Source: Orbilia blumenaviensis (lineage: Eukaryota; Ascomycota; Orbiliomycetes; Orbiliales; Orbiliaceae). Taken from it: DNA of 64,000 bases. The notes beneath the pieces were generated by a model. That model was given only the letters and a program-made list of their open reading frames with translations. It was not told the origin of the DNA and did not search any database. The stretch covers positions 3,038,001 to 3,102,000 of the forward strand of contig JAVHNS010000002.1 of NCBI GenBank assembly GCA_036872755.1. The letters are read 5' to 3'. Shown in pieces: positions 1-64,000 of the stretch. The position numbers and the translations under genes were made by a program. Position 1 is the stretch's first letter; the number at the start of each line of letters is the position of its first letter.

Positions 1-2444
1 GGAGGACAATCGTGAACAGCATCATCATGGTTATCGCGTTCCAGAGCGTATGGAGTCAGTAGATAAACCCCACCTACACCAGCTACTCTACCATTCAGCC
101 TTTCCTACCACATTTACCCTTAATATCGCATTCCATGCCTGAACTTCAGGGAAAGGATAAAAATTAACGGGGAATAAACTTGCGAAAAATGTATAGAAAT
201 CGTCGGAACGCAGATGGGATGGGTCAAGCCAGGCCCAGGGGCCGCAAACAAGGCTGCCCCCGTATACCCCGCCCCTCCACTCGACCCTTCTGAGGTCGGC
301 CAGTACGAATACAAGGGCGTCCCGGATATGATCTACCCTCTTTGGGAGTTCTCTCAACCTGTTGATATCTCCGTGTACGTTACCGAGCATCCCGGTGGCA
401 TCAACCTCGCCGATCCAGCCGTCATCCAACAGAACCGAGTCTTCCATACCGAAAACTACAAGATGGATGATTTCTCTGAACAACGAGGGATCAGTACCAC
501 CGTTCGGTTCAGTAAACATGTTCAGCATAATGGGACTCTTTGGGCTGTCATTTATGTTAATAAGCACGGAATCACTGAGCATGATGCCTCAAACAGCTTT
601 GCCCAGTACAAACTTCTTACCCGGTTTATGCCAAAGAAGAAGATCGCAAAGGTCAAGAAGCTTTTGGGAGGGAACAAAGAAGAGGAAGTCGAGGAGGAAG
701 TCGAACAGGAGTCACATACCGAAGGACCCACTGTTGCTACCTACTGGCATCCAAATGTTACTATCAACATGGTGGGCAACACTGGACCTCAGCAGTATCC
801 CAGTATGCACCCGGCCATGAGACAGCATTATAGTTTGGAAAGAGACGGCGCCCGCGACCAGTATGGAAAGAACAGTTGGTTCTACCCAGTTGTCTTCGTC
901 AACGACTTCTGGCTACTAAAGGAACACATGATGCCGATCAATGATACCGTCAAGTAGGCCTCATCCGCCGTAATCGAGCATTCTGACTTAACCTCTAATA
1001 CAAATTCTTATGGGAGAAAAATAGGACCCAGGATCTACATATCAACGTCTACAACATTCCAAACTGGAAATTCAGCATCTACGCCTCCATGGACCAAGCG
1101 TTCAAGGTCCAAGCCCAACAGAATAACGCCCAGGGAGCCGAACTCGAGGAAGTCAAGCGTATCCTGATCGATACAAACATCTATCTTCTCTCCACTACAA
1201 TCGTTGTCTCCCTTCTCCATACTGTGTTCGAGATGCTCGCCTTCAAGAGCGATATCGTATGTTCCCTGTTGTACTTGCGTCCTGCAATCGTAAATGAATT
1301 TAGATTACTAACATATTGGGGGAAAAAAGTCTCACTTCCGCAACAAGAAAGACAACGTTGGTGTCTCCTTCCGCACCATTCTCGGCAATGTTATCATGCA
1401 ACTCATCATCTTCCTCTACCTCATCGACAACTCTGACGGCACCTCATGGATGATCCTATTCGGCCAGGGTACCGGCATACTGATCGAGGCATGGAAAATC
1501 ACCACTGTCGTCAATGTCCGAATCCGCGAGGCTCCTGGCACTATATTTGGCTACAAGATCCAATTCGAAGATAAACATAAGCTTAGTGAGACTGAAGAAA
1601 AGACGAAGGAGTACGATGAGATTGCGTTTAAATACCTTATGATTGTTGCGGTGCCGTTGTTGTTGGCGTATGCCGGCTACAGTCTGGTTTATGAGGAGCA
1701 TAAGAGTTGGTATAGTTTTATTATTACCACGCTGGTTGGTGAGCACACCCCATCCTTTCTTTACTTTTCTTTTGCGGGATTTTATCCAGAATATGGGCAG
1801 CTTTTCTAATTAGAATCGAAACTCTAGGGAGCGTTTACGCATACGGATTTTTGATGATGGTACCAAGTTTGTATATCAACTACCGTCTCAGATCCGTAGC
1901 TCACATGCCGAGAAAGACTATGATGTACAAGTTCCTGAGTACGTATACCCTCCCCAATACCGAATAGAAGGGAAGCAAGAATCCCGGGCCACTTCGTGGA
2001 GGCCGGTTTACGAGATCAACGAGACCAATAGTTCTAATTTGGGCGGGGGAACGTTTAGATACTTTCGTCGATGATTTATTCGCCTTTACCATCAAGATGC
2101 CAACATTGCATCGTATTGCAACACTTCGAGATGATGTGTAAGTCACCCTTTCCTCCAAATGAAATAGACTTGAGGCAATATCTAACACGAGGGAAAACAG
2201 TATCTTCTTCATCTACCTCTACCAACTGTGGTCTTACCGTGTAGACTACAGCCGAGTCAACGAATTCGGTCAAGGAGGCGACGGCCCAGAGGAAGAGGGT
2301 GAAAAGAAGGAGACTGAGAAGATAGAAGGGAAAGAAGAGGCAAAGGGCGAGAAAGAGAAGGAGGGAGCGACCACAGAGGACAAGGAAACAAAAGCTGAGA
2401 ACTCAAAAGAGGGAGTTAAACAGAGGAAGAAGAGGTCCGGATAG
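1..2444 (+). CDS. CLPTM1 family multi-pass membrane protein, 5'-partial
   Basis: The gene enters from the left edge, so its start codon is outside the window. Exons by splice sites: 1-47, 214-953, 1025-1256, 1330-1738, 1828-1938, 2059-2137, 2201-2444. The first fragment reads as a hydrophobic segment (NSIIMVIAFQS) running into MGWVKPGPG. A long lumenal-type domain follows, with the family hallmarks WKFSIYASMDQAF, FKSDI, NKKDNVGVSFRTILGN, the KITTVVNVRIREAPG region and GYSLVYEEHKSWYSF, and then several hydrophobic helices. The C-terminal about 60 residues are highly charged Lys/Glu and probably cytoplasmic. CLPTM1-type proteins are ER/Golgi membrane proteins; the human paralogue CLPTM1L has been linked to lipid scrambling, but the fungal role is not established. 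All introns join in phase. Family assignment is confident, function is not. Confidence 0.9.
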
Positions 2445-2756
2445 TTTAATCTAATTTTTTGAAAGGGGACCAAAAACAAGCCATGATGGTTTTTGTGCAT
2501 ATTTTCATGTTTGGATAGAGGCGGCTCATAACATAGAATATTTTGAGAAGAAAATATCCTTTTACAGGTCTGTACTCGAGGAGATTAATGGAATGCTCTT
2601 AATGAACCCAGTTGAGATTTCTAGATGCTAGAATATATAAAGCTAGTTGTATTATCATACGTAGCACACCGAAGACAACAAGCCGAATCTAACCAATATT
2701 ATTCTATAAAAAACACGAGACTACCCCCCCATCCCATCGCTTTTATTTTAGACCCA
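2445..2756. other. convergent 3' intergenic region
   Basis: About 310 bases lie between the stop codons of two convergent genes. The stretch is AT-rich and must hold the 3' ends of both transcripts. No ORF or RNA gene is recognised in it. Confidence 0.6.
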
Positions 2757-4303
2757 TCAAACCTTCAGCTTCTCAAGATATCCCATATCCTTCCTAATCG
2801 TTCTCCTCTTAACCACCATCCAGACCTCACCCAGCGCTATCGCGTTAACAATAAACGCAGCGATAGAGGCCCATTGCACCAGTTGCTATATTTTAATCAA
2901 AATACCCATATTTAGCTTTGAATGTATGTAAGAAGGGTCAGAGAAGGATAGTACTAACGTGCATATTACAAGCCGAATCGAACTCAATGCTCGGAAAATG
3001 TCTAGTCCTAGCGAGAGCCACCCGACTGCAGGAGTAGCTGTATAAGTCTATCCACCTCATTCATATTAACACCACCGCTCGAGCTCTTCAATGAAAAAAA
3101 AAGATAGTAAAATAATAATAAAAAGCGATGTAATAAATAAAAGAAAAAGAAGGAGAAGAAGAAGACGAACCTTTTCCGTTCTTCAACCCATGATACAAAC
3201 CCGCCGCTAAACACCACATCGCCGCCAAAATACCAGCGCACACGCATGAAAATATATCAAATTTCACGTCTTTATGCGGCTGCACCCGTCGACGACAGGC
3301 GCAGCATGATACTATCATACTGAAGAAGTTTATTAGGATTGAGGAGGCCGCGAAACCCATCATTAAGTACCTATATTTATGCAGGATATATATTAGTTTT
3401 TTTCGAGCTGTATTTTGCCACACCGTTTGTGACTTACACGGGCAGAGTATATGGTTTTAGTGGCCATGCGGTGATGTATGGTGCGGTACCGGGGCGGCCG
3501 CGGCTTATTCTGTGGTATTGGGATTGTTCCCATATTTGGTATGCGTCGATGGTGAAGACGATCTGGTTTGTATTATCACTTAAGTGGCTTGGTTCAACTA
3601 TCTTTCGAGGATGTGTAACTTACTACGAAGAGACTATATGCGTAATGTTAACTAATCTATTTCTCATAATTCCGGGAGCATACTTGTACAACAAACCCAC
3701 CTTAACAGTAAATTCAGCAGTCTTGCCGTAAACCTCAAGACACACGATCCATTCCTCAATTTCTTTCAATTAGATCGTTAGGATGAATGGATCGATTAAT
3801 TTCTTTCTTAAAATGATGGAAAGAAAGGAAATATATATATATATATATATATATATACGTACCTGATCCCTCCTCCTCAACTCCTTCAGCTCCTCACGTT
3901 CAAACCTCTCCTTATCAAGATCAATCTCCTCCGTCACACCCTCCAACTGTGTCTCCATCAAAACCCCCCTCTGAGAGTCCATAAACCCAAAATCATCTGC
4001 ACTCATATTCCCACCACCATCATCATACGGCCCACTGCCAGTCGAGTACCCTAACCCTTCACCTCCGTTTCTGTTGGTCTGATAATTATCATTTAAAGTA
4101 ATAATATTATCGTAAGCAGAAGATTCCATCCTTCTATTTATACTATTAGATCGATAGTATGGGTATGATTGATAATATGCCTGTGAGCGACTGGCGTAGC
4201 TACTGCTGCCAGTATGATAGGGATTTGAACGTTTTCGAGAGGTGGAAGAAGAAGTGGTGGTAGTAGCGCCGTAGATCACGCTGGAAATCTGTTGTGGCTT
4301 CAT
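2757..4303 (-). CDS. orphan multi-pass membrane protein with disordered N-terminus
   Basis: I do not recognise the family. Six in-phase exons can be assembled on the minus strand: 3863-4303, 3701-3733, 3438-3562, 3171-3370, 2959-3047 and 2757-2885. The first 147 residues are low-complexity and Ser/Tyr/Asn-rich, ending in a charged coiled segment (DLDKERFEREELKELRRRD). Hydrophobic segments follow: a weaker one around KIVFTIDAYQIW, then clear ones at YLMMGFAASSILINFFSMIV, FDIFSCVCAGILAAMWCLAA and WASIAAFIVNAIALGEVWMVV. A DLYSYSCSRVAL segment lies between the last two. The layout resembles fungal tetraspan/MARVEL-like plasma-membrane proteins, but no diagnostic motif is visible. Intron 1 carries an (AT)13 run immediately after its donor. 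A TATA-like stretch lies just upstream, near 4328-4343. Confidence 0.7.
3831..3856. repeat. (AT)13 microsatellite in an intron
   Basis: Twenty-six bases of pure AT dinucleotide lie a few bases inside the first intron of the minus-strand membrane protein gene. Confidence 0.9.
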
Positions 4304-4710
4304 GGTGAAAGCGGGGGGGCGAGGGTCTATTTTATATATAAATCTCTAAGCTATATGTATTCTAGATGAAAGAGGGCGTTATGATAGGGACAAGTTGGTG
4401 TGTTTCTTCCTGGTGAGGGCCGCGTGGGAGGAGGGGACTTGAGGTTGTATATGGTATTTCGTAGATGGGCACATGGAAGAGTTCTTTCAGATGCAAGCAA
4501 GATTAGGGTGCTCTTTTGATACTTGGTCTTTTAGAAGGAGGAAGTAGAGGGAAATGGCTCTGTTAAATGCTTAATCTAACGCAGTGGTCTTGTTGGGCCA
4601 TTAGGGGTTGCTGGTGAGGTAGTTTTTATTCCACCGTTTTTTACATATACGTTTCGTTGTCTTTAGGATTGAAGTTGAAGATTGAAAATATCTACTTATC
4701 TGTATATGAC
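4304..4710. other. intergenic, promoter of the membrane protein and 3' end of ELP5
   Basis: About 400 bases without a supported gene. TTTTATATATAAAT near 4330-4343 is a plausible TATA element for the minus-strand gene starting at 4303. The rest must include the 3' untranslated region of ELP5. Nothing else is recognised. Confidence 0.5.
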
Positions 4711-5900
4711 CTATATCTCATCTTCTTCATCATCCCAATCATCCTCCCTTCCAGGAACGTACAATATCCTACCCCCAGTCCCACCTTCCTCACTCTGTGC
4801 ATCAAAATACGGTAGCACCACACCCTCCCTGTCACTCTTCTGTTTCGCCGTCAACCCGAGCGAGAACGTAAGATCACTATCCTCCACCGCTCCTTCATTC
4901 TTACTCGTCGGAAGTTCAATAGTAGGATTATATGCCGGATGATCCTCCAACAAAATCAACCTCTCCTTCGACTTCTTAGACGGTGCATGACACAGTAAGA
5001 AAAACCACTCGCTCATGGCTCGACCAGACATTCTTCTATGTTCTAGCTCATATATCAATCCTCGTGATTTTTCGTTCGTACCACAGGTCTCACACCATCC
5101 GGTGTTAGAACCAAGACTTGCGAGTGAGCCTTCAGTTCCTTCTTCCAGGCCGAAGTTTGGGGGAGGGAGGGATTTGTCTAATGCTCTTTTTTGAGCGAAG
5201 ATGTGGCCTGGGGAGTAGACTGTAACTAATGTTGTACAGAGATATTTTAACAGATCTAGTGGGTCGGGGGTGTAGGCGTTTACTCCCGTATGGCTTTGGC
5301 TGATTCGAGGAACGTCGGTGTGGTATGCTGCAATAACAGTAACTGATGGGGCTAGGATTGAGGAGAGGAAGAATGAAAGGCTCATGTTTGTTTTTGAACC
5401 CGCTTCTCCGGCGCTGGAGAGTGATATCAGATGGTTTGTGGAGTCGATGATTATCATGTTTTGAACCTTCGAGGGATCTGGTTGCTGTTGTTGACCTCCT
5501 GCTGAGGAAGTAGTTGTGGTGGTGGCAGTGATGAGTTCCTTTTGCAATGCATCCAGTGATTTACCACGGGCTTTGATGACCTTGTTGACATCCTTTGGAG
5601 GTCGGAGTGTGGTGAATGATACATATGTCACACCCACCCGTAGTGACTATAATCACCAAATATCCCATCAGCATCTTGAGAACATCAAAGATAGGCATTT
5701 TTTGTTTCCTTTTAACGCACCTTTGCCCGGCTGATATACTCCTCAATCAGCGGCGTAGAAGACTGCTCTAAGCTGTCTAGGATAAGTGTGAACGGCGACG
5801 GTGTGCCTCTTTGAGAGATAAGCCGTGTACCCAGCAGTAGATTGTGGGTTCTGCGGTACTGCACCGTCTTTGCATTAGCCTGCGGCGGTGCCATGCTCAT
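4711..5900 (-). CDS. ELP5: Elongator complex subunit Elp5 (Iki1)
   Basis: Two exons (5721-5900 and 4711-5646) join in phase at AKAAAG|TCACTACGG-type boundaries to give about 370 residues. Elp5 is one of the Elp4-Elp5-Elp6 RecA-like subunits of Elongator, which installs the 5-carbonylmethyl side chain on wobble uridines of cytosolic tRNAs. The family is recognisable from the RecA-like pattern (hydrophobic strands around PFTLILDSLEQSS, VTYVSFTTLRPP, NMIIIDSTNHL, SVTVIAAYHTDV) and from the typical acidic C-terminus. That terminus reads ILYVPGREDDWDDEEDEI and ends at TAG 4711. As in other Elp5 proteins, no Walker A motif is visible. Two in-frame ATGs occur at 5900 and 5894; I use the first. The gene is divergent from the SDR gene at 6492. 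Confidence 0.85.
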
Positions 5901-6491
5901 GTACTTTAGACCCTCCTGATTTCGGGAGGCTATATCGAAGAAAAAAAATTTAGGTCTCTCTGTTGCCCTGAAATATACGAGCTGGTGTCAAAGCTCGGGG
6001 TAGTGGCAGAACACTCTTGGAACCTCTTTGGTTTCGAACGTTTCGAATCGAATCCCTTGATCTATAGGATTTGGAAAGGATTGAGTAAGAGGTATCAATG
6101 CATGGTTAGAATTTGTTGTAATTTCCCTTGCAAACTGAGTTGTTTAAGCTTGAGGGTCAACTGGCCAAGCTTAGCTCCATACTGTATATAACCTGCCCGC
6201 CACGAGGCCCGGGTGCTGGGCCCTTTTCGCACGTTTTTTTCTTTGCAAATTTGTAAGTGATTACCTACTTTCCGAAACAGAGAGGATGTCTTTATAAAAT
6301 AAACCCCCCACCCCTCTTACAAAAAATTGAATTACTGTATTCTTGATATTGAATACGAGTATTCTATAGAGCCTCCTTTTTTTTCTTTCAGACTTTATTC
6401 AAAAAATTCATTGAAAAGGTTTAAAATTTTATTTATATAAAATAAATTTGGGTAATTATTTATATGAAAAAGCCGGAGGTAGCGGGATGTC
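5901..6491. promoter_or_regulatory. divergent intergenic region, ELP5 / SDR-like gene
   Basis: About 590 bases between two divergently read start codons, so it must hold both promoters. The part next to the SDR start is very AT-rich (about 6290-6480). No single TATA element stands out. Confidence 0.45.
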
Positions 6492-7891
6492 ATGTCTCCA
6501 ATGTCCTCCGCCCCAACCTCTGGGAAAATCTGGTTGATAACCTCCGCGACCTCGCCGCTGGGATTTTCTATTGCACGACAAGCGCTCCGCAACGGCGATA
6601 GCGTCGTTGCAGGCTGTTCAGCTGAAGACTACGCCGTCTGGAAGGACTCTCAGAATGCCGACCAAAATGCAACAACTGACAACGCAAAGGGAAGACAAGG
6701 TTCGAAGGCGGATGCGTTTGAGGAGATTAAGAGTTTGGATGTTGCCTGGTTGAGTCGTTTGGGTGGTGCTGCTTGCTTGGTGGTTTCTTTGAATACGAAG
6801 TAGTTATTATAGTATCTCCCCTTTTTTTTTTCTTTTTTTCTCTTTGCTAATGGGATTACATATTATTTGAAGGAATCTTACATCTTGCCAGGCGGCTCTG
6901 GCGCATGCAGTATCGACATTTGGTCGTGTAGATATCCTTCTGAGCTGTACGAGCCATAGTAAGTCTTTCTCAAAATATATTTTTGGTTCATTTCATAGAA
7001 AATACATTTCTTATCTAACTCCCTTTTATTATCCGCTATTTTTATGCATATCTAGCATACTACGGCTCCATAGAAGAAACCTGCGAATGGCAAGCCCGCG
7101 AACAATTCGAAGTCTCCTACTTTGGCACCATAAACATCGTCAAAACCGCTGTCAAAGACATGCGCGACAGAGGTACCGGAGGGCACATAATATGTCTTAC
7201 AAGCCTAGCTGCACAAACGGGAACACCAGGACTATCACTGCTCACAGCAGCACACCATGCCGTTGAAGGTTTTACCGAAGCCCTAGCGTTCGAAGTCGCA
7301 CCGTTTAATATCAAATTAACAAACGTGGAACCCTCGATTATGACGTACCTGCTTACGAATCCCGTTCATTTACCGCCAGAGGTTCCGGTTGATGGACAGG
7401 AAGTGTTTAAAGAAGAACGGGTTACAAGTGGAGACGACGACGAAGACGATGAAGATGACGAAGACGAACATTTAACCCCAAAAAAGGGAGCAAGGAATGT
7501 AAGAAAATTGTTGGAAACAGTAACGGCCAAACCCGATAGCGGGATCAATACACCCCGAGACACTGGAGATTCCATACCCTCGGATGTCGCCGCTCCATTT
7601 GCCCGAGTGTTACGGTATCCGAATCTTACGCCTAGTGCGCAACTTGCATTGGTTGCTGAAACTACAAAAGTAATTATGGCGGTTGCGGGAAAGGATAACC
7701 CGCCCGGTCGGATCATCGTCGGTGGGGAAGACGGCGGGGAAGACGGTGAAGGTGGGGTGCAGAGCGTTAAGGAAAGGATGAAGGCTGTTAGTGAGGAGCT
7801 TGAGGAGTTTTTGGAGTGTGCTATGAGTGTGGATGTTCCCAATGCCGTTGTTGATGAGCAGGGAGAAGATGGGAATCCTTTGCAGATATGA
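6492..7891 (+). CDS. short-chain dehydrogenase fold protein lacking catalytic Tyr and Lys
   Basis: This is a Rossmann-fold SDR protein. The first exon starts at 6492 and holds the nucleotide-binding strand (KIWLITSATSPLGFSIA) in place of the usual TGxxxGxG. Exon 2 (6892-6958) encodes the second helix and GRVDILLSCTSH, where typical members have NNAG. Exon 3 (7056-7891) encodes FGTINIVKTAV, IICLTSLAAQTG and AVEGFTEALAFEVAPFNIKLTNVEPS. The catalytic Ser region is kept, but the YxxxK box reads LLTAAHHAVEGF, so Tyr is replaced by Leu and Lys by His. An acidic stretch (DDDEDDEDDEDE) interrupts the C-terminal part. The end of exon 1 is uncertain; a donor after TGCTTG near 6779 keeps the frame into exon 2. 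A non-enzymatic role is inferred. Symbol unknown. Confidence 0.75.
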
Positions 7892-8136
7892 TTCCTTAAG
7901 GGTCACTTTATGTACTACAGAATACCTATTTAGATTTTTCCTTTCGTAAAGAGGTCTGTTATTTTCTTCACATAATAGTGCTACCGTAATATAATGGTAG
8001 TTTACACACAGCAAGAAGAGCTTGTGGACTGCCGAAAATTTACTGGATTTTATTCCTTAAAATTCAGTTAAACTCCTAGTTTCATCCCAGGTCCTGAACT
8101 ATCCCGTAGAGACGCCCTTCCAAATGACAACCGCCC

Positions 8137-10011
8137 TTACTTACGCTGGCCGTAAGCCTTAGTAGCATAATCTCCCTTGTGAACAATGAGATCCTCAGGC
8201 TTGTAGTCGTGGCGACCGCTCAAGTAGCTATCGAGGATAGCCTTGGTGCCATCAGCATATCGCTTCTGAGCATCTAGCGAGGTTCCGGACATATGAGGAA
8301 CTTTTAATACCAAAAGTTAGCATAGTTCGTTTTATCAGGAAAGAGCTCGCCTCGGACTTACCCATAGCATTACCACCACCGAATGGGTTAAGGGCATATC
8401 TCAGCGGGTGCTCCTTTGGAGCTGGTTGAGGGAACTAGAGTGGAATTATTAGTCAACTTCAATCTACGAATAATAACGTAATATTCATGATATAACATAC
8501 CCAAACATCACCACCATATCCTCGAAGGTGACCAGACTTAACAGCCTCGGCAACGTCTTCCTTGACAACGATGGCACCACGGGCAGTGTTGACGAGCCAC
8601 GAGCCGGGCTTCATCTTAGAGATCAAATCCTTGTTGAATAGACCGAACGTCGATTCGTGAAGCGGGCAGCTGTATTATAGAACAACATGGGTCAGCAATC
8701 AATTGCCCTTCCAATTCCTTTGACATTGTAAAGAAAACCCAGTCCAAAGAAGAGCGACTATAACTCACTTGATAGTAACAACATCACACTGAGCAACCAT
8801 ATCCTCAAGGCTCTCAACACGACGACAGCCAATCTCCTGTTCAACCTCAGCCCTAAGTGGCTGGTAGTCGAAGTAGAGCAACTCCTTGCAGTCGAATGGC
8901 TTCAATCTGCGGAGCACACGCTCACCGATTCTACCAACACCAACAGTACCGACGACCTTGTTCTCAAGATCATATTCGTCTTTAGCGACAGCTGCAACTT
9001 CCCAGTCACCGCGTCTAATCTGCTCGTGGGCTGGGACGAAGTTCCTGACGAGGATGAGGATGGTCATGACGACGTCTATATAGTAAATGTCAGTATTACA
9101 ACGGATATAAAAACAGATATCTTTCTCGGTAAACTCACGCTCAGCAACACTGACGACGTTAGACCCGGTGACCTATTAGGATTTTATCTTCAGCAATGCA
9201 TTCGTTTTAAAAGATATTCGCATAGATTGGTATTCACCTCAGCAACAGTGACACCTCCGTTTGTCTTGTTAGCAGCATTAAGATCCACATGGTCAGAACC
9301 AATGCCTGCAGTGATAGCAAGCTTCAAGTTCTTTGCCTTAGCAAGACGCTCGGCGGTAAGGTATCCTAAAATATGTTCCCATCAGTAGTGCTCCCCCATA
9401 AAAGACTACCTGGGAAAAGCTCATAGTAGTAATAGCGGTTTAAGTATCGTACCAGGATGGAATGGGGTGGTGATGATGACTTCGGCGTCGACCAATTCAC
9501 GATCGAAGGTGGAGTTCTCGCCCTCTTTATCAGAAGTGGTGATTAAAGTGTGACCTTGGTCCTCCAACTATCAATTGTTAAATTTCCAAACGGTTAGTTT
9601 CGTAATTCTTAACCACAACAATGACACCCAATTACAGTTAGAAGTGTATACTACTAACCCATTTTCTGATTCCAAGCTCATTTTCAGTAGTTCCGAGCAA
9701 AGCTGGGACATCCTTGGCATGGCTTCCACCCTACGACATCCACATGTAACCGGTTAGCTATCTTTCACCACCAGCACCCAAGATATAAAAAAAAAACAAA
9801 AGAAAAAGAAAATCAGCACCAATTGAGCACTTACATCGTACAAGACAGCTAGAACTTTGACCTGAGGTTGGAAAGTGGTTGTTAGTGTTCTGCTTTGAAC
9901 GTTCAGTAACGGCCGTCGATATGCCGGTGGGGCAACACGGGCGCCCAATCTGGGGGCTTGAAAGGCCGGTCTGGCCAAACAACGCGCAAGTGCAGTAGTT
10001 CGGAGTACCAT
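8137..10011 (-). CDS. fdh1: NAD-dependent formate dehydrogenase
   Basis: Oxidises formate to CO2 with NAD+, clearing formate from one-carbon and oxalate metabolism. Nine exons can be followed on the minus strand. The N-terminal about 50 residues are Arg/Ala-rich without acidic residues ([17 protein letters not shown]), like a mitochondrial presequence, which many fungal FDHs lack. VKVLAVLYD then starts the catalytic domain. Landmarks in order: [30 protein letters not shown] (substrate region), [30 protein letters not shown], the Rossmann motif [16 protein letters not shown] followed by LLYFDYQ (acidic residue favouring NAD), [17 protein letters not shown] and [14 protein letters not shown] with the catalytic His. 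The C-terminus ends YGQRK at TAA 8137. All nine blocks are present in order. A TATA-like run (TATATATATA, about 10103-10114) lies roughly 95 bases upstream. Confidence 0.95.
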
Positions 10012-12413
10012 TTTGAAAAAAGTAATAGGTAATAGCTACTAAGAGAGGACGAGGAGGGAAAAAGAAGTAATCGATCGAATTCGATTTCCAAGTCCTGTTG
10101 GTTGGTATATATATACCCCTATATAGTCGGCTGATTTGCCTGGTTTAATTCGAATTATTGTCTGCGGGCGATGACTGTTACTAAAACCGGTACTGCAAAA
10201 GTGCCAATGGAATGCTCAAATCCGGCTGATGTCTACCTGCAGCGTTTGAAGTTCATCGACGGCACCAGGCGGCCGATGTGCATTGGGAATGTCAGCTCCT
10301 GTTACATGATCCTAGTTCATTTGCAAGTCTTGTGAACACATCTGGCGGTTTTTTTTCCTCTTCTCGTCTTCAAGGGCCCAAAGAGTGAAATTCCATCAAT
10401 CGCAATCAATCGGTCTCATTAATTGGCCAATCAGAACTGGCGACAGCTGGACCAAAGCTAGGCTGATTCATTGCATTGCATCGCAACATGGTAACCTCCG
10501 GACCCTGGACTGGGCCTTCGAGTATGAGTACAATCCCTTGCTGCTAGCTACGGGCCGTATGCCATAGCTAAGTAAGTATGCAGACCATGTTGGCAGCACA
10601 ATGCACGGAAGAATCGCACGATGCTACATGATATCTTCCGGTGGAAAGCCGCTGTGTGAATCAAGAAATTGGAGGAACAAACTACTAGCTCTTAAAACGA
10701 AGGATCCCTTGCGCCTCCCCAGGCCCTCCAACAGACACAGTAGCTGCGCATGCAGTGCTGGTGGTAAACATATGCATGGGTGCAGGTAACATATGGGTAT
10801 GAACGGTGGTTCGTAGTTGTGCGACGGCCGCATAGGGCACTAGGCGAAACTTGGCACCAAGCCTTTGCATTCTAGGATCCCGTGCATCCGACAAGCTAAG
10901 ACGTCACGGCAGATGCGAAATGCGGGGTAAAACTGGGCAAGGGCCAGCCCTCCCAGAGCTAGAGACCTAGCTTGTTCGAGCTGGAAAAACTGGCCAGACT
11001 CAAGAGCCGGTCGGAGCTGGCTCGGGGTGGAACCTTCGGAACAGGGTGGGAACTTGTACTTGGGAATTAATTTGCATTTGCGTACGTATGCAGCTTCGTG
11101 CGAGATAAACGAAGGAACGGGAAGAAAAGGGAAAATTATCACGAGAGAATGGGACAATATAATGCGACAGAAACCAGGGTATAGCGGAATATATTATAAT
11201 CGATATGTGGAAGTTCTCGGGTAGTAGATATAGCATAATTGAATCGCAATTGAAGTTCAATTCGAAACCCTCAACAATTGCGGAGCTTAGCTATCCCCGC
11301 CGCGCAGTGTTGTATTTTGGCGATATCAAACATTCGGCCCGGCCAACGTTGCAACGCGTATCCAAAGGTGTATTATAACGTGCTTACAACCAAACTATGA
11401 TTGATCAATTGAACGCACCTTTGATGTTTTAATATAGAAAAAACTGTATTTCGAGCTCAGATCTTTAGGTCGTTAACCGTCGGTATCGAGAGAAATATAA
11501 AAAGTCTTTCGATTCATCACCGACGCGGGGAACAGCTAACTTTTATATTACCCCTCAGCTAAGCTCGAATCGACATAAATCCCAACGTTCCTCGATCCGA
11601 TCTCGAATCGATACGCGGAACCGGTGAGAAATGAGAAAACTTAAAATTTTTTAATCAGTTGATCTATCCCTATTTCCCTCATCGAAAATGCCCCTCCCGA
11701 GCTGGTTACGAATTTCTATCGATAATATTTATAATGGAGCCCCTCAGTCCTAACACATCCTCGGTAGGTGATCCTGACGAAAAGCTTGTATCCCTGGTAC
11801 CACTAATCCTTCTTTGATCAGCAACGCCATTAGTCCGTATCGGGGAAACTATCGTGTTCAGCTATGTTGTTGGTATGTGGCTCGCCGTTTCGATGACCGT
11901 TGTCCCGTCTTTATTCTAACCCGGTTGCCGCCTTTAACCGCATATGCACACGATCCTTTCGATATGAGTTATAATTGCGGGGAGCTATCGATATCGATTT
12001 TGATATTGATACAAGAGAATGTTGAGAGCTGTGCTTGGGGAAATGGTTAGTCATACATGCATTAGCAAACTTAACTCTGCAGGGCTCAGGCTGTGCTACC
12101 CCTTCGCTTTCAGCATGTATTTCGGGCAATTAAATAACTCATGAGCGCTAAGTGTATATAAATGATATACTCCGTAACACTTTTATAAAGGAACGATATA
12201 TAACACCGGATACTAACTACCGTCTATATACAAAAGCCAAAAAATATTCAAAATGATTTTGAAATGGAAGCAATCCCGTGCGCACGCAAATATTGATAGA
12301 CGAGCAATACGATTTTGTCTCGGAAAAAAGAAGAAGAAGTAGTGAGAAACTGGTCTCGTAAACCAACCTCAGGAGAAACCTAACAATAACCATCCTGAAG
12401 TAACTGTTATTCG
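10012..12413. other. 2.4 kb intergenic region without recognised gene
   Basis: It lies between the FDH start and the 3' end of the next minus-strand gene. Only short unsupported reading frames occur (at most about 105 codons, with no family resemblance). The right half (about 11240-12330) is AT-rich with several CGAATCGA/CGATATCGAT-like words. The TATATATATA at about 10103-10114 probably belongs to FDH. Confidence 0.5.
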
Positions 12414-13729
12414 TTAAACTGGTCTTGGTGCTTTCCTTAGGTCTGAGTTGCCTGGAGATTTCTCGTTTGTCTTCTGAGGAATCTTGGTTGGCTTTGGCGC
12501 TTTCCTTACGTCAGAGTTGCCTGGAGATTTTTCATTTGTCTTCTGAGGAACCTTTGTCGGTCTGGGGGCTTTGATGCCGGGGTTCCCTTGTGTCTTCTCA
12601 TTCGTCTTTCCAGGTAATTTAGTCGGCTTGCCGTGCGTCTTTTTGTCGTCAAGATTACCAGGTGCTTTGGTAGGAGTAGGCTTTGGTGCTTTCTTCCCAT
12701 CCAAATCCCCCTTGCCCTTGTCTTTTGGTTTCCCGTCCTTATCTTCTCGAAGAGGTTGCTTCTGTCCTTTAACACTGTGACCTAGCGATTTGAGTACCTT
12801 TGATACAGCTGCTACTGCCGGCTTCGCAGGAGTATGATGGAACCCCTGTCGGATTTCGTCCTTGTGAGCGTCAAGGTTTCCGTGGAATGCTGATGGTCTT
12901 CCATGCAATAATTTTCCCGCTCTATCGATCCCAACTACTAGGTCCACCTTTCGGTTGTGGGGTTTCCCATCGGGCTTATCCGTGGATCCGCTGGATGAGT
13001 AGGGGTTGTAATCGGCTATAAATATATATTAGAGATCCACAGGTAGATATAGACAGGTTTCGAGAGTTTAGATCTTACTGTAAGGATTGTAGTCATTGGA
13101 GCCATCGAAGTTGTCAATGAGTTCCATAGTAGTCACATGCTGTTGGTGGAGACAGTCACTGATTGCACTCCACGGGGCACCGATTTCGACAAGTTGCTGG
13201 CAAGGATCAGTAGCTATACGACCTCAGTTAGTGATACGGTTCTTCCAAGGCCTTGCATCAAGAAAAATTGAATCTTACAACTACTTCCACCGTCTGGTGT
13301 TCCGCTCCCATCATCTCCAGTACCGGTATCATCACCATCTCCAGAGTCGAATCCACCTCCTCCGCTACCATTTCTTCCCCCCTTAGCACCTTGAGCGCCC
13401 CTCCCTTTGCCTCCCTTATTATTATTCTTTGATTTGGAAACGCCAACCGCGACACCGACAATAATAGCAACAACTATCACACCAGCGACCACACCAACGA
13501 CGATCCAGAATGTCTTCTTCGCAACTCTTCTCTTAATCAAAGGTAGGTAGATGGAGTCTTTATTCGGTGACGGGCGGAAATTTGGCGATGGGTTGAAGTT
13601 TGCTGGCGCAGCTTTTTCGACATCGACTCCGCTATACTGTGGAAGCTCTGCACCTGCGGGTGGAGGCTGAGGCACTGCCATATAGGATTGTTTCCCATTG
13701 TAGGGCATTTGTTGATATGAGTTCTGCAT
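12414..13729 (-). CDS. orphan single-pass membrane protein with Lys/Pro-rich repeats
   Basis: Family not recognised. Exon 1 starts at 13729. It encodes about 70 soluble residues (Pro/Gln/Asn-rich, with no signal peptide at the N-terminus), then a strong membrane segment (FWIVVGVVAGVIVVAIIVGVA) preceded by KRRVAKK. A Gly/Asp-rich linker follows (GGGGFDSGDGDDTGTGDDG). Exon 2 (about 13214-13079) gives a short Cys-containing segment (DPCQQLVEIGAPWSAISDCL) and DYNPY. Exon 3 (ending 12414) repeats TDYNPYSSSG, then continues as a basic tail. The tail holds four imperfect repeats of the pattern KAPKPTKIPQKTNEKSPGNSD. The layout suggests a type III (N-in) membrane protein with an extracellular repeat stalk, as in fungal wall-contacting sensors. 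That is inference only. A 21-base G tract lies 133 bases upstream of the start. Confidence 0.7.
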
Positions 13730-14678
13730 TTCTTATAGCTGTATTTACCCCCCACTAGAATCTGAATATATATAAAGTATAACCTCCTTCCTCTGAATAT
13801 TAATGGTACTTTAAAATATGATCTTGTGAAAAAGGTGCCATTGTGCAAATTATATAAAGATCCCCCCCCCCCCCCCCCCCCCTTGAATAAGGCGCACTTC
13901 CCTATCCTCAAGCTCTAAGAATTATGTAACCCGGTATTGTATACTAGGATATACATTCGCACAACATTTCCCATATATGCGCCAGAGGCTGCGCCTTCCC
14001 GCCCCCAAAATTAAACATTTTTCCTAGTAGGAAGAGGTTGTCCTCTTTTTTCCCCCACGTCCCATGAACCAATTCACCTATTATTTCCCATACATTCAGC
14101 CCTTCCTTGGTATTCGATCTCCTAACCAACAGGAACCGACAAAAGATTCCTACATGCAGTAAAGTGCGTTGTGGATAACTTTACCACATTTGTCCCCCGC
14201 CAAGCACAGACCCGAGCCTTCTTTTTTGGGTGCGCAACCCGGAACCACAACCAAAAAAAAACCACACACTTTGCTCACGGACACTTCAGTTTTTCACAGC
14301 CTCAATTGCGAAGCCGCGGACACGTGCAGAAAACAAGCTTGAAAAGAAAGGGGTTACAGGGCAAATTTAGAGGGAAACTATTACCGGGATCGGAATCTCC
14401 TCCAGAAGCTTGTTTATGCAAGAAACCTTGGTGGTACACCGTTAAAGTATGGCAGGATAGGGAAATTCTAGGTCTTGCATGATCTCGTTCCTGTATGTGC
14501 ATTCCATGATTTGTCACTAAAATTAACAACGGCCACCAACCCTCTTTTTTGGATACTGTCCACCAATTATAGCCCTTTTTATCTTAACTATCTGTTTTCT
14601 TGCTTAAAGAAGTATCAAGTTTATAGGCTGGGCTAAAAACCAGAGTCATTTCTTGTTAATCCAGAGTTTTAGATACAT
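13730..14678. promoter_or_regulatory. divergent intergenic region
   Basis: It separates the minus-strand orphan membrane protein from the plus-strand GGQ hydrolase gene. It contains the poly(C) tract and a TATATATAAAG-like element at about 13768-13778. No gene is recognised; the small frames inside carry no family signal. Confidence 0.45.
13862..13882. repeat. poly(C) tract, 21 bases
   Basis: An uninterrupted run of 21 C on the plus strand (G on the strand of the downstream gene), 133 bases upstream of the orphan membrane protein start. Confidence 0.9.
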
Positions 14679-15828
14679 ATGACAATGGCGTGCTCGACTT
14701 TGATACGGGGCGTCTACAGCACAACTAGCTTGTCACTGCGTTCGGGCAGCTATAGGGTGAAGCTATGTGAATATGCAAACATTCGTTCACTGAGCTCTAC
14801 AGCTTTACGATGCAAGAAGCAAATGCCACCGAGACCAAAAGTCGATGAAAGTGAAATCGAAGAAAAGTTCTTAAAGGGGAGGTATGAAATGTTCTCCTAT
14901 GATTTTATCTTCCTATCATTCGACTACTTTTATATCATAATGTGCTAATTATCCAGGATGCCAGTGGACCGGGTATGATCCCTTCCTACAATAGATATCC
15001 TATTAAATGCCAGTTTCTGATGCAAGATAAATCCTTATGATCAACCAGGTGGTCAGAAAAGTATGGCCCTTGCGCAAATCCAGCCCTTTTATACATGTAA
15101 AAAATAATATTCTCCCTTCTAACACCGAGACAAGTCGTAGGTTAAACATCTATTCGCACAATTAAGAGAATCACAAGATCTATGCCGATCTATGTGCAAG
15201 TTCAATATTATAAACCCCCTTCTAACCTTCAAGACACCAAAAGAACAAAACTTCCTCCGCGGTCCAGCTCCGCCACATTCCCACAGGGATAGTTGTAAAA
15301 TCGCAAGAAACCCGGTCTCGTGAACAAAACCGGAAGATAGCACGCCAGCTACTCGCCTCAAAGCTCGAGGATATGGAAAAGGGCGAGCAGAGCAGGAATA
15401 ATGTTATAAATGATGTTAAGAAAAAGAAAAAGGCTAGCAAAAGGAAGAAAAGTCTAAGGAAGTATGTACTTCCAATGGAATTGAAATGCAAAAGAGTTGT
15501 ATGGGATATTTATTGAGTGGGGTATCTTGGGTTAACTTTTTATCTGGATTGGTGTAGGTACCGAAAATTAGATGAGATCAAGACTGGGACAGCAAGACAG
15601 ATAACTGCCGGGGATGAGATTACACCCGCTATAGCTGGTGAACTTGAAGCGGGCGGCGAAGAAGACGAGGACGACTTCGAAGAAAGTGGCGATGAAGACG
15701 TGGACGAAGAGGAGGGTGAAGAGGAGGGTGAAGAGGAGGTCATCGACGATGATGGTGGCGAAGACAGCGAAAAGAACCCTTGTAGCGGGCAGGGACTGGG
15801 CAAAAAGGGCGTTCCCGACGAGTCATAG
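14679..15828 (+). CDS. mitochondrial peptidyl-tRNA hydrolase, ICT1/Pth4 (class I release-factor-like)
   Basis: Family role: a codon-independent GGQ hydrolase that releases peptides from stalled mitochondrial ribosomes. Exon 1 (14679-14881) encodes a Ser/Arg-rich presequence and PKVDESEIEEKFLKG. Two micro-exons follow, 14965-14972 (8 nt, TGGACCGG) and 15049-15060 (12 nt), which join in phase to give KGSGPGGQK, the catalytic loop. Exon 4 (from about 15244 to 15461) reads NKTSSAVQLRHIPTGIVVKSQ and TRSREQNRKIARQLLASKL, the conserved core. Exon 5 (15558-15828) is an acidic Glu/Asp tail ending GVPDES, longer than the usual basic tail. The joint between the second micro-exon and exon 4 does not close in phase with canonical AG acceptors (see findings). 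Identity is confident; the exact model is not. Confidence 0.8.
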
Positions 15829-15961
15829 CCAAGGCAAGCCAATTGTTCATATTACTGCCTTGCTACTTTAGGAAAACAATCCCCTGTGTGGGTATCTTTT
15901 CGTAAACAATTCCATTTAGAGTGGCGAAGTTTCTGCGAGTGCAATCTTTGGTGGCCCAATT

Positions 15962-17451
15962 CTACCCCAGTGATACGAATGTTCCACCATCACCGTTGTC
16001 TTTCCCATCAGATCTACCTCTATACGAAGACGAGAAAGATGCCACCAATCCTGCATCGGCAGCATGGTGCAAAGCATCTTTTGGTTTTTCGCTCTTAGAT
16101 TCTTTCACAGCCTCCTTTTCTTTCTTACTGGCGTGGGATTGAACGCTCGTGTAGCGTATGAGCGTTACGACAAGTACCGCTATGATTGCGATAGCAATCT
16201 TATATCAAATGTTAGAAAACCCCCGGTAGCCATACATATACGGTTATCATTACTCACCAAGCCTCTCCTCGTCGTTGTCCACCTCAATGCCTCGATCTCA
16301 CTTCTCATATCGCCGTTAAGCAATATCGTCAGTTTATAGTTCAATTCCTGGATCTTGATCTCCATAGCCCGCTGTTCCTGTCGTGTCACTATCTTCCGGT
16401 CATTAAACAAGCCCGATACTTCATCTTTTAGGTTCATCAAGTCTTCGTTTAGCTTCTGCTCAAGCTGTTCGTAGTCATGTTGTATCTGAGCACGATCTAT
16501 CCTCGTCTTTTCTAACGCTTCGCGCCTGGAAAACTCCGTTTCAGTCTTGAGCTCAGAGCAGGCAGCCCGGAAGAGATAGTTTTCCTGTAATTCAGATAAT
16601 ATTCTGTTAGTACTTTGTTTGTCTTAAGGGGAGAGGGAGATTGTAGACGGTAGTACATTTTCCGACATGGATTTCGTCACCATCGATTCTTTCGCCTTGT
16701 CCAGATTCACCGAAAGCAGCCCTCTAATGGCCTTCATCGCGAGCACCGACTGCCCATACGTAAGCCCGCCAGCTTCCAACTGTTTAACCATAGCATATGT
16801 GTCGAAATTATGATATAGTTTTGCCAAAGTTGGACTAATAAGGGGTTCCGTCGGAGGACCAAGCGGGATCGCGGCCGGCTGTTTCCCCGAACTATCAGAT
16901 GGCCCACTTCCCTGGCCTCCCGTATCCTTCTTTGTCGGCATAGACTTGGTTTCCGGCTCCTTTACGGCCGTCAGCTCATCTAACGCTGATGCTTCCTTCA
17001 AACCCTCTGGGATGTAGTTTATTCCAATATCCGTCTTTTCTGATTTCGGCTTGTCGGCTGTAGTAGTCTGTCCCTTCTTCATAGAACTCTTATCCTTCTC
17101 TTCGCTCTTCCCTTCCACGGCTACCGGTTTCTTTACTGCTGTCTCGGTTGTTTTCACAGGTCCCTTCTTGGCTGCAGGAGAAGGTGGTGGTGGTGTCCCA
17201 CCAGCAATAACGGCATCATCCCTCCTAGGAGTTGCCGAGTTCTGTAACGTCCCCAAACGACGTCTTTGTGCCCCTACTGGCCTGGAAATACTATGAGGCC
17301 GTGATATCGAGGTAAACGAGCACCGTTGGGCTCTGCTCGGGTATGTTCCGACCCTAGTCCGAACCGCATGTTTACAGCTCGAAGTTGTCCCGCAGCCCCG
17401 CGCTGTCAACAGGAAGCTTGGGTAGAGAAATGTAAGTCGGGGAATGGACAT
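15962..17451 (-). CDS. DUF1640 / MCUR1 (CCDC90, Fmp32)-type mitochondrial coiled-coil protein
   Basis: Three in-phase exons (16657-17451, 16258-16584, 15962-16198) encode about 450 residues. The order is: an Arg/Ser-rich mitochondrial presequence; about 150 low-complexity Lys/Pro/Thr residues; and the conserved start of the domain (TYAMVKQLEAGGLTYGQSVLAMKAIRGLLSV is the recognisable region). Next come ENYLFRAACSEL and a long coiled coil (EFSRREALEKTRIDRAQIQHDY through ALRWTTTRRGL), then a single membrane segment, IAIAIIAVLVVTLIRY. A soluble tail follows. Family members are inner-membrane proteins; animal MCUR1 has been tied to mitochondrial calcium uptake and yeast Fmp32 to cytochrome oxidase assembly. 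The extra tail after the membrane helix is longer than usual, since many members end shortly after the helix. Confidence 0.85.
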
Positions 17452-17883
17452 AAAGAATGCAACTTCTACTGGCTATCTCCGAAACCTTTTTTTTCTCTAG
17501 AAGCGTTTTTATGTTGGTGATGGTTCTTTTTGGATTTCTTTTTTTGTTAGATACGTTGGTTGTTTGGGCTAATGTTGAGGTCCAGAAGCTTTAGAGTTTG
17601 CGACACGAGTTTTGTGACATCGTCATAGGGCCGAGGCTCAAGGGAAGCCACGCCCCAACACATTTCCTTGCAACAGTTCACCTTGCATGCAAAGAAAACT
17701 CGAGGGTCTAGACTAGCCATGGGGTAACCCGGGAACTCCATTTCTAAGTGCAGCGCTAATGTGGATGAAGAGTTTATATACAAAGAGAGTTAACGGGTGC
17801 TATTTACTTAGGTAATTAATACCTAAAAGTTGTGGTACTTATCGGTAATTACCAAAATACCTCAACTGGTAGTTTACAAGTTT
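17452..17883. other. intergenic between two minus-strand genes
   Basis: About 430 bases holding the promoter of the DUF1640 gene and the 3' end of MTO1. Nothing else is recognised; a 78-codon frame on the minus strand has no family signal. Confidence 0.4.
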
Positions 17884-20541
17884 TCATGGTACTGGCTCCG
17901 ATGCAGATGTAGCCAATTCTGTCAATTGTGCTCGTGGGTGCCCCTCGACTCCTGACTTCAGAAAGCGGGGTTGGTGGGATGCATGGTTAGCTACTCTTAG
18001 TCTTCGTTTTGCATGTCTGAGTAGTATTAGGCAGCCTGCAGGGGTCATCCCTTCTATTCTTCTGGCTTGTCCAATCGATTCTGGTTTTGTCGCCGTAAGA
18101 AGCGCTCTCTCTTCAGCAGAGAGAATACTAATTCTAGAAGCGGCCACGTTAGCGTGTCATATAAATCAGGATATCAAAATGGTGTGTAACTTACTGGTTA
18201 TAATCGATGTTAGGTGGTAGGACTAAATTCTCGTCTCGCTCAAACTCTCGGATATCATCTATCTGTTGCTCAATGTAAGGTGCATATGTACCCTCAATAT
18301 TGATCCTTTGCCTGATTCTCTCAGGGTATTTATTGAGCTCTGGAAATACCCCCAAAAATGAATTAGTATGCAGGTGATTCTTCCTGAGCAAATCAAAGGC
18401 AGTGTATTTGAAAGCATCCTGAGAAACTTCAATGCCCTTCCCAACCCATTTTGGAGCTCCAAGTGCTGATCCCTTTAATATCGACCTGACTTCGTCCATC
18501 ATTCCAGATTCAGTTTGGAAATGGTTCCATCGCTTCTCGCCTACTACACCGAGGTCTCGTCCCTTCTGAGTCAGCCGCAGATCAGCATTGTCCGATCTAG
18601 CAGACATTCGGAATTCAGATCGGGCAGTGAACATTCGGTAGGGTTCGGAGACACCCTTCGTGATCAGATCGTCAATCATAATCCCGATGTATCCATCGGA
18701 TCGAAGCAGAGTCAATTGAGGCCTGTCTTGCGACGATAGGCCAGCGTTTATGCCGGCTATTATTCCTTGCGATGCGGCTTCTTCGTATCCAGTCGTTCCA
18801 TTGATTTGTCCTGCCAGGAATAGTCCCTTGATTGCTTTCGTCTCGAGTGTAGACCGAAGACTCCGGGGATCGACATAGTCGTATTCCACACCATATCCAG
18901 CTTGGGTCATAGTAGCATTTTCTAAACCTGGAATTGTCTTCAAAAGTGCTTCCTGTACATCGGCAGGAACCGTCATGCTAATCCCATTTGGGTAGACAAT
19001 ATGGTCATCATAGCCTTCTGGTTCAAGCCAAATTATGTGTTTCTCTTTGTGAGGGAATCGCATAATCTTCGATTCCAAAGAAGGACAATATCGTGGCCCT
19101 TTGACTGTCTCACGTATGTGTATTGACTTATCCAGATTTGCCCGGAGAATCGCATGGCTTTCGGCAGTTGTGTAGGTTTGATGGCAAGCTAATTGTTTCT
19201 ATAATTCAGAATTAGCTAATCGTGTCTCATAACAGCCAGATCGAGAAGCGTTTGTACCTCCTGCTCAACTGTTAGGTTCATGTAACTAAACGGAATAGGC
19301 GGATCGTCGGCATGCTGGATCTCTAAGCGGCTGTAATCAATAGTATTCCCATCGATCCTCGGAGGTGTGCCTGTCTTCAATCGTCCTAGCTGAAATCCTG
19401 CCTCTCGTAACGAATCACTGATCCCATAAGAAGCAGCTTCCCCCATTCGCCCAGACGGAAAGACATCCAAACCTAGCTTAATGTTAGAACAAAAGAGGCA
19501 ACTATCATTCATGGTAGCCGCGCGCAAATACCAATATGGATCTCTCCGCTTAGAAACGTTCCTGTTGTTATCACTATATGGTTGGTATATATCACCTCAC
19601 CAGATTCGAGTTGGACTCCCGTAACCTGACCGTAGTGTCCGTCACTATCCCTGACGAAGCTCTCATTTTTGTCAATCACAATATCTGCGACGGAACCCTC
19701 CTTTACCGTGAGATTTGGATAGTTAGAGAGCTCTGCTTGCATGTGCTGCTTGTACAGCTTCCGATCGATTAAAGCCCTTGGACCCTGCGGTTTTCGGAAA
19801 GTTGCTCAGTACTCTTTCCATATGTAGTTTAGCTGGATCTGCCACACTGACCCAAACTGCGGGACCTTTACTCCGATTCAATACCCTAAACTGGCTGCCC
19901 GCTTTATCTGTAGCCTATCGATCAGCCACCCAGAGCTCAACAATAAGCAACTGCGGGAGAAGGAAAAAAAAAAAAAATTCGTACCAACTATTCTACCACA
20001 CAAACCGTCCAAAGCATCGATTTCTCGTATCATAATTCCCTTTCCGATGCCGCCAAAACTAGGATTGCATGAGCATACCCCAATACTGGATAGCTTCTGC
20101 GTCACAAGTGCGGTTCTAGCTCCTGCTGTTGTAAGAAGACCAGATTAGCATTGTGGAATACTGCCTCAGGGATCGCAAAAGAGAAACCAACATCGTGCAG
20201 CAGCGGCAGAGGCTTCACAGCCAGCATGGCCACCACCGACAACCACAACATCATAAAATACCCCCGTGCTAGTTTAAAATGTCCGGTTAGCATGCATTGT
20301 TCTCGCTTATTTCTAGAACAAAGTGAAAATGCGAAAAAATAAAAGAAGAAAAAATAGAATAAAATTAAAGAAAACAAAACAAAAATAAAATGCAAGCCAC
20401 GGAAAGAGGGTATGCAGATGCTCACCTATTATCAGATGCACCAGTAGCCAGGTGTCGTCTTGAGCGGAAGGTGGACCGGATAAAATCCGTTCTCCGGTTG
20501 TAAGTCCGAGCGACAGCTCGAGACAAGCGTGAAGCCAGCAT
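17884..20541 (-). CDS. MTO1: MTO1 / GidA (MnmG): mitochondrial tRNA wobble-uridine modification enzyme
   Basis: FAD-dependent enzyme that, with a TrmE/MSS1-type GTPase, makes the 5-aminomethyl-type modification on wobble U34 of mitochondrial tRNAs. The start at 20541 gives an Arg/Ser-rich presequence ([17 protein letters not shown]). After a short intron comes the dinucleotide-binding motif [20 protein letters not shown], then [21 protein letters not shown] and [12 protein letters not shown]. Later exons give [41 protein letters not shown].. with [63 protein letters not shown] and the C-terminal [15 protein letters not shown]...[23 protein letters not shown]. It ends EPVP at TGA 17884. About seven short introns are needed. 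One intron near 19970 holds a run of about 13 A. All conserved blocks are present, so the gene looks intact. Confidence 0.93.
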
Positions 20542-21006
20542 GATCTAACAAGGTAGTTATTTAGCTGCGAGCTTCAGTGTAATTAGGGAAGCATAATTTG
20601 TGGTCATGAGACTGTAAAAAAAAAAAAATGTATTGTGACAGCGGCCTGTATTAGTTTGTTCTTGGCGGAATTGGGTGTGTCGTTTTTTCGGTTGAGTGTT
20701 TTTCCGTTTTTTGACCCGTGCTGCCCTGAACGTACCAATGTTTCGGGAAGAAAAAAAGAAAATGCGACCAGTCAAGATGGAAATTGTGATCGCGAAAAAA
20801 TCCAAGTGGAAGAAAAGAGATTATATCTGGCGGCTTCCTAAAACCGCAAAGACTGAAACTTATGTTGAGAGCAGACGGGAGATTCCTTTCGTACGATTAC
20901 TAATAAGTACTCAAGTAAGTACTTGTTGAGACGCGGGCAGTTTTTTTTCTTTCTTTCTAACCTCACTTTCTCTGAGTGCGGACGGGGCGCAAGATCATTT
21001 TGCAAG

Positions 21007-21037
<31 letters not shown>

Positions 21038-21787
21038 CCTGTATCGGCAACAATGAAGAAAAGACGGTCCGAGCGGGAGAAAAAATTCAAAGACAGGACC
21101 GGTGAGGCCGGTATACGCACCAGTATTGGCAAGTAGATAGTACACTGAGCCTTAGTCTCTCTAGGCAAGCAACCAGCATTAGGATTAGATTAAGTCAAGT
21201 TAAGTTCCGTCGAGTTAAGTTAGTGGTTAGTGATTACGATAAGGCTGGAAATGGCGGAGGAATAACAAATCTTCTAACGAAAACTCTAAATTTAAGGTTT
21301 TGAGATCCGAACAACGTTGTCGAACCTTATTCCCACAGCCTGCGTCCATTCCGCCCGCCTGGCTCAAGCCATCATCATGTCGCCACTCCCACTCGAGACG
21401 AGCCTGTTGCAGTTCGTGTGCCTAATTTAGAGTTATAACAAACAACATCCTCTCGGGGTTAAGGATGTATACGCCCCCAAAGTTGTGGCCGTGATATCTA
21501 CAACTTCGTATTCGCAAGTTGTCATTCGGATAGTTTAACCCAAAATTTAAGCCCATATGTATCCGATGCATGCTTACATACATCATCATATGCATGCCCA
21601 TGCCAGCTTAGAAAGCTAGAAAGCCAAACTAGCGCAGTTAAAACTACTGGCTAATGAGGTCCGGAAAACTATTCGGAAAACTATTTTGCTTCACTATTCT
21701 GTTGCATGCAATCTAACTGTTTACCCGTATAGGAACCTTTTGAGGCTTTACGCCGCATTCCCAGCTCGCACTTAGAGTCTGATACCG

Positions 21788-21826
<39 letters not shown>

Positions 21827-23060
21827 CGGTTTTTTTTTTTTTCTAAGTGTCCGTGACCTTTGTTCCGTCGCTACTCGGCCCCTTCCGCCCAGATGCCCGC
21901 GAAAAACTCGACCATTAGCCCTCGGGTATCGGCAATTTTGCATGAGCTTTGAACTGGTCCCCTCCCAAAAGGAAAAAAAAAGGAATACGCCCTTGTTTTG
22001 CCCACCATGGCCCGAATCTAGGCAGGATTTCTCTCACCATCTTTGTGAAACTCCTGATGTCAGGTGGCTGAAATGTGTAATTATCTCAAAGTGTGGGTGG
22101 TGAACTACCCACTGTTCGACACGAGAATGGAAACCCCGACCCACATTCCACCATTTGGCCTCCATTCCTGGCCCCACGAATAGGTACCGTACCCAAACCT
22201 CGCACGGAATTGTCTCATTTTGCATGAAGAACCCTTTCGACCATGGCTTTTCTAGAAGCGGGTTTGTCCCACGTGAAGGCTAAACAAAACGAAGACTCTT
22301 TTTTTAAAAGGAAAGAAAAAATTAAAAATTAAAAATTAAAAAAAATAAAAAATAAAAACGTCAAACGGCGGAAAGGGCTCCCAATTGACATTCCCTCGTA
22401 CATACCCTTCTACGAGTTTTTATTTAAATTGCAGCGTGCTAGTAGCACGCTGTCCAAATCATGCAGCTTTTGTTTCCTTTTTTACTTTATTTTTCCGCCT
22501 TCCGGTTCTATTCCCCTTCTTTCGCTCGCCCATACATAGCTCGAGCTCCTGTTTTTTCCCTCTCGTTTGCTCGCCATATCCGGATATTTAATATGCGTAT
22601 CCCGCAAATTATACCCAAGGCCAGCCATATCGGCTTGGTCGCAGATGTGATAAGTCCCGTGCTGCCGCCTACCCCAAACGAGAGCCAGGCTTAACTGCTC
22701 GCTTTCATGCACGTTTTATGCACCCAGTCTTGGGGATACCACCGCAGCCTGAAAGCGAGTTCCAACAGCCTCTGGCCAGGCGAGTCGAAGCGAAACGAGC
22801 CCCAATTCACAGAGGTCGAAACGTTCATGCAAGGCGGTTACTAGTCGAGTCAGTGATTCTTCAACCGACCAAGGTACCATTCCTCACGACCTATCGAGCT
22901 CTTTTGTTCGGTTCGCGGCATCCCCCGAACGGGGTTCGAGTAGCTAGTAGCCAGATATTAGTATTCATCAACGCCATGTCTCAAAGCCTCGAACCCAATG
23001 TCTCACCAGCTCGAGTATCACAACTTTTATTTGGTTACTTTTTATTTCTTATTTCTTGGA

Positions 23061-23123
<63 letters not shown>

Positions 23124-25917
23124 TGTCCCTGGCAAAGAGTTACATACCAGATCACCCTTGCGATATTTTAGAGCAACCGATTTTATCGCAGTTACCTATA
23201 CCGGGCACTCAACAAATTATTGTGTAACATTTATCAATCTCCAGAAGGAAAGGGAAAAAAAAAGAATTAAAACAACGAGAAGAAAAGCTCGGAAAATGCA
23301 CAAAAAGAGGTAAGCACCCCAGGGAAATAGAAGCGCCCCTTTAAACTACCCAGGCGAGGGGGGAAACCAGACGGAAAGTCCCACCGGCAAGTATTGCACC
23401 TGGGAGGACATTAGCTACAAGGTTTTTTTTTTTTTCTTGCTTGTTTGCAAACTACCACTACTGCCTGCAGAGTACCTTTGTATTCCGCCAACAGTGCACT
23501 GGATTCGATTTACCGTAGTACAGACCAGCCCGAATGCGAAGGAAAACCCACACACAACCTAGCTTTCAATGGTATGGGTCCAACTGGGGCGTCCACACAC
23601 CTCGACTGTATTCCGGGATTCTGAGTCCCGTTCGTCTGATATGCCCTGGCAAATTTGCTCTGTGAACTAACGTTTGGGAATTCCGATATACCTAACCCTT
23701 ACATACTCTTACCTAGTACTCTTTTTTTTCTATTTTTTTATATTTTCTTCTCTTGGGTCTTCTGCTTTGCAGCCACTAAAAACACGACTTAGTCGAGCCT
23801 TTAGCGGTGCACCACCGCACACAGGAGAGGGAAATCCATGATTCTACCGGGTATGATGGAGACCTACGAGCCATGCCCTTTAGTCAGGAAGTTTTTTTTT
23901 TTTCCCTCTGCGTCCTTTTTTTTTTTTTTTTTCTTATTTTCTTTTCTTCTAGCGTATGCTATACCTTTCTGCATGGCTCTTGGTTTGCGAGACAGAAGTT
24001 CGATAAGACGATTCGGGCATAACAACAGATTTCCACAAAAGGGCCTGGGTATATCGGTATGGCCAAATCTCCCGTAGGTATTGATATTACTACATGGATA
24101 CGTACATGTACGTAGGATTCTGTGGTTCAAACGGCATATAGATACGATACGATACGATAGCAGCACCTTCGTCCTGCAGGTAAGTGGATTATGCTTCGCG
24201 TCATCATCCTATCCACATCTATATATTTCCCTCTGGTTCCTTCATATTTGTCCCAGGACCTCTGAATACACTGGGCCGTGATTTCGTATTTTCGACATGT
24301 GAGCTTGTCGAAACCTTGAAGGCCTTTAAGGCAGTAAACCGAAAAGAAAAAACAGAGAGCTCTTGCCCCGGTGTGTGTTTATTCGCTACTGCAAAGGGTC
24401 CTTATGCTCCCCAGACGAATGGCACACCACAGGCACGCAACCAAGGAACCAACCCGGGTGCGTCCAGTTGTGATTATTTGTTCATGGACGGATCACAGAA
24501 TGAGCCGCCTCGTTTCTCTCTACCAAACACTGGCAAGGGAGTAAGGCCCTGGTTTAGTCATATTGAGGTGCGTATTCTCTGATATATTCCTGCTAACTCT
24601 TGCTATTTTATCAGCGGGGAAGGGGGTTCTCCGCGGTAATATCATATTTTTTTTTTTTTTGCAGGCATAATTTGCAAAATGGGCCTGAATCAACACCGTC
24701 GGCCAGCCCTCCTCGTCATGGAACCTTGGATTCTAGATCTCAGATATCAACCCCACACTCTTTCCATTGTACTAATACGCTGCTGCAACTTCCTGGGGTC
24801 TTCTCTGCCAGTCTTTCCTTCTTCGTCAGAAATATATCCACCTTTGGGAGTCCCTCTGCAAGCTTAGCCTGGAATCCAACGCGACCCGGCTTCTGTGAAA
24901 ATCCTCAATCCGGCTTTTTGCCTCAGTAAACGCTTCTTATTCCGATCCGAGGAGACTGCTCTAGTTAAGCGCCATTGTAAACTGGCATAGTTATTACTAT
25001 TACTATCCTGTAATATCACAAATTACTTTCCTTTCTCTTTTTGCTTTTAATTTCTTTCTTTCTTTCTTTCTTTCTTTCTTTTTTTTTTTTACCGTTTTGC
25101 CAACCTGACCTAATTCGATTCTGGAATAACTCACCTGCCATCTTATTCTTCTCCAACATCTTTTTGGGATACTCACCTTCTCAAGAGAGCGATAACTTTC
25201 TTCAAAGGGCTTCGACATTGCCGTCTCCAGCTTGCCGTACTATCTACGACTTCTAAGGTCTCCCAAATAAGATATCACAGAGCTACCGTAGCTATGTGTA
25301 GATGGGGGATGGGAGGTGGTTTCCTGTCCTAACGGCCTTGACTTCCATATACGGCCGTAAACTGTTGGTATCCCGCCAGGTTCCTTGATACTGTCGAGCT
25401 CGAAGGAAGAAGGGAAAGGAGAACCTCTAGTTTATCTATCCCGTTCACCGATAATTTGTGAGTTTAAATGTAACATTTTCTTTGAAACGGGAGGAAAAAC
25501 ATAAGCGATGGATGTTCCTTTTTTTTCCATAACCACCGACGTTTTTTGTCCTTTCGAGAGGTATTTTTTTTAGGGGCGTGGAAAGCAAATAATAAGAAAT
25601 ACACTTCCTTCTATGTCCATTACTAGTTCGATAGGAGGTAAGAAGATATAAACAGAGACGCTAACATTACATCAAAGTCGTGCAGACCATTTCTTCCCCT
25701 CAAAGCCTTCTTTACAAGTAAATTTTATTTTGGAAAAACCCAAGCAAGCGCCGCCACCACCGGAATGCCGAGGAAAACAAAAAAAATAAAAGGGAAAAGG
25801 GAAAGGGGAATGGGAAATGGGAAGAGACAAAGGGAAAAAAATAATAAAATAAAAGAAGATCGATATAAAGCACAAAACAAGCTCTTCCGTGTCCAGCTTC
25901 ATACCCGGAGCCATCGT
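20542..25917. other. 5.4 kb gene-poor region downstream of the WOPR gene
   Basis: No reading frame here resembles a known family. It is full of low-complexity tracts: an A run at about 21006-21030, T runs at about 21791-21826 and 21829-21842, a T/A switch with a very long A run at about 23059-23120, CTTT repeats at 25055-25080, and (GATAC)n at 24145-24160. The longest frames (132 and 169 codons at 24184 and 22718) run through homopolymers and look non-coding. The 3' untranslated region of the WOPR gene must lie at the right end. Non-coding transcripts cannot be excluded. Confidence 0.5.
23071..23120. repeat. long poly(A) tract
   Basis: A run of T switches to about 49 uninterrupted A, the longest homopolymer in the window. 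No retroelement-like sequence is recognisable on either side. Confidence 0.85.
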
Positions 25918-27357
25918 TTACTGACCGGGCCACTGTGACGGAGGATAGTGATGGAGGACGTCTTCATCATTCACTGCACCTGTCCTTTGCCCTGGTGCTG
26001 ACTGGGGCGAGGATGTCCAACCAACGAAATTCTCCTGAGGAAACCGACTTCGATCTTGCATTTGCTGTGGTCCAGGCTGAGGACTATGAGTGCCATACAT
26101 TGGTTGAGTCCAAGCGGTCGAAGAAGCTGAACTATAGTTGGAAGCAGCCGGGCTCGGAACCATTGGACGGTCATAGTGGGTCGCCCCGACAGTTGAATAG
26201 GTGGATCGATACGGTGCGCTCCCAGACAATGCACTCGTGTTGAGAGGAGAAGACTGAAACCCGGAATAAGGGCTGCCAGACCAACTTTGCGAAGTGATGG
26301 TTTCGGTTTGAGCGGGAAGCGAGAGTGGTGCACTGACGGGAGCACTACTTAGACTTGTCGTGTATGGTTGATAAGGTGGGTGGTACCTAGGGTTGGGGTT
26401 TCCATGGCCTATATCATAATCCTCCACCTTCAACGGATCTGTTTGATGCCCGAGTTCTCCAGGATACCCATGAGGACTGCCTGTTGGAGGGAAATAGTTG
26501 ACCTGAGATTGCATATAACTATAGTCTGATGGACCACCTGGGAAGCTACTAGGAAGGAAGGCGTGTGGATGGTGGGGATCATGTCGACTATACGACCCAA
26601 TTTTCGAAGGAGAACCATCGTCGTCCTCGTCTGTCTGCGCCTCGAACATAGCATCTGCCCCATCGTCGATAAAAGAAGGCCTCCTGGAAACATCCGACGT
26701 CGGCTGTCTGAGGGATGAAGAAATGAAAAGAGTACTACGTGGTCGGATATGATTATAAGTAGATATCTCAGTCGGCCTGGCGAGTCGATTATCCAGGACA
26801 TCCTGAGGAATATAGTAGGAAATTAAGTGGAACTGCCGGTTGTTCTCATCCTGTATACTGATTGTCTTCTTGACCAGGCCGTTTGTCTTAAAGTCGTACG
26901 AATCGATTAGGGAGCCAACTAGGGACCGATCAGAGTCACCCGGAGGGCCTGCTCTTGCTGGATCCAATCCCATTGGGTGAAACTGCTGAGGAGAGTCGTC
27001 CATATGGTCGGCATTTGGAGGCCTCCTGGACTTTGTGGTGTTCTTCCTCTGAGCTCTCTTCTTCTGTCCTGGAGGAAACGGTCGCGATAGCTCTCTATAT
27101 AGTAGGAAGTTCCCTAGTATCCTACTTGGACTCCAGTGCACTCCGTCGGTCCACCGTTTTATACCAGTATCAGTGTGTTCGAAGACAAAGACATTCCCCG
27201 ACTGGACAGCAGAAGCCCTCTCCCTATCCTGTGCTCGCCTTTGCACGGTAAACAGCTGCCTCTGCAATATAAGTTCCACAATCACCAAAGCATCCTCGTT
27301 CGTTTGACAGAAAACATTAGATATAGTTGGCTGGATCAGAGATCCGGTTGAAGACAT
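25918..27357 (-). CDS. WOPR-domain transcription factor (Gti1/Pac2 family; Wor1/Ryp1/Sge1 type)
   Basis: An intronless 479-residue DNA-binding regulator. The family controls morphological switching, pathogenicity and sporulation in fungi. The first WOPR half is at about residues 13-95: NEDALVIVELILQRQLFTV, RRAQDRERASAVQSGNVFVF, then the signature GIKRWTDGVHWSPSRILGNF and LLYRELSRPFPPGQKKRA. The last of these matches the Wor1/Ryp1/Sge1 branch better than Pac2. A basic stretch (KKRAQRKNTTKSRR) may be a nuclear signal. The second half is at about 150-200: SYDFKTNGLVKKTISI and FHLISYYIPQDVLDNRLARPTE. The remaining about 270 residues are Ser/Pro/Tyr/Gln-rich and probably disordered, as usual. TTATATAAAT at about 27457-27467 lies about 100 bases upstream and could be the core promoter. 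The gene is isolated from its neighbours by large empty regions on both sides. Confidence 0.92.
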   Translation of the reverse strand: MSSTGSLIQPTISNVFCQTNEDALVIVELILQRQLFTVQRRAQDRERASAVQSGNVFVFEHTDTGIKRWTDGVHWSPSRILGNFLLYRELSRPFPPGQKKRAQRKNTTKSRRPPNADHMDDSPQQFHPMGLDPARAGPPGDSDRSLVGSLIDSYDFKTNGLVKKTISIQDENNRQFHLISYYIPQDVLDNRLARPTEISTYNHIRPRSTLFISSSLRQPTSDVSRRPSFIDDGADAMFEAQTDEDDDGSPSKIGSYSRHDPHHPHAFLPSSFPGGPSDYSYMQSQVNYFPPTGSPHGYPGELGHQTDPLKVEDYDIGHGNPNPRYHPPYQPYTTSLSSAPVSAPLSLPAQTETITSQSWSGSPYSGFQSSPLNTSALSGSAPYRSTYSTVGATHYDRPMVPSPAASNYSSASSTAWTQPMYGTHSPQPGPQQMQDRSRFPQENFVGWTSSPQSAPGQRTGAVNDEDVLHHYPPSQWPGQ

Positions 27358-28179
27358 TTTGGGTGGTTGACGGCTACTAGCACGTCTATCGGTTTGAAGT
27401 TAGTCGACGATGGTGAAATTGGTTAAGCTGATAACTGTGAGCCTGTGGAGCGTCGAATTTATATAAGGGACTGTTACGGACTAATAGGAAGGGCCCGGTG
27501 GTGGGGAGACGTCAGTAAAGAAAGCAAGGCGACCCCCGGTTATCAACGTCACCGTCGCTGCAAAGACCATCACTCACGTTTACACCAGCAACCTATCAGG
27601 CCCGGGCACGCACTAGCACTAGCACTAACACTAGTACTGGATTCTCGACCGAGCTTAGACGGCATCTATCGTCCCTCAGGGTTAAGGATTTCGACGACTT
27701 TATCGGCTGGTCAAGCTATTTCCCCTCTTCTCACTTGCTCTTCTGCTCTTCACAAAGGCGGGACCTCTTTAGCAATACAATATACCGAAATCAACGTGGC
27801 AGCCCAAAGGTCCTTGCGCAAGGATACTCGTGGAAAACACGCACCCAAATGGACGTGCGTGCGTCTGCGGCCCTTGAGCAGATAAGAGTTAGAATCGGAT
27901 TCGGTGGCCACGCTGCTCACGGCCTTGCAACGCGATGAATATATCGCACACGAGCGTGTTCTTGCTGATTTCTAGAAACCTCGGAACAAGACCTCTGATA
28001 TCCCGATACCTGTTATCCTTGGGTAGGTGGTTGGAGCTTGAATTCCTTTTGATGATACTTTCGGTTTGACGTCTCGCTGAATCTCCCTCCTGGTGATAGA
28101 CTCGAAGTTATAGTTTCTCCTTCAGGTAGGCCTACCAAGCGAAAAAAACAGGTACTGCCCTCTAGGGAAAGGTAAGAAG

Positions 28180-28211
<32 letters not shown>

Positions 28212-31200
28212 TCGGATCCCCACTCCGGCTCAGAATAAGCTTCCGACTTTGACACTATGAGGTGCTTCCGCAATACGCCTAAAACTCTTTCCGCGTTCGT
28301 CCCTTTCGATAGTTTTCAGCTATCTTGATGTCTCCCGACTGCCCACTATTTTCTTGAGGGAGGGGCCGAGGCACAGTTCCGAATCGAGAAAAAAAAAAAC
28401 CTGGATCTCCAAAAATAATCAGGTCTTGGACCCTCTGCAGCCTGATATCCTCCGAAGGCTGCGTGAGATCGAAAGGGAGAGAAACGTGGGATAAATTAAG
28501 TTCCTTCTTCGTTGGAAAAGGAAAAGGAAATTGACGGGTTCAGTTATACAACTAAGGGTGGCTAGCAGCGGAGTCAGCTATCTTCCACTATAGGGAACTT
28601 GGTACAGGCGGGTCAATGGGCATGCTGGGTCCCGTAGTTGCTTCTGCAGTACGGGTATTGACGAAAATACAGAACTGGCAATTGACTGGAAACATCGGCG
28701 TCTGCGGTAGCACAGCTTGCATGTGTTCATGTTGCGTGTGGTTGGGGGAAGATACGCACATGTGCAAGAAGAAGGACGTGAAATGAGCGTGGGAGTGTAT
28801 GACAGACCTCTCCTATGGGAATATCAAACAACGGTGTAGAAGCTACCTCGCCTTCCTTCTCCTCTTGAGTCAAAGAGACAGGCGCGTGGCTACACAAAGC
28901 TAGGGGAGACGTCCACGCTCGAGTGGTTACAGGAGGAGACTGGAGAACTCAAAAGGAAGGAGTACCACGCATATAAGCGACTAGTAGCTTGATGAAAGCA
29001 ACCACGATGCAATGCCGACCTCAACCCATAAACTTTCGCTGCCCCACATCCAAACAAGGCCTCGACAGAACCTCCAAAGGGAATAAAGGAGCGCCCACGG
29101 ACAGGTCTGAAGCGTTCCGGGGAGGGAATAAGGCGGGGGGCGTGGTATGAAGAACCATGCGATGTGGTTCTGGAAGGATGGTATATGCTAGGCTAATTTT
29201 TGGTGATACTCAAGAGGACTTACATGGAATCGCTACGGTAATTATTATTTATTTTTTTCTTTTTTGTTTTGTTCTTCGGTTTTATATTCTACTCGAAAAA
29301 TCCTTTTAGGTCTCTTTGAAGGGGAGCTTCGACAGCGGTGCAGTAGTGCGACTATACAGCTCTGGTGGACCGGGCAAGAAATCAATCTGGGTAATTAGAC
29401 CGTCGTCACAGAGTGATTTGCCGGCCGCAATGCAGCTGCAGTCTCGTGCTGCAGCTGGGGTCGAAGATCGGAAAAAGAAAGTGCTGTATAAAATTGAGGA
29501 TGTCGAAACTATTGCATGGCGACAGCTAATATCCGCCAGATTTTGATGTTCGGGTCGCCAACCACAAATCGAATGTTCGATTTGTGTTTTATCAGTGATG
29601 GAAGCGGGTTTATTCAATGCGGCTAGATAAAAAAAAAAACACGCGACTAAGCTTGTTTGACTGTCGGAGAGGGCCAGCGCCGATTGATTGGAGGTTGAGG
29701 GCAGAAGTCCCGCCAGACGGTACACAGTAAGTAATATTTTCAAATCGGGTTCTATTCCCACCGTACATATGAGAACCTTTTGTCTTGGGGCTTCCAGCTT
29801 TGGCTGAGCGAAAGTATAGATTGACTTACCCAACCAAGTACTGTTGGAGCTCCGGGGGCATTAGTACCATTTGAGAAACAGAAGCAGGAAAATGGAAATG
29901 GCAAAGCAATGAAGAAGGAAAAAAAAAAAAAAAAAAAAGGGAAGGAAAAGAAAAGAAAGGAAGAGGTGACCGCTGCCTACATACTCCCGCTGCCATTGAA
30001 AACGTCCCTAGTGAAAATCCCTAGTTAACAGTTCTTTTATACGTCTGTACATACCGCTAACTTCTACTCGGCTTGGATGTAGCTAGCCCACAATCAAAGA
30101 CTGCTAGGTAAAGAGCCATCAAAATCGTGTCCCCTTTTCCCTTCTTTCTTTCTTTTTTTTCTCGAATAATTACATTTTCTGCCGCCGATTACCTTTGTCC
30201 CTGTGCAGTGTTCTCTCTCCGGCGAGCCTGGTCACCCATTACCCTGGGTCCGCACTTGCGCTGGCTGACTGTTCTCGATCAGTCAGTCCATCCATAGCTC
30301 CACTCAGCCTAACGCTTCATTCCCTATTGTTCCAAGCACCCCTTCCCTCACCTTCTTTTCCCTTCCATTTTTCTTTGTTCGACTTGTTCGACTTTTCTCC
30401 CGTTGCTAGTACATACATCACACTTACGACGCCCGCGCCCAGTAGGCCGATACCTTAACTCTTTCTTGACCTTTAATGCATATTTGCTTTTTGTCTCGGG
30501 ACCGTTCATTTCACATCTAACATGGAGACGTTCGAGACGGGCAATATGGCCTGCCACATGCTCCTCTTGCCTGGTTGATAGGGCGCATTGACAACCTCTA
30601 TTTAACTATCTCTATCTTCCTAGCAAGCAAGCTTAGGCAGCACAATTGATACGACGGGTGACGGATGGGACTCGGACACCATTAGCCCAATCCAAACTCG
30701 ACGCCAGTACCCATCTGTTTCTAGTATGTTCAACACAATAGAAAAGGATGTTAGAGGCCGAATTTACGATCACGGCTTTCAACCCTACCCGCTGATTCGA
30801 AGGGAACGGCTGTGCATGGGCACCTTCCTTTGTGCTAAATTGTTCCCTGCTCTCTCTCTCTCTCTTTTTTTTTTTTTTCCTTCTTGTGCCCGGGTCTCGG
30901 ATGAGGTTTGGTTAGAGAAAAGGAAAAAAAAAAAACACCTGCTACGGGAGAAATCTCAAAATGATGCGCATTGTTCGTTCCAGCCGCCAGTTCCATTTTC
31001 AGACAACAACCATCATTTTAACAACTTGCTTGTATCACTTGTCTTGTTTGGAAAAGGAAAAAAAAGAAATAGACCGAAATAATAATTTAAAAAAGAAGAC
31101 GGAAAAGGTGATCTTTACAACTGTAATATGGTTTAGGCTCGGACTCTATAACTCGTCGGAAAGTATGCACGGGCAAAACAGATCTTTGAAATGCAAGCCT

Positions 31201-34200
31201 TGAGCATTCCTTCCTACCGGACCAGGATCTAAATTGACGAATCAATTATGCATCCTGTAACCTAACCGGCCTGAACTGAGCGGGGTCTTGGGAAAGAAAG
31301 AGAAAATCTTCCGATGCAATCAAGCAATCCTTTCATCAATTACATCGGTTAATTCCGCGGCGAAAAATTTCTGCAGCAATTCAGTCCCCCAGGCCAGGCT
31401 AGGGCGACATCCTTACAGTGTCCTGGTCAAAACAAGGAATATCCAGTGTCTCATCTTTCGCATTCTCCACCGTCGTGCCTTAATAGGTGGCGCTTTCGCA
31501 CCACGACGCCTCCATCCCAGTGGCACCGACAAAGGGATAATTCGACCTCTGATTTGGGTCCTGTTTTGATCCCCAAGGATTGGTACCGTTATCGCTTATT
31601 CGCCGACTTTTGTAAGGTCCCACGGGCTGGATTGCCATGTGGTAATAACAGCGGAACCTATGCCTTCGATCGAGCTTCCGAACCGCTAAATGTCTCGGAG
31701 ATGAAAGGAAAACATGCCTGTATATGGTTTGATATGAATCCATCATTTCCGACATGACCAATCTCGAGCTCTACCGACAGCTCAACCGAACTCCACAGCT
31801 CACCAGACAGAACTCCACATCTCTCAGGGGCTCTTAGGTTAGCCTTGGCTCTCTGATGTCTATTTGCGTACGCAGGCAAAACGCCCTGTTGCTTGAAATT
31901 GAACCGTGGGATGACCAATTCGTAGACTCGTTTTACTGCTATTGATCCGCGATAGACCCAGTGAAACGGCCTGAGCTAGCGTGGCGACTGGAGCGAGCGG
32001 CTCGCTAATCATAATTTTCTTTCGGTAGACTTCCCTTGACCTTCTTTCTCATCTGAGGCACCCTTAAACCAGCGGACAGTTAACTAGCTTGATATTTCTG
32101 GCCTTAAAGCATTGCTCCTTCCCCTTGAGACCATAAAAACAATCTAAAGCCATGGAACTTAGCGATGCTGTAGAAAGAAGGACATACGATCCAAACTACA
32201 GAAGGATGTCGCAATCATTGCCACCAGATCACCTCGGTACCTCAAATTTTTCTGCACATTGACCGTAAGAGGACGGAACCTCGGTCTCCGCCGGTTTCGA
32301 AACCTCATGACTCATGGGTGCGATTATCTCGAGTCAGCGGAGCCTGCCGTTCCCTTTTTGTCCTTGATTCTTTCTGTAGGCGTAATATTAGATTTATCCT
32401 AGAATGGTTAGTGGCCTAGATCGATTTCGAAGAGGGCCGAGAAATCGAGAGACAGTAAAAAGTTTTGGACAGGAGCGCCGTGGTACCGATGCACTTTCCC
32501 ATGTCACAGCAAAAAAGTTTCCCCATCAGATAGCTGTTTCGTTTTGAAATTTCTTATTCTGGCCATGTGCGCGGAAAATTTGGAAGTATTCCGTGCATGT
32601 ACTATTATAGACCGAGGAATTCAAATTTGCGAAAAAATTATTATAATCCGACTGCGACCTGCTATGCTGATAAAATGAGCCGTGTAACGACATCGGATCC
32701 ATGGCACCAGTTCTATCCCTAAATACGTTCCTTCTATCTTCCTTCCCTCATTTTTTTCTTTTCTTTTCTGCCCGACACGTGCCCCACTATAGTATGGCTG
32801 TGGATGGGACCCGGCTCGAATTGGTTTCCTGCGGCTCGAATCGTGGTCATTCCAGGGTAAAGTCCGCCTAGCTAGTCCCAAGGCCGTGTATGGGCATATG
32901 AGACAACGACCAATGCATATCCTGTGAAGCTACGTTGTATTCCAAGCCGACATTCGAGGTTTCCGATACTTGCGCTTGCAATTGGCTCCACCAAGGCAAG
33001 CTCTAAAACTCTGGCTGATTTCGTATTCCAAAGCAATAGCGCGATATCATGCGTCAGCTATTGTATCAGGTGGGTGATCTTGATATTGGTAATTTCTGAC
33101 AGCATATTTGCCAATATTGCTACCTAGTCATACGACGTTAACGCGTTCCAAACCCTCGAGGTCATGCCATGAATCTGTGGTTTAAACCGTGATACATATC
33201 CCAGTGCCTGCCAGTGCAGCACTGACCAAACGGAAGATTCCATATTCCATGTCGTCTGAACCCCGGCCAACTAAAAACAGCAATATCAATGTCAAACTTC
33301 CTGGTTTGTAGTCCGATCCCTCTAATTTTTCCTGAGGTGTGTGGCAGGGCTTACCCGTTACATGTTAACTTTTTCTCTGGATCCCGAAAACTTGGGTCAG
33401 CAGCGAATAGGCCGAGCAATTTCCATTTCCACAGCGATAATTCGGTTCAGCTTGCACTTTACATGGAAGTATTACCCAAGCGAATCCCCTACCGCCCTGT
33501 CCTTGGCAGAGGACGTGGGACTTCGGGGGCCCAAACCAGATACAGGTTGAAGTCACCAGACTCCAGGCCCTCAGCAGCGCAGACCGGTACACTTGTATAC
33601 TCGGTTTAGAGTAGATGTTATATATGCAACATGGGGCACAGCCTCAGCTCAGGCTGATCTAGAAGCTCTGGTCTCTCCATTGAAAAAAAAAAAAACAGGT
33701 TAACGGCGGCTAACTTTGTGGTTCACCAATGCGATCGTGATGGCTGGGAGGAGGACCTAGGGCGAGGACGTCCGTTCGCTCGCTCCCATTTTTCGAAGTT
33801 TGATTTGCATCACACTACGAATATTCGCAAAAAGGTCGGCATCTACAATAGGCTAACGTTAACTCTACCTGTCTTAGATCAGGAGCGATTCGGCCCAGCC
33901 CTAAAGTACTGAAAACTGATTTCAATAGGTGGAATAGCACTCCGTCATGCTGGGCATGTCCAAGCAAGCGATGGCTTGCAGTTTTAGGCCCCGACTGGCA
34001 ACTCGAATCGCAATTTTTCGCGAAGGGGAACATCGTAAACCCCAAAAACCAATGCCATTCTGCAAGCCGCAACTACGGACGGGATAGTTGATTGGCTGCT
34101 TCAAAATAATCTGTGGTCTGTGAGGCCGAGCTGCAGGTTTTCTCCAGCTTTTTGTCTCTCCTCGTCGCCCTCGTCGCCAGCCACTGATCTCTCAAAGAAG

Positions 34201-35881
34201 CCAAGTAAGGTGGGGAAGGACGCTCTAGAAGCTCACATGTACGTACCGCCGGTGTCTCCGAGCACCACTAACCATGAGCGTCAGTGAACCCCCTTCAGAC
34301 TAATTAGGCATAAGCTATGATGGTGAAGCTCAGTAGCGGGTTATCTAAGGCTCGACGCTAAGATGCCTCGGTACTAGGCTCGAAACTAAAGGGCAGCGGC
34401 GGTTAACGGCTCTAAATCTTCAACAATCAACGCACATATGTACAGGAAGACTTCTCTCATCCTACCTAACAATCTGATCGAGAAGAAACATGCAAACAAT
34501 TAACAGACAGACCCAACATTCTGGCTAATTGATCGCTTTGGCATTATACTAACTGAACGATGGCAGGAGCTGAGTGATAATGTCCAACAGGAAACGTGCG
34601 CGCGTGAGGATGGATACCACATTCCAAGACAGACTCAGCATTGTATGCGGCAAGTCGCATTATACCCATCGTTTGTTGAACCTCCCAAGCTGGGAACATT
34701 CTATAGCCATAGCCTGATCATCAATCATGCATCCTGCACTGCCGACTACAGTCGGTTCCTTTTTTTATTCTTTTTTATTCTTTTTATAGTGAATTTCTAG
34801 TTTTTATCTCCGTTTCTTTCTATTTTCAACATCTCTCCATCTGGCATCAACTGCTCGCTAGATCTATACCTCAAACGACAACAGTATCAACAACGTCCAG
34901 TCCACCGGGCTTCCTTCCGCGGACATTGAACTTAGCGCCGGCCGAGATGTTTCCATTCGAAACTTCACTTACTCATCTGCTGGCAATCTAGATGAAAAAA
35001 TGAAAAAATGAAAAAAATAGAAGAAAAAATAAAAACCAAAGAAAAGGCCTCGCCATTCCAAAAGCCTTTCGTGGCACTAGTTTCTTCATCTACACGACGG
35101 GGATATGGTCCAGAAAGGCACAGCCCGTTGAGCAAATTTAACATCATCTTCGGGAGGTGCGGGGAGCGTTTTTTTCGCCTACCTCTGTGATGTGACTAAG
35201 GAGAACGACGGCGACTCGGGGGAAAGGACGAGAAACCATGACGAAACAAAAATTGTCCCCGAGAATACATCTATACGCAGACTTTTTCCTCCCCCTCTCT
35301 TTTCGGCTTTGTTCAGCCCAATATCAAGTGCAAGTGGGGGAGGCGAAAAAAAAAATAAAATAATAGAGAAAAAAATCCCTTGCATAGTATACGCCTGCAT
35401 GAGCGGCAGCTTCGCTATGAGTTCCTCTTTCTGTTTAAGATTTCCCAGCTGCCGGACGGTGGAGGTCACATCTAGATTCCTCTGGATTACGTCTTTGCAG
35501 CGTCGACACCACCTTCTAAAATACATTAACCTGCTAATATCACCCGGGTGTATATGGATCGATTTCCTCCGAGTGAGGGGCACGGTGATGATGCAACGGA
35601 CAAAAAAGGGAAACCACCAATATAAGAATTTTCTGCCTACACGCAGCTCAACGGGGGGGAACGGAAACAACCACCTAGGCCTCCTCGCCCTGGCTTTTTG
35701 CCTGCTGCTCATAACAACCGTTTTGTTTGGCTGCATAATCGAGGTGACCGTGGACCAGGTTTGTGCATGAAAAGGTAAGGACAACTCACTGAACCTTAAA
35801 TTTATTTCAGGTTAGACCGCGCTCTCCACCCCAGCTTCTTATCACCAGAAGGGAGGGTCAACGGTCGTAATCGCTGCTTAT
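27358..35881. other. 8.5 kb gene-free region upstream of the WOPR gene
   Basis: No reading frame with family resemblance was found in the 8.5 kb between the WOPR start and the TDP1 stop. Low-complexity runs include A tracts at about 28180-28208, 29918-29938 and 33680-33692, a (CACTAG)n-like stretch at 27606-27640, and T-rich pyrimidine stretches. Two overlapping antisense frames of 192 and 201 codons at 35179-35784 have no recognised homology. Large upstream regions are known for Wor1-type genes in yeast, so long-range regulatory DNA or non-coding transcripts are plausible but not shown. Confidence 0.5.
27452..27470 (-). promoter_or_regulatory. candidate TATA element of the WOPR gene
   Basis: Read on the minus strand, CCCTTATATAAATTC lies about 100 bases before the WOPR start codon. 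This is a normal distance for a fungal TATA element with a short leader. Confidence 0.45.
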
Positions 35882-38728
35882 TCACGGATCCCCGCGCAAC
35901 TCGCCGAAATACCATGGTGGGTTGTCTGCCGACGAGAGGACCGCAGATGGAACAGACATGGGCACTGGAACAGTGTCAGCAAAAACATCCATATCCGGCG
36001 TAGATGCCTCAGCTCGAGATCCACGACTGTGCTCCTGTTGTTCGTCAGGCAAAGCCACAGACACGATAACACCACATTCCCAATTACGATTGGACATCTT
36101 GAAATCTTTCAGTGATCGATCCCACACTAATTTACCCCATGCGCTTTCGCTAAGATTGTGTGAACCTGCAAGGTGTCCATCAATGCCCGGATCAGTCATG
36201 TATCTCGTGGGATTTGGTCAGGGAGTGTAAAAGAACAAATTGGCCTTACCGACATACGCCCAGCCAATGCTGCCCCCGCGAGGTTGTGAAAAACGAACGA
36301 ATATGATCTAGACCCTCGGTCAAAATCACTAGTTTTACGTGATATCACATAATTTAGAACGGAAACCCCTACCTTGTTATGCATAAGCATGCCTTGACGA
36401 ACACTCTGGCAATCATGCAACAGTGATTGTGGAAATTTGGAGCCGTTAAACCACTGTGGTGATTTTGTTTTGATATCACATGAGCGTCGCTCACCCAGCA
36501 GGGGTGGGGGATATCCTAAAGCATATTTGTACGTACCTGTCGTCGAAAACATATTGTACCACCGTTCTACAGGAATATGTTGCGCATTAGCGAGGTCGGT
36601 TAGCTGCATACGTCAAAAACACGCGTACTTGCCTCAATCCCGCCTTTGCTTGCTGCGACAGTGCGGCGAGACGGAAAGTATATTCGCATGGAACTACGAA
36701 TGTCTCGCCAGACTTTGTCATCACTCTCATCTTCGTCTGTCTCCGAATCTGTACTCTCGTCCTCGGGTGCCTTCACTTGGTGGGCACTGTATTTTTTAGG
36801 AATATTCTGGACGGATTTCTTGCCTTCATCGCCTATAAAATCAAGGTTTTGTCTCAGCCCTGGTAAGCTTGATGCTAATGCAAGATCGGATCGTACCGTG
36901 GAGAGCGCGATAAATCCTTAGCAGGAACTCTTTATTTAAACTTCCTAAAGACGAAGTCTGGTAACAGATAAGCGATATGTACCGTCGAGACATGGACTAT
37001 TAACAGGCATAACTTACAACATAGTCGACCTCCACTCGCTTTCGGGTCTTTAACCCCAAATCCCTGACAGCGGAGGCTAATCCACATATCCCACTTTTGA
37101 GTGCATCATCACCATGATGTGAGCCCCCAATACTGAAAACGAAACCCAGACGTTGACTCTGGGTAAAGTCATAGACCCGGTCGACTTTCTGGATGATATC
37201 CGCTAGAGGGTATAAATTGTACGCGTAAGCCTTCTGACTTGTTTAGTAAGGGTTGCCAAGGCGTTCGGATTAACTTACACGGCATTCCCTTTGCTTTGCA
37301 GAAATGCAAAAGGTTTCGTGAAAACGATGTGTGAGAGGGATTTACCGACTCTTGCGCCGAAGTTTTTGGCAATTCTGGAAAATCGATGATGAATACGCTC
37401 TGTATGACACCGAGTTAGATCATACTCAAATCCTTAGTATCACATTACTCGAAACGTGATACGAACATTCTCCATGACACCCTCGCTCCTGCCTGTCCCG
37501 ATCGATTCTCCCCAATCGTAGGGTGTAAGATTGGCTGTTGGAACCACTACCCGCAGATGCGTGAGATGGAACAGAAGCTGTAGTTTCGAATGCATAATAT
37601 TGACATTCCCGGACATATCTGGGAAACAGAGACGTGTTCGTGGGAGGTTACACAGATTCCTCCGATAATGGTCAACCTGGAAATTATCCAAATGCGTCAA
37701 TTTTTTTTTTCGCCCCAAGGCTGTTGCATTTGCAGGGTACAAAGTATCAGATCAGTTGGGATGTACGCACCACTTCGTCTTCTTTGGCATGGAGTACTAG
37801 CACAAGGTCGCATTCTCCGGTCTTGATCTTGCCTAAAACCCAAAGGAAGTCCCATTGGTATGCAGAGAGAACAGCAGTTTGCAGGGTGTCCTGTTGAACC
37901 CATCAGACGGAATTAGCGTCATATATAGTAATTATGCCGGCAATCCGGGTATTAGAGAGCTCTACAATCTTACTTTCTGGAGCACTTCTTCGATAGTAAT
38001 ATCATCATGTCCACGGGCAACTCCCTGGATAAACGTCTTCTTGACAGTGCCGTCGCGATATTGAGTGGCTCGTGGGACGTAGTTTGTTACCCTTTCTTGC
38101 AAGTCACGCAAAGTCATGAAAGGTCCTTTTGTATTTTTGCTTGGCCCTGACGACGACGACGGCTCAGCCGGCTCTTCCTTCTTGACTGTAATGCTTTGTA
38201 TCCCCAGTGATTTCGTATGCTTTGCCCGCGGGGAATAGCTGTCATCTGGTGTCTTTCGTTTCAACCTAGCCAGCCGTTCCCGTTCCATCTGGGCTCTATC
38301 TAGGCCAAGCAATCCTGAAAGCTTCGGTTTTTCTTCTTCTTCCTGTTTGATGTCTTCTTGTTTTATTGCTTTAGCTTTGCCTTTGTCTCGTTTTTCCTGC
38401 TCTTGATCTTTCTTTTTGATAAGCTGTGTATCCTCTTCATCTTCCTTCTTAATCCGCTGTTTAGAAGTCTGATAATGTCAATATTCTGTAAAACAAAGAT
38501 ATTCAATATTGTGAGTCGGCCACTAGCCTGTTTAACCAACCCCTTGTCATTCTTGATATCATCGCCACCGTCATCATCGCTGTCATCCAATATGATAATC
38601 GGATGGTCGATTTCCTCCTTTTTGATGCGAGTTCGTTTTGTTGTTGTTGCTGTTGCACCAGAATCTCCCTGATCCATGAGTGACAGTCGGATGGCCTCTG
38701 CCAGATCTGCGTCGTATTCGTCTTCCAT
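35882..38728 (-). CDS. TDP1: tyrosyl-DNA phosphodiesterase 1
   Basis: Repairs trapped topoisomerase I by hydrolysing the 3'-phosphotyrosyl bond; nuclear. The start at 38728 gives MEDEYDADLAEAIRLSLMDQ, a ubiquitin-interacting-motif-like helix. A charged disordered region follows, then FMTLRDLQERVTNYVPRA and DITIEEVLQKV. The first HxK catalytic motif is NVNIMHSKLQLLFH, followed by LRVVVPTANLTPYDWGE. Downstream come GSHHGDDALKSGICGLASAV and, after SPQWFNGSKFPQSLLHDCQS, the second HxK motif GMLMHNKV. GWAYVGSHNLSESAWGKL then holds the conserved Asn. The C-terminus ends PPWYFGELRGDP at TGA 35882. The gene has several short introns; I placed the domain blocks rather than every splice site. It is divergent from COG1. 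Confidence 0.9.
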
Positions 38729-39576
38729 TTCTGGGTTCGTATCGTATGCTAAACCTATTGCAGTGTCTATTCTGGTACAGTAGTAGTAGCAGCAGCAATT
38801 AGGACAATTTCGTACTGTACGAAGAAGTGGGATATTCGACGGGAAGTATCCACAATCGGTTATCCAGAAAGGTTGATGTATTCTTTTTGATTCTTGGGGA
38901 ATCACCACACAGGCGTGTTGCGCTTAAGCTTGGTTGCTAGGACGTCGTTGCGCAGGCTCGGGGGCGCGTTACGTTTGCTTGGTTTGGAAATCACCCCCTT
39001 TGGAAAAAAAAAAAAAAAAAAAAAAAAAAAGACCTCCAAACGTGAGCTGCAAACGCAAACGTAACTTTTGCATGAATTTTGATTATTTGATTATTGATCT
39101 AATCTGATTGTCCTGCTCGCTCGCCCTTCAGCCTCCAGCCTAAGACTTAAACGACCGTTCCTGGCCGACTTGGGAGAGAGAAAAAAAGGGTTCTGCAGGG
39201 GGGTCGCCGCTTCTAAGCTCCAGCTTGCACTCTCGGGCACCCTCGATTGACTTCAGCTGTACCTGCATACACCGGCCGAGCTATCAAATTACGTGGTCAG
39301 TTCCCCGCGCGCACCGCGACGTCACTTCAAAGCTTCAAGAAACCCCCAATTAACACATTTTCTATAGAACATAAAACCAAAATTTTTTTATCTCCGAATT
39401 TCTTTTTCGTTCGAGAATTTCGAAAGAAACAGAAAAAAAAAGGGAACAAAGGAGAGGAGTTAATAGGAGGTAAAAAAAAAGAAATATATATAAAGAAAAA
39501 AAAGGAGCCTATCGGAGCGGAAAGCTGCTTATTGGGAATCCCTGAAAAATCTGGAAAGAAAGCTCGCACCATAACC
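38729..39576. promoter_or_regulatory. divergent TDP1/COG1 promoter region with A27 tract
   Basis: About 850 bases between two divergent starts. An uninterrupted run of 27 A occupies 39004-39030, a likely nucleosome-excluding tract. Purine-rich AAAGAAA repeats occur just upstream of COG1 (39380-39510). An in-frame reading frame begins at 39247, but the first family-like residues start at the ATG at 39577. Confidence 0.5.
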
Positions 39577-42430
39577 ATGGCGGCCGATGCCCTCAAGTTG
39601 GAGAAATGGGAGGATGCATTCCAGCATCCCGTGGCCTCCGTCCGAGGGATGGAGAAGCAGCTACGCGTCGCATTGCAGGAGAAGAAGGAAGGACTCCGCG
39701 CGCTTGTCGGGTACGAGCACCCGGTGAACCCCAAAGTCGTCTACTATGTTATGCAAGAATCTAATCTTAAAAAAAAAAATCAAAAATGTTTTGAACCGAT
39801 TTTTTTTTTCTCTTGAAATAGTGAGAGCTATCGAGACTTGTTAAAGACGGCCGAAAGGATCATAGAAATGAATGATTCAATCCAGCGGGTCGAGTCCCAC
39901 CTATCGCAGGCTTCGAAGCAGTGCAATTACGGGTCACTGCAGAAAAAGGCGGCAAACGCTGTTACAATGAAAGAAAACGAGGACAATAAAGGTTAGGGAA
40001 CTCTTTAACCACTTGGGATGCAGATGAAGTGGAGGTGAAACTGATTGCCGTCACTCACTTCATCGGAAGTCAGATAGAAAAAATCGTGTAACTGCCGCGG
40101 AGCTTGCTGTCCTCTCGAATTGCCCTGTTGCAATATCTCGGACTCTGACACGCGATAAATCACCTCTGATTGCGGCCAAATTATATATCCTTGCCAGGCT
40201 CCTGAGAAGATCCGTTTCTGAGAAGGTGAGATTTCTCTTACAAGGGTCCTTTTATTATTGTTGTTATTATTGTTATTATCATTCTTAAAATTGCATGTGG
40301 CTTACTCGGATCTTTTAACCAGATACAATCGCCATTCATTTTATCGCTAGAGCGGCAGCTATCAAATCTCCGAGTCACGATTTTGCGTGACCTCGAACAT
40401 GAATTATGCCGATTGGATGCCGACTCAAACAAGATCCTACAATGCCTTGCGGCATATTCTCTCATAACTTCATCGTCAGCCTCGGACACGTTTATGTACT
40501 TCCAATCCCTTCGTCTGAACGCTGTTGTCAGCCTTCTCCGACAGGATACGGTATCAGCGGAAACGATCCTTGAAGCTATACGACTTGTCAACGAGAATTT
40601 GCGGTTGTCTACGCAACTATTTCCTCGAAGGCTGTCGGATACCTTGACTACTTTGAAGATCAAACCGCTTTTCCAAGAGCCCGCTATCAATGATATTCTG
40701 GAACTTAATATGGCTGTTCACGGCCGTTGGATTAGCGAGACTATTCGGAAATATACACCTTGGCTTAAGACCGACGATCTGAGTAACGATAGCTGTAAAG
40801 CCGAGATCTCGAGCAAACTTGGGACGACGCTCCGGGCTATCTTTGACGGATTGGAAAAAGCCGTTAAGGTGGTGAATAAAGTTGAAAGCTTAGTCCAAAT
40901 AAGGCACGACATTCTCGCAGCGAGCCGCGGAGTCATGGGAAGGACATCGAATCTTAATAGTGAAGATCTGAACCAGTCCCTTACAAAGATTAGAGAAATT
41001 GTGAACACGAGGATCCGCGAGGTTTTGAACGGAGATATCGCCGCTATTGGTGTTCTCGGGTCCGAACTTTCGACGTTAATCACCGGCGATGGTACAGCAA
41101 GGAAGAAAGGTACCAAAATGCATTTCAAATGCCATATGTTTCAATGCTTACTAACGGCTTTTAGAACCCGTCTCATGGTCTACCATGTTATCATCGTTCG
41201 AAAATGCCAAGGGTGGAAGAAACCTCAAAGCGATGGTAAGAGCTGTCAATCATAGCGACAAGTCTGGCCTCCGAGCCATCCGACTGAAGCATGCCAAATG
41301 GGTTGCAAATATTACGGATAATTACACCCATATCAAAAAGATGAACGAAGAAAAGGATTGGGACCCAGATAATGATGACGATGATGATGATATCGACGCC
41401 CCAGAGAGCCTGAAGGATATGAACAACAAGGACGCCCAATCTCTACTGTCAACATATTCTGAAGGGCTACTCGAGGGTTATAGATTACTAGAAACAAATC
41501 TATCAAGCCTTGTAAACGAGATGCGACAGCCCGGCGAGGCAGCCGAGTCGCCACAGCCCATTGAAAACGCATGTATAGCGCTCCGCTTTATAACCGTCAT
41601 CCGAAATACATCCCCACAACACCAAAACAACAGCATTATAGATCTAAGCTGGTTTGGTAAAGACATCTTAACCGAACTTCACGACTTTCTTGCGAAAGGC
41701 GTGGCGAAGAAGGCTCTACGCGGGTTCGGGAAGGATCTTTCGAAACGGAAGTGGGCTTCAGACGTTTCTTTTGATAGTTTATGGGAAGGTTCTCCGAAAC
41801 TTCCAATACAGCCATCACCTCTGGTATTTAAATTTCTGCGGGCGCTAGTTCAATCCATGAATGAAGTTGGGATAGATGTGTGGTCTCGAGATGCAGCTGA
41901 TACGATCAAAAGAAACGTTGCGAAGACGATATGGGAGGAGTTGGAGGCATCGCTGACGTCAGCAGAGAAGCAAACTAATGGGGTATCCGGCCTCGGGATC
42001 GAGACGAAAGAGGTCACCGAAAATGATGAACCAAAAGAAGCGGAGACAAAAGATGAATCGAAGGAAAATGATGCAAAGGGTGAAAAAGTAACAAACGCTG
42101 AAAGCCCACCAACTAACCCCCTCAAGCGTGAACAGGTCTTACAGACATATTTCGATGCAACTTACCTCGATAACGCTTTTAGAACTTCGAGGGGCCGCGA
42201 AGTGGGTGGAGAAGATAAGAAGGAAAGCGCAACTGTCATTTCTTGGGAGTTCGTTGAGCGCACAGGGGATAAGGTGAGAATATCTGTACAACATAGCCGC
42301 ACACTTATCAGATATGCTAATGATGCTCTCTTAGGTTTCTATTGGAACGGACGAGCGAGAGAGGATGTCGAGGTCCGCTGAGGATTTCTGGAGGAGGACG
42401 AGCCTTCTATTCGGCGTATTGGATATATAG
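39577..42430 (+). CDS. COG1: conserved oligomeric Golgi complex subunit 1
   Basis: A subunit of the COG tethering complex, which directs retrograde vesicle traffic within the Golgi. Exon 1 (39577-39710) starts MAADALKLEKWEDAFQHPV. Exon 2 (39822-39991) gives GESYRDLLKTAERIIEMNDS and IQRVESHLSQASKQC, the conserved N-terminal coiled-coil start of the family. Further exons give AELAVLSNCPVAISRTL, LYILARLLRRSV and QLSNLRVTILRDLEHELC. A long helical body follows, and the final exon gives VSIGTDERERM and AEDFWRRTSLLFGVLDI, ending at TAG 42428-42430. Two low-complexity acidic insertions occur (about 41371-41400 and 42010-42110). The start was chosen because the region upstream (39247-39576) is purine-rich and unlike the family. 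A long polypeptide with few motifs, but the N-terminal pattern is characteristic. Confidence 0.85.
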
Positions 42431-42812
42431 TCATGATATATATAGCTACCCACAAGGCTCACGGCCTTTGTAGGTTTTCTTTTTTCTCTTTCTTTTTCTT
42501 TCTTTTACCTCTACAGATAGTCCTGGTCTCGTTGATAGTCCCATTTATCCAATTGCTTCTAAATTTTATCTCTTTCATTGTCGAACACCACTTCAAACGA
42601 CGTCAAAATGCCACTCGGAGTTTTGCGTTGAGCGACGTTGAACAGTCGGCTTTAAGCTTAAACCGCGCCAACCCTCCAAGAAATTTTATATTTGCGATTC
42701 CAAGCTCCCCCTGCAAGCTCTCTCTTTTCCATTCCCACCTCTCGCATCTCGCATCGATATCCAGAAAAACAACTTTTTTTAAAAAAAAAAAACCAGACCA
42801 AAAAAGCCCACA
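42431..42812. other. intergenic, COG1 3' end and RPC19 promoter
   Basis: About 380 bases between two genes on the same strand. It holds pyrimidine-rich stretches (about 42478-42500) and an A run right before the RPC19 start. No gene is recognised. Confidence 0.4.
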
Positions 42813-43399
42813 ATGGCAGACCACGACGAAACCCTCCCCGATGCCCCAGAATACGCCACCTCCAACGTCGAAATCTCAGACGATGACGAACCGCTCGACC
42901 TCTCCCGCGAAAATAATGCCAAGATCATCATGTTGGGCAGCGCAACAGACGATGATTCTTGCGCATCGTTCCAGTTCGAGAATGAAGACCACACGCTGGG
43001 GAACGCTTTACGGTGGATTATCATGAAGAAGTATGGGTTTTCTATTCTATCACTATCCTTAATGAAGAGGGGGAGGAGAAGAAGCAATGGCTAATAAATA
43101 TATGCTCTCTTCCAGCCCTCAAGTTGAATTCTGCGGATACTCGATACCACACCCTTCGGAGACGAAGATGAATATGCGGATACAAACATACGGTTAGCAC
43201 ATCTGCTCCTATTGAACTGGGATGCTTCGGATTCGGAGAGCTGACGGTGGAATTCGATGCTTGTCTTTTAGGTGAAATCACAGCAAAGGACGCCTTAATC
43301 AAGGGTCTGGCAGACCTGCGAGACCTCTGCGACGTTGTTACCGACAAGTTCGTCACCGAAAGGGAACGATTTATGTCAGAGAAGGGTCGTCAGAGCTGA
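42813..43399 (+). CDS. RPC19: RNA polymerase I and III subunit AC19
   Basis: A subunit shared by RNA polymerases I and III, partner of AC40, equivalent to one bacterial alpha subunit. Three exons (42813-43030, 43116-43192, 43272-43399) join in phase to about 140 residues. An acidic N-terminal tail is followed by the alpha-motif block [20 protein letters not shown], then [20 protein letters not shown] and MRIQTYG. The closing segment [20 protein letters not shown] leads to the C-terminus EKGRQS. Length and all motifs match the family. Confidence 0.93.
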
Positions 43400-43885
43400 A
43401 TCTAGCTCAAGATTAGAAGAAGAAGGTCTTAGTGGAGGGGATCAATCTCTTGGAGCACAGGTGGGAGGATTGTACGATACGACACGCATTAGCACAAGGT
43501 CTAGACTAAAACATATACCACATATGAATCTTTTATTCTTTTGGTATATGAAAAAGACATTTCATTTTTTCGAGCTTTGTCTTATTTTCACCGGCGTTTC
43601 AAGTGTAGAACGGGTCTTTTTCTTGTCATGTATGTACCTTTTTTTTTTTTTATGTAATTCTATATACTATCAAGAGTTTTTACCTCTAGATCTCTTTCCT
43701 TATTCCTCTCGTTTCTTATTCTTCGAAACTTCCTCTTTCTTATTCTACCACAGAGAGAAAAAATCAATCAATCGCTATAGGGCATAGGGAAAAATCCAAG
43801 GAGGGGGTTTGTGATATCGATAATTGTACAAAGAAAGATGGAGTGTGAGAGAAAGAAGTTTAATTCCGTCCCTATATCAAAAAAG
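43400..43885. other. convergent 3' intergenic region, RPC19 / NDUFA6
   Basis: About 490 bases between two convergent stop codons. It is AT- and pyrimidine-rich and holds the 3' ends of both genes. No RNA gene is recognised. Confidence 0.5.
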
Positions 43886-44709
43886 TTAGCAGGAGAAGCT
43901 GGTCCCAAGATACCATTGTTTTGTTTTCCCCCTCACCTCCAAAAAGCTATCCATAAAAGTCTTCGGAAGATGTGTACTCGGCTCCTGTTCCGACCTGAAG
44001 TACTTCATAAGATGCGGCAGCTGCTTCCAGTAATTCATCGTCTCCTGTCATTTTCCCGCGATATGTATGAATCAGCTTTCCAATCTTCATACCCACTAAA
44101 AATTCCCTCTCCCTCTCTCTCTGTCTCTCTGTAATTATGTCGGCTGGCTTTGGTGTATATACCTGAAACTCCATCTGGTTCTTCATCAACAGCACATCCA
44201 CAGTGCCCAAATCCTTCACATGTCTGTGCCTTTCATACTCCTGCCTTATCTTCGACCGAACTGCTGCGACGTCGATATCCATCAGGTATAGCTTGACGAT
44301 TTCTGGTGCCTAAAAGGAAAATAAAATAAAAATAAATAAGTAAGAATCGTTTCGTCTGAGGGTAAGCATTTCTGTGCTTTATTTATTTATTTAATTTGCA
44401 AATTCGGGTATATCGGTAGGAAGGAGGTATTCGATTGGAATCTAGGAAGAAGCTACTGACTGCCCGCTGCCACATTCTATAAGATTGTACGACCCGCTTG
44501 TTTGCCTCCACCCAGTTCGCCGCTATAACAGTGAAGGTTTTTTGTTTGGTTAGCTTCGCATATACATAAATACGATATCAACGCCCAATTGTCGCCGAAA
44601 AAACGACTCTCGAACCCAACGATGTCAGGAAGTTTTTAGAAGGAAGAGGGAGGAAAGATGACATACACTGCCTCGTCGGTATCGCGAACGCCGTCGCGTG
44701 GATCGTCAT
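43886..44709 (-). CDS. NADH:ubiquinone oxidoreductase subunit NDUFA6 (B14, LYR protein)
   Basis: An accessory subunit of mitochondrial complex I with an LYR-type fold that binds the mitochondrial acyl carrier protein. Four exons are assembled from splice sites. The start at 44709 gives MTIHATAFAIPTRQS. Exon 2 (about 44456-44527) gives ANWVEANKRVVQSYRMWQRA. Exon 3 begins PEIVKLYLMDIDVAAVRSKI and runs through RHRHVKDLGTVDVLLMKNQM to EFQ. The last exon gives ETMNYWKQLPHLMKYFRSEQ and KTFMDSFLEV, ending at TAA 43886. Order and length match the family. Just upstream of the ATG on the transcribed strand is a CAG repeat of about seven units. The gene is divergent from the ABHD11-like gene. Confidence 0.92.
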
Positions 44710-45132
44710 GGCTGCTGCTGCTGCTGCTGCTTCTGCGTCTTAAAGGGGAAAAGGGGGTCTTGGAACTGGTGAACTGGAATTGGTCGGGGTTGGTGGAAGG
44801 CTAGCTTTTCGACGACGACGACGTTCGTTAATTCGGAGTCGGAGGTTATAATGTGCATGTATGTACGGGAATCATGCGACGTTTAATTGGTCCAAAAGCG
44901 GTCAAACCTGAGCCCAGTTTTAACTCCGAAATTTGGGCCGACATTATAAACCTTTTTTCCAACACCAAAAATTTGTTAAGAGAAATTTAATGCCGCTTTC
45001 CTTCTGACATCATCAAACTATCATTACTACAAAATCGATCGCATCTTCAAAAATAACAAATAAAAAATAAGAAGCAAAATAAAATAAAATAAAGTAAAGT
45101 AATACTAAGAATTGGATTGAAGATAAAAGAAG
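44710..45132. promoter_or_regulatory. divergent NDUFA6 / ABHD11-like promoter region
   Basis: It contains a CTG/CAG microsatellite (44711-44731), a short CGA repeat (about 44812-44823), and AAAATAA-type repeats next to the right-hand start. It must hold both promoters. Confidence 0.45.
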
Positions 45133-46523
45133 ATGAGGGCGCTATACCGACCGATATCCCGAACCATTCAAACTTCAGGCATCACGATCCAACGATGTCT
45201 ATACTCTACACATCACCACCATCACCATCACCATCACCCTCACCCTCACAGTTCAAAAGCCGACTTCAAGATGTCCTACAGCCTCCACCACCCGCATTCG
45301 AACTATAAGCATGGAAGCGAAAAGCACGAACCCATAATTTTCATGCATGGCTTGTTCGGGTCGAAGATGAACAATCGCGGTATTAGTAAGTAAGGAAGAA
45401 TATATATAAGTATATTCCAGGGCGTTCACTTTCTTCTATATTTATATCCCTATAATACGAAGGCGCATATTCTATATGTCGTTTTGTTTATTTGGAGAGA
45501 ATGACTGCTAATATGTGATCTTATGGAGATTAGGATGTTCGTGAAGGAGCTGGGTAGATCGATTTTCGCATTGGTATGTGCTATAAACTGAATAAACCCT
45601 ACTTAGCTATCAAGACAGAAGAAGAAGAAGAAGATATTAACAGAGAGGGTTTGTGAACAGGATCTCAGGAATCATGGAGAGAGTCCACATATCACTCCGC
45701 ACACATACACCGCTATGGCCGAGGATGTCGAGCACTTCATAAAAGACCACAAGCTCGAGAACCCGACGTTAATCGGACACTCGATGTATGTCGCAACTTC
45801 TCCTCTCCTCTCCTCTCACGAAACTTTATACACCCCCATAGCCTATATAAGTAGCTAATGAACTGATGATGATGTTGGATATAAAAAAAAAACAGGGGCG
45901 CCAAAGTCGCAATGGCCGTAGCCCTCCGCTCCCCAGACCTAATCCAAGACATCATCGCTGTCGACAACGCCCCCGTAAACGCCCAACTCGGCCGTCAATT
46001 CGGCCAATACCTCCAAGCCATGTCCCGAATCGAAGCCACACCGATAGTAAACACCAAAGAAGCCGACGAGATCCTCGCAGCATACGAACCATCTCTCCCC
46101 ATCCGTCAATTCCTCTTCACAAATCTTCTAAAACCCACAAAATCAGATGATAGGTTCAGATGGAGGATTCCTATAAAGATTCTGGGGAATGCGTTGGATG
46201 AGATGGCGGCTTTCCCGTTCACGCCGGGCGAGAAGGTGTTTACTAAACCGGCGTTGTTTGTGAGAGGGACGACGAGTAAATATGTGGCCGATGAGACTAT
46301 TCCGTTGATTGGGGAGTTTTTCCCGAGGTTTCAGTTGAAGGATGTCGAGGCTGGACATTGGCTTATATCGGAGAACCCGGAGGAGTTTAAGAATGGTATG
46401 TATTTTCCCTTCTATTTCATCCCGGCCTTTTTTTTAAAAAAAAAAAAAAAAAAAAATGAGAGGATTGTGCTGATTGTGGTTTTAGTTTGTCTTGAATTCT
46501 TTAGAAGGGAGAAGGAGGAGTAG
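45133..46523 (+). CDS. mitochondrial alpha/beta hydrolase, ABHD11 / Imo32 (Ygr031w) type
   Basis: An alpha/beta-hydrolase fold enzyme related to mitochondrial ABHD11 and yeast Imo32/Eat1. Exons: 45133-45389, then short exons giving KMFVKELGRSIFAL and DLRNHGESPHITPH, and a long last part. Motifs in order: PIIFMHGLFGSKMNN (oxyanion region, HGLFGS), the DLRNHGES block, LIGHSMGAKVAMAVALRSPD (nucleophile elbow GHSMG, split by an intron), IAVDNAPVN, ALFVRGTTSKYVADETI, and GHWLISENPEEFKN with the catalytic His. The last intron, with a T/A homopolymer, is followed by VCLEFFRREKEE ending at TAG 46523. The N-terminus is an Arg/Ser/Thr-rich presequence interrupted by nine consecutive His. Substrate unknown. 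Confidence 0.88.
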
Positions 46524-47107
46524 GGGTTTCTTTCCCTCGTCGTAATATAAGTAGCATATGGGCACAACCTTGGGAGGTTAAAATCAATCGTGGTTCTAAT
46601 TCCGTGTATCATAGCTGATATAGAAGCAAATTGCAATGTCGCCCCCTCCTCATCAAAATAAAACTGAACAAGAACCCAGAAGCGAGCATTGGACCATGGA
46701 GTAGCCAAACAGGCAAGAACAAAGATGAAAAAGATATGAAAACGCTTGCTTCTAATGTTGGAGCGAAAACAAAAGAAGAAGAATAAAAACAGTGATAAGA
46801 AGGGTATATCAAAAAGAAGAAGTTAAAAAAAAAAAAAAAGCATGAGCGACCAAATTGAGGGACGAAAAGAGGAACGAAAGAATAAAAGAAAGGAAAAGAA
46901 GAAAGAGAAGAGAGAAGAAAGAAAAAACGCCCGCTGCCCATCCCATCCAATGTCGTAGATATACACCCAACGAGCCGTGACAAAAAGAACCCATGATAAC
47001 GAACCAACACCGTCATCCCGACATGATACCGTCCATTCTCTCCGTCCCCCCCTGCGAAGCTTGGTCTCATAAACCAATTTTCCACCGAGCCCGAACCATA
47101 CGCATGC
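46524..47107. other. convergent 3' intergenic region
   Basis: Between the hydrolase and the Rab gene, both ending here. It is purine-rich (GAAAAGAA-type) at 46700-46930. The long minus-strand frames reading Phe-rich peptides across it are artefacts of this composition. Confidence 0.5.
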
Positions 47108-48071
47108 TCAGCAAGCGCAACCACCTCCCTGTGCCTGCGCCTGCCCCGAAACATCAACCACATCCGCCCTCCTAGCAACCGCTCTATTCGGATCCAGCGC
47201 ACCCGGTGTCGAAAGAACGGTATCAACCAGCTTCTGGAACGGTTCTTTCGCATGATCTCTCGTCTTGGCGCTCGTTTCGGTGAAATGCACGGCTCCGTAT
47301 TTCTTCGCTAACTCCTCGCCTTCCGAAGCTTTGACGGCGCGTTGGGCCGCGCGATCAGTCTTATTCCCGACCTATAATTTCAGAAGAGGAAGAAAAGTCA
47401 GTCAGCAAAATATGATCATTCCAGACCAGGATTTCGTTTATTCGACCAGAGAGAGAGAGCAAGCGAGCGACGTACCAAAATCTTGATCACACCTTCCGGC
47501 GCAAACCTCTCCGCCTCCTCAAACCATCTAGGCATAGACAGGAAGCTATCCCTGTTGGAAATATCGTAAACAAGTAGGATCCCATGCGCGCCACGGTAAT
47601 ATGAAGATGTCAACGTCCGGAAGCGCCTAAAATAAAAATTCAAAATTTTCCACATCAGATCCCCTGAACCGCACTACCGTATTACGTATTTAAAAACGTA
47701 GGATGTACAAACATACTCTTGCCCAGCAGTATCATGCAACAACAACCGATAAAGCTTCTTGTTTATCGTTAATTTCTTCTCGCGAAAGTCGACTCCGATG
47801 GTTGTGGTTGTATCGTCCGGCTCGAAAACGTCATCGACGTAGCGTTTGAGTACTGTTGAGGTTCCAACGAAAAAAAAGGGGATATTGTTAGTACCTAATG
47901 ACATGAAGTACGTATGCTATGCTATCTCTGCTACGAACGAGCGAACAGCGGGACAAAAAAACAAAAGAGAGGGAAGGGGGTGAAAAGTTGGAGCTTACGA
48001 GATGTCTTCCCGCTGCTAGAGGGCCCTATCAGGAGAGCCTTTATGACGGTAGGCCGCTCCGGCATCGACAT
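47108..48071 (-). CDS. Rab GTPase, Rab18-like
   Basis: A small GTPase of vesicle or lipid-droplet traffic. The start at 48071 gives MSMPERPTVIKALLIGPSSS. The P-loop is GPSSSGKTS, followed after an intron by LLKRYVDDVFEPDDT. The effector region TTTTIGVDFREKKLTI is next, then switch II HDTAGQERFRTLTSSYYRGA. LVYDISNRDSF follows, then VGNKTD, ETSAK and a C-terminal GGGCAC with a CxC prenylation signal at the stop (TGA, 47108). The switch II sequence RFRTLTSSYYRGAHG is most like Rab18. The switch II Gln is present, so GTP hydrolysis should be intact. Exon joints are in phase. Confidence 0.9.
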
Positions 48072-48928
48072 TGTTTCGGCCTTTCCTTCTTTCTTCTTTC
48101 CTTCCGTTTAATTTTTTTAATTTTTAATTTTTTTAATTTAATTTTGTTATACAAGTATCGATATCTGGTAATTTACTGGGCTTATAATGTATGTGTGTGT
48201 GTACGGTATGCGTATTACGGGTAACTACCAGTTGCGAATTGATAGTGTAGTTGTGGTGTTGATGTGGTTGATGGTTCGGGATTGATGACGAGACGGAGTG
48301 ACAGTTAAGTAACTAGGCAGGTCCAGGGTTAATCCGGGGTACGCCGGGAGCCTCGAGTGATTATTAATAGTGCTTACCTAGCTATCACCGGCTGACCGTG
48401 AACACTTGAAAAAAGCAGCTCAAGGGAACAAAGAAAGAAAGAAAAGAAAAAGCCGTTTATCGAATAGACTATAAAACGTCTCCTCCGCTTCGATCTAAAG
48501 TAAAAAAAAACAATAGGAACAGTTATAATAGAAGAAAGAAGGCGAAGCCAGAGTCGTCTGTTTAAGAGCGACAAAAGAGCTAGTCTAGCAACTTAAAAAG
48601 GCGAAAGTACTGGTGAGCAAGAGAGCAGAGAAGCAGAGAGCAGGGTTCAGACGCCGTTTTGGCACGTCGTCATTTGGCCGATGGCAAAAAGCCTAAAAAA
48701 AAAACTGTTGGGGATATCAAATGGGTTCAAATCCCCGTTCCCGATTTTAACAGTATAGCTAGTATCGATTTCTACAATCCCGTGATATGATCCTGCTGTG
48801 TCCTCAGCTGTGCGTCATTCACCCTGCACGCACGACAAGTGGCCCCTTGATTCGATTCATTCGTTCGCTCGTGCGCCCCTTTCGCACTAAGCTAGCCAAG
48901 GTCCTTCCTCATCCTCCCTATTCGTTCT

Positions 48929-49004
48929 ATGTATGTATGTATGTATGTATGTATGTATGTATGTATGTATGTATGTATGTATGTATGTATGTATGTATGT
49001 ATGT
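48929..49004. repeat. (ATGT)19 microsatellite
   Basis: Nineteen perfect tandem ATGT units. Confidence 0.95.
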
Positions 49005-49414
49005 TCAACCGTAATGGCGACGCCCGTGTTCGTTTCGTTCGGTCGCATGCTGATGCCAGACTCCTCGATCTGGAGCCGACGGGACTTGTTACGTAATCAA
49101 ATTCAACCTGGCGCCAAAAAATCCAACAGCCTCAACGCACCCTGACTTTGACTATAAATATAAATTTAATTTCGGGGCGGCAATATCTGCTGGAAGATTT
49201 ATTCAACTGAGTACTGTATTAACATTACAATTTATTCAATATCATACTGTCCGCTGGTAGAGCAGCCTATGGGAGAATAAGAATAGTATAATAAGTATAG
49301 GGACAGACGTATAAATTGTATAAGTGACCAGATAATAGACTTCTCATATATCCACCTCAAACCCACGTCGGCTCGACTAGACCATGAGCTGTATTAAGTG
49401 CAAAATTTGCGAAA

Positions 49415-49432
49415 CCCCCCCCCCCCCCCCCC
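49415..49432. repeat. poly(C) tract, 18 bases
   Basis: An uninterrupted run of 18 C, 190 bases upstream of the orphan secreted protein start. Confidence 0.9.
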
Positions 49433-49621
49433 AACCTTACCCGGCGTGTCCTCTTATGGCCATGCATGCCTTATAGCATACTAGCCACGAGTATAATCCA
49501 ATTCCCACGTTCCTCTATATATACACCCAACGGCCTAAGACATCTAGGATTGATATCCACATAGTTAACGGGCGCACATACTCACACAAAGAAAGGATGG
49601 TAAACAAAAAAAGATAAAAAA

Positions 49622-52024
49622 ATGCACATCTCCACCTCCAAACTAATCCTCACCCTCGGACTATCCTACCTAAGCATCCCCCCCACAACAAACGCCTGGG
49701 CCTACATCTTCTGGCGCGACCCCCCCTCATTCCGCACGATCGAATCCGGCGCCTTCCGCTACGGTCCCAAAGTCTCCAACCCGCCTGCCCCCTGCCAGCA
49801 ACTGATCCCCCTCCGCAGATCCCCAACGGACACCCCGCTGGGACTGACGATAACCCAATTCGGCCGGAATAACATCCTAGAAGGCGCGTTTAGATACCAA
49901 GTTAACACCGAATGGCTGGATCCGGTGCGTTATATCGGACTGTGGTATAAAAATAATAATAATAATAATAATGTTAACACGCAACCTTGCGCGGGATTAC
50001 CGGATGTGGTGATAAGGTACCACGCGGAGGTGTATACCAGCCAAACCGTCGATTTTCGAGATTTTATAAAATATGTGGGGTGGATACGTAACATCAACCG
50101 TGATCTGGAGTTTGAACACTGGGGGGAAATACCGTTTGGGGATTCATATTTCAATGGCGAATTAGCACCCGGTGATGTGGCGGTTAGGAATTCAAGACCT
50201 ACTGAGGAGAATGAGGCAAGGCTTGAAATGGATTATGTGGTGGTTAGTAATGCGGTTTCGATTATGACTATTAGAGCCGGGTGGAGGCTGTATGAGAAGG
50301 GACTGTGGGCTGCGACGGGGAGTGCGAGCTTTCTGAGGGAGGTTAAGTTTAGGTTCCCGGATAGTCTTGATCCGAAGACTGGGGTTATTACGGGGAAGCC
50401 CGGGGATAGGGATGTGGAGGTTGCATTGGGGTATGTTCCTAAGACACATTTGTTTCCGGGGATTAATGCGCCGAGAGGGACCGGTCAGTCTGGGGCGGGA
50501 CCCAAAATATCGATATCAAACCCCGGTGGGGTACAGCTCAATAACGTCAATGGGGATAGAGTAGCGCAGGGGACAGGGACGGGAACTTCAGAACGTGAAA
50601 GGTTAGAAGCAGAACTTGCGCATATTCAGCGGCTACAGCAGGAAGCGCTTGATGAAATACAGCAGACCAGACAGCAGCAGAAGAAGAAGAAGGAAAATAG
50701 TCAAAACAATAACATTAGCGACAAACCCCCAATACCCCCTCCCGAGCAGATTAACACCTTCCAACCTCCATCTCCAAAACTAACCACCCAACCCTCAATC
50801 CCCCCACTAATCCTACAACCACAAGACCGCCCATCCGACACAAACACAAACACAAACCCCTTCCTAAACTACATGAACGCGATGAGCATAATGAACCTCC
50901 AACGGATGCGCCACTACGACGAAGAACTCGAAAAACAAGTAACCCAAAACCGTAATCTCCAACAGTGGATCCGACAACGGATGCAGCTCATGCAGCTTCC
51001 CGGTGATAATAATCTACCTTTTAATGTTGTTCCGGAGTTCGGTAGTCTACCCGCGACCTCTGAGGAAGCGGTGATACCTCAACTGCAAGAGCAGCAGCAG
51101 CAGCAGTTGATTCCAGAGGAGGGACAACAAATCGACATCAACCAACCAGATAGCCCAGAACTTCAAATCCTCGATCAATGGCCGGAAGGTAACAATAATA
51201 ATAATAACAATAATAACAATCCAAACCGCAATCCAAGAACCACCCTACGTAAACCACCTCTCCCCTCAACCAATGCACAGAGGGGGGGAGGAGGAGGAGG
51301 AGGAGGAGGAGGAGGAGGAATAGGAGACATGGCAGTCAAAAGCGAAGCAGGATCCGCCACCGGGAGAAAAGAATCCTACGCCTCCGCAATAGAAAAAGTA
51401 CGAAACATCTACGACCAGGTATTCTCGCCCCAAGTCAGCAGCAGCACTACACAGGGTAATAGTATCCCTCCCCAACGACAAGCTTCATCAAGTAGACAGA
51501 ACACCCTTCAATCTACAAATTCAGGCCCTCAATCGCTCCAACCAAAAATCGAATCACAGTCGTCGCAAGGTAATATCCAATTCGACTACACCGTTCCGAC
51601 GGAAACTCCAGAATATATGCGCGAAATTCTTAAAAAGTCCTTAGAAATCCTCGAGCAGAAAATAAAAAAAGAACGAGATGATAAAATCAACCAGGCCCGA
51701 GCAGCCCTCATGCGCGAATCAGGTATACTCCCCAACGAGGCAACAAAGGAAGAAGAACAGGAACAAGAACAAGAAATCATAGGAGTCCGAGTCCCAGGCG
51801 GCGGCCCACTAGAAGAAGAAATCCCATCAATTCTAATAGAAGAAGAGGAAGTCCGACAACTCCCGCCAGATGTAATGATCAAACAGGATGAATCTTACGA
51901 CCCGGAGATTTTTATATTAGATCCACGACAGTTTGAGCTTGAGGTGAAGCAGGAAATGGCGGGGAGGCTGAAGACCGAACAAGCGGCGGCGGCTGACAGA
52001 AATGCGAAGCAGGAGTCAACGTAA
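49622..52024 (+). CDS. orphan secreted protein: folded N-terminal domain plus N/Q/P-rich tail
   Basis: Family not recognised. It is an intronless 800-residue gene. Residues 1-25 are a signal peptide (KLILTLGLSYLSIPPTTNA before WAYIFW). Residues about 26-280 look like a compact folded domain rich in Trp/Tyr/Phe, with motifs WRDPPSFRTIESGAFRYGP, QFGRNNILEGAFRY, YIGLWYK, FIKYVGWIRNIN and FLREVKFRFPDS. It contains only two visible Cys (PPAPCQQ, TQPCAG). The remaining about 520 residues are disordered and low-complexity: coiled-coil-like Glu/Gln segments, a Pro-rich stretch, runs of Asn (about residues 110 and 525), Gln (about 490) and Gly (about 555-566), and an acidic C-terminus. No membrane segment or GPI signal is apparent. 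Likely lineage-specific and secreted; function unknown. Confidence 0.75.
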   Translation: MHISTSKLILTLGLSYLSIPPTTNAWAYIFWRDPPSFRTIESGAFRYGPKVSNPPAPCQQLIPLRRSPTDTPLGLTITQFGRNNILEGAFRYQVNTEWLDPVRYIGLWYKNNNNNNNVNTQPCAGLPDVVIRYHAEVYTSQTVDFRDFIKYVGWIRNINRDLEFEHWGEIPFGDSYFNGELAPGDVAVRNSRPTEENEARLEMDYVVVSNAVSIMTIRAGWRLYEKGLWAATGSASFLREVKFRFPDSLDPKTGVITGKPGDRDVEVALGYVPKTHLFPGINAPRGTGQSGAGPKISISNPGGVQLNNVNGDRVAQGTGTGTSERERLEAELAHIQRLQQEALDEIQQTRQQQKKKKENSQNNNISDKPPIPPPEQINTFQPPSPKLTTQPSIPPLILQPQDRPSDTNTNTNPFLNYMNAMSIMNLQRMRHYDEELEKQVTQNRNLQQWIRQRMQLMQLPGDNNLPFNVVPEFGSLPATSEEAVIPQLQEQQQQQLIPEEGQQIDINQPDSPELQILDQWPEGNNNNNNNNNNPNRNPRTTLRKPPLPSTNAQRGGGGGGGGGGGGIGDMAVKSEAGSATGRKESYASAIEKVRNIYDQVFSPQVSSSTTQGNSIPPQRQASSSRQNTLQSTNSGPQSLQPKIESQSSQGNIQFDYTVPTETPEYMREILKKSLEILEQKIKKERDDKINQARAALMRESGILPNEATKEEEQEQEQEIIGVRVPGGGPLEEEIPSILIEEEEVRQLPPDVMIKQDESYDPEIFILDPRQFELEVKQEMAGRLKTEQAAAADRNAKQEST

Positions 52025-52175
52025 ATACACAATTTGATATAAAAATAATAATGTATATGGTAATATAATATAACAGTATGACAGACATCTTTCTTTCTTC
52101 CTCTCCTTTGTATCTACCAGGCCTTGTAGCCAATTCATTTATCGATTCTGTCATCTGATATCTATTTTAGATTAG

Positions 52176-52209
<34 letters not shown>

Positions 52210-52968
52210 ATCATCATGTTCTGGCGCCCTGGGTAGAGCTAGAGAGTTTGGCAAGAATAAAGGCATCAGCTAATGATGATTATATATTACTAAGCTATGA
52301 GTCTCCAAAGTTTAACAGGTACTTAGTTACTACTGCTTTTTCCTTTGATCAAGGAAAACATATATATAAACCTCAAATTTGAAAATCTCAAAATCCTCTA
52401 TCCACCGAAAAATGTAACGAAGTGTAGTAGTAGTAGCAGCGAAGAGCTAAAGTATTAATACGTATTACAGGTATTATAAATACAAGAATGGCCTGACCTA
52501 GACTTTCGCTTCAAAACGACTCGGAACATGTCGAACCACAAAAAACCTCCGCGTTGTGATTGGTCAGTATCAAACAGTCTTCGACCCCAAAAATCCCTTG
52601 GCTATTTTTTAAACCTGGTCGAAACCTCAAACCTCCACCAACATCCGAACCGTAGACACACCTCTCTCTCAACTTATTTTCCCCCGGATCTTCAACTTCA
52701 ACCTTCATACTCCGACGGTGCAACGAAAGGACTGAATAATCGAATATCAACCGAAGTTCCGAATTCCTCTATCTCACAAAAAAAAACCTGCCGACAATGG
52801 GCTGGAGGAGGTGATTTACCACAAAAGAAAGCCTCATTGATCAGTAGTACTACACACACCACCCGGAGACTTTTCCCCCGCCATACGCATCATCGCCACA
52901 TCGCTTGCGACTATAAAGCAAAAACAGCAAGCCGAGCCAGGTATAAAAAAAAGGCCAAGAAATAAAAG
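52025..52968. other. intergenic region with (GT)n and an unsupported 145-codon frame
   Basis: It contains (AT)n then (GT)n near 52177-52209. A plus-strand frame at 52528-52965 stops three bases before the PET100 start codon. It is Ser/Thr/His/Lys-rich with no family signal; if transcribed it would be part of the PET100 leader. Confidence 0.4.
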
Positions 52969-53328
52969 ATGGGAGGTCTAAACCTCGAAGTTTTCAAAGT
53001 AAAAAAAAAACCACACCAATTTCTCAAGTCCACCTTTAACTTAAAAGGAAGAAGAAAAACTAATATCCAAAAAAATATCTAAAAAAAACAGTTCGGAATC
53101 TATATCCTCTTCCCAATAGCTTCAATGTACTACTTCGGCACAAACCTCGACTCCCGCTTCTCAGTCCCCGACTTCTGGCCAGCGAAGGAAGAAACGCACC
53201 AGATCCCGTTTGAAAAGGAAGAGATCAGGATGGAGCTGGAGAGGTTGAAGAAGCAGAGGCTGCAGCGGAGAAAGGAGAGGTTAGAGGCTGAGGCGAAGAA
53301 GCCTAGTGCGCTTTTGGAGAGGGATTAG
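52969..53328 (+). CDS. PET100: Pet100, cytochrome c oxidase assembly factor
   Basis: A mitochondrial inner-membrane chaperone of cytochrome c oxidase assembly. Exon 1 (52969-52998) encodes only MGGLNLEVFK. After a 93-base intron, exon 2 (53092-53328) continues FGIYILFPIASMYYFGTNLD and RFSVPDFWPAKEETHQIPFE, then a basic coiled C-terminus ending LLERD. The MGG.NLEVFKFG and YYFGTNLD.RFSVPDFWP blocks are diagnostic. The first exon would be missed by any search limited to long ORFs. Length (88 residues) is normal for filamentous fungi. Confidence 0.93.
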
Positions 53329-54409
53329 AGGAATTGCTGTTCTCTGCTTTGGAGGAGGAGGAGGGGAGATATGACGGCGGGGATATATATACGATATTTA
53401 TTGTCTCCATGGGATGGAATGCAATTGGTTGGACTGAGTTTTTTTCTTCTTACGAATCTAGCCTTTTTGGTGGTAATCACAATCTATGACCGATGCAAAT
53501 CGGGGAGGGGTGATAGGGAGGGAGCGAGGAAGGAGAGACTCCCGATGCTGTATATTTTTTAAGGCGAGAAGCAAAACTTGTACATATTCCCAATTCTGTA
53601 ATATTGGAAACTCTACGACTAAAACAATCATCTTCATCAATCGAAGGGAGGGAGATATAAAAAAGGACCGTGGGAGGTTTTTTTCATTTGTCTTGAGCCT
53701 TGAAAAACTGGAAGGGTCAGATAAAATCTCTAAAAGAAAAGATTTATCCAGTCTCCCAAGCTATCTATCGAATAAAACCGAGGGTTATGGGGATCGAACA
53801 AAAAAGAACAAGAATAAAACACGTACACCTCCTCCAAGTATAAAAAACCCGCCCCCTCTCTTTTTATTTAAACTAAAGAGGGAGAGAGGGGGAGAGAAAA
53901 CGCCATGGACTCCTCCGAGAATGCCCTTCCGAAAACAAAATGCCGCGATTCCCTCTAGAACTAGAATCTATACCGGAGGATGTAAATATGGTTGCCGGCG
54001 CTGTTTAAAACCAGGCGAGTTATCTATACCAGAGGAACAGGAGTGAATATGGGCGAAAAAAAATGTGTGGAAGGCCTTGAAAAGGCGGGGAATGAGTAGG
54101 TCGGGAAAATCGTAAATGTGGGATGGGATAGAACAGACAAATAGAGGAAGAAAAAAAAGGTGCGCGTTTGAGGAATCGTAAAACAAAGAGAGAGAAGTCC
54201 GTCTCACTACAACGGACCCGGAGAGAAGGGAATGCGATCGAGTAAAAAATCTTTGTCATCCATTCCTTATTTTCAGAAGCTTTTTTTGAACGTTTCCCCT
54301 CAAAAAAGCTTCCCGCTTTTGCGTCGGCGGCAACGAAAAAGTGCTTTACACTACACCTCTCCTATTAACATAATTGAGACCGCTCGGAGAGGTATAGGTT
54401 CCACCATTG
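53329..54409. other. convergent intergenic region, no recognised gene
   Basis: About 1.1 kb of purine-rich, AT-rich sequence between PET100 and the eRF1 downstream frame. A 186-codon plus-strand frame at 53486-54046 is Lys/Arg-rich with no family signal and is not called. Confidence 0.4.
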
Positions 54410-54814
54410 TTAGCCGTATGCGAAGGTTTCCACTGGTACACTGGGAGGAATTGTAATCGCAGGGCAAGCATGATATCCGATAGCTAGATACCCACAAGGC
54501 CGTATGATACGCTCATGGGGCCTGTTTTTATCTAAACCGTCGAGAATCTTCTTCTCCTGGTCAAAACCAAGTTTCTCCGCATGCACCAAGTCGTCGTCGT
54601 TGATCCCGACTCGGACTTCCTTCATATCAGGAGTGGGCGCCTCCTTATCAGCTACAACATTCAACACATAATTCGTCGTCTTTTCCGGCGTGTCATAAGG
54701 GTTTTCTGGTTTTTTACTGATCTCCTTCATCTCCATCTCCTTGTGATCCTCGCGCGAAGCCCTCAGGCCGAGCCTGGCAGCATCCTCGCGGGGTGGGGCG
54801 AGGTCGCCCCATCG
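54410..54814 (-). other. in-frame open extension after the eRF1 UGA stop (possible readthrough region)
   Basis: Directly after the eRF1 stop codon (TGA, next base C) the same frame stays open for 134 sense codons, to TAA at 54410. It begins RWGDLAPPRED and continues through EMKEISKKPENPYDTPEKTT and DKEAPTPDMKEVRVGINDDD, ending PVETFAYG. The first about 100 codons have a soluble, charged, protein-like composition with little low complexity. An internal ATG at 54736 could also begin a separate 108-residue protein. No family is recognised. Whether it is translated is unknown. Confidence 0.45.
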
Positions 54815-56572
54815 TCAATCGTCGTAGAACCTAGGAAGAAAAAAAGTGATATTATTAGTCTCTCATCTACTCGGTTCTTTTTAAAATAGCAGAGTGGAAA
54901 TCACATACTCATCCTCATCGTCGACTTCAGCTAACTGCTCGAAGTTAACCTTGTATCGTAAAAGGGCTCCGATACCACCGAAACCCTTCACGAACTGGTT
55001 ACCTTCACTGCTTCGGTCGGAAACGAACTCAAGAGTAGCACCAAAGTCCTTGTACTTCTCAGCCAACCACTCGAGGAAAGGCTGCTGTTCGGCAACTTCC
55101 ATCTCTTGACCGGATTCCTTGTCCATGAACTTGGTACGATCCTGTTCCTGCAACTTATTAGTGTGGAGGATGATCTCATCGCCGTTAGAGGCCTTCAAAG
55201 TCCAGCGGGTGACGTCCAAGTTCTCAAAGACGATGAGGGCTGAATAACGATACGAGTGTCAGAATAAACTGCCAAAAAATTTATATATATAGTATTGATT
55301 TATATGCTTACTCTCGCAGGCACCAAGTTCAAGGGCCTTAAGGGTATCGTCGATACCGTAGCAGACTCTACCAGTATCCTGGGAAATCTCGTCGAAGTAC
55401 TTGTTGATGAGCTTCTTCTCCTGGATAAACTTGACGTTGCTCAAAGTCTCGGCGGACAATTCAATAGCTTGGTTGAAACCGTTCTCTCCACCATAGGAAA
55501 CATCGACGACTTTGATAATTTTGGCCTGGAGACGTTGGTCGAACATATCACTCTGAGCCAATTCAGACTTGAAATCAGCCGAACCGGCCAGGATGAGACC
55601 GGAGACGTTGACTTTGTCGGCAGTAATAAAGTTCTGAACGGCCAATTCGGCGACCTTACGGACGTAGTTGTGACGTTTTTCCTCACGGAGACGAGCGAAA
55701 CGCAAAGCGGACTGACCACCACGACCGTGCTTCTTGGGAAGATCGACGGCGAATTTTTGGACGACTTCACGGGTGTTTCCGCTCAGGGTACCGAAGAGGG
55801 CACCGTTACCGTCCATGACGATGAAACCGAACTTGGAGTCGCTCTCGAGGAGCTCGGAGAGAGCTTCGGTGTGGAACTTGTTGTCACAGAGGTAGAGGGA
55901 TGTGTTGATCGGCTTGAAGGGTTCGAAATCGATATTGAGCTTCCTTTCCTTTCCTTCAGAGGTGATGATTTCACCACAGTAGATAACGAGACCATTCGGC
56001 GGGACCTTGGAGTAGAGCTTGAGACGCTGTTGGGTGGAGGTAATGGCCGAGAGAACGGAAAGACGGTTGACACGAGATTTGATATTGGAGGCAGTTCCCT
56101 AGAAAAGAAAAGAAAAGAAAAAAGAGCAATTCGACCCTTGTCAGCAAATGGAAAGTTCCCCACTCTGGACATATCGATATGATGTCAATGTCAATGTCAA
56201 TGTCAATGTCTTGAAGGGCTTGGTAACCGTACGTATTCTTCAGCCAACATCTTGGCAGCTCGAGAGACCTGATCCTTGGGAGCTATATGGGGAATTGGGT
56301 TAGCCAGAAGGCCAAATGGGAATCTTGGCTTTTTTTTTTTTTTTGTGGGGCGGATGGATAGGAAAGGATGTTGTTACACACGAATGATGAGGGAGATCAT
56401 GCTGGTGCCGTTTCCTCGGGCGAGTTCGAGCCTTGAAGTCCGGAGAGTTAGCTTTTCAAACATGCCAACTATATTACTCGAGTACAAGAGAGTCCTACCT
56501 CTTGATCAGCTTCTTGATCTTCCAAATCTCGATGTTTTTCTCCGCATCATTGCCGGGTGGAGGCTGCGACAT
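54815..56572 (-). CDS. SUP45: translation termination factor eRF1
   Basis: The class I release factor that decodes all three stop codons and triggers peptide release, with eRF3. Six in-phase exons (56499-56572, 56382-56431, 56233-56282, 55312-56098, 54909-55239, 54815-54830) encode 435 residues, the normal length. Motifs: [40 protein letters not shown], the stop-decoding NIKS in [21 protein letters not shown] (YxCxxxF), and the catalytic GGQ in [20 protein letters not shown]. The C-terminal eRF3-binding domain follows, ending DVDDEDEFYDD. The last coding exon is only 16 nt. It carries FYDD and the stop UGA, followed by CGA. Intron 3 contains a (TGTCAA)n repeat. An open frame continues in phase after the stop. 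Confidence 0.95.
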
Positions 56573-57804
56573 TTTGCTTTGTTGTTTCTGTTGTCAAGCT
56601 ACAGAAGCTCTATAAACCGGGGAAAGGGGGAGGGTTAATCGGTCTAAGAGGTAGGGTTAGATCCCGTAGAGGTACGGCAGAGCTGGAACAGCTGCTTCGT
56701 AAAGGCGTGGTGTCTTTGTCGATTGCTGACGGGAAGAGGGGACGATAATGATTATGTATGTGGTCGAGAAAAGTAAGAAAGAAAAAAATTGGCGAGAGAG
56801 ACAGAGTGAGAGAGAGGTGGTTCAACCGTTCGGGTTAGCTGCACACTAAGGAAAAAAATTCCAAGGTTTTTTTTTCGGTGGGAGCAAACTCGGGGTTTGA
56901 CGTGGAAACAGGGCCAAAACTGCACCCCAGACGTACTCTATACTATACTGTACTGTACTATATATACTATATTGTTGGGGAAGGATAGGTAGGTACCTAT
57001 TTAGGTATTAATATACCTAGGTAGTAGGTAATACGGGGGATAGAAAGGAGAATGTATTGATGTGTTGACTTTTCTCTCTTCGGGTATCCTATTCTTATAT
57101 ACACACTGTCTCGACGACTACTGGCTACCTAACCTACCTAACATACCAAAATAGATAGCCATAGGCTCCTGGGTACCTCTTGCCTCCGAGGTGCCCTGCT
57201 ATCCTCTCTACTGTATGTAGGTAGGTATAAGGATAGCATTGATCTGATCAAAGAGCATATGTGTGTTGTATCTAAAGAAACTCACGGTGACTGGGCAACT
57301 GACTGGTTCTGACTCTAAAAGACTCGACTCCCGCCCCCCCACCATTCAATTACTACCCAACTACCTAGTTGCTCCAGTTCCAACCGATGACCCTCCCTGC
57401 GTAACCTAGGTACCTCTACCTACCTACCTAGGATACCTCTCGAGACTAACTTTTATTGGTCAGAGTGCCATTGCAGTGCTTGACTATACATGTATATCCT
57501 AATCGAGAAGTAATAGTATGTGCCTAATCTTATGTACCTATTATTACTATAAGCTTGAGGCAAGCCGAAGATATATATATTAAATCAATTAACCTTCAGC
57601 TTTGGCGACATCGGACGAAACCCAGCTAATGCAAGGGCAGACCCGATTATCACCAGCATCCATCCAACCGTCCCTATCCCATCCCATCCCATCCCGCCCC
57701 TCCGCGTAACGATGACGAGCTCTGACCACGGATGATAATCCACACCAACCCCCAGTACTAGTACCAATACCAGTCCAATCCAATCCAATCCCTAGTCTCT
57801 TCTA

Positions 57805-57837
<33 letters not shown>

Positions 57838-58269
57838 CTCGGATCCTTCATGTATTTTACAATCAAATAGTTTAAAAGCTACTATATCTAGGTACTACTG
57901 TATACTGGTATCAATAGCACTAGCCAGCATAGCTGTATACAACATCCGGCGTGCAGCAGCTACAGTAGCTAGGATAGGTACCGTGCTCGGCCATGCATAC
58001 CTCTTGATCTATCTATTCCACATACCCGACATCCAACCCGAAAGTTCACTTCCCATTCAAATCATCCATTGCCAACTTTCTTCTTCTTCTTTTTCTTCAA
58101 CGGATTTTATCCCAACGACAACGATTAAATTTGTTAATTTTGCATTGTATTGATTACAATTACGGCTAAAGCTAAGCTTGGGCACTGGGCTGAGCTCCTA
58201 CCCCGATCGGTATTTGGGGCGTCGACGTCGACGTCGAACAACGGTTGACGTCTGATAAATATCAAAAAG
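56573..58269. promoter_or_regulatory. divergent eRF1 / PHA2 intergenic region rich in TACCTA/TAGGTA words
   Basis: About 1.7 kb. Between 56980 and 57440 the words TAGGTA/TACCTA recur in many copies and both orientations, some as palindromes (TACCTAGGTA type). Further right are (TCCCA)n at about 57675-57692, CCAAT-like repeats at 57775-57790, and a run of about 30 T at 57808-57837. No gene is recognised. Confidence 0.5.
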
Positions 58270-58422
58270 ATGCAGACTGTTGCGTACTTGGGTCCGCCGT
58301 CGACCTACTCCCATCAGGTACGTACCGTATATGATATCATCTCGCAGGTCTCAATGTTATCTATCTATATCCATCTATACTATATCTCCGACAACACGGT
58401 GCCAAAAGAAAAGAGAAAGACG

Positions 58423-58455
<33 letters not shown>

Positions 58456-59327
58456 TTTATAGTCGATGTCACCTGTATTGACGATATCAAACCCCCGCCA
58501 ATTATAATTAGGTCACTCTCGCAAACTTTCCTCAGGACCAGTACGAACATGTCCCATGCGTCCAAATCGCAGACATTTTCGCATCTGTCCAGTCCGGAAA
58601 AACTGACCTTGGTGTCGTCCCCTTTGAGAACTCGACCAACGGGTCTGTGGTTCAGTCATTGGACTTGTTCTGTGACAGAGAGAACCTGTCCCCCAGCATC
58701 AAAGTCCGTGGCGAAGCTTATCTCGATGTCCACCATTGTCTGTTGGGTCACCCTAGAGAAGGCAATATTTCACGAGAAACGGTATCTCGAATTTACTCTC
58801 ACCCTCAGGCATTCGGTCAATGCGAGAAGTTTTTGACTACATATCTAAAGGGTGTCGAGCGAATCGAGGTCTCGTCGACTTCGAAGGCGGCTGATCTAGC
58901 TAACAAGGACCCATCCGCTGTCGCTATCGCCAGTGCCATCGCTGTGTCCGTCCACAAAAGTCTCGAGATTCTAGCAGAGAACATCGAAGAGCGATCGGAT
59001 AACACCACCCGTTTCCTGGTCATCTCAAGGGAGACCGTGGGACCGTCTCCGATTCAAGGGAGTGATAAAACATTCATGACCTTTACAGTTCACCACGAAC
59101 AGCCCGGGGCTTTATGTGATATGCTCATGGTTTTCAAGGAGTTCGGTATGAATCTTACTAGCATATCCAGCAGACCGTCCTTAAACGTCGCTTGGAATTA
59201 CATATTCCTCGTTGAGTTTGAAGGACATCAGGATGCTAGTCATGTGCAGAAGGCTCTTCAGAAAATGAAGAAATACTGTAAATCCATGAGGGTTTTCGGC
59301 AGCTACGAGAAGGGGCTAAAGAAATAA
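58270..59327 (+). CDS. PHA2: prephenate dehydratase
   Basis: Converts prephenate to phenylpyruvate in phenylalanine biosynthesis. Exon 1 (58270-58317) encodes MQTVAYLGPPSTYSHQ. After a 218-base intron that contains a long A run (about 58423-58450), exon 2 (58536-59327) gives the catalytic half: DLGVVPFENSTNGSVVQSLD, HPQAFGQCEKFL and the TRF-type motif NTTRFLVISR. An ACT domain follows: FMTFTVHHEQPGALCDMLM, the regulatory-type NLTSISSRPSLNVAWNYIF segment, and VFGSYEKG. Both domains are complete, so feedback control by phenylalanine is likely, as known for ACT-containing members. Confidence 0.93.
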
Positions 59328-59428
59328 AGAGTAGCGGCTGAGGTTATCTCATGTATTAGTTAGTAGTAACGGTCCTTTTTTTTTTTTTTTTTTTTTTTTT
59401 TTGTTTGGAATAAATCAATTCCCTTTGA

Positions 59429-60290
59429 TCAATCCCAGTCGTCATCGTCATCTACTTGTTTGGTGGCTGTGGTGCCGAATATCGACCTGTTTTTGGTATT
59501 CTCTGTCGTCTTCGCACGTTGGAATACCCCTATCGCCGAGCATGTTATTTTCGCCATCGTCTTCAAAGTATTGAAAAAAAGAAATGGTGAACTTACCAGA
59601 TCTCAATAACCGATTCTCCAATGCTGCAGTCTGGAACGAGTCTGTATTCCCCAGCTCGCCTTCGAATCCAACGACCCTGTCCACACTCTTGCCGTCTACC
59701 CAAGCGATCAAGCAGGGCAAAACTTGAACCTTCAACTTCTCTACCAAGAATGGCGCATTTTCGACGTTGATTTTGGTGATCATGGTATCAAAATGCTTCC
59801 GCGCTAGGATTTCCAAATGTGTATCCATGATCTTGCACCGTCTGAAATCCGGGTGAAAGAAATGTACTAACGAGTACTTCCTCGAGCTAATTTTCTCTGT
59901 CAGAAGCTGGCTTCCGAACACGTAAATATATGAGGTTTGTATTCTTTTTCATACGTAGTCAAATCCATGACCTCCTTCTCGGTCGTAGTTTCAAAATAGA
60001 CACCTTGGTTCTCAGCCTTCATCTTCCTCTCTCTTGCTAATCTATATTTCCCACGGGATTTATTAGATATATCCTGGCCCCCCCCATGGCAATGGTATCC
60101 AAAATTAGTATACGAAATAAAGCACTGACTCTTCATGCAACTGTTGCATCCGCCTCTCTCGAAGCCCATCGAGAACGCCATCTTCTTCCCTTTCCAGCTC
60201 ATCCAACAGAGCGTCTTCATCGTCGGAATCATCCGCCTTCTTTCCCTTATCAGTCCTTGAATCTAGGAAATTCGCAACCCGTTCATCCAT
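59429..60290 (-). CDS. TXNDC9 / Plp1-type phosducin-like thioredoxin-fold protein
   Basis: A CCT-chaperonin cofactor family (yeast Plp1, animal TXNDC9) involved in tubulin folding. The start at 60290 gives MDERVANFLDSRTDKGKK and a charged helix (LLDELEREEDGVLDGLRERR). Splicing by sight: exon 2 begins ELARERKMKAENQGVYFE; an intron from GTATGA to TTAG then leads to TTSRKYSLVHFFHPDFRRCK. KINVENAPFLVEKLKVQVLP and RVVGFEGELGNTDSF complete the thioredoxin fold. The final intron leads to GVFQRAKTTENTKNRSIF and the acidic end QVDDDDDWD at TGA 59429. The fold has a lone Cys rather than CGPC, as expected for the family, so it should not be a redox enzyme. Confidence 0.87.
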
Positions 60291-61240
60291 GGTTTTTAAG
60301 ACCTTGCTTTCGGGCGTGTGTTAACGTGTTGGTGGTGTGGTAAAAAAAAAAAAAAAAAAAAAAGAGAGAAATTCTGGAATGGGGGTTGTAATTCTGCTCC
60401 CGCGCCCCCGACAGGTTGCGGAAATTGCTAGCTCCTTAAATCCGCAGGTCTGGCCTGGTTGGAGCTGGATCGAGGGATTCTGACAGCAAGTCGACTCTGG
60501 ATGTCTTTTTTGATCGAGTTTTACTCAAGCTCTGAGGATGTCGATATATGCTAGCTATCGTATATATAAATACCTAATGCACGTGCTGTGGTGGTGGTGC
60601 TGTTGTGCTGTATTAGGTCCACGATACCATCCACGTCCGGTAGCTACCAAATGCTTAGTGCAGGGGAACCTTAACGTAACAAATGCCCGATTCGCATCTC
60701 TCAACGTAAGCTCGACGAATGCCAAATTGTCAAGTGGTCGCGGGCAACCAATCAAAAGAAGCTTCCGATCCAGAATTCTGCCAGGGGGGGTTCAAAGACC
60801 AGCGGCGGATGCTTTGCTTTGCTTTGCTTCGGTCAGCCAGATGAAACGTCGTCTCCTTTAAATTTCGAAGTGGTAATTTCGGTCAATTCAAACAGAACAC
60901 ATCCGTCAAACATCAAACATCGTCAAAACCAAACACACTCCCTTTCCTCTCTTCCCTTCTCTCTCTCTTCCTTGACTTCTTCCCTACAACCACCCTCGTC
61001 CGCTGAGCTTCGTCCCGTCCACGCCACTTACAGCATCCCGGCCAGCTGCTGTCCCCTCCGGTGTCGTCTGAGTCCGATTTTGGTTATTACCGTTTCCTCC
61101 CGTTACCTTGTTATACCGTCCTCTTACCCTTATAGACGGCTTTTCTTCTTCCCCTGTCTCGTGAGAGGATAGTGCTTGAGAACACCAATAGACACCCTTT
61201 AAGCTCTACCTTTTCTCCCCTCCTCTAAGAAACCGCCAAA
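60291..61240. promoter_or_regulatory. divergent TXNDC9-like / VRG4 promoter region
   Basis: About 950 bases between divergent starts. It holds a run of about 20 A at 60343-60362, next to the minus-strand gene. A CT-rich leader-like stretch (60940-60990, 61150-61235) precedes VRG4. GCTTT repeats occur at 60812-60828. No gene is recognised. Confidence 0.45.
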
Positions 61241-62725
61241 ATGTCTTCAGACCGTGACGATATGAGGATGAAGGAGTTCAACGTGCCGATGCCGCCCATG
61301 TCGCCGCCACCACGGCCTCCTCCTCCTCAGAATCCCAATTCTCACCATTCCAACTCCGGAGCTGTCGCGATTGCTTGTTACTGTGGTGCATCGATTCTCA
61401 TGACCGTTACGAATAAATATGTCTTGTCTGGATATGCTTTCAACTTGAACTTTTTCCTGTTGATTGTACAGGTATGGAAAGGCTCCTGATGTGCGACAAT
61501 GTGGCTTGGGTAACTGTCAGCTAAATGAGTCGTTTTTTTTTTTTTTTTCTACTGTAGTCCGTGGTCTGCGTGGTTGGTATCGAGATTTGCAAGCGGATGA
61601 AGATTATCACATATCGCGATTTTAATATGGACGAAGCTCGGAAATGTATGCATCTCCGATCAATATCCACAGTTTTTTTGGGAGATTACGTATTCTAACT
61701 TTAACTAGGGTTGCCGATATCTGTGCTCCTGATTGGTATGATTTACACTGGATCGAAAGCGTAAGAATAGCATTATCCGAAGTCCAATGGATCTCGAAAC
61801 CGAAAAAGAAAAAACTAACGAGATATTCTATAGCTTGCAATTCCTTTCGATTCCCGTCTACACCATCTTCAAGAACTTGACCATCATCATGATTGCCTAT
61901 GGTGAGGTCCTCTGGTTCGGAGGCTCTGTCACTCCAATGGCTCTTCTCTCCTTCGGTCTTATCGTTCTGTCGTCCGTTATTGCCGCCTGGGCCGATATCC
62001 AAGCTGCTCTTTCCACCCACGGACACAACTCTGCCGCTGCCGCTACCCAGATCTCTACCTTGAACGCCGGTTATCTTTGGATGTTTATCAACTGTCTCAG
62101 TACTACTGCGTATATTTTGGGCATGCGTAAGAGGATTAAGGTTACTCAATTCAAGGATTTCGACAGTAAGTTTGCCACAAAAAAGATCAAATTGGGGAGG
62201 GTGCCCAAGAACGTCTACTAACGTAATAACAGCCATGTTCTATAACAACCTTCTCAGCATTCCAATTCTCCTCGTCTGCACTTTGCTACTCGAAGACTGG
62301 AGCACCGAGAACGTCAACAAGAACTTCCCAGAGGAGACTCGCAACAACTTGTTGACTGCCATGTTCATCTCCGGCCTCTCGTCCGTCTTCATCAGTTATA
62401 CCTCCGCGTGGTGCGTGCGTGTGACCTCGTCGACTACTTACAGCATGGTTGGCGCTTTGAACAAGCTACCTATCGCTGTTTCCGGTCTCATTTTCTTCGA
62501 TGCACCGGTTACTTTCTTCTCTGTTACTGTAAGTTGAAGATCTTGATATTTCAAATACATATATATAAGGGCCAGTTAGCTAATATCATATTACAGGCAA
62601 TCATTGTTGGTTTTATTTCGGGTATCGTCTACTCGATGGCAAAGATTCAGCAAAAGAAGCAAACTCCATCGCTCCCCACAAGTGCCAGCAGCGCCAGTCA
62701 GCGCGATGGCCTGCGGAAGAACTAA
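61241..62725 (+). CDS. VRG4: Golgi GDP-mannose transporter
   Basis: Imports GDP-mannose into the Golgi lumen for mannosylation of cell-wall proteins and lipids. Six exons: 61241-61471, 61558-61645, 61709-61760, 61834-62165, 62233-62528 and 62597-62725. A Pro-rich cytosolic N-terminus is followed by about ten membrane helices. Signature segments: [60 protein letters not shown] and GEVLWFGG. The GDP-mannose-binding GALNKLPIA motif is preceded by SSTTYSMV. The C-terminus ends GLRKN and is Lys/Arg-rich, like Golgi-retention tails. The small third exon (52 nt) supplies the WLPISV helix. Everything is present and in phase. Confidence 0.94.
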
Positions 62726-64000
62726 ATATATCAAATCTTCATTCGTGGTATTCGAGAATGTTGTATTTCAAGGATCTTCTTGGAGCTTCGCGGTTGGCGG
62801 AACCACGCTTTTTTTATTGGTGGTATAAAAGTTAATTTGTGATGGCTGGGGAGAGGTGACATACTGAATTGTTGGAAAGGAAGGAGGCGTGTGGGACGGG
62901 GGGGTTCGGAGGGCTCATCGTCCTTTTTTTTCATTCTTGTAATCCGTGTAAAAGATATCGACATATCACAAAATTGGGCGTTCTCGGGATTTGGTTAGAT
63001 AGAAGCCCTCACAGTTGAGGGCTACGATTTCTTCGATTCTTTTTACCCAAGGCCCCTTTTTTATATATATACCCCACAAATAGTCTGGTTACGAGACTGA
63101 GGCATTCCGGACTTCAATGACTTGGGGTATTATTTTTATTCTTCGTTCTTTTTTTTTCTCTTTTTTTTAGGTAGCAGCCTTAGAGTTCCCATTTTAACCG
63201 TCTTTTTTTTTTTTTTTTTTTTTTTTTTTCCCTTTCCCTTTTCTTCTTTTTCTTCTTTTTTTTTAGCTCGACGACGTCTGCGTATTATGACACTAGTTGG
63301 TAATTTGTTTCTCTGGTTTCGACGGCTGTATATATTATATTATAGTAGAAGCATGCAAATACTTTTGCAATATTTCTCAGACTTCCGCTGTGTTCTATTG
63401 GAATTCGATATGGAGTACATGATGTTGAATATCAATATCATGATATACCTAGGTAATATTATATACAGATTGAATTCTATAGAAACAACAGTGTGGGGCG
63501 AGCACGAGATCCAGATCTGATCTCGCATTTATGCGGCGTCGTCCCACTCTTTTCGGCCCGGGACACAGGCCCATATAACCATTTTACTTTTTTTTCACCT
63601 CCAAATCCAACAGTTTAGATTACCAACAAGTTTCCAAACCCAGGACCTCGGAAACTCCTAAAGAACCAAAAGCTTGTTTTCACGTAAGGATACAAAAAAG
63701 GAAACCTTGTTCCTGTGAATAATCTTTTGTGAGTACCAGATGTTGCTGGTTGGTTGGATCCAAGGGAATTCAAGAGGGGCAATTCGAGACGGGCCAGGGG
63801 ATGGAAAAATACACCCATGTACGAAAGGGCGTTCGAGACCGCAATCGAGACGAATTTGCTCATCCCAAGGCTAAGTAGGTAAGTTAAGGTAGTAAGCTAA
63901 CTCCTCCCGCCGGCGCCCCGTTTTTTTTCCCTAGCCAAGAGCGGGCGGAACATGGAACATGGCTATCCCGTCGAGACTATCGATGGAAATTGGCTTAGTT
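62726..64000. other. 3' region of VRG4 and unassigned right edge
   Basis: No recognised gene. It includes long T-rich runs (about 63140-63265, including about 26 T in a row near 63203-63229). An 82-codon minus-strand frame at 63615-63863 has no family resemblance. Confidence 0.45.

Follow-up and report, generated by a model that had tools for sequence, protein, structure and literature searches.

Does Orbilia blumenaviensis make the release factor eRF1 in a single form, or also in a second, longer form that continues past the stop codon of its own gene? In the window (the whole stretch of 64,000 nucleotides that was analysed), the eRF1 gene ends at a UGA behind which its reading frame stays open, and the question turns on the following features:

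54815..56572, minus strand: eRF1 gene, ATG to TGA, six exons, 435 aa, C-terminus FYDD (from translation)
56572-56499, 56431-56382, 56282-56233, 56098-55312, 55239-54909 and 54830-54815, minus strand: eRF1 exons (from translation of the assembled exons)
54831..54908, minus strand: last eRF1 intron, with a strong acceptor (TTTTTTTCTTCCTAG) and a branch-site-like ACTAAT
54815..54817, minus strand: eRF1 stop codon UGA, followed by CGA UGG (from the sequence)
54794..54811, minus strand: hairpin UGGGGCG-ACCU-CGCCCCA, 7 bp and a tetraloop, starting 3 nt after the UGA
54413..54814, minus strand: in-frame extension of 134 codons, followed by TAA at 54412-54410 (from homologues and codon score)
54774..54775, minus strand: AG2, candidate alternative 3' splice site GCCAG/GCTCGG, in phase, which with the donor 54908 would give DDEDE-LGLRASRED
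54737..54772, minus strand: LGLRASREDHKE, the residues upstream of the first in-frame ATG
54413..54736, minus strand: MEMKEISKK...PVETFAYG, 108 aa, elsewhere modelled as a separate protein, both ends conserved and the middle variable

The assembled eRF1 has 435 residues with the C-terminus EVDDEDEFYDD, its exon 4 matches the Pfam families eRF1_1, eRF1_2 and eRF1_3, and the protein gave one match at E <= 0.001 in its own 42.46-Mb genome (best candidates only). The initial annotation had reported a UGA-C followed by 134 in-phase sense codons to the TAA at 54410, and translation of the exons bore out both coordinates and phase; the range that it assigned (54410-54830) contains the extension, but it also takes in the last 13 coding bases of eRF1 and the stop. 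Judged from its letters, the UGA CGA with its in-frame continuation is a candidate leaky context. According to PMC4132726, a C directly 3' of UGA is especially important for UGA readthrough; the contexts named there are UGA-CUA and UGA-CGG, and the UGA-CGA of eRF1 is neither of them. In the literature searched, "UGA CGA" was not found coupled with readthrough.

The hairpin behind the eRF1 UGA (-13.2 kcal/mol) exceeds every other 18-nt hairpin of the window in stability, and one other distinct site was as stable among 527,286 18-mers (264 kb, both strands; window plus 200 kb of genome, 18-mers with fewer than nine G or C being counted and not folded). When the bases of 54814-54740 were shuffled as a control for local composition, 9 of 5000 shuffles put an equally stable hairpin 0-10 nt after the stop. 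The stability of a 130-nt fold around the stop was not exceptional (z -1.46; 15 of 200 shuffles). Two mammalian candidates with RNA structures gave little readthrough in PMC4132726.

The length of the open frame is in itself weak evidence, because an equally long open run after the stop occurs in 5 of the 175 long frames sampled (uncurated stop-to-stop frames of at least 150 aa, taken in six frames from the window plus 200 kb of its genome). The chance of a 134-codon opening, first estimated at about 0.2%, comes to 0.06-0.15% from base composition; the empirical count is less striking. A codon model trained on 55 uncurated long frames gave the extension +0.17 bits/codon when read in the eRF1 frame. 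Its shuffles averaged -0.24 (sd 0.09) and 0 of 2000 attained the value of the extension, to which the openness of the frame contributes, since the score penalises stops. Synonymous codon choice across the three frames (mean log2 RSCU 0.00, 0.01 and -0.05) did not prefer the eRF1 frame, a test that is uninformative because eRF1 exon 4 itself shows no clear preference for its own frame (0.07). The 14 codons between the UGA and AG2 had a weak codon score (reached by 154 of 2000 shuffles), and their residues are absent from the relatives' protein models. Against the tails of other fungi these 14 residues showed no significant similarity (the score was reached by 92 of 1000 shuffles in a joint test, and by 18 to 1000 of 1000 against single tails); homology with the Geoglossum tail, promising by eye, was not significant once tested.

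Is the extension conserved as a protein? With the extension as query, 11 candidates yielded three relatives in addition to the window's own protein; the whole read-through protein drew 7789 proteins, with three tail-bearing eRF1 models among the best 120 of the 7789; and a profile search added seven further relatives, giving 11 proteins in all among 4899 candidates. Thus at least 13 relatives stand among the matches listed, and their sources include ten species of Arthrobotrys/Orbilia, Dactylellina and Drechslerella, all of which we take to be Orbiliomycetes: A. megalospora, A. conoides, O. oligospora, O. javanica, O. ellipsospora, O. brochopaga, A. entomopaga, D. haptotyla, D. dactyloides and D. 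stenobrocha. The extension and profile searches of proteins (E <= 10) gave no match from any species beyond those named, and one extension-profile scan each of viral_contigs and genome_contigs matched no DNA of relatives. By extension the closest match is A. megalospora (70% identity), and the models from O. oligospora (two), O. javanica, A. megalospora and A. conoides are all exactly 108 aa long, like the window's, at 60-70% identity to it. In the alignment of relatives, identity to the window was found in 317 of 465 cells for extension residues 27-62, in 202 of 650 for the middle block and in 162 of 234 for the last 18 residues. The initial annotation had named a frame not conserved in relatives as one outcome that would speak against it; the extension itself proved to be conserved at the protein level, and we therefore regard it as coding. 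Its description as a protein-like stretch is upheld to that extent, but the stretch is not homogeneous, the first 41 nt after the stop being 76% GC and carrying the strong hairpin.

Three other readings could account for such a tail without readthrough. One holds that the frame is open by chance and that the similarity downstream belongs to a conserved 3'-UTR RNA and not to a protein; the frequency of equally long open runs and the failure of synonymous codon choice to mark the eRF1 frame would suit it, but amino acids are conserved in the 14 sequences and form strong blocks at either end, no net length change separates the six closest 108-aa models (the window's included), and none of the shuffles attained the codon score, which leaves this reading very improbable. 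Another takes the extension for a separate small gene or second cistron, translated from its own ATG (54736) into a 108-aa Orbiliomycete protein and lying in the eRF1 frame by coincidence, as a separate ORF would one time in three. Ten of the 13 relatives found are indeed separate protein models (nine carry the name "hypothetical protein"), eight of these ten start at the Met matching window position 54736 and one starts two residues later, and the near invariance of this Met27 among relatives is a point for a separate gene. Against it, the eRF1 stop and the ATG are only 78 nt apart, the D. haptotyla model starts 13 residues upstream of that Met, and the 12 residues before the ATG (LxLRAxREDHxE) are conserved as protein: four relatives have models that reach this far, and 37 of 48 of their residues are identical. 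For O. ellipsospora, moreover, the same longest contig (2584206 bases) is given for the eRF1 (P0010) and the extension model (P0130), in keeping with a tail attached to eRF1. A separate gene should not be conserved as protein ahead of its only start codon, and we consider this origin of the extension improbable.

The strongest challenge comes from alternative splicing, in which the donor at 54908 would sometimes be joined to AG2, skipping FYDD-UGA and giving the same tail; to this extent the proposal of autoregulatory readthrough, which the protein-level conservation of the extension supports, is weakened by an in-phase candidate for an alternative 3' splice site. AG2 lies downstream of the eRF1 stop in the right phase, has a branch-site-like ATTGAC overlapping the stop, and corresponds to the junction used in the three of 13 relatives whose gene models skip the stop by splicing and so join the tail to eRF1. 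The species are A. entomopaga, D. dactyloides and O. brochopaga ABW21, and the models P0008 (D. dactyloides), P0009 and P0061. Moreover, three eRF1 C-termini are recorded in Talaromyces marneffei (P0063, P0064 and P0067), so that the eRF1 3' end may be alternatively spliced in other fungi. The fused models are nevertheless weak evidence, because gene predictors must avoid in-frame stops and may have done so here; eight species instead have a model starting at an internal Met, and O. brochopaga has both kinds. AG2 itself lacks a pyrimidine tract, faces a strong competing acceptor 57 nt upstream and falls within the 5' arm of a predicted 5-bp stem. Nor does it appear to be conserved in all tail-bearing relatives: where AG2 needs AGN, D. 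haptotyla has Met (ATG) at the window's AGG codon (one protein-alignment position). Splicing also leaves the hairpin at the stop unexplained. We thus judge it unlikely as the source of the tail, less so than a separate gene, and incline with modest confidence to the view that nematode-trapping Orbiliomycetes have a genuine C-terminal extension of eRF1 that is under selection and is made by readthrough of a leaky UGA.

Several further identities for the extension were considered and set aside. A repeat or mobile element did not fit, because DNA and protein searches of the genome with the extension each gave a single match. A known domain was rejected, the window's extension having no Pfam match at E <= 10; for the 14 extension sequences, six families each matched one member only (best E 0.0083). 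Among solved structures there was no match at E <= 10, and structure prediction from seven extension sequences gave a mostly disordered chain of low confidence (mean pLDDT 52.6) with one helix at residues 43-55. Selenocysteine or another known RNA element was dismissed, as the three Rfam matches in 53800-54930 were all far below gathering scores and none was a SECIS. A resemblance (LNxxA) to PAM2, the PABP-binding motif, was discarded because the phenylalanine is missing from every alignment row. An intron within the extension is not favoured, the five closest full models having the same length despite substitutions.

Tails on eRF1 are found in other fungi as well. Among 116 proteins with a recognisable core, drawn from the best 120 of 7789 matches and not a random sample, the tail was at least 45 residues long in 36 and 15-44 residues long in 21, while 59 ended within 14 residues of the NFEQL motif. 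The Pezizomycotina tails (Aspergillus, Talaromyces, Geoglossum, Botryosphaeriales and others) resemble the window's in an L[TKR]A motif after the FYD end, whereas their remaining sequence is unrelated to it. Of the 17 tails chosen, 11 carry this motif, two of these 11 coming from Orbiliomycetes and six having it at the same distance from the core; in 2000 shuffles at most four tails carried it. Compared with ten tails of other fungi, the window's LGLRASREDHKE was beaten by only 1 of 2000 shuffles, and the versions of three relatives by 14 to 30. We treat the motif only as a lead, because motif and tails were chosen by eye and the Aspergillus-type tails are interrelated; on these sequences, tails at the C-terminus of eRF1 may predate the Orbiliomycetes.

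The gene models of these fungi also vary at the eRF1 3' end. The three C-termini of T. marneffei ATCC 18224 read FYDD, FYDGILC... and FYDGSEDERPEIPPADVLTARR..., with P0064 on a different contig from the other two, which suggests, as far as protein records go, that Eurotiomycetes process the 3' end of eRF1 in alternative ways. Five models (P0014, P0022, P0023, P0031 and P0043), from Venturia, Meristemomyces, Macrophomina and Botryosphaeria, combine eRF1 with a prephenate dehydratase domain (PF00800); this is probably a neighbouring gene that the predictor joined across the eRF1 stop. The D. dactyloides model of eRF1 plus tail (P0008) is labelled LOW QUALITY PROTEIN and has a long extra N-terminus.

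Under the readthrough reading, the fungus probably makes a second, longer form of eRF1. Most ribosomes would terminate at the UGA and release the 435-aa protein, while a minority, aided by the downstream hairpin, would pass the UGA-C and produce a 570-residue isoform in which the tail would presumably sit next to the eRF3-binding C-terminal domain. Because eRF1 sets how often UGA is taken as a stop, a shortage of eRF1 should shift the balance towards the long form, which would amount to negative feedback. That readthrough and not splicing joins eRF1 to its tail, that the hairpin stimulates readthrough of the UGA, and that readthrough responds to the level of eRF1 are all points that we infer. 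More tentatively, and at somewhat less than even confidence, we propose that the product of readthrough is itself selected: a tailed eRF1 isoform whose amount would report and correct eRF1 activity, with the hairpin at the UGA as a built-in stimulator and a conserved end (PVE...YG-stop) that may modulate release or, like the AMD1 tail, stall the ribosome.

If this is true, the activity of a release factor governs the proportion in which its own two forms are made, and the sequence of the long form has been kept across Arthrobotrys/Orbilia, Dactylellina and Drechslerella. The by-product of a known regulatory trick would then have a function and offer a ready sensor of termination efficiency in fungi, and the nine separate "hypothetical protein" records would be mis-modelled ends of eRF1.

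Further downstream, a scan of the minus strand for a 3'-UTR intron found no full-consensus donor after the UGA, at a cut-off that would also miss two of the five eRF1 introns. Four weak candidates have 5 of 6 donor bases (54495-54351, 54491-54351, 53826-53708 and 53453-53303); the best-looking, 53826-53708 (minus strand), lies ~1 kb after the eRF1 stop, with a GTACGT donor, TCTGACC and a CTTCCAG acceptor, and is itself weak. A perfect 11-bp inverted repeat (GAAGCTTTTTT / AAAAAAGCTTC) at 54276-54312, ~100 nt after the TAA of the extension, is a possible 3'-end element. Elsewhere in the window, the reading frames at 18191-19198 and 25918-27399 match a GIDA/MnmG tRNA-modifying enzyme and the Gti1/Pac2 family.

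How does this locus compare with known systems? In Neurospora crassa, eRF1 reportedly regulates itself by readthrough combined with nonsense-mediated decay (NMD) through a 3'-UTR intron, and plants have a similar eRF1 circuit of readthrough and NMD. The Neurospora precedent, to which the initial annotation had referred, does exist, as the title of Kurilla et al. (2020, FEBS Lett) attests. It concerns the same gene, the same leaky-stop logic and likewise a filamentous ascomycete; here, in contrast, a long conserved protein tail follows the stop and the 3'-UTR intron candidates are weak. The animal readthrough extensions of OPRL1, OPRK1, MAPK10 and AQP4, as presented in PMC4132726, share with the present case a UGA-C and a conserved in-frame coding extension, but here CGA stands in place of CUAG, a strong hairpin is found at the stop and the gene encodes a release factor. 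The readthrough C-tail of AMD1 (PMC13025110) has 127 aa against 134 here, and both are conserved up to the final stop; the AMD1 tail stalls ribosomes, whereas for the eRF1 tail what is known here is the conservation of its last residues. In the literature searched (titles and abstract beginnings, mostly without subscription papers), no conserved eRF1 tail dependent on passing the stop was found. Thus autoregulation of eRF1 by readthrough is known from Neurospora, and what would be new, if selected, is a conserved eRF1 tail encoded after the stop.
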